DNA from: Antedon mediterranea
Taxonomy: Eukaryota > Echinodermata > Crinoidea > Comatulida > Antedonidae
Direction: 5' to 3'
DNA length: 64,000 bases
NCBI RefSeq assembly: GCF_964355755.1
Contig: NC_092675.1
Coordinates: forward strand, 31,394,912-31,458,911
Shown: positions 1 to 64,000 of the stretch, in pieces
How the letters are laid out: each line of letters begins with the position of its first letter
How positions within the stretch are numbered: the first letter of the stretch is position 1
The notes under the pieces: generated by a model
What the model saw: only the letters and a program-made list of their open reading frames with translations
What the model was told of the DNA's origin: nothing
The model's database searches: none
Made by a program: the position numbers and the translations under genes

Positions 1-595
1 CTCCGTAATCTGTACTAAATTTTGTATTTCATAAAATGTCAAATAAATATATGCTACTACTGTTATTTTAACACTTTAGGCCTGGCTTAGAAAATCTACA
101 AAAAAATGTATTTCACAATGATCGGGTGGTCGTCGTTTGACAGGGGAGAGAGATGTAAATTAGTTGAACACAACGTACATGACGTCGCGAGTTTGGAATC
201 CACTGACGACGTGATTTTGTGAATATCTCATGAATATTAATGAGCTTCCCTAAGCTGCTGAAAAACAGACTTTCCATGAATTTACCCTAAAATGTATATG
301 AAATTTAATTTTTTTAATTTCTCGTTATTACCTCTTCATTCTGACATGTCTATATTGTACAGTTATAATATTTTTTATTTAATAAACGATATTTAAAAGC
401 AATTTTAAACCCAGAATCCCCCTTTAAAGAAGCCAGTATATGTATTTGATACTCATATAGTTGGTTCACCATTAATGTTGAATACACATATACCCACATT
501 AATTATTAACATTAAATAAGCATATTTCAATCTGTGATCCTAAATCACAAATACCAGCATAAATTTCATTGTTAAATTGAGCACATAAGGGCCGC
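1..595. other. AT-rich non-coding flank
   Basis: I see no open frame, repeat or RNA gene here. It probably belongs to an intron of the ZSWIM-type gene, whose later exons lie off the left edge. Confidence 0.4.
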
Positions 596-1889
596 ATACT
601 AAGCATGCTGTATCTAATGACAAACAATATGGCTAACAATACAGCAAAGCTAAAGACAGAAAGCTGCTTACAATATTAAGCATGCTATCTAATGGAAAAC
701 AATACAGCAATACTAAGCACAGTCTAAAGGCTGGATACCAACATCTAATGGAAAACAATACAGCAATACTAAGCACAGTCAAGAGGCTGGATACTAACAT
801 CTAATGGAAAACAATACAGCAATACTAAGAACACTCTAAAGGCTGGATACTAACATCTAATGGAAAACAATACAGCAATACTAAGCACAGTCTAAAGGCT
901 GGATACCAACATCTAATGGAAAACAATACAGCAATACTAAGCACAGTCAAGAGGCTGGATACTAACATCTAATGGAAAACAATACAGCAATACTAAGCAC
1001 AGTCTAAAGGCTGGATACTAACATCTAATGGAAAACAATACAGCAATACTAAGCACAGTCTAAAGGCTGGATACCAACATCTAATGGAAAACAATACAGC
1101 AATACTAAGAACACTCTAAAGGCTGGATACTAACATCTAATGGAAAACAATACAGCAATACTAAGCACAGTCTAAAGGCTGGATATTAACATCTAATGGA
1201 AAACAATACAGCAATACTAAGCACAGTCTAAAGGCTGGATACTAACATCTAATGGAAAACAATACAGCAATACTAAGCACAGTCTAAAGGCTGGATACCA
1301 ACATCTAATGGAAAACAATACAGCAATACTAAGCACAGTCTAAAGGCTGGATACTAACATCTAATGGAAAACAATACAGCAATACTAAGCACAGTCTAAA
1401 GGCTGGATACTAACATCTAATGGAAAACAATACAGCAATACTAAGCACAGTCTAAAGGCTGGATACTGACATCTAATGGAAAACAATACAGCAATACTAA
1501 GCACAGTCAAGAGGCTGGATACTAACATCTAATGGAAAACAATACAGCAATACTAAGCACAGTCTAAAGGCTGGATACCAACATCTAATGGAAAACAATA
1601 CAGCAATACTAAGCACAGTCTAAAGGCTGGATACTAACATCTAATGGAAAACAATACAGCAATACTAAGCACAGTCAAGAGGCTGGATACTAACATCTAA
1701 TGGAAAACAATACAGCAATACTAAGCACAGTCTAAAGGCTGGATACCAACATCTAATGGAAAACAATACAGCAATACTAAGCACAGTCTAAAGGCTGGAT
1801 ACTAACATCTAATGGAAAACAATACAGCAATACTAAGCACAGTCTAAAGACTGGATACTAACATCTAATGGAAAACAATACAGCAATAC
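596..1889. repeat. 56-bp minisatellite, left block
   Basis: Tandem array with a 56-bp period (the word ACATCTAATGG recurs at 741, 797 and so on), degenerate at its left end and regular from about 681. There are about 21 regular units. Units differ at a few fixed positions (ACTAAC/ACCAAC, CTAAAGG/CAAGAGG). The same array resumes at 5766 after an inserted transposon, so both blocks were once continuous. Confidence 0.95.
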
Positions 1890-1989
1890 GAGTGTTGACA
1901 AAGTGCGAGGCAGCGAGGCATGCGAGGCATGCCAAATATTTGTGCGAGGCATCATTTTATCATTTCCAAAAGTGCGAGGCATGCGAGGC

Positions 1990-3838
1990 ATATGTGTACA
2001 GCCAAATCAAAACCAGGCATTTGTCGTAAATGTGACATTTTGAGTTTTAAAGATATTTGTACAGAGCACATAATTTGCTTTAAAATACTGAAAAAATTAT
2101 TCAATTTGGTCAAGTATTTTTAGAGTTATGATACAATAAGTAAAGAAATACAAGTAAGAATTAATTTTTATTTAGCAGTGAAAAATGCATTCAAAGATAA
2201 ACAATAGTTCAAACAGGAAGTTTAAATGTGCTGGCAGACAGCGACTCATGTTCACCTTGACAACGCTAACTTCTAGTATACCTATGACTTTGAAATTTAG
2301 CACAAATGTAACTAAGACATTTTTCTATAATCATTGAAAATTTCAAAGAAATCCAGTAACATTAACATTGTCAAATGAGACTTCAAATAACAACATACGT
2401 TAGTAAACTTTTTTTTACTAAACTTATGTTATGTGTGAGGCTTGTAATAACTATAATAAGTACTATTAATAAAGTGACAATAAAAATACAACACATAGAA
2501 ACGAACCAAAATTAAAGATACACAGACAGTTGATTGTGTTTGATGTGTTTAAATTTATTTACAATTGGTACACTTTAAATTATAACATTTTGGTCATTTC
2601 AGGCTGCGTGTTACAACAACAGTATTTTCATCTTTTGTGCCGGGTCTTTTAAATACATACATATTTTTCTATACAGTTATTTCACGGTTTTATTCAGGGT
2701 TACGTTGCATAATAGAATACATGTTTCATGTATCAGAATCAAAGTCATTTTTGTAAAGTTATATTAAGCACCGTATCACCATTATTGGAGTTGTTTGAGA
2801 AGAGAAAGTAGCAACAGCATCACCACCACTGTCAAAACTATTGGTATTACATTACAGTATTACCAATCAAGATCTGAAAACAGAATGAAAAATTAAATTA
2901 AACTTTTTTAAACACATTAAAAAATCATTTTTTTCGCCTAGGCCTAGACCAAGGTATGCTAGGTGGTTTTACTAGGCTAACTTGAAGTACTAAGCTGGCA
3001 TACAGTTCATCTCTTATCTTATGCCAAAGGCTAGGCCTAATATTTTGATCAAAAGTGTTTCTGTGTTCACCAAACTGAGTGTGTCGCGCTAGAAAGTCAT
3101 TTCGTACTTTCTAACCTCTTGTTGTTTATGATTCGCTAGCGAAGCCAATATTTCTACTTTTCATATTATATAAATCATTAAACTATTCTATGTTGATTTA
3201 TTATTATCTAGGATGCATAAATAGCAAGTATAAATTAATATTGAATGTTTTTTACAGTAAAAATGTTTTGTTAAAACCTTACCGCTTCCTCAGTGTACTT
3301 TGAATAGCTGTTAAAGGCAAATTTAACGCTTCAATGACTTGAGCCACTCTGTTAGCCAATCAAATTGCCTGTTTCAGGATTCCGTAGCAACAAGACTGGT
3401 TTGCTTATACCAAAAGGTTATTAAAGAATGTGTTTGATTGGCTATACTATTATTTTACATGACCTACAACCTTTATCTTTGGAAAGATTATTTCACGAGC
3501 TTTCTAAAAATACCACACATTAAGGGGTCTTCTCATAATCAAAGAGGTAAAAGTTGGTTAGAAATAGACACAAATTACAGAATAGAACTTGATTTTTTCA
3601 CCAAAGACGAAAAAGGGGGTCTCATTAAAATGTTATTTTCATTGATTTATACTTATAATTTCTTTAAAATACATAGATTTTTGGAATCTACGGTAAATTT
3701 TCTGTAAGATTATTTAAAAAACTAAAAATGGTCAAGATATAGGTTTTACACATTCAGAAGCATTTTACAGAAATCCCTTGCTGCCGACAAACGCCTGGTT
3801 TTGGTTTGGCGGTACACATATAGTTTACAATTTCAAAA
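1990..3838. repeat. Internal inverted repeat in the Mutator-like element
   Basis: The stretch at about 1990-2033 (TATGTGTACAGCCAAATC, then AAAACCAGGC) recurs in reverse complement at about 3787-3831 with a few mismatches. A lone TGCGAGGCAT word follows at 3841. The left 2 kb therefore looks like a shorter foldback unit nested in, or ancestral to, the full element. Confidence 0.55.
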
Positions 3839-4744
3839 AGGTGCGAGGCATATCTTAACGTGCTATTATGCTATATTATAGGCCTAATAATCAATCGATA
3901 CAAGCGTATCTAAATAGATTCGTGTATACACTCATCATGTTGTTTATTTTTATGTAACGATTGTTTTTTCATTCAAGTCATATCGTGTCAAATTTTACTT
4001 TTACAAAAGTGCCCAAACTACGGTTCAAAAATCTGAACGACAGTCTTCAACTTTCGATAAACAATAATTGTTATAGCGACACACTCATCAAATGACTGCA
4101 ATGTTTGTTGGCATTTCGAGCGTGTTCACTCACATGTCTCTCGAACATAGCAGAGTGAAAATAATATTTTGTCACACCCCTGCGCCTAGATCCGGTAGAC
4201 CCGAGAGATGGAAAATCCCTCTGTACTATTTAGCAGGTAGCGGAATGATTCAGCCCTCAGCTCAGAGGATTGTGGTGCATTCCCCTCCTATAGCACGTGG
4301 TTTTAGCAGCAACGCACAGACTTCTCTCTGAGCGGCGTGCCAAAGACATTTTTGACATTCCATTCTCTAGGAACAACACGTGTACCTCTCTCGCAAATAA
4401 GGTGAACAGCGATTGCCAGGACAAGTTCAATAACTGGCGGTGAATAAAAGGTAACTGATATGGCGATCCAATAACATGCCGCAAAGAAAAAAATTGCGAC
4501 AGAATTCTGGAGCGCGTGTGAAAAAAGACTTACGTCCGACAATTGTAATACTAGGCCTAAAATTAAACTTTAGCTAATATGCTTAGCCCTAACCTAGATA
4601 AGAGGCCTATGTAGAAAATAATTTAATCAATTTTGATATAATAATAATTGGTGTAATATTTAATAATGATACACTATTCCTGTTTTAGTAAGCTAGGTAT
4701 ATTACGAACGATTTTTATTTATTGTTGTCCATGTACGTACTAAT

Positions 4745-5582
4745 AAACCTGGCGCTAGTTTCCTTCGCTTGTATTTTTACTCCAAATTTGATAACTAACT
4801 TTATCGTGTGAATACCACACCTTAGAAGTATACCTCATGAGTACTTTAATGAAAGAATCACATAAAAAGTAACAAATAAATCCTTAAATTAATGATTTTA
4901 CAGGCGTGTTTCTCGCACACTGTTCGCGAATTTCACTTATTCAATGTTCAATATTTTTGTTTCTATGGAGCGTCAAAAGAGCAACGATAATAGAGGACTA
5001 AAACTCAGTGGAATGCGTCAATTTCTCATGCATTTATTGGTGAAATATATATTTGTTAATTTGTCAATAAAAATGCTGTAATATGTTACTGCTGATACTG
5101 TTCTGTTTTCAAAGAATAATAATCGATCCTAAATCAACATCACTACCTAGTCTAGACCTAGGACATCCTACTAAGGATATTATGATGAATTTTTCTATTT
5201 TATTCTTTAAAAGGTTACCGAAACCGTGTACATTATCAACAGTACACCGGTGAACAGTAACATTTTTCCTTACTGACAGTGACAAAATCTATTGAAATTG
5301 TACTTGATTTTCACCAAATAATGCGTTAAATATAAATGGATTCCACAGAGTTTTTAGCCCTCTAATTAATTTTGCTCTTTTGGCGTTCCATAGAAACCAA
5401 AATATTGAACATTGAGTGTGCGAAATGCGAGAAAAACAACGTCTGTAAAATCACCAATTTAATGGATTTATTGTTACTTTTATGTGATTTTTCTTCATTA
5501 AAGTAGGCCTACTAATTCTAAGCTGTGGTATTCAGGATAAAGTTGGTTAAAATACAAGGCAGGTGCAAAAGGAAACTAGCCT
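4745..5582. repeat. Second internal foldback in the Mutator-like element
   Basis: Two arms of about 250 bp (about 4745-5025 and 5328-5582) are imperfect reverse complements around a spacer of about 300 bp. Shared words include TTCAATGTTCAATATTTT and TTTCTATGGA. This would fold as a long stem-loop. No coding content is seen. Confidence 0.65.
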
Positions 5583-5765
5583 AGCGGGCCTAGGCCTAGG
5601 CTACTTCAATTTCGGTGATTTCCTGCCTTGCAATTTTGAGAAATGATAAAATGATGCCTCGCATTTTTTGATGATGGTAAAACGATGCCTCGCATAAATT
5701 TCTGATTTGCCTCGCATGCCTTCCCTGCCTCGCGTGCCTCGCTGCCTCGCACTTTGTTACTACCC

Positions 5766-8590
5766 CAGCAATACTAAGCACAGTCTAAAGGCTGGATACT
5801 GACATCTAATGGAAAACAATACAGCAATACTAAGCACAGTCTAAAGGCTGGATACTAACATCTAATGGAAAACAATACAGCAATACTAAGCACAGTCTAA
5901 AGGCTGGATACTAACATCTAATGGAAAACAATACAGCAATACTAAGCACAGTCTAAAGACTGGATACTAACATCTAATGGAAAACAATACCACAATACTA
6001 AGCACAGTCTATAGGCTGGATACCAACATCTAATGGAAAACAATACAGCAATACTAAGCACAGTCTAAAGGCTGGATACTAACATCTAATAGAAAACAAT
6101 ACCACAATACTAAGCACAGTCAAGAGGCTGGATACTAACATCTAATGGAAAACAATACAGCAATACTAAGCACAGTCTAAAGGCTGGATACTAACATCTA
6201 ATGGAAAACAATACAGCAATACTAAGCACAGTCTAAAGGCTGGATACCAACATCTAATGGAAAACAATACAGCAATACTAAGCACAGTCTAAAGGCTGGA
6301 TACTAACATCTAATAGAAAACAATACCACAATACTAAGCACAGTCTAAAGGCTGGATACCAACATCTAATGGAAAACAATACAGCAATACTAAGCACAGT
6401 CTAAAGACTGGATACTAACATCTAATAGAAAACAATACAGCAATACTAAGCACAGTCAAGAGGCTGGATACTAACATCTAATGGAAAACAATACAGCAAT
6501 ACTAAGCACAGTCTAAAGGCTGGATACTAACATCTAATAGAAAACAATACAGCAATACTAAGCACAGTCTAAAGGCTGGATACTAACATCTAATGGAAAA
6601 CAATACAGCAATACTAAGCACAGTCTAAAGGCTGGATACCAACATCTAATGGAAAACAATACAGCAATACTAAGCACAGTCTAAAGGCTGGATACTAACA
6701 TCTAATGGAAAACAATACCACAATACTAAGCACAGTCAAGAGGCTGGATACTAACATCTAATAGAAAACAATACAGCAATACTAAGCACAGTCTAAAGGC
6801 TGGATACCAACATCTAATGGAAAACAATACAGCAATACTAAGCACAGTCTAAAGGCTGGATACTAACATCTAATAGAAAACAATACCACAATACTAAGCA
6901 CAGTCTAAAGGCTGGATACCAACATCTAATGGAAAACAATACAGCAATACTAAGCACAGTCTAAAGACTGGATACTAACATCTAATAGAAAACAATACAG
7001 CAATACTAAGCACAGTCAAGAGGCTGGATACTAACATCTAATGGAAAACAATACAGCAATACTAAGCACAGTCTAAAGGCTGGATACTAACATCTAATGG
7101 AAAACAATACAGCAATACTAAGCACAGTCTAAAGGCTGGATACTAACATCTAATGGAAAACAATACAGCAATACTAAGCACAGTCTAAAGGCTGGATACC
7201 AACATCTAATGGAAAACAATACAGCAATACTAAGCACAGTCTAAAGGCTGGATACTAACATCTAATGGAAAACAATACCACAATACTAAGCACAGTCAAG
7301 AGGCTGGATACTAACATCTAATAGAAAACAATACAGCAATACTAAGCACAGTCTAAAGGCTGGATACTAACATCTAATGGAAAACAATACAGCAATACTA
7401 AGCACAGTCAAGAGGCTGGATACTAACATCTAATAGAAAACAATACAGCAATACTAAGCACAGTCTAAAGGCTGGATACTAACATCTAATGGAAAACAAT
7501 ACAGCAATACTAAGCACAGTCTAAAGGCTGGATACCAACATCTAATGGAAAACAATACAGCAATACTAAGCACAGTCTAAAGGCTGGATACTAACATCTA
7601 ATGGAAAACAATACCACAATACTAAGCACAGTCAAGAGGCTGGATACTAACATCTAATAGAAAACAATACAGCAATACTAAGCACAGTCTAAAGGCTGGA
7701 TACTAACATCTAATGGAAAACAATACAGCAATACTAAGCACAGTCAAGAGGCTGGATACTAACATCTAATAGAAAACAATACAGCAATACTAAGCACAGT
7801 CTAAAGGCTGGATACTAACATCTAATAGAAAACAATACAGCAATACTAAGCACAGTCTAAAGGCTGGATACTAACATCTAATGGAAAACAATACAGCAAT
7901 ACTAAGCACAGTCTAAAGGCTGGATACCAACATCTAATGGAAAACAATACAGCAATACTAAGCACAGTCTAAAGGCTGGATACTAACATCTAATGGAAAA
8001 CAATACCACAATACTAAGCACAGTCAAGAGGCTGGATACTAACATCTAATAGAAAACAATACAGCAATACTAAGCACAGTCTAAAGGCTGGATACTAACA
8101 TCTAATGGAAAACAATACAGCAATACTAAGCACAGTCAAGAGGCTGGATACTAACATCTAATAGAAAACAATACAGCAATACTAAGCACAGTCTAAAGGC
8201 TGGATACTAACATCTAATGGAAAACAATACAGCAATACTAAGCACAGTCTAAAGGCTGGATACTAACATCTAATAGAAAACAATACAGCAATACTAAGCA
8301 CACTCTAAAGGCTGGATACTAACATCTAATGGAAAACAATACAGCAATACTAAGCACAGTCTAAAGGCTGGATACTAACATCTAATGGAAAACAATACCA
8401 CAATACTAAGCACAGTCTAAAGGCTGGATACTGACATCTAATGGAAAACAATACAGCAATACTAAGCACAGTCTAAAGACTGGATACTAACATCTAATAG
8501 AAAACAATACCACAATACTAAGCACAGTCTAAAGGCTGGATACTGACATCTAATAGAAAACAATACCACAATACTAAGCATAGAAAGGTT
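5766..8590. repeat. 56-bp minisatellite, right block
   Basis: Continuation of the array at 596-1889, with about 50 units of 56 bp. Unit variants (TAATGGAAAA/TAATAGAAAA, ACAGCAAT/ACCACAAT, CTAAAGG/CAAGAGG) recur in ordered blocks, which indicates higher-order repeats of several units. The array decays after about 8585. Confidence 0.95.
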
Positions 8591-11325
8591 GAATTCAAGT
8601 CAGGCTATATCTGCTGGATAACGCAATTATACAGCACATAACGCTAAGCCCAGAAACAATGCATATTAAGCATGCTATGTGATATAAAACAGTAAGAACA
8701 TAAAAGGCAGTATACTAGGTAGGCTATGAAATGAAAAACAATATGACAGGATAAGCAATCAAGATAGAAATTGGAACCGTCATATTGATTAGTATAAGAG
8801 TTGTTGAATGAGCTCTGTCCTACCGAGCACAACATCATAATACAAGAGACACATCAACCGTTAGAAATACGAGAGTATTCTTCTAGGCATAACGACCTAC
8901 TACAAGGAAGCCATTTTGATCTCATGCATCTTATTTTAATGCATAGATAACTACTTTGATCAAGGACAGGCTTATTGTTTAAATATGTAAATAACGTATA
9001 TAATAAAGTGGTGCATATCTTTTTTTAATTTAAGAATCGGTAAACAGATTTTTTTTGTGGTAAATTTAATCACTTTTCTAAGCATACTTATTAATCATGT
9101 TGACACATACTAAATCCTTATGAGTGTGTTCAGTAATAGTAATACTATATACTAAAATATACAGTTTTCTACTCTACTGGCGTCAATGTAACCCATTCTA
9201 ACAACTGGCCTCAGTATAGTACTGTTGTAACAGTTTTTCTACTCTACTGGCGTCAATGTAACCCATTCTAACAACTGGCCTCATCATGTACACAAAATTC
9301 ACCTTTGGGAAATGACATAAACATACTAAAAAACTTGATTATCGCAATACTGCAGAAAGTAAGTAGAATATAGCTACTGATATTCACAAGACCTAATATA
9401 AACGTAGTATTGCTCTAACGCCCATTTAAAAGCCATCTTACAAATTGACAGTAAAGAAACCTCCAGAGGACAACTACCACTACATACAATGAACTCAACT
9501 TATAACCCAGCAGTATATAACAACATTCTGGATATTAACTAAAACAGACTTCCCTATTTGTTGTTCAATCTAGTAAAAACGCCATTAGCTGAAAAATGGC
9601 CATTTTGATGTAGGCAGAATGATTTTTTCCGCCGTGTTGTCGCAGCAGCTCATTTCATTAGGTCCATTGTGTGCCATACCATGAACTAAATGCGTCCCTA
9701 AAGAATGAATACTTAGCAGCGTAGTATTACCAATACATGCTGCTAACCACTAAACCAACAACCCTCTAGCAAGGCCAAAAAATATTCTTTTCATCTAAGA
9801 TTTTATGAATGATTTTAATCATTTAGAAAGCTTGGCGATAGAATCTGCAATATGTATATCCATATTTCATGGTTTATTCATTACAAAACAACACGTTGAT
9901 CTGTAAGATTTGCAATTCATGGATTCACGAGATAAGAGAATACTGACAAGAAAGACAATAGGTTGAATACAGGGTATTTGTTATGCCACTTTATAATCAC
10001 ACAGGCATCAATCTAAATTTGCATTCTGGGTAAAGATGATCATAATAATATAACTCTCTTTGTCTGCAATAAATAAGGGAATTGCATTTTAAAATATCTA
10101 ATATATTATTTTACAGTTTCAGATTGTGACTATTTGATTATCTTTCTAATTTAGTTAACATTTAAGTTAACTACATTTTAGTTAATTTTAACATTTTACC
10201 ATTAAAAAATAATGTCCTTTTCATTTTGTTGGTTAATTTTTACTTATTTAAAATTTGTGATTAGTCGTTATTATACATTAGAAATGCTTCTAATCGAATA
10301 ATGATTACAAAAATAATCTTAAAGCTCAGGTACAGGCATGAATTTTAAATATAGTATCTGATTAATTGTACATAAATCAAATATTTGTAACAGAAATCAA
10401 GACAAAAAAACATGAATTTTCCTTAATATGGTCAAATACAAAATTTGGCAAAATTCAACCATAAAAACCAGGAAGACTTTTTTTCAGTAGTTAGGTAGTT
10501 TATCCTAATGTAATAACATGTCTGGTGACTCCCTAGAAGGTGAAAAAAGATGGTGGATATACGGTGGATAATTTTTGCTATAGCATGAAAATAAAAATCT
10601 GAAGTTGCATAAAAATACCAGAAATAAAATTTTTTACCACACCGTTTATTTTTCATAGCTTTTTAAAATGCCTCTCTATTTACAAAATTTGTGTACAAAA
10701 GAATAGAAATTTTACTGTGTAATTTGAACTACCGTATAAGAAAGTGCTTATTTTCAACAAGCTCGTGTAACACAAATAAAATCCCAAAAATTATGAAACA
10801 TAGGGGAAACTATAGATCGATAATTATTGGAATGTATGATCAATAGAAATTTTTTGCCCGCACCTGGTCTTTAAAAAAATCTTTTAAATATATAAAAAGA
10901 AGCCCCATCAAAAGATTCTAATTCAAGGTTTATGGTTTTGTGATAATTTGATAGTACAGTTTGTAGAATGGTTTGTGATAATTTGATAGTACAGTTTGTA
11001 GAATGGTTTGTGATAATTTGATAGTACAGTTTGTAGAATGGTTTATGATATTTTTGATAGAAATGAAATAATATTATAGATATAAAGTTTATTTTAGATA
11101 TTTGTAAATTTCATAAAACAAGCTAATTGTAATGTCTATATCAGCGAGAAGATTTTACGGAAGAAGTTGCTATAAAGGATAAAAACACTAAGTAGACTAT
11201 GATCCCTTGAATTACCAATATCAATCACGGAAATGTACAATGTTGGGTCATTACGTTGGGTTGGAATCTTTTTTTTCTTTTATGAAAAACTAATTAATTA
11301 GCGCTTCTTCTTTTTTCGATTGTCC
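8591..11325. other. Non-coding intronic stretch with two short duplications
   Basis: No gene is visible. It contains a direct duplication of about 53 bp with a 70-bp period (9161-9213 and 9230-9283) and a 35-bp unit repeated three times (about 10935-11050; GATAGTACAGTTTGTAGAAT). Confidence 0.6.
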
Positions 11326-11329
11326 TTTT

Positions 11330-11542
11330 TGCTGTTTTTTGTCATTTTTATTATGTTGCTTTGTTTGTCTTTTTTGATGTTCTTTCAAAGGACCTCATTG
11401 GAAACAAGTCCGTAGAGGACTTTTATGAGTTATCCTTGGCATCCTTGTTTTATATTGGTATTTTTATATTTGTCAATTTTAATTGTATGTCTGTGATATT
11501 TTATGTACTGATGCCGAAATAAATCAAATCAAATCAAATCAA
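11330..11542 (+). mobile_element. LINE 3' end fragment
   Basis: The stretch ends in a polyadenylation-like AATAAA followed by repeated AAATC units, the typical tail of a non-LTR retrotransposon. The GC-richer body upstream (GGACCTCATTGGAAAC onward) fits a LINE 3' untranslated region. No reverse transcriptase is present, so this is a 5'-truncated copy. Confidence 0.6.
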
Positions 11543-11955
11543 AGAAGACCTTACTTGTTAGACATGAAACATGAAAGTGTTTTTGATAAAATTTTAGATG
11601 TTGAAACATGTTGTAATGTAACGTTAAGTCCCTTGGGTTGTTACATTAAGCAACTAAAGTAGAATCCTTCTGGTACTATACAGATCTAATTCACACACTT
11701 ATTCTTGTTTTGAAAACTCTTGGATAGAATATGTAGACCTACAATAAACAAAATATTTGCGATTCTTTCAATACAGTAATAGTACTATACTGTCTATGGT
11801 TTGATATCAAATTCGTTCCTAACCATTCAGTAGCAATGTAGGCCTAATTCTCAATTCCTATTTTAACAATTTAGTAGCAATGTAGGCCTAATTCTGATTA
11901 AGAAAAAAGGTATCTTTTGAATGCTTGCTTCCAGTCAGAATAATACATACATATA

Positions 11956-12129
11956 TTAATAAAATGGACTATTAAATGCACTTTGACCTATACAGAAGAT
12001 GACATCATGATCCTCATCATTGGATACCACCAGGAGGCAGTAATCTTGTACTTTATCACCTCTTGTTGACCTAGAAATCTCCACAGATCCTGTAGGAAGT
12101 GCTTTGTTCGTGATTAACATGTTACCCAG
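11956..12129 (-). other. Candidate exon or degraded coding fragment
   Basis: On the minus strand, a CAG acceptor-like site is followed by 58 codons ending in TAA. The translation is hydrophilic and protein-like (for example ALPTGSVEISRSTRG, then YCLLVVSNDEDHDVIFC). It does not match the part of ZSWIM that should follow exon 4. I do not recognise the family. A chance open frame of this length is possible in this DNA. Confidence 0.25.
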
Positions 12130-12705
12130 CTGTATGCTCGTCTAATTTGGAAAGGAAGACAACTTGTTCCATCACTTTAAACAAATCCCAAGGGGACTAA
12201 GGCTTTATAACATTGTGAGTTTACATGTGTGCAACAGAAAAGGGCTGATGATTGCCGATCAATAAATCCTTTATGGTCAGTATGTGATATAGGGAAAAGG
12301 TAAAAATAACTTATAAACCCAATTGAACTGCCTACATATATTATTCTATTCCTTGAGCCTATTTGTCTGCTTTGTTACACTTAAATAAAAAAATATACTA
12401 AAAAAAAAACTTGAGCAGTTTGCCAATCACTGCCATGTCAAAATTGCTGTCACTACCTGTCTATTTGAAATATAGTTTTGAATCATTCAATGTGTTTATC
12501 ATTAACAAGGTTCAGACATATTAAACCCTAATGATGATGTGAGAATCTAAACCATGATGTATTAAGCACATTTCTTGTCAATAATATTAGTTCTTCCCAC
12601 GTTCGAGATATTCTTGAAGGAGGTATACAGGGGTGGGACCAGCCTCCTTAGAAATACATGAATGCAAACTTTTGTTTGAATAGATTTAGAAGCAAACACA
12701 AGTTA

Positions 12706-37692
<24,987 letters not shown>

Positions 37693-38504
37693 GGGCCTGT
37701 TTCTGCTGCAACTGCTCAAAATACGGTATAAAAATACGGTATAAAATACGGTATTTTTTATACCGTATTTTTTAGTACCCCGTTTCTGCTAACAATACTT
37801 CTTGGGTGGTCGTGTTAAATTTCATCTTTTTTTACCCAAATTGCCATTCATTTATTTGATCGATAATTAAAAGTCGCAATAAAGGAAGTTTTACGTCTCA
37901 CTTTCAACAGCCTAGTAGTGATAGAGATGTTGTGAGAGCACAGAAAACATCGTAATGGGGACAATTAATTCGTTCCCTCCCCGAGTTATTGTATTTTGCA
38001 ATGTTGTACTGCTTTCGCAGGCTCTTCAGCTTTGAGTTTACTTGCTTTGGAGACAAGTTTATTCCATACTCCTGCTTTATTTTTTTAGAAATGTCTTTAT
38101 AAATGTGGTTGTCCCTTTTATTACCTTTTAGTTGGTCAGACATTTTAGCTTCCCCACACACATTTATTTAGTAAAACTGTGACGTATTCGCTCCACATTT
38201 TCGCCGAATATATCTATACATGTGTGTAAACAGCTAACAGCGACATAAAATAAAAACACGAATGGTGACCTTTTGTCATGTAAAAAAAAAATACGGTATT
38301 TTTTATTGGCAGCAGAAACGGGTACAAAAAATACGGTATAAATTTGTAAATACCGTATTTTATCCACAAATTTTGTGGGGAAAATACGGTATATTTTTTA
38401 TGAGCGCAGTTTCTGCTGCCAAAAATATACCGTAGGCCTATATATACGGTATTCAAAAAATACCGTATAATATACGGTATTTAGTTGGGAGCAGAAACAG
38501 GGCC
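37693..38504 (-). mobile_element. Harbinger-like element, ATACGGTAT type, copy B
   Basis: 812 bp, near-identical to copy A at 24370 but in reverse orientation. Ends are GGGCCTGTTTCTGCTGC and the reverse complement of GGCCCTGTTTCTGCTCCC. No matching 3-bp flanks are seen (TTA left, ATG right), so one flank has changed or the copy was rearranged. It retains the internal part of the Myb/SANT-like frame that copy A has lost. Confidence 0.82.
37904..38161 (-). pseudogene. Myb/SANT-like protein fragment of Harbinger element
   Basis: An 85-codon frame contains MSDQLKGNKRDNHIYKDIS, KKIKQEYGINLSPKQVNSKL and KSLRKQYNIAKYNNSG. This is the second half of a Myb/SANT-like DNA-binding domain. The expected first helix (MWSE, then VLLNKCVW) is present just upstream but in another frame, here and in copy A, so the family was probably already frame-broken before it spread. 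Harbinger transposons normally encode such a protein beside their nuclease, and no nuclease is present. The element would have to be mobilised in trans. Confidence 0.55.
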
Positions 38505-39656
38505 ATGGAACAATCATCATCATCATCATCATCATGTCCATATATGTCCTTATTTCAAAAAGTTCCATAAAAAAAAGAGGGTTCAGCAAGAAAGAAAATA
38601 CTTGATTAAGGTTCATTGTGTAAGTACGGCACTATGTTGTCTTAGACCTACTAGATAGTATAATTTACACAATATAGGCACTAATTTCATCATTATTCCT
38701 GTTTATTCACTTCAAAGGCTTCTTTTATGAGTATAATCTACACAATTTATTATAGGTTGTATACATTTATTAATTAAATATTGTAGGCTTCAGGTTTTTA
38801 TCTATTTACAAAACCACTTTAAAAGGCTTCTTTTATTTTTATTTATTTCAGCCGTCCTGTATATTTCAAAATTTGACCCTATGAAATGAATACAATTTTT
38901 TTTTTAAATTTTTTTATTTATTTATTTAACTCAACTCTAAACAAAGATTAAAAACAGCAGTTAGTATGTGATGTCTTGCACTGATGAAGGCTAGTGTTGC
39001 CCGAGAGCTCTGCTATTTTACTCTGCTGTTTTATTTTATCATTTTGATTTAGCTTTTTCTGCTCATCTTATTTGGTATCTCCATTGAGATCCAGTCACTG
39101 CATCATAATTTTCTCAGTGATTTGCTTTTGGATTTATATATGGGATATTAAATATCTTAACAACATAGTAATCATGAACAGGCTTGGTCGGTTCAAGAAC
39201 GATTCCTTTTTTTATTTATAATAATTTTAATTTGATTTACATCTGTTTGGCCAACGCACCTCATGCAATTTAATTTAAATATCCATAGATTTATTTATTA
39301 AACATTATTTAAAGATGGTAAATAGATTTGCTGTTTCTTTAAAGTCTTTTAGTAACCTTTCTTGATTCCATCATCTATTCAACTTTATGTTTATACCATA
39401 ATACAATGTAGTGTAGTAGGATACAAGTTATTATATTTGTCAAACACTGTATTTGACTGTTGTTTCTTTAATATCTGTCTTATTTGTTATTTTTCCAATC
39501 ACATTATAAAGAATTCTTGATCTATATGTATTTCACAATTTGACAACTTCTTATCATGAGCTGTTTATCAAAAATAAATGGTATTTCCCTCATGGAATTA
39601 TTAAATTGAATTATGGAAACGATATATAAATCATCATTTAATTCAGCTCGTTGTCC
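38505..39656. other. Intergenic region downstream of SCPx
   Basis: Holds the 3' untranslated region of SCPx (minus strand). A (CAT)n run lies at about 38514-38535. Otherwise nothing is recognised. Confidence 0.4.
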
Positions 39657-39749
39657 TTATAATTTAGCCTTGGGTTTTGGTAGAATTTGTTGTAGTTTCA
39701 TTGCTGTCGCCATGTTCCCTGCAATTTTTAGTTTTCCAGAAAAGAATGC
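39657..39749 (-). CDS. SCP2: SCPx last exon with peroxisomal signal
   Basis: [20 protein letters not shown] followed by [10 protein letters not shown] and TAA. The terminal AKL is the classical type 1 peroxisomal targeting signal of SCP2 proteins. Confidence 0.96.
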   Translation of the reverse strand, partial: AFFSGKLKIAGNMATAMKLQQILPKPKAKL

Positions 39750-42700
39750 CTGTAATAAATAAAGCATATTAGACAAAATGATTAGTTTAAAAAAAAAGCA
39801 CAGGCAAACACAACCACACAATGTTGTCAGACAGGATTTGAACATGCGACTTCACACTGACAAGGTGAGCGTCATAACCATTAGACCACATAAGCTTCAC
39901 GATCAAATACGTGTAGGATACAATCTATCACACAGTGAGTAGTAACACTGTATTTCAATGTACTACAAAAGTAGTGTGTTCAATCTATTACACAGTGAGT
40001 AGTAACACTGTATTTCAATGTACTACAAAAGTAGTGTGTTCAATCTATTACACAGTGAGTAGTAACACTGTATTTCAATGTACTACAAAAGTAGTGTGTT
40101 CAATCTATTACACAGTGAGTAGTAACACTGTATTTCAATGTACTACAAAAGTAGTGTGTTCAATCTATCACACAGTGAGTAGTAACACTGTATTTCAATG
40201 TACTACAAAAGTAGTGTGTTCAATCTATTACACAGTGAGTAGTAACACTGTATTTCAATGTACTACAAAAGTAGTGTGTTCAATCTATCACACAGTGAGT
40301 AGTAACACTGTATTTCAATGTACTACAAAAGTAGTGTGTTCAATCTATCACACAGTGAGTAGTAACACTGTATTTCAATGTACTACAAAAGTAGTGTGTT
40401 CAATCTATTACACAGTGAGTAGTAACACTGTATTTCAATGTACTACAAAAGTAGTGTGTTCAATCTATTACGTATCAAAATAATGTACCAACATGTAACA
40501 CATGCAGTAGCATACTTAATTTGTTGCCATAATAAAGGTAATAAACTTACAGATTGTGGCTGAAGTTTACCAAGTGCAAGGTCAATCAGGTCGCCGTCTT
40601 TTACTGTAATAGTACAATCAGCTTTCTCTGAAATAATCAAAGTATGATCAATTAAAATATATTTCCAAGCAACTGTAAGATTAGTCAGTGGCCATGAGAA
40701 ACTTACCATAATCAAATATAAACAAAATGTAATGTAATTTAAAATGATTAATAATAATTTACATTGAGGGGAAAGTTTGTTTAGACTCTAGAAAGTTAAC
40801 TATCGTAGTGTGCAACTGACTATCATAGTGTGCAACTGACAATCATAGTGTGCAACTGACAATCATAGTGTGCAACTGACAATCATAGTGTGCAACTGAC
40901 AATCATAGTGTGCAACTGACAATCATAGTGTGCAACTGACAATCATAGTGTGCAACTGACAATCATAGTGTGCAACTGACAATCATAGTGTGCAACTGAC
41001 AATCATAGTAGGCAACTGACAATCATAGTAGGCAACTGACAATCATAGTGTGCAACTGACAATCATAGCGTGCACCTGACAATCATAGCGTGCACCTGAC
41101 AATCATAGCGTGCAACTGACAATCATAGCGTGCAACTGACAATCATAGCGTGCAACTGACAATCATAGCGTGCAACTGACAATCATAGCGTGCAACTGAC
41201 AATCATAGCGTGCAACTGACAATCATAGTGTGCAACTGACAATCATAGTGTGCAACTGACAATCATAGTGTGCAACTGACAATCATAGTGTGCAACTGAC
41301 AATCATAGTGTGCAACTGACAATCATAGTGTGCAACTGACAATCATAGTGTGCAACTGACAATCATAGTGTGCAACTGACAATCATAGTGTGCAACTGAC
41401 AATCATAGTGTGCAACTGACAATCATAGTGTGCAACTGACAATCATAGTGTGCAACTGACAATCATAGCGTGCAACTGACAATCATAGCGTGCAACTGAC
41501 TATCATAGCGTGCAACTGACTATCATAGCGTGCAACTGACTATCATAGCGTGCACCTGACTATCATAGCGTGCACCTGACAATCATAGCGTGCACCTGAC
41601 AATCATAGTGTGCACCTGACAATCATAGTGTGCACCTGACAATCATAGTGTGCAACTGACAATCATAGTGTGCAACTGACAATCATAGTGTGCAACTGAC
41701 AATCATAGTGTGCAACTGACAATCATAGTGTGCAACTGACAATCATAGTGTGCAACTGACAATCATAGTGTGCAACTGACTATCGTAGTGTGCAACTGAC
41801 TATCGTAGTGTGCAACTGACTATCGTAGTGTGCAACTGACTATCGTAGTGTGCAACTGACTATCGTAGTGTGCAACTGACTATCGTAGTGTGCAACTGAC
41901 AATCGTAGTGTGCAACTGACAATCGTAGTGTGCAACTGACAATCGTAGTGTGCAACTGACAATCGTAGTGTGCAACTGACAATCGTAGCGTGCAACTGAC
42001 TATCGTAGCGTGCAACTGAGTATCATAGCGTGCAACTGACTATCATAGCGTGCAACTGACTATCATAGCGTGCAACTGAGTATCATAGCGTGCAACTGAC
42101 TATCATAGCGTGCAACTGACTATCATAGCGTGCAACTGACTATCATAGCGTGCAACTGACTATCATAGCGTGCAACTGACTATCATAGCGTGCAACTGAC
42201 TATCATAGCGTGCAACTGACTATCATAGTGTGCAACTGACTATCATAGTGTGCAACTGACTATCATAGTGTGCAACTGACTATCATAGTGTGCAACTGAC
42301 TATCATAGTGTGCAACTGACAATCATAGTGTGCAACTGACAATTATAGTGTGCAACTGAATATCATAGTGTGCAACTGACTATCATAGTGTGCAACTGAC
42401 TATCATAGTGTGCAACTGACTATCATAGTGTGCAACTGACTATCATAGTGTGCAACTGACTATCATAGTGTGCAACTGACAATCATAGTAGGCAACTGAC
42501 AATCGTAGTGTGCAACTGACTATCGTAGTGTGCAACTGACTATCGTAGTGTGCAACTGACTATCGTAGTATGCAACTGAGTATCGTAGCGTGCAACTGAC
42601 TATCATAGTGTGCAACTGACTATCATAGTGTGCAACTGACTATCATAGTGTGCAACTGACTATCATAGTGTGCAACTGACTATCGTAGTGTGCAACTGAC

Positions 42701-45700
42701 TATCGTAGTGTGCAACTGACTATCACAGTGTGCAACTGACTATTACAGTGTGCAACTGACTAACATAGTGTGCAAATGATGATCCACTCTATTAAATAAT
42801 ATACTTACTTTTTGATCCATATTCCACACTTCCATTTCCATTCTTAACATCTACAATCCATTTTCCTTTCTTTCCTCCAGGCCCATCAAGTATATCAAAT
42901 GCAAACACTGACTTAACCTTGCTCACATATTTTGCACCATCCTAAATAAGTAAGTTGTATTTATGTATTTAAAATATTGTACATTAAGATTCAGTTAATG
43001 GGTTGTTGATAAAAAATGAATGGCAAAATTACTGTCTAATTTCAATGCATTATAAAATGAAAGATTAAGGATAATATTTTTCACTGAGGTACTGTACATT
43101 TGATAAATACAAAACCCCAATATATATTCACCTTTTCAAGATTTCTTTCAATTTCATCAAAGACAGCGTCACATTTGAATCCTGTTGAGGACGCAGTGTG
43201 GTACATGCGTACACCAGTACTAAAATAACAAATGAACAACTTGAATTTTTTCTACTTCTATTGACTCAATCTACCCAGGTAGTTAATACTGAATTTGGTG
43301 GGTAGGAACCAAGTAAATTATTTTTGAGAAAACATTTATTTTGTAGCAAAACTACTCTATACCTTTTATAAATAGTAATTTGAACTGCTTTGTTGTATGT
43401 TTATATATCAATAGTGTATATCCTTTATACTGCTTTGTTGTATGTTTATATATCAATGTGTATATCCTTTAATAGATTGTATGTTTATATATCAATAGTG
43501 TATATCCTTTAATAGATTGTATGTTTATATATCAATAGTGTATATCCTTTAATAGATTGTACAAATGTACATGCATAGACAAATCTGTATGTGTAGACAA
43601 ACTAGGCAAATTATCTGACAACTGAATATAAAAGTTATTTGATGCCAGCATCTACTAGCCTCAGGTTTTAGGATCTATAGATTAATTTGTACAGGGACAC
43701 AAAGCACTTTAGTTGCCTATGCTTCACTGCTTTCTGCAAGCGATAGGTGCCTAGAGAATGGACAATAATAGTTCAAGAGTGCAGGTTTTAAGCTCCTTAT
43801 TAGTATGAAAAGAAAATATTTCTTCCTGTTTAGATAAAGAGGGTATAAAAATGAAAGGAAGTGGGCCATCAAATACTTTGTACATACCACTTTTTAAGAG
43901 CATCCATACCAGCAAATCATATACTAGTGATTATTGGTGGTAGCTAGTTCAAATGTAGCTAGTTTATAAAAAAGAAGGAGATTCAACTAGCTTGTCTCCT
44001 TTGATGTATTCATTGCAGCCGCCGAATGTTTAACAGATAAGGGAGTAATTATAAACGGTATCGCACATAAGCACTGCGTGGCGTACAAGGTCAATATGTC
44101 ACGAAAAGGTCGTATAATTAATTGTAAAACCGGAAGCAAACCACTTGACCTCGAGCACATGAGCGTCGTGTGCAAGCGCGCGGCAGTGCAAAAAAGCAAC
44201 ACTGTATTCTTTTATTCAATGGAGGTTATTCTACAAAAATTGATGTGATGGAGTTTGATGAGTTGTTAACAAAAGAATTATTAGCAGAATTTGAAGAAAT
44301 AAATACCGAAGTAGGCACCGAAGAAGTGAAAAATATCTGTATATGTAACTGTCCATCGACGGAAGAGACAATAGCCTGCAACGGTAAAGATTGCGAAGTC
44401 AGATGGTTCCATACGAATTGCGTGAGTTCAGGCCTAGCCGCCGAAGAAACGTGGAAGTGCGACAAGTGTATTATTGGTTCTGAGCCTAGTGGGCCAAGCA
44501 ATTATACGAACGCTAGTAGGCCCAGCGAATCAACTACTAACAATAAACCGGAAAAAGGTAAGTATTAATGAGCGTAGATGGTATAGGCCTAGGCCTAACT
44601 AATTAATTACTCTAATAGAAAATAAGGCTATTTACTACCTAGGCCTTGGCTAGTACTACTGTACATTTTATAATTATTCATGGATTTTGCTGTTGACACA
44701 TTTTCCAAATAATTAAATTTAAAATTACCGAAATACAGGGAATAGATATTTCAGCCCTACGTCGCCCACTACATTGATTGTATTTTGCACAGGAAATTAA
44801 AATATTAGGGATAGTCGGATTGAATTTAACTTTTTAGGGGAAAAACATTTTAATTTATGATTTATTTTAAAATAATTCACAGCTGCAAAAAAGAAGCCGA
44901 TAAAATGGAAGAGCCAATATCTACTTGAAAATGCATTAGCTGATTCTTTGGAAATTGTTAATCACTCATTTAACAAAGTTCTTGAAGACCCTATGCTGCA
45001 GTTAAATCCAAAGATGGCAACAGCAATAAACAATGCAGTGGTCGAGTTGCGGTCAAAAGACATTCAGGATGTTGCAAACAAACTTGTCAATACTTTATGG
45101 GAGACAGCAACTGTAGCGAACACTAAAAGAACTGCATCAGAAGGGTTAGACGCAGTGTGTAGAAACTTTCATACTTTTCGCATAAATGAAAACTCAAATC
45201 AATTTTTAGGTTTAGTTGACTGTGATATTGCTGCAAATTTTTTATTCCAAATGGCAAGCGAGGCAATTGTAGAAGAGTTGTTGTTAAGGCAAATTGGGCC
45301 ATATGAGAATGCTGCTGCAAATGAACCGCCACAGGTAGAGGTAACCAAGGAAGAGCAACAAACATTAAGATACATGGCTGGCTATATTCCGCATAAATTA
45401 CTACGCTTTTACAGAAGATTTCCAAATAACAATCTAGCTAATTTATCTATTGATGTATTAAGGAAATTAGAAATTGAAGACAACAATGATAAAATGTCAT
45501 TTTTAGATTATAGTAAAGACTGGATTACAAAAATTAACAGAGGAGGCCTATTTAAAATAAATAATGATTCATTTTTATTTTTTAGGCGGCTAGAATGCGA
45601 GGTAAAACCCATTTTGTCCTCCACAAAAATTACAGAACTTTGTGGTTTAAATTTAAAGGACAAACTTACTTCAGCCCTTGACTCGCCTGTCATTAAATTA

Positions 45701-48700
45701 GCATGGGAACGGTTGATTGGGGATAATGTTAATGAGGTAGTAGTGTCTACTTTATTTAACAAAGTTATTGGATGTTATATAGACATCAGATGTAAGGCTT
45801 TTACCACCGTATATATGATGGAAAGAAAAAAGAAAGATGCATCAGTCGGAAAGAAGGGTGAAAAACCCTTAAGAAAGAAACTTAAAAATAATGACTTAAC
45901 TTAAAGAATTTCCAATTTATTCACAATATAAATATTTTCTATACAGTTCATTAAATACATAAAAGGTGTTCATGAAATTATTATTATATTTCTACTTTAT
46001 TATTTATGGTTTTCGTTCTTTTTGGGAATGGGGTACTGTCTATGCTAAATCCAGACTTCCTGGTGTTGGAGTGGATTGAACCAGTTACACTTCTGGCTCC
46101 TGCAACTTGTAGTGTCAATGCATTATGTTGGAATTGATGAACTGTTGGGTTTTCATTTCTTCCTCCACATCCTCTCTGTTTGCTAAAGTATTCCTCAAGA
46201 GGATCTTGGTTTAGTTTTTCACTCAACACATAGTCCACACCATCAGTAGCAAGCAATTCCTTTGTAAGTTTCACAAAAGAGTTAACTGTAGAGGAACACA
46301 ATAAACATTAATTGTAATAACATTTGCTTTAATATAGTTTTTAACAATACAATCATTAGGAATAACAGGATTTGATGACGTGCCAGGCTAGAAGACAGGG
46401 GTCGCAAGCCCTGGTTTATATTTACTTTTTAATACACTGAAAGATAAAGAACTTATTAGATTGTGCTTTTGCAACCTATGATCTATCAAACAATCTATAG
46501 CTAAACATAAATGAAAAGAAAAAAAATAACCTGTTATTCTTAGTCCGTCAAGTGTTTCACGACTTAGGCACATCCTTTTCTTTTCTGCTGCTGTTGTATT
46601 TGGTGTTTCCAAACATTGATTCTCCCATGTATTAAGAAAGCCGAGGAAATCGTCTACAAGCCACTAAAAGCCAGTAAAAATGATTTCATGAGTAACCATT
46701 GAAAGATGGGCTAGCCCATTCCATGAATAAAATATTCAATATACTACCTGAATGCAAGGATGGATTGAAAAAATGCATGTCGCATGATACCTTATCAACC
46801 AATCAAATGGCAAGGATACACTTAGGTGTATACCCCAAATTCACTGGGGTAAGTATAAATCTTGGCTGAACTTTTCAGTTAAATCATGGCGGTATAAAAA
46901 TATAACTCCATGGGTAAACCGATCTTCATGTTTGGTTGACTATAGGTGTATTAGGATAATTTATATGAAATTCTTTAATAATTTGAAAAACAAATCTGTA
47001 CCTTTAATCTTGAATCATCCACACTTCTGTATTCTAACAGGTTCTCATTTATGTTGTTTCTTCGTCTCTCAACACGACTAACATTAAGACAATCAAAAAA
47101 CTTGTTCATGTACTTTATGAAGTGGATTAGACTTTTTGTGTCATGTCTGCCTTGAATTTCCAACGCATGGGCAACACTGCTGCTAAGGATCTAAGATAAA
47201 TGGAGAATGATAAAAACTTTAAAAAATGTATTTGCCTAGACAACAAGAAAGAAGTCAATTTAAATTTACATTGGGTCTCAGATTACTAAAAACTAAACAA
47301 ACAAACTAAAATTACCTGGACAGCTAGTTTAACTTTCATCCTTAAGCTTGGCGTAAGGTATAAATGTTCGTGGCGTATTTTGTGGAGTTTTCTTAGGCCA
47401 CTACCACATCCAATATCTTCTTCTACCAAGGTGAGCAACTGATTCCACTTTAGATCTTGATGATTAAACTGCAAAAAAAAAGAGGAAAAAAAATGAAGAG
47501 CTTGCCACTGTAGCATAAAGTTGGGGGGGGGGGGGGCGGAATTGTGTTTTCACTAGTAAAAACTGGTATGAAAAAAAAATATTAAAATGTATAACTCACA
47601 TGCAAGTTTCTTGATTTTGAGTTAAATCCAGAGTTTTCGAGATTATTTCTTGTAGTCTTTAACAAGTGTGGAGTGTCGCAAATGAAATAGATATTCCTTT
47701 TCGTATATGGACTAATGGTTGAAAAGACAACTTCTGAAGAAACAGATGTTCCATGCTGTCTGTAAAATTTTCGATTTGGACTTGCACCATCACATACGAA
47801 AGCACAAACTCTGAATCCTGCATACTCTAGCCAAGTCACAGCTTTCCATATGATCCAATATAAATTGTAACTCTTGCAGCCATGAGTGGGGAAATGTGCG
47901 AATGTTTCATGTAAAGGCATAAACATGCCCCGAACCATCAGAGACAACATGTGTGATGCTTCCTTTGGTTGTTTATTTTTGTCCAAGTCCAACTCTCTTG
48001 CAAAATTGTCCATGGCTTCGTTCATTGATCCCATACTGGAGAATCCAACAAGATTACCCGATTTGCTAGAATACACAAGACCTGCGTTTATCTTCATTTC
48101 ATCAAAACTTAATGAAACAATTTTCCTAAAATTAGGTAACGCATCAAAATGTATATCATGCTTTATCCGCAGGATAACATCAGGATTAAAACCAGACTTT
48201 GCATCAGTAAAATGTGTGTAGTTCCTTAGGGTATTTTCATGTGGCAATGTCAAGTAACCAGAGTTCCTAATAATACGGTAAGCTGCAGTAGACTTCATGT
48301 GCAACGCTAAGCAAAAACGAATTATTGCTGGGTGCCAACGACGACCTGTTGCAGATGATTTATTGGCAGCCACTTGTTCATCCCATAGTAGTCTTTGTGG
48401 AGAACCTTCCTTAAATTGTTCTGACACAGTTTCTGTATGTGTTGTCATTATTGTCTTTAGAGCTTCAGACATTGTTTCTTGCAATGGACTAGAATCATCT
48501 TCAAATGACTTCCTTACTTTTTCTTTAAGGTCTTTAACCATTTTCTGTAAGTTTTTCCTGTCATTTGACACCAACATCAACTTTTTCCTTAACTGATCAT
48601 TGTTTAACTGATCATTTCGTGCATGAGAACTAATGTCTACTGCTTTTTGATCATTAATTCTTGACCTTTTAGACATTAACGTTGTTCTATACATTGTGCA

Positions 48701-51700
48701 TACTTCACAGCGATTTCCCTCAACAAATATACAGCAGTTCACGTGCCTTATTGTTCTTTCACCATTTGTGTCCTCTTCCATTGCCACTGTTGATCCAGAA
48801 ATACTATTAAACACTGCTAGGTTTGATGGTGATTGCTTGCGACAAAGTTGGATGAACTCAGTGTTTCCACAGCAAATTGCAGATTTCCATATCCATGTCA
48901 ATAAACATTCTGCATTATCTTCTGTCAGAATTTCAGGAAATTTTGCACATCTATTTGTAGAATCCTTCAACAAAACATTTACTTTCCATGAGCATGTGGC
49001 ATAAATATGCACACAAACAATAGGAAGATCATTAATTATCTTAATGAATGTGACTTTGTCGGTTCCAAGTTGTGCTACAAAGCCAAGATTCTTCCCAATT
49101 GCTAGAATTTTGTTGAGATTGATCAATGGAACAGAAAATGCACATACAGAACAATTATCATCGGAATGTTCAGCAAATGGCAAAAGATGAATTGATATTT
49201 CTTTGTCTTTTTTCTTATTGCGGAAAGTCCGCCAACGATGTAATTTCATCTTACAGCAGTTGCAGATGAAGTTGGGATGGATGCCATCTACATCTTGCAA
49301 CACATCAACTCCTAATGAAAGGTTGATATCTCTTGCATAGCACAACTTGGATTTCAATAGATTTATTTTAGAGCAGTTTTTTTTACCACATAATCTACAG
49401 AGATCCTGGAGGCAACATTTGTGCCGTTCCATTTTCTACAATTTCCTGAAATTAAATTAATTTAGAAATTATAAAAAAAATCATTGGCATTTAAAAAAAA
49501 TGTACTTATTGCTAATATTGTAAAATAAAGTTAAATTACCTGGTATTACCATTAATTATTCTGTATATTTTGGTTACCAATTCAATGTTTGCAAGACATT
49601 TATGATATTTAAATATCTTAAAATTCTTATGTAACTTGCAGTTTACCAGATTTAATTTTGGCCTATGGTAGGTTAAAAACTACTAAAATTTAACAAAAAC
49701 AAACCATATTAACCAACTAGTTGTACTGTAGTCTAGGCCTAGACTTAGTAGTGTAGAGGCCTAGCTAGCTAGTTTAGTAGTACTAGTAGCCTTACTTTAC
49801 TTTACTTAGCCTACTCTGTCTTACTAAAATGTGTTCACCATTGTATTAAAATTATAATATAAATTAGCCTATAACTATAAATTATATTAATAACAATGTT
49901 GAATAGGTTCACGAATCATAATATCAAACAAGAAGGATACTCTAGGCCTAGCCCCAGCATTATCTTCCTAACCCGTTGATTACGTCACACTTGATGAACC
50001 AACAAGCGACTCGCCGAGAAAAAAGCCCTATGTTGCAATGCATGTAGAGAAAATATACACGCGTGTACACGGTCGGGATTTTCACGGTTTGACACCTAAA
50101 TTATTAAATAATATTTACTAAAAAAAATCATTTTCCGACGTTATCGTGTTATCGATATATAATATAAAAACCATAAAATCTTAAACTTACGGTTATTTTG
50201 GTAAATATTACTCGATTTTCTTCTAATAAAATGTAATGGCTTTCTAAATTCAATATGGTTTCGGATAAGTTAAACTCTGACCCCACAAGCCCTCTCTAGA
50301 AGCAAATACAACCAAAAAAGTGTTTAAAATACATGTTCGGGGCGACTTAAATGCTAAGGGGCCTTGTAACAAGCGTATGAACGACCGGCTGCACTGACAA
50401 CGATGAAAGGCGACGTCCCGCGTGGCAGAGCGGAAGGCGGCTTTTTTGAACTCATTTAAGCGAGCCAATCAGCGTCCGAGGAAGTCAGTCATAGTTCATA
50501 TAGCACACAGCATTTTAATCTCTATTAGCTAGTTGAATCTCCTTCTTTTTTATACCTCCATGGTTCAGCAAAGGTACTGGTGGTAGGATAAGACTGATAC
50601 TAAAGGTCACAGGACTTAAGCAAACCTTTGTACATAATTGATAGGGTTTAGCAAATACAGTACATATGTCAAGGATGATGATGGATAACATACTATATAG
50701 AGGGCACTAGTAGCAGACCATGATTGTAGGAAAATTATATGGTTTACAAAATATGAGAAGCTTTTAATTTAAAGCCAAAAAGAAGATGGTGAAATATGCA
50801 TAAGACAAGATACTAACTTTTGTAATTGCTCAATTTGGTATGGCAATAATACACATATTACAGTATAATAAAAAAATGAAATCACTGAAATATTAATGCA
50901 ATATTAAATAAATGCATCGTCAGCTATGAAAACAGAGTTCAAATCATTCTTGGCATCCAAACAGTGAACTTTGTCATCAAATCAATTTAATTGCTTTAAA
51001 TAATTACCTGGTATTTGGGAAGCCAAGTTTATATAGTCCAACGACTACAGCGCCCCCAAGTCCGATATTATGCTGCAATGCTAGCTTAGCATTTGGTACT
51101 TGTCGTTTACCAGCTTCGTTCCTAAGTTGCCAACATAACTCAGAACACTGAGCAAGACCTACAAAAAAACAAATGTGCAGAACTAAATTTTACATGAGTA
51201 CTATTATTAATATAAGTCATTAGTGGGTACTACACTATCATCTTGGTCAAGCAATGTTAGTATACACACATGTACTGTAGGAAAAATTTACATTTACATC
51301 AGGGGTTAAAATTCTATAAATTAGTTGGCAGCATAAACTCTAAACCACCCGATATTGTGTGTATTATTCAGTTTAACAGAAAGGGCAGTGTAGGAATGAT
51401 TATTTTTAAATTCACTTTGTTGTTAATATATGCTAGTAGTGACTCTAATTAGCTTAGATCATAAAGTAGTTTTTTAGTTTTGTTGTGCGACAGCACAATT
51501 TATTTCAATACGGTCAAGATAAATAAAAATGATTGTCGAAAATAAAACCGTAAATAAGGTCAAACCAAAAGAAAACAATTTTTCTTGTCCTGTTAGACCT
51601 TATACTTGGTAAAAATACAGATAGAAACGTAAATAAGTTTATGTTGTAAAATAATAAACACATATATAGATGTGAATTTATAAGTAAAAGAGACATTCAT

Positions 51701-54700
51701 AAATCTTGCTAATAATGAGTGATTGCTTAAATCTATGGAAATATTTGAAAAGGACAAAACAACTCTAACTATCTGTACAATTCATCCACCATTGTCCACA
51801 AATACAAGCCAACTTAAGTACAGCTGCTTATGTTATATCCGGTATTAAAGTGTTGATGTAATACATGTCACATTACATTAAGTTTACTTCAAATAGTTGG
51901 CATCATATCAAACTATACCAAACCGTACCCCATACTAACTTTATTTATTCTATTGCTTCTAGTTGAAAACTTAACACAACCTTTTATCTTTATAAATTCT
52001 ACTTATTTTTTAATTTAATTTAAATTGTTACATGTTTATGTCTTGTCATATTGTATTTTTGTGAGAGTCCCTAATGATCAGCTTCGGCTGGATGCACCAC
52101 CCTCTTAAAATATATAAAATATCAAAATAAAACAATATAAATTAAACCAGTCATTGCAGCTACAAATAGCACATAGTAACTGAAGTTGGATTGGATCATG
52201 ATGAAGAATATCATTGCTAACAAATTAAGTATGCTTATTTAGTTCAGAAAAATCACTATGATTTCCACCAACAAAGTAACCATGGTTTCTTTTGTATAGA
52301 ACATTACATTTTCAGCACATAATAAAGTGACAAACAAGTGACAATGTGGTGCTCATCTTGGGTTTAGTTGAATCATTGAGTATGATACCATAAAGTTCAA
52401 ATTTAACTAAAGGACAATGTTATCTGTTCATCTAGTGTCTCACTGACTACGGTCTGACTTAAGTTCAAACTCACAAAACCAAAGGACATTGTGGTAGTCA
52501 TCTCCTGTGTAATTGACTTATTGAGTGTGACTTAAGCTGAAAATCAAAGGCATTTCAGTGGTTCATTGGAGCATAGAGATATTATAATATCTCTATGATT
52601 GGAGGTTCAGTTAAACAGTGTTACTTTGGGATAAAAAAAAAAAACTAATTTTGTTGTTTTGAAACTTTCGATATTGTGTGTTAATACAATATTTAACTCC
52701 TTTGTATCCACAATCTTTAAGAAGTTGATTAATTTGTGAACAAACTGTAATTAGTAGAGTTTACGTTCCTGTACCAAGTCATCAATTCAAATTGACCTAA
52801 CCTAATGGGTTGGCCGAATCAACCAAGTCTGATTCACTTCCGGATGGTAGTAAACACACAAGGCTTGGATGGCCTAAGCCACAAGTTAATTAAGAATCTT
52901 AAGTCTAGTTTCTTAATTGAAACGTCAACTATAATGTGCAAAAGGGTCAAGGACATGATAGTTAGTTTTTTTAGCTTGACATCTTCGACCCACTTTCCCT
53001 CGAGTGTACACTTATTCCGGCATTCACTTCACTTTCTTTTTGCTTCAGTCAATTCAAGCTGTTAAATAGACTTATTAGTTTATTCTTAATTTGTTAATAG
53101 ACACTTCATAATAATTCCATTAGAAATGAACCTGTATTTATGATTTGGACCTATTTGTATTTATTTACTGAGCACTATTTATGATAAAGACCTATTTGAA
53201 TGTGTCAGGATCCTTAAAAGTATATCTTTTGATGTTATTAACTGTATTTTTAAACCTGTAACATTTGAATTAAACAAATGTAAATATTTATGTAAACACT
53301 AAATAAATGCATTACATTTTAGTTACTATTGTTCATGAATATAATTTAATAACAAATATAACATCCACACAAATGCTTAGATGAAGGTTATCGGTTCCAT
53401 GACCTTTAAATCCTTCATTTTCATTGGTTAATATATAATCATAACTAAATTTATATCACAAAAATTATCCTAAAACAGTTGACAGAAAATTAACATTGGC
53501 CTACATATATCCCAGATATTTAAATTAAATCACAACTATAGTTAGTTTTTTCATGTATTTTTCATTTTAAGTTGATTTGAAGCAGAAGACAGATTTGTTA
53601 AAATGTTGGTTTGACAGCTCTGATTCACCAACTGTACAGTAAAGTATAGGGACAAAAGGGGTTATATATATAACACTGGTTTTTTAACTTATGGGTCGAC
53701 TATAAAGAGGAAAAGAAGTGGTAGGGAAGCATTGTGTCCATCCATAGTAAATAGAGTACAAACTGACCAATAATGAATTCTAACATACCTGTCGCATCAA
53801 GCGGGTGTCCTTTGGAAATAAGTCCTCACAAACTGACCAATGATAAATATTAACATACCTGTCGTACCAAGCGGGTGTCCTTTGGAAATAAGTCCTCACA
53901 AACTGACCAATGATAAATATTAACATACCTGTCGCACCAAGCGGGTGTCCTTTGGAAATAAGTCCTCACAAACTGACCAATGATAATATTAACATACCTG
54001 TCGCACCAAGCGGGTGTCCTTTGGAAATAAGTCCCCCACTTGGATTCACAACATATTTTCCACCATACGTGTTGTCTCCTCTGTCAATCATATTACCTGC
54101 TTCACCTGAAATAAATCAAGTATATAAAATATAGGAATTAGACAGATAATAAATAGTTAGAAAAGTAAAATTCATATCAGGAGTAACTTGCTTGCAAACT
54201 AGTATGATTTAAACAATGTAAAATGTATTATCCTTGTGATATATAGAAATTAGATTGTTGGAGGTAGTACAATTTATGATAGGAGTCAGAATGCCAGCAA
54301 ACTTGCTAAAATAATCTCATTAAAAATGTGTATCCAAACAATGGATGGACAAAACAGTTATGTCTAAATCTTAAGATCTGTCTACAAAGTTTATGTGACA
54401 AAAAATGTGATGCGCCCATATATGGACATGGTGGTGTCATATCACTCCCATATATGGGCTTTTTTTTGTCAAACTAGTTGTATAGACAGAGCCTAAAGTA
54501 CAGTATGTACTCTAGGATATACACCTGTGTCCATTTTATTGATGTTAAATTGTTAAAAGGTCAGTAGTTCAGTTTGATGCCTCTCAACTGGGCCAAATTG
54601 TTAATAAGAATGTAACTGCTATTAATTAATTAATGAGACTTAAATTAATCACTGCCGATATAATTTAGTTGGATGTGAGTCATAAACAAATACTTATTTA

Positions 54701-57700
54701 TACTGCCAGTTATGATAATTAATGTTTCTTATTTGCTAAACAAATTTACTTTATTAGATATTGTACTCTCATAAAATATGTTGTTGATAGTATTCCAGTA
54801 GATTTTTAAATAGTTGAATGAATGTAAATATTGAAATAAGGTGATCTCAATTTAGTGTGATTCTTATCCAACCAAGTACCACAAATTAAAAAATTGTTTA
54901 AGCCTCTTTAATTAAGATCCAAATTATAAACAGTATTTAAGCATACCTAAGTATAAAAAAACCTATATTATATAAACACCACATGCACAGAAATATACAA
55001 ATTGCATGAACTTAGATTGAAGATGAGAAATGTACAATGATAAGTAAGGAAGGAAAAGAGTCATCTGGGGGTTGAACTAAATATGCTGATGTAGTACAGT
55101 GATACAGTAAGCAATTGACTCATGGCATACCATCATCATAATATATATAAATATGTTGATATAAAAAACACAGTTTATAAATAAAAGTTCTTTGATGTCA
55201 ATTAAAAAAATATGATGTAACAATTATCTTTATATTGTCTTCAAAAGATACCAGTTTGAAAATAAAATGTAATAAAAATATATTTTTTTGTTTGATCAAA
55301 AATTAGTATAGAAGTTAAATGTAAGTGAAAATTATTAAATAATCAATAAATCAGTTTCCATTAATTAAACAATGAAAACACATAAAAATAAATTAATGCT
55401 CAAAATCTCCCTAAAAAAAAACCGTGTTGGGCATATCGCAGGATTAAGCAACTTTTAAATTGAATACTCAGTAAAGTTAATACAGTCAGTAGAAATCAAA
55501 ATGTTTATTTAATACCGACAGTTTATAGGCAATTTTAAATTCTTTTTAATGTAATCATTTTACAAATAAAGTGTTGTCTTGATGTTCTTAAATGTTAAAA
55601 AGTTATTAAATTTACAACAACTTTTTAGAAACAAAATGTGGGGTAACCTAAGGGGAAGGGTCCCATGGGCAGCAGCGTACCAGCTGTTTGTGGTCACTCA
55701 GTCTAGTTTGCAGGGCATAATCATGACATTAGGTCAAGATCGCAGCTTAATTTGGGATACATATTCAACATGATGATATGATAGCACAGACAGGCAGCTT
55801 GGAACAGACAGTAGTTACATTTCTAGAAAGATACTTAAATAAAAGAGATGATACAAAGCAATAGCACATAGTCCAAGTGCTTCATATGTGATTAGTGAGA
55901 TATAATGCATTGTGGATAATTGTCATCACTTGTAACCTACCAGGAGCACATAGTCCAAGTGCTTCATATGTGATAAGTGAGGTATAATGCATTGTGGATA
56001 ATTGTCATCACTTGTAACCTATCAGGAGCACACAGTCCAAGTGCTTCATATGTGATAAGTGAGGTATAATGCATTGTGGATAATTGTCATCACTTGTAAC
56101 CTACCAGGAGCACACAGTCCAAGTGCTTCATATGTGATAAGTGAGGTATAATGCATTGTGGATAATTGTCATCACTTGTAACCTATCAGGAGCACACAGT
56201 CCAAGTGCTTCATATGTGATAAGTGAGATATAATGCATTGTGGATAATTGTCATCACTTGTAACCTACCAGGAGCACACAGTCCAAGTGCTTCATATGTG
56301 ATAAGTGAGGTATAATGCATTGTGGATAATTGTCATCACTTGTAACCTACCAGGAGCACATAGTCCAAGTGCTTCATATGTGATAAGTGAGATATAATGA
56401 ATTGTGGATAATTGTCATCACTTGTAACCTACCAGGAGCACATAGTCCAAGTGCTTCATATGTGATTAGTGAGATATAATGCATTGTGGATAATTGTCAT
56501 CACTTGTAACCTACCAGGAGCACACAGTCCAAGTGCTTCATATGTGATTAGTGAGATATAATGCATTGTGGATAATTGTCATCACTTGTAACCTACCAGG
56601 AGCACATAGTCCAAGTGCTTCATATGTGATTAGTGAGATATAATGCATTGTGGATAATTGTCATCACTTGTAACCTACCAGGAGCACATAGTCCAAGTGC
56701 TTCATATGTGATTAGTGAGATATAATGCATTGTGGATAATTGTTATCACTTGTAACCTACCAGGAGCACATAGTCCAAGTGCTTCATGTGTGATTAGTGA
56801 GATATAATGAATTGTGGATAATTGTCATCACTTGTAACCTACCAGGAGCACACAGTCCAAGTGCTTCATATGTGATTAGTTCATTTGCAGCAAAGCAATC
56901 ATGTAATTCCACTACTTGCACATCTGTTGCAGAATATGGGGTCTTCTGAAAAAGTTTCTCTGCTGCCTTTTTTGTCATGTCATACCCAACCTTTATTAAA
57001 AACAAACATTATCATTATTTATCAGAAAGAATAAACAACTTTGACTGTTAAAAAAAAAGAATCTCTGTATGATACCATTTTTTCTAGAGTTATTTATCAT
57101 TCAAAACTTACTACTTTCATACAGCTATTTTCTTCAAATGTGCTGGGAAGATCAGTTGCCATCTCCATACCAACTATTTCAACTGCCTTCTTTTGCAATC
57201 CATTTCTTTTCACAAATTCTTCACTGCAAACTATCACAGCTGCACTCCCATCTGAAGTTGGACTAAAACGAGTAAGCAAGAAGCATTAATGTTACATAAT
57301 GTACACTACACAAGATTCCCCAACTTACAAAGACATGTGCTCTTATGAAGCATCAGATACCTACAAAGACATGTGCTCTTGTGAAGCATCACATACCTAC
57401 ATTAATATCCTAAAGAAGGACACAGATTGAGAGGCAAAGATTGCATACATCAACATTTAAATTACATACAGATATTTTAAATAATAAAAAATAAACAATT
57501 TTTAAAAGAATTAAAAATCATTCTTACCAACATTGTAGCTTTGTTAGTGGTTCATGTACAACTGGAGAACTCTGAATCTCTTGCATAGAATATTCTTTTG
57601 TAAACTGAGCATATCTGAAATAGAATAAAAATATACTAATTGTTTAAACTATTAAAAAAATATAACAACTTTTTATTATTAGTTCAATGTTTATGGTTCT

Positions 57701-60700
57701 TAAACTACACTATCAAAAAAGTGTGATGTGCCCAAATATGGTAGTGATATGCTCAAATATGGTAGTAATATGACATCGTCATGTCCACATATGGGCACAT
57801 TACATTTTTTGTCAAATCAAGTTTGATAGTGTAGAGAGAGCTTTATTTGCTATTCTAACAAACACATGCTAACAAGTACAAACTTACGGATTATTAGTTG
57901 AATGTTTATGGTTCTTATAGGCTATTTTAGCAAAATGATCTGGATTTGTACCTGAAAGAAAAAGACTATTTTATTACTGTTAGTGTTACTGCCAATAATG
58001 TAAGAAAAAGACTATACTATTACTGTTAGTGTTACTGCCAATAATACTGTTAGTGTTAGTGCCAATAATGTAAGATTACAATATACAGTAATAAGATATC
58101 CTCGGCCAACTGTAATACTGTCAACACATATTATGCTGATGATGGTATAAAAAAGACAAAAACAAGTCACTGAAAGATCACCACATCCTGTTTAGTTTCA
58201 GAGGGAACAACATCTTTTTAAATGACTCAAAATAATGAATTGCTATAATAATAATGCATCAAGTTTTCTAAACTTTAGGGGTAGGTATATGGACATAGGA
58301 CACTATAAAGCATCATTGTGTTGTCATACAGTATGTCCCTTTGCTGACCCATGTGGCCCTTCGTAAACTTGTTTATGTATGTATTTTAGGTGTGCTGCCA
58401 TATAACCCATATATAGACATCCATTGATGACATAAAATAACAAAAAATATAATCATAAATAATGTATGTCTTTGAATTTGGATAATACACAATAAATTTG
58501 GAGGCGCAAGGGACCTAAGACCATGGGCCTAGAAATCCTGAATCAGCTACTGATTCCATGTCATTTTAGACATTAAGGGACCTATGACCATGGGCCTAGA
58601 AATCCTGAATCAGCTACTGATTTCATGTCATTTTAGACATTAAGGGACCTAAGGCCATGGGCCTAGAAATCCTGAATCAGCTACTGATTTCATGTCATTT
58701 TAGACATTAAGGGACCTAAGACAATGGGCCTAGAAATCCTGAATCAGCTACTGATTTCATGTCATTTTAGACATTAAGAGACCTAAGACCATGGGCCTAG
58801 AAATCCTGAATCAGCTACTGATTTCTTGTCATTTTAGACATTAAGGGACCTAAGGCCATGGGCCTAGAAATCCTGAATCAGCTACTGATTTCATGTCATT
58901 TTAGACATTAAGGGACCTAAGACAATGGGCCTAGAAATCCTGAATCAACTACTGATTTCATGTCATTTTAGACATTAAGAGACCTAAGACCATGGGCCTA
59001 GAAATCCTGAATCAGCTACTGATTTCATGTCATTTTAGACATTAACTGAGGGACCTATGACCATGGGCCTAGAAATCCTGAATCAGCTACTGATTTCATG
59101 TCATTTTAGACATTAACTGAGGGACCTATGACCATGGGCCTAGAAATCCTGAATCAGCTACTGATTTCATGTCATTTTAGACATTAAGGGACCTATGACC
59201 ATGGGCCTAGAAATCCTGAATCAGCTACTGATTTCATGTCATTTTAGAAATTAAGGGACTTATGACCATGGGCCTAGAAATTCTACTGATTCCATGTCAT
59301 TTTAGACATTAAGGGACCAACAATGATTTGGTAGAAGGGTTAAGTAGGTCAACGGGATGTGAATCTTCAACTGTTCATATTTACCCCATTAATTAGATAG
59401 GAAGAATAATGGGGTAATTGGAGACATAACAGGACCTTACCAAATCATCTTTACCCTAGAGATGCTAATTTGAGGGTAAGTAGGTCAGACGGAAATAATG
59501 AGATGTTAATCATCCATACAATCTACCCTAGAGATAGTATTTTGGGGGAAATGGTGACTGGGTCACTTGGGACATAAAGGAACCTTAACCATTCATTATA
59601 ATATTAATTTGGTATATATATATATAGTTATATGGGTCAGTATTAGGATTCTTCACAACCTTATCCTGAAATACAGTAGTGTTGTTTGTTAGTATATATA
59701 GTTCACTAGGACAACACTAAATTGCATGAAGATGTCTCTGTCATAACATCTGTGTTAATATTACATTTTAATTAATTATCTATATTGAAGACCTTTGGAT
59801 TAATTTATAGCAATTACATAATAAGCGATTGTTATTCTGTGACGGTGTATCTTGCTGCGACTAGTAAAGGTTGAATGTTCTGATGATCGTGGCCATAATT
59901 TTAATCGTCAAAAACATGATTGTTGTTGGTGATTGTTTGCGTCTCTGAACCCTGACTCGGGGCCCTACGTGGACCCAGCTTAGCCTTATTCGCTTCACTC
60001 GCAAGGTAAAGTACTTGACTACTAGTTGACTCCCCCATATTTTATTAATAATGTTAGTTTATTTAATGTAAAGTTTAAACTACTAAAAATTAAAAAGGTA
60101 CATTTTTAAAGCTTTGTGAATAATGCTCCAGATTATTAGTAAAATCTATCATTAAATACTACATTTTCCAGCTTGTTAGGTCACACACTAATGACAAGCC
60201 ATTGGAAATATTAGAATTAAACTAATTATATTCTATAATGAAAACCATACTAAACAAAATATTAAAATTTGGAATGAAAATATAGAATATAAACCACAGA
60301 TGACAGCTAGCTGTACTGTTGATATTAAAAATCATGGATTGATTATAGCTAGCCTTAGTTTGGAGCACGTCTTTAGTAATGAAACAGCATTTGACAGGGG
60401 AAGTAGTCATAGAGCTGTCCCAGCGCTCACTAGGCAAGAGTAGGCCTAGGGTTCAACCAGATGTGAAGGCCCAAGAGACTACCTAGGACATTGACAGTAA
60501 ACGTAGAGCCAATATAGGGTGCATACTTATTTAAAGTTGAGACTGGCTTAGTCAGAGGCCAACTAAATATTGAGTAAATTACCAAGTTCAATATCTGCCC
60601 CAAAGGAAAATACTCATTAATATTGTCCATGATTAATGAACTGGATATTAATGTCACTTTTTTATATTTAATGTTTTCTTTCTAAATTTAAATCAAGAAA

Positions 60701-62834
60701 ACAGAAGTAGGTGGATGGTTGGAAGGAAGACCCAATATTAATTAATTATATTTCTAAAGTAATATAGTCAATGTTTGTGGGCTATATTAGGATATGGAGG
60801 AAAGATTAGGAGGGTCATAAGAGTTATTAATACACAGACAGAGAGTTTTTGTAATAAAATAAACAATATCATAAATGGTAGATATGTAGAACCTATATTG
60901 ACAATCCAGCTTTGATTTCATTATTATAACTACACTATAAAAACAACAGATTCTCCAGTGTGTAGCTCCTTCAACTAGTAACACACGTCCTTGAATGATA
61001 CCCACCTTTAAATAGACCATGGAGGAAAAAATAAACAAATAATTTTTTCCTCCATGAATAGGCCTAGACTAATTATAAATAATTGCAAAGGGCATTATAG
61101 CATAGCATTTTACCTTTATTCAAATCTTGTATATTTGTTCCTCGATATTTGAATAAACCAACTGAATTTATTTGATTTAAATTTAAGAAAAAATGTTTAG
61201 CATTAATAAATTATAATGGTTTGAGTAGAACATAACTTGACATGGTTGATAAGGACAAAGTAAAATTGATGTCCAAATACACATTATGGTGGAAATCAAT
61301 CAATGCATGCAGGGCACTTAATTCAAGGAAAAACAAGTGCAAAGTCAGGATGTTCCTCATCACCCCCTCCCCATTCCAAACCCTTCTATGCTGACTGTGC
61401 CTCTTCATTTCCCAGTTCAAACACATCAGATCTGTGCTGGAAGTGTCTAGGGAAATAGGTACTTAAATACATAAACATGGACAGAGCGACAGTGAGGACT
61501 TGCACAGGCACTCAAGATAGCAGAGCAGGTCAATGACATTTTCAATATTAAATAAAGGAAACAAAAATGAATAACATTTATTTATTTTTTATGTAATAAA
61601 ATAAAACAGATCTTGGTGAGTAGGTTACGATACATGTAAAACAAAAATGACACTAATAAGTACAAAAATGGTCATTCAACTTTTGAGTAGGAAATCATCA
61701 AAGAGCGGAAAAAAATGTTTAACACAAGAGGGCAGCATCAATGTTTCCAAGCACATTTTGGCTTTTCATCAATCAATAGAATAGATAGAGAATACATTAA
61801 CATAAAACTGATATTATAAACTTATAACCTACCATATTTTTTCATATGTTCACGTCCAGCATTTCCAAACATTTGTGCTGCCATAGGACCACCAGAAAGT
61901 TCTTCAACATTCAACATGGTAACCAAGTGATTATCCAGGGGGTTTGTGCGGTCAGTGTACTAAAAAATTGTTAAAAAAGTAGTTGATGTGAAAGAAATAA
62001 AATGATGAAAAAAGAACTGAAAATGTTTATAGTTATATTAAACTTTTTTTCTTTTGTATTAAATATTTTATCATCAACATTACAGGTTCTATCATGGCAA
62101 TGACACAATGTATATACTTATATTTTATTAATTGTTTATGGCCCAATTTATACAGTTTGTATACTGTAGGTTAGGAGAATGTTGAAGCATGCTGGTCTTT
62201 GTCAAATATGTCAAGTATGTCCAACCTGCTATGGATACACCATATATTAGTGTAAAAAAAAACCAAAAAAAAAAACCCAGAGTATCCAAGCATTTTAGAA
62301 ACATTTTGACATTTGTTATGAATATGCTGGCTAAATCTTCATAAGGTGGGTCATTACTTGATTACCTTCACGCCCAAGGAACCTCTTTCCATTTTCTCAA
62401 ATCCAAGTGCTAAGACACATTCACTTATGCCACCTTCTATAAACTGCTTTGCCATGAATAATGCCGTAGAACCAGTAGAACAGTTGTTATTGACCTTTAG
62501 AAAACAAGAAATCATAGTCAATTAAGAATATCAACAAAATATTGGGCTAAATTTTGCTTCTCAAATACTACTGGGTTGAAATTTAAATATAATTGCTTGC
62601 CTACTGTAGAAACATGAAAACATATGTTTGGAAACTCACATTGTAGATAGGAATACCAGTAAGGCCTAGCTGGTAGACAGCTCTTTGACCACAGGTAGAA
62701 TCACCATAGCAATATCCAACACAAGCTTGCTCTATTTTATCATAACTAACTCCTGCATCTTGAAGAGCTTTTGTGCCTGCTTCCAAAGCCATTTGAGGAT
62801 AATCAAAGTCTTCTCGTCTGCCTGGCTTTTCAAA
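39657..62834 (-). CDS. SCP2: Sterol carrier protein 2 / SCPx thiolase, partial gene
   Basis: Thirteen minus-strand exons with canonical splice sites join in phase into 516 codons plus stop; the human protein has 547 residues, so about 30 N-terminal residues lie off the right edge. The thiolase part carries the catalytic cysteine (VNNNCSTGS), [24 protein letters not shown] and HPLGATG. The C-terminal sterol-carrier domain ([46 protein letters not shown]) ends in the peroxisomal targeting signal AKL. The protein cleaves 3-ketoacyl-CoAs of branched chains and bile-acid-type side chains in peroxisomes, and the SCP2 part binds lipids. Introns hold six minisatellites, two small MITEs, a tRNA-like SINE and a 6.6-kb transposon. 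Confidence 0.96.
39788..39903 (-). mobile_element. tRNA-derived SINE or tRNA relic
   Basis: On the minus strand, GTGGTCTAATGGTTATGACG (A-box-like), a degenerate anticodon arm and GTTCAAATCC (B-box) appear in tRNA order, followed after about 35 bp by a T run. The acceptor stem does not pair, so this is a SINE head or dead tRNA rather than a working gene. Confidence 0.5.
39921..40470. repeat. 60-bp minisatellite in SCPx last intron
   Basis: About nine near-perfect units of exactly 60 bp (CAATCTATTACACAGTGAGT, then AGTAACACTGTATTTCAATG, then TACTACAAAAGTAGTGTGTT). The T/C change in CTATTACAC/CTATCACAC is the main variant. The period is a multiple of three, so it is open for 182 codons on the plus strand, which is not a gene. 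Confidence 0.96.
40551..40627 (-). CDS. SCP2: SCPx exon, SCP2 domain
   Basis: [20 protein letters not shown] followed by LQPQS. Acceptor TTTCAG, donor GTAAGT. Confidence 0.94.
40799..42775. repeat. 20-bp minisatellite, about 98 copies
   Basis: Two kilobases of TGTGCAACTGACAATCATAG units with a strict 20-bp period. Variants (GTG/GCG, ACAATC/ACTATC, ATCATAG/ATCGTAG, CAACTG/CACCTG) occur in contiguous runs rather than at random, so blocks spread by local duplication. It ends about 30 bp from the donor of the SCPx exon at 42809. Confidence 0.97.
42809..42941 (-). CDS. SCP2: SCPx exon, SCP2 domain
   Basis: [45 protein letters not shown] 20-bp minisatellite begins about 30 bp past its donor. Confidence 0.94.
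43132..43219 (-). CDS. SCP2: SCPx exon, start of SCP2 domain
   Basis: [20 protein letters not shown] followed by DEIERNLEK. Corresponds to the linker and first helix of the sterol-carrier domain. Confidence 0.9.
43388..43562. repeat. Short 40-bp tandem repeat
   Basis: About four units of TTGTATGTTTATATATCAAT followed by AGTGTATATCCTTTAATAGA, the first two with a different tail (TACTGCTTTG). Lies in an SCPx intron, just left of the large transposon. Confidence 0.85.
43969..43992 (+). repeat. Left terminal inverted repeat
   Basis: 24 bp, exact reverse complement of 50527-50550. TATA precedes it. Confidence 0.92.
44248..44557 (+). CDS. PHD gene exon 1
   Basis: 103 codons plus one base; acidic N-terminus ([20 protein letters not shown]), then the PHD finger. 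Donor GTAAGT at 44558. Confidence 0.85.
44248..45904 (+). CDS. PHD-finger protein of the transposon (2 exons)
   Basis: Exons 44248-44557 and 44883-45904 join through AAAAAG/GTAAGT and TTCACAG to give 443 aa. Residues 31-74 form a PHD finger of ING spacing (C31, C33, C44, C49, H55, C58, C71, C74; core [10 protein letters not shown]). The tryptophan before FH matches the cage tryptophan that lets ING PHD fingers read H3K4me3, but the other cage aromatic is isoleucine here. A linker rich in S, N and P follows. Residues 110-430 hold [14 protein letters not shown] (about 267) and [13 protein letters not shown] (about 318), which recall the GYI and RGGL motifs near the C-terminus of P/THAP9-type transposases. 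The C-terminus is lysine-rich. Possible role: chromatin targeting or a transposase subunit; this is inference. The start is the only in-frame ATG. Confidence 0.85.
44883..45904 (+). CDS. PHD gene exon 2
   Basis: Begins [20 protein letters not shown] and ends KLKNNDLT with TAA. Contains the transposase-like GYI and RGGL motifs. The phase fits exon 1 exactly. Confidence 0.85.
45916..45955. promoter_or_regulatory. Overlapping poly(A) signals of the two transposon genes
   Basis: AATAAA for the minus-strand transposase gene lies at 45921-45916, and ATTAAA for the plus-strand PHD gene at 45950-45955. Each signal is past the other's, so the 3' untranslated regions should overlap as antisense. Positions are by motif only. 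Confidence 0.45.
45984..46285 (-). CDS. Transposase exon 5
   Basis: [20 protein letters not shown], then [20 protein letters not shown] and [20 protein letters not shown]. Contains the NQD-LE-YF-QR-GG-N-NPTV block of the P-transposase RNase H C-terminal part. Stop at 45984. Confidence 0.9.
45984..49432 (-). CDS. P-type transposase with RAG1-like N-terminal zinc domain (5 exons)
   Basis: Exons 47600-49432, 47316-47468, 47002-47190, 46531-46663 and 45984-46285 join in phase into 869 aa. N-terminus: [10 protein letters not shown] (C12, C15), then [20 protein letters not shown] (45-64) and HSDDNCSVC (89-97), matching the order and spacing of the RAG1 N-terminal zinc region (VDSIHPTEFCHNCW, then HTPSCDIC). 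Next a C-x2-C knot with [12 protein letters not shown] (241-252) and a coiled coil at about 255-315. The core is P/THAP9-like: [15 protein letters not shown] (365), [13 protein letters not shown] (D444), CDGASPN (D548), [13 protein letters not shown] (586-598), [20 protein letters not shown] and [10 protein letters not shown], whose glutamate is the likely third catalytic acid. No THAP domain is present. An in-frame TAG two codons before ATG 49432 fixes the start, and an acceptor-like TTTCAG just upstream suggests a 5' untranslated exon. Confidence 0.9.
46531..46663 (-). CDS. Transposase exon 4
   Basis: [20 protein letters not shown] through [14 protein letters not shown]. The 'S-ET--GLRIT' motif is typical of P-type transposases. 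Ends in phase 1. Confidence 0.88.
47002..47190 (-). CDS. Transposase exon 3
   Basis: 63 codons, [40 protein letters not shown] and so on. It carries the 'S-VA-AL' and 'N-FFD-LN' patterns of THAP9/P transposases. Confidence 0.88.
47316..47468 (-). CDS. Transposase exon 2
   Basis: 51 codons, [20 protein letters not shown] through [20 protein letters not shown] to KVKLAVQ. Matches the P-transposase GTP-binding insertion region (HL-W, MKVKLAAQ pattern). Confidence 0.88.
47600..49432 (-). CDS. Transposase exon 1 (RAG1-N-like region and catalytic core)
   Basis: 611 codons ending [11 protein letters not shown] at donor GTGAGT. Contains the zinc-binding N-terminus, the coiled coil and the first part of the RNase H-like domain with D444 and D548. 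Confidence 0.9.
49433..50526 (-). promoter_or_regulatory. 5' region of the transposase gene
   Basis: About 1.1 kb between the transposase start and the right terminal repeat. It should contain the promoter and perhaps a 5' untranslated exon spliced to the TTTCAG just before the start codon. No clear TATA box seen. Confidence 0.4.
50527..50550 (-). repeat. Right terminal inverted repeat
   Basis: 24 bp, exact reverse complement of 43969-43992. TATA follows it at 50551-50554. Confidence 0.92.
51008..51158 (-). CDS. SCP2: SCPx exon, end of thiolase domain
   Basis: [45 protein letters not shown]. The 7.8-kb intron after it contains the P-like transposon. Confidence 0.95.
51159..53760. other. SCPx intron without exons
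   Basis: AT-rich intron. A possible retroelement 3' end lies at 52015-52140. Nothing else recognised. Confidence 0.4.
52015..52140 (+). mobile_element. Possible LINE 3' end
   Basis: GATCAGCTTCGGCTGGATGC, then ACCACCCTCTTAAAATATAT, then AATAAA and an A-rich tail resemble the conserved 3' end of a non-LTR element. No coding part. Confidence 0.4.
53761..53997. repeat. 70-bp array made from an SCPx exon end and its splice donor
   Basis: AACTGACCAA recurs at 53761, 53831, 53901 and 53971. Each 70-bp unit contains, on the minus strand, the last 35 or so bases of the exon at 53998-54105 (GGACTTATTTCC through GGTGCGACAG) followed by the donor GTATGT. All four copies keep the donor. One copy reads GCATC and one GTACC where the exon has GCACC. 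Confidence 0.93.
53998..54105 (-). CDS. SCP2: SCPx exon with GHPLGAT motif
   Basis: [20 protein letters not shown] followed by [15 protein letters not shown]. The histidine in GHP is a conserved thiolase catalytic residue. Its 3' end and donor are copied four times in the adjoining 70-bp array. Confidence 0.95.
54106..55861. other. SCPx intron with a small MITE
   Basis: No exon apart from a small MITE at 54375-54494. AT-rich otherwise. Confidence 0.4.
54375..54494. mobile_element. Small MITE, GCCCATATATGG type
   Basis: About 120 bp with inverted ends containing CTGTCTA, TTTGACAAAAAA and GCCCATATATGG. A diverged copy of the same kind is at 57704-57834. No coding capacity. Confidence 0.6.
55862..56842. 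repeat. 82-bp array made from an SCPx exon end and its splice donor
   Basis: GTCCAAGTGC recurs every 82 bp from 55871 to 56855; the last is inside the real exon (56843-56990), so 12 extra copies lie in the intron. Each unit contains, on the minus strand, the exon end coding for [10 protein letters not shown] and the donor. Two copies (near 56023 and 56187) read ATAGGT instead of GTAGGT, which destroys the donor. Confidence 0.94.
56843..56990 (-). CDS. SCP2: SCPx exon with HDCF motif
   Basis: [44 protein letters not shown]. Its last part and donor (CTCCTG then GTAGGT) are copied 12 more times in the array that follows in the intron. Confidence 0.95.
57112..57262 (-). CDS. SCP2: SCPx exon
   Basis: [20 protein letters not shown] through [18 protein letters not shown]. 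Acceptor TTTTAG, donor GTAAGT. Confidence 0.94.
57528..57614 (-). CDS. SCP2: SCPx exon
   Basis: [20 protein letters not shown] through EPLTKLQC; 87 nt, with phases matching both neighbours. Confidence 0.93.
57704..57834. mobile_element. Small MITE, second copy
   Basis: About 130 bp with ends CTACACTATCAAA and TTTGATAGTGTAG and inner GTGCCCAAATATGG/CCACATATGGGCAC. Related to the element at 54375. Confidence 0.65.
57888..57951 (-). CDS. SCP2: SCPx small exon
   Basis: 64 nt encoding [20 protein letters not shown] and the start of the next proline. Acceptor TTTCAG, donor GTAAGT. Confidence 0.93.
58509..59320. repeat. 67-bp minisatellite in SCPx intron
   Basis: About 12 units of 67 bp (GGGACCTAAGACCATGGGCC, then TAGAAATCCTGAATCAGCTA, then CTGATTTCATGTCATTTTAG). 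Two units carry an extra CTGAG before GGACC. It lies between SCPx exons. Confidence 0.95.
59321..61832. other. SCPx intron without exons
   Basis: AT-rich, with a short TA run near 59620 and one perfect hairpin at 61018. No gene found. Confidence 0.4.
61018..61056. repeat. Perfect short hairpin
   Basis: 15-bp arms CATGGAGGAAAAAAT and its exact reverse complement (61018-61032 and 61042-61056) around a 9-base loop. Confidence 0.8.
61833..61959 (-). CDS. SCP2: SCPx exon
   Basis: [20 protein letters not shown] through [13 protein letters not shown]; ends in phase 1 at GTAGGT. Confidence 0.93.
62366..62494 (-). CDS. SCP2: SCPx exon with catalytic cysteine
   Basis: 43 codons, [20 protein letters not shown] through [18 protein letters not shown]. 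The cysteine in NNNC matches the acyl-accepting nucleophile of SCPx thiolase. Confidence 0.95.
62640..62834 (-). CDS. SCP2: SCPx exon (first in window)
   Basis: 65 codons, [20 protein letters not shown] through [20 protein letters not shown] to TGIPIYN. Acceptor TTTAG, donor GTGAGT. The initiating exon lies beyond 64000. Confidence 0.95.
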
Positions 62835-63331
62835 CTAAACATAAGCAAGCAAGACTAATGATGACAAGGTATATAATAGTTAATACAAACATGTGCACAA
62901 TTAAGGTCCTATGCAAATAAATACAAACCATTAGAACACTAAACATTTCCCAGTATACTTAAATGTTTGAGGTCTGTGGAATGGTGAAGAGGCTCGCAAT
63001 ACATATATCACTATGTAGGTTAAAATCATGTCTGGGAATTTTAAATATGTTTAACACACAATTAATGCTAAAAGGTGTAAAACATGGTTTATGTCAGATT
63101 GTTCATTACCATTATTGCTTTCTATAATTAAATACCAAAGTTTATCATTAAATTTTGAACAGTAGCCTGCATTTGGTTTTTTATCAGTGATAGCACACTT
63201 TATCAAGTTTTACTAACATGTGATTGTGACTAACCATTTGAAATAAAAAATTACAATTCACTCTCTGGTATTGGTGAAGTTGAAAAAATAAAAGAACTGA
63301 GATATTGTATATACTGCTCCTAGAGTAAATT
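62835..63331. other. SCPx intron toward the N-terminal exons
   Basis: AT-rich, no exon seen. The start codon exon of SCPx must lie beyond 64000. Confidence 0.4.
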
Positions 63332-63421
63332 GAGTGTTGACAAAGTGCGAGGCAGCGAGGCACGCCAAATATTTGTGAGACATCATTTTATCATTTCCAA
63401 AAGTGCGAGGCATGCGAGTTA
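63332..63421 (+). mobile_element. Truncated end of Mutator-like element
   Basis: GAGTGTTGACAAAGTGCGAG onward matches the left end of the element at 1890 for about 90 bp, then breaks at a new element (TTATACCCC). Only the terminal part remains in view. Confidence 0.75.
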
Positions 63422-64000
63422 TACCCCTTTCACACCAAAACTCCGGAGTGTCTCCGGAGACACCCCGGAGTTTATGACCATTCAAAACGTCGAGAAACTC
63501 CGGAGATACCCCTTTCACACCAACCTAGCAACACCGGGGTTTATAAAATAAAATTGTAAATGTCACCCTCTATTTTGTTTGTTTACATAGTGACGATCAT
63601 TAGAATCATTTTAATTAATAATATTTTTAATTTAATAATTACTTTCAAAAGTCTCAGAAGTAATATAATGTTTTTATTGATCTACTTATTATTTTCTAGA
63701 CCCGCTATATATTTTGTACAAATATTTAAAGTATTTTATAATAAACTAAAGCAATGAGTGATCGTGCGAGGATGACCTTTTGACCCGAAAACTCCGGAGT
63801 TTGATGTTGGTACCTTTCACACCAAAACACCGGGGTGTCCCCGCAGTTCGCTCTCCGGAGAATGTTCAGCTGTTCAACCCCGCAGTTTTAAACTCCGGAG
63901 TTGCTTGATTTTACCTTTCACACCAAACAGCGGGGCGTCAACTCCGGAGTGTCTCCGGGGTGGGGTGTCTCCGGAGTTTTGCTTTTGGTGTGAAAGGGGT
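63422..64000. mobile_element. CTCCGGAG-rich DNA element nested in the Mutator-like end
   Basis: Begins ACCCCTTTCACACCAAAA near 63423 and reaches the matching inverted end TTTTGGTGTGAAAGGGGT exactly at the window edge. Between them are many copies of CTCCGGAG/ACTCCGGAGT and CACCGGGG, and three further direct copies of CTTTCACACCAA (about 63511, 63812, 63914). No reading frame. The style (short ends plus repeated palindromes) resembles the Harbinger-like elements here, but the superfamily is unproven and the right target flank is off-window. Confidence 0.7.

Follow-up and report, generated by a model that had tools for sequence, protein, structure and literature searches.

The element and its two genes

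The window analysed here is a stretch of 64,000 nucleotides from the feather star (crinoid) Antedon mediterranea. It contains an element that encloses two genes and lies between the exons of an SCPx-like host gene, parts of which are recognizable as matches to the thiolase C-terminal family (51007-51189) and to the SCP2 family (40443-40787 and 42795-42941, the latter below its cut-off). Both genes are enclosed by an inverted repeat that is perfect over 28 bp (43965-43992 / 50527-50554), and a 20-bp core of this repeat has two occurrences in the window when up to three mismatches are allowed, compared to none in 100 dinucleotide shuffles. Judged from other copies of the element, CATGG is the true terminus. 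The right terminal inverted repeat (50527..50562, minus strand) is complete to this terminus, and the left one (43965..43992, plus strand) is without the outermost 8 bp (CATGGAGG) that are present in other copies. The earlier note on this DNA had described identical ends of 24 bp; the inverted repeat itself stands, but its length does not, being 28 bp in the window with the CATGG terminus farther out.

Both gene frames are intact, and the genes are arranged tail to tail, with 79 bp separating their stop codons. The plus-strand gene, which we call gene 2 (or subunit B, 443 aa), has two exons (44248..44557 and 44883..45904, the second including the stop codon). The minus-strand gene encodes the transposase (subunit A, 869 aa), and has five exons (47600..49432, 47316..47468, 47002..47190, 46531..46663 and 45984..46285, the last including the stop codon). 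The spliced window models are identical to NCBI predicted proteins P0001 (gene 2) and P0002 (subunit A), each with 100% identity over the full length, in agreement with the earlier description of two intact, tail-to-tail genes.

The transposase, subunit A

In Pfam, the 869-aa protein shows a helix-turn-helix (HTH) domain, both parts of an RNase H domain, and a GTP-binding insertion, and it aligned to the structure of the Drosophila P transposase at 1.2e-19. The likely acidic triad is D444, D548 and E800/801, with the glutamate encoded in exon 5. These TNP-like families, together with the structure alignment, bear out its identification as a P-type transposase. A protein search with subunit A gave 13 proteins, the Antedon protein itself included; the named homologues (one Strongylocentrotus, two Diadema and one Asterias protein) are 36-39% identical.

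The element shares with P elements and THAP9-type transposons the RNase H core with its GTP-binding insertion, the HTH, cut-and-paste movement, short target duplications, and terminal inverted repeats that begin with CATG, as the terminal inverted repeat of the Drosophila P element does. It differs from them in two parts of the protein. Canonical P transposases have a THAP domain, whereas no THAP family was found in the Pfam scan of subunit A, which has a RAG1-type module instead. Furthermore, the C-terminal domain (CTD) of P transposase is part of the core’s own chain, whereas it is absent from the chain of subunit A, and a CTD-like region is found on the convergent gene that carries the PHD finger. 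To our knowledge, P transposases are single-chain enzymes. The tail beyond the catalytic glutamate is 64-74 residues long in P0002, P0003, P0004 and P0008; two THAP-type transposases run 245-249 residues past this position, and P0006 has a 197-residue tail that is built of repeats. The short tails are alike and basic, and for this reason truncated gene models are unlikely. Since the CTD is off the chain, we describe subunit A as having a P-type core, and the element as a divergent relative rather than a canonical P element.

The RAG1-type N-terminal module

Residues 1-98 of subunit A (49139..49432, minus strand) correspond, by family profile, to the non-core (Chapa-type) zinc module of RAG1. 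When the profile, which is based on eight family members, was run against 177,635 distinct PDB sequences, RAG1 ranked first (5.7e-9 for the isolated domain; 1.2e-6 for full-length RAG1), with a match that begins at the first CxxC and ends at the last H..C..C. Among insect ZAD-type sequences, the best match was at 0.0063; insect ZAD had been a candidate for the closest kin of the module, and was rejected because RAG1 is ahead by about six orders of magnitude with the family profile. For P0002 itself, Pfam does not list RAG1_imp_bd, and gives zf-AD alone (1.3e-5, below cut-off), while RAG1_imp_bd is above cut-off in P0004, a Diadema homologue. The RAG1-N-like module proposed earlier is thus confirmed by the eight-member profile, for which Pfam on the single protein was insufficient. 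The same region of RAG1 is termed the central non-core domain in a passage of PMC3124419.

Judging from the sequences, we consider the module to be homologous to that of RAG1, with homology to RAG limited to this module. The RAG1 N-terminal module is common to Chapaev, Chapaev3, TransibSU (Chapa domain), the Aplysia N-RAG-TP and the present element, but Chapaev, Chapaev3 and TransibSU have Transib/Chapaev-type cores, whereas the core here is P-type. The module is now extended to a further transposase core, which bears on its origin; a 2015 paper had reportedly ruled out the Chapa domain in transposases beyond those known to carry it. The Aplysia N-RAG-TP, described in the pertinent passage of PMC8355894 as a RAG1-N-like sequence only, could perhaps be related to the present family.

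The PHD finger of gene 2

Residues 31-75 of gene 2 (44338..44472, plus strand) form an ING-type PHD finger, as the earlier note had it: the best E value is 3.9e-9, the alignment is ungapped over the finger, and the zinc-ligand spacing is identical to that of ING3. At the four positions that we take to be the H3K4me3 cage of ING2 (Y215, M226, D230 and W238), the residues in the window copy are I, T, N and W, so that three of the four are changed and the W is kept. Because of these three changes, H3K4me3 reading by the window copy is doubtful, as far as can be judged from the residues. By eye, the relative at locus L016 (locus numbers are explained below) retains both M and W at their aligned positions; in L014/L015 the M is retained and a W stands one position short; L025 has Y and M followed by a frame break. 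The PHD fingers of the relatives are preceded by a visibly acidic N-terminal stretch.

No kelch family was found in gene 2 at E <= 1 in the Pfam scan, and the gene 2 profile had no match in the PDB. A first protein search with gene 2 found the Antedon protein alone among the 7995 candidates scored, which were those with the most words in common, and a second search found two distant relatives.

The C-terminal half of gene 2

The C-terminal half of gene 2 (residues about 255-421; 45335..45835, plus strand) matches the CTD of P transposase, i.e., the domain that subunit A is without. We read gene 2 as neither a captured host gene nor RAG2, but as part of a split P transposase, and we consider it probable that the locus as a whole is a two-gene cut-and-paste transposon with a P-type core, whose transposase is divided between two convergent genes, each encoding one subunit.

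The likeliest alternative is that gene 2 has an accessory or regulatory role, as a repressor or as a DNA-binding helper of the kind known from other two-gene transposons, and that its helical half is merely CTD-like. We consider this unlikely, because the gene 2 profile matches CTDs alone and nothing in the partner transposases, because this match was reached by none of 400 column shuffles, and because Y-A-G-Y and G-G-L are invariant in a CTD alignment that was made without any hint. Other comparisons gave less. A hidden Markov model built on three gene-2 CTDs could not tell THAP-type CTDs apart from shuffles; with the reverse model, tested against 3000 shuffles, P0001 came first, followed by P0016, with P0015 in seventh place among the best 20. 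The two predicted structure models have pLDDT values of 41.3 and 59.8, neither of them confident. The alignment behind the better model contained two THAP-type transposases, and its Z score is in the range that its tool warns about; 6p5a is absent among the 50 VIA-align matches listed for the poor full-length model, and neither model had a Foldseek hit at E <= 0.001.

For gene 2, comparing the window copy with either L032 or L033 gives a dN/dS ratio of 0.27 (312 codons), based on 12-13 synonymous and 13-14 non-synonymous changes, and suggests purifying selection on the gene. The corresponding value for transposase exon 1 between L014 and L015 (0.63) is probably too high owing to a frame change in L015, and was not used.

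Comparison with RAG1/RAG2

The element shares a RAG1-type N-terminal zinc module, two convergent genes and a PHD-bearing partner with RAG1/RAG2, the RAG-like transposons and ProtoRAG; the convergent layout is that of RAG1L-RAG2L, as described in PMC7204232. From these three features one might suppose that a P-type element had acquired a RAG-like pair, and that the partner is a RAG2-like chromatin reader. Several differences make this very unlikely. The RAG core is of the RAG1/Transib type, whereas the core here is TNP-like (P-type). RAG2 consists of a kelch propeller and a PHD, whereas gene 2 is without a kelch family, and has its PHD at the N-terminus. This PHD is ING-type, in contrast to the invertebrate RAG2L PHDs, which have other C/H spacing and are positioned after the kelch domain (PMC7204232), and beyond the PHD, gene 2 has its match in the P transposase CTD. 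Finally, the RAG target duplication is 5 bp (as given in passages of PMC8355894 and PMC11844651), compared to 7 bp in the present family.

Of the earlier idea that a P-type element had reached a RAG-like toolkit, the RAG1-type module and the regular convergent PHD partner are retained, but the RAG2-like nature of the partner has to be given up on account of its missing kelch family, its zinc spacing and its CTD match. The convergent two-gene layout and the PHD partner are, in our reading, parallel to RAG rather than homologous. The P-type element may work like a two-subunit recombinase, but as a whole it is not a RAG relative. Among the papers listed in the literature searches, none describes in its title or the start of its abstract a P-type element that carries a RAG1-type module or has its CTD and PHD on a gene apart; most subscription journals and Repbase Reports, where such elements may be catalogued, lay outside these searches.

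Ends, target duplications and mobility

The ends were compared among 25 loci of the same genome (the window and those numbered L009 to L033), with a CATGG start being required. In four of the 25 (L016, L024, L032 and L033), all 26 terminal bases and all 7 target bases are matched. The 7-bp target duplication of the family (also seen by eye in L011-L013, below) differs from that of the P superfamily, which is typically 8 bp. The window copy has no readable target duplication; a 4-bp TATA or an imperfect 8-bp duplication, considered from the window alone, was dropped, as the other copies show 7 bp.

One copy, L009, lies on another chromosome and is 99.5% identical to the window copy over 6,493 aligned bases. 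Its left end is present, and about 130 bp are missing on the right, so that each of the two full-gene copies (the window and L009) has one incomplete end. In L032 and L033, which are derivatives with internal deletions, the terminal inverted repeats and target duplications are perfect. That the two genes form a domesticated locus and are no transposon might be argued from the intact frames and from the loss of the outer 8 bp at the left end of the window copy, but this appears highly improbable given the nearly identical copy on another chromosome, the deleted derivatives with their perfect ends, and the position of the element between the exons of the SCPx-like gene.

The fetched loci also contain five short palindromes of the form CATGG...CCATG, each flanked by perfect 7-bp repeats. 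By their look they are candidate excision footprints, and two of the five are apparently one event in sister copies. AGGCCTA words are seen near the element ends, and are common elsewhere in the window too.

Occurrence of both genes in the Antedon genome

A genome search with subunit A gave at least 61 matches (52 of 129 candidates were scored). We fetched 25 stretches, two of them overlapping, which together with the window make up the 25 loci. The 3' end of the transposase is absent in L019, L022 and L030, and the remaining 22 loci (window included) were used for counting. To be scored as a CTD gene, an open reading frame had to match the CTD at E <= 0.05, run opposite to the transposase, and lie no more than 1.5 kb from the transposase match. 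By this measure, 14 of the 22 loci have a convergent CTD gene, the window among them, with L018 being weak (E 0.0011). The 14 are not independent, and fall into about seven families by identity. No CTD reading frame was found in the other eight (L010, L020, L021, L023, L026, L028, L029 and L031). These eight loci count against the proposed split; some of them are visibly decayed.

A PHD exon lies beside the CTD gene in eight of the 14 loci, one of them weak. In the window, L009, L032, L033, L016, L014/L017 and L015, it precedes the CTD on the same strand (E 1.6e-11 or better, with a profile that contained the window’s own finger and two ING fingers), and in L025 the match is weak and split over two frames (E 0.016 and 0.026). 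The PHD-bearing loci include relatives that are approximately 30-35% identical. One of the relatives is L016, where both proteins are about 30% identical over most of their length, and the whole arrangement is contained within perfect terminal inverted repeats and a 7-bp target duplication. L023 has a weak PHD match (E 0.026) with no adjoining CTD. The RAG1-type module is found in nine of the 25 loci (window, L009, L014, L015, L016, L019, L021, L022 and L031).

The reciprocal genome search with gene 2 gave 25 matches (38 of 38 candidates scored), including 11 places with CTD sequence; three PHD-only matches are presumed host genes. The possibility that a one-gene P element captured a host PHD gene in the window copy, for which the resemblance of the finger to host ING fingers could be cited, is the least probable of all, since the gene is also present in L009, L032, L033 and the diverged L014/L017, L015 and L016, and since nine of the 11 CTD places adjoin a transposase 3' end (leaving out C2:27336299 and C4:13005127). 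The earlier note had envisaged that other copies would consistently lack the PHD gene if it were such a captured gene; within this genome, the other copies contradict both the consistent absence and the capture. These comparisons support the PHD partner as a regular part of the element family. Scans of viral_contigs and genome_contigs confirmed no relatives.

Possible mechanism and significance

For a split P-type transposase, the following division of labour may be proposed. Subunit A would bind the ends through its RAG1-type module and HTH, and would cleave and join with GTP, as P transposase does. The CTD of subunit B would dock in trans into the synaptic complex. With the CTD supplied in this way, the PHD of subunit B would be placed near the target, where it could bias or gate insertion according to chromatin state. 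According to PMC11844651, the acidic hinge and PHD of RAG2 fill the flank/target DNA site and inhibit transposition, and an H3K4me3 peptide can relieve this inhibition. The acidic stretch that precedes the PHDs of the relatives invites the same idea here, and a PHD beside the target DNA that restrains or steers insertion becomes testable. More generally, we infer that a domain positioned like the CTD could come from another polypeptide.

A stronger version of this proposal is a P-type transposase that obligately consists of two subunits, its target-contacting domain having moved to a convergent gene and joined a chromatin reader, so that the division of labour of RAG1/RAG2 was re-invented independently. 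We put this forward tentatively, as a serious possibility that falls a little short of being likely. If true, the move of the CTD to a PHD gene would show how a transposase turns into a two-subunit recombinase, the step that is thought to lie behind RAG1/RAG2. It would also mean that the RAG1 N-terminal module has circulated among unrelated transposase superfamilies, and that the convergent layout of a catalytic gene and a PHD partner is a recurrent solution, and not the one-off ancestor of V(D)J recombination.

A second lineage

Three of the loci (L011, L012 and L013) are approximately 99% identical copies of another element, with a transposase that is 36% identical, and L027 is a broken relative of these. 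The flanks of L011-L013 show, by eye, the 7-bp repeats CGGACAC, GCTAGCT and GTTTATA. These loci, too, carry a convergent CTD gene (E 8e-7 to 6e-6), and neither a PHD nor a RAG1 module was found in them by profile. Because the CTD gene occurs here with no detectable PHD, the split seems to predate the PHD fusion, or to be independent of it. The versions with and without a detectable PHD, present in one genome, provide a natural comparison.

Related copies and transposase motif

Three loci retrieved from the same genome by transposase search contain P-type copies that are ∼99% identical (L011, 2998-8550; L012, 1661-7235; L013, 1659-7222), and that constitute a young second P-type family. Their termini are CTGAGACAAC, with 7-bp repeats, read by eye, flanking each copy. 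In this family too a CTD gene is convergent with the transposase; neither a PHD finger nor a RAG1-type module was detected in L011, L012 or L013.

Outside this second family, two loci carry internally deleted derivatives (L032, 3750-6889; L033, 2554-5683), each with perfect TIRs and a 7-bp TSD. Both retain gene 2, and of the transposase only the last exon.

The window element's transposase has a second conserved motif, R..C..(8)..C..C, at residues 229-245 (window ∼48698-48748, minus strand). R229, C233, C242 and C245 are invariant across 11 aligned family members, and no named domain is assigned to the motif.

Candidate excision footprints

Within one of the transposase introns lies a 28-bp palindrome, CATGG...CCATG (window 46885-46912), whose flanks, GTTAAAT and GGTAAAC, are alike at 5 of 7 positions. 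It is also found in L009, the 99.5% identical copy of the window element, and resembles the footprint that an old excision of a related element would leave. Short palindromes of the TIR-TIR type, flanked by perfect 7-bp repeats, occur in L011 (477-496), L028 (2159-2187), L032 (two, 3718-3742 and 6279-6298) and L033 (3145-3164), a pattern that would be expected if excision left short terminal pieces behind.

Host gene and tandem arrays

The element is flanked on either side by exons of an SCPx-like host gene with matches to the SCP2 and thiolase C-terminal families (window 40443-40787, 42795-42941 and 51007-51189). Separately, a 70-bp unit is present in four tandem copies at 53758-54034; by eye, it appears to contain a portion of a thiolase exon plus the splice site of that exon. 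Four long tandem arrays, with internal matches of 94-97%, have units of 56 bp (687-1889 and 5766-8580, which share one unit in differing phase), 49 bp (18848-21488) and 20 bp (40802-42779).
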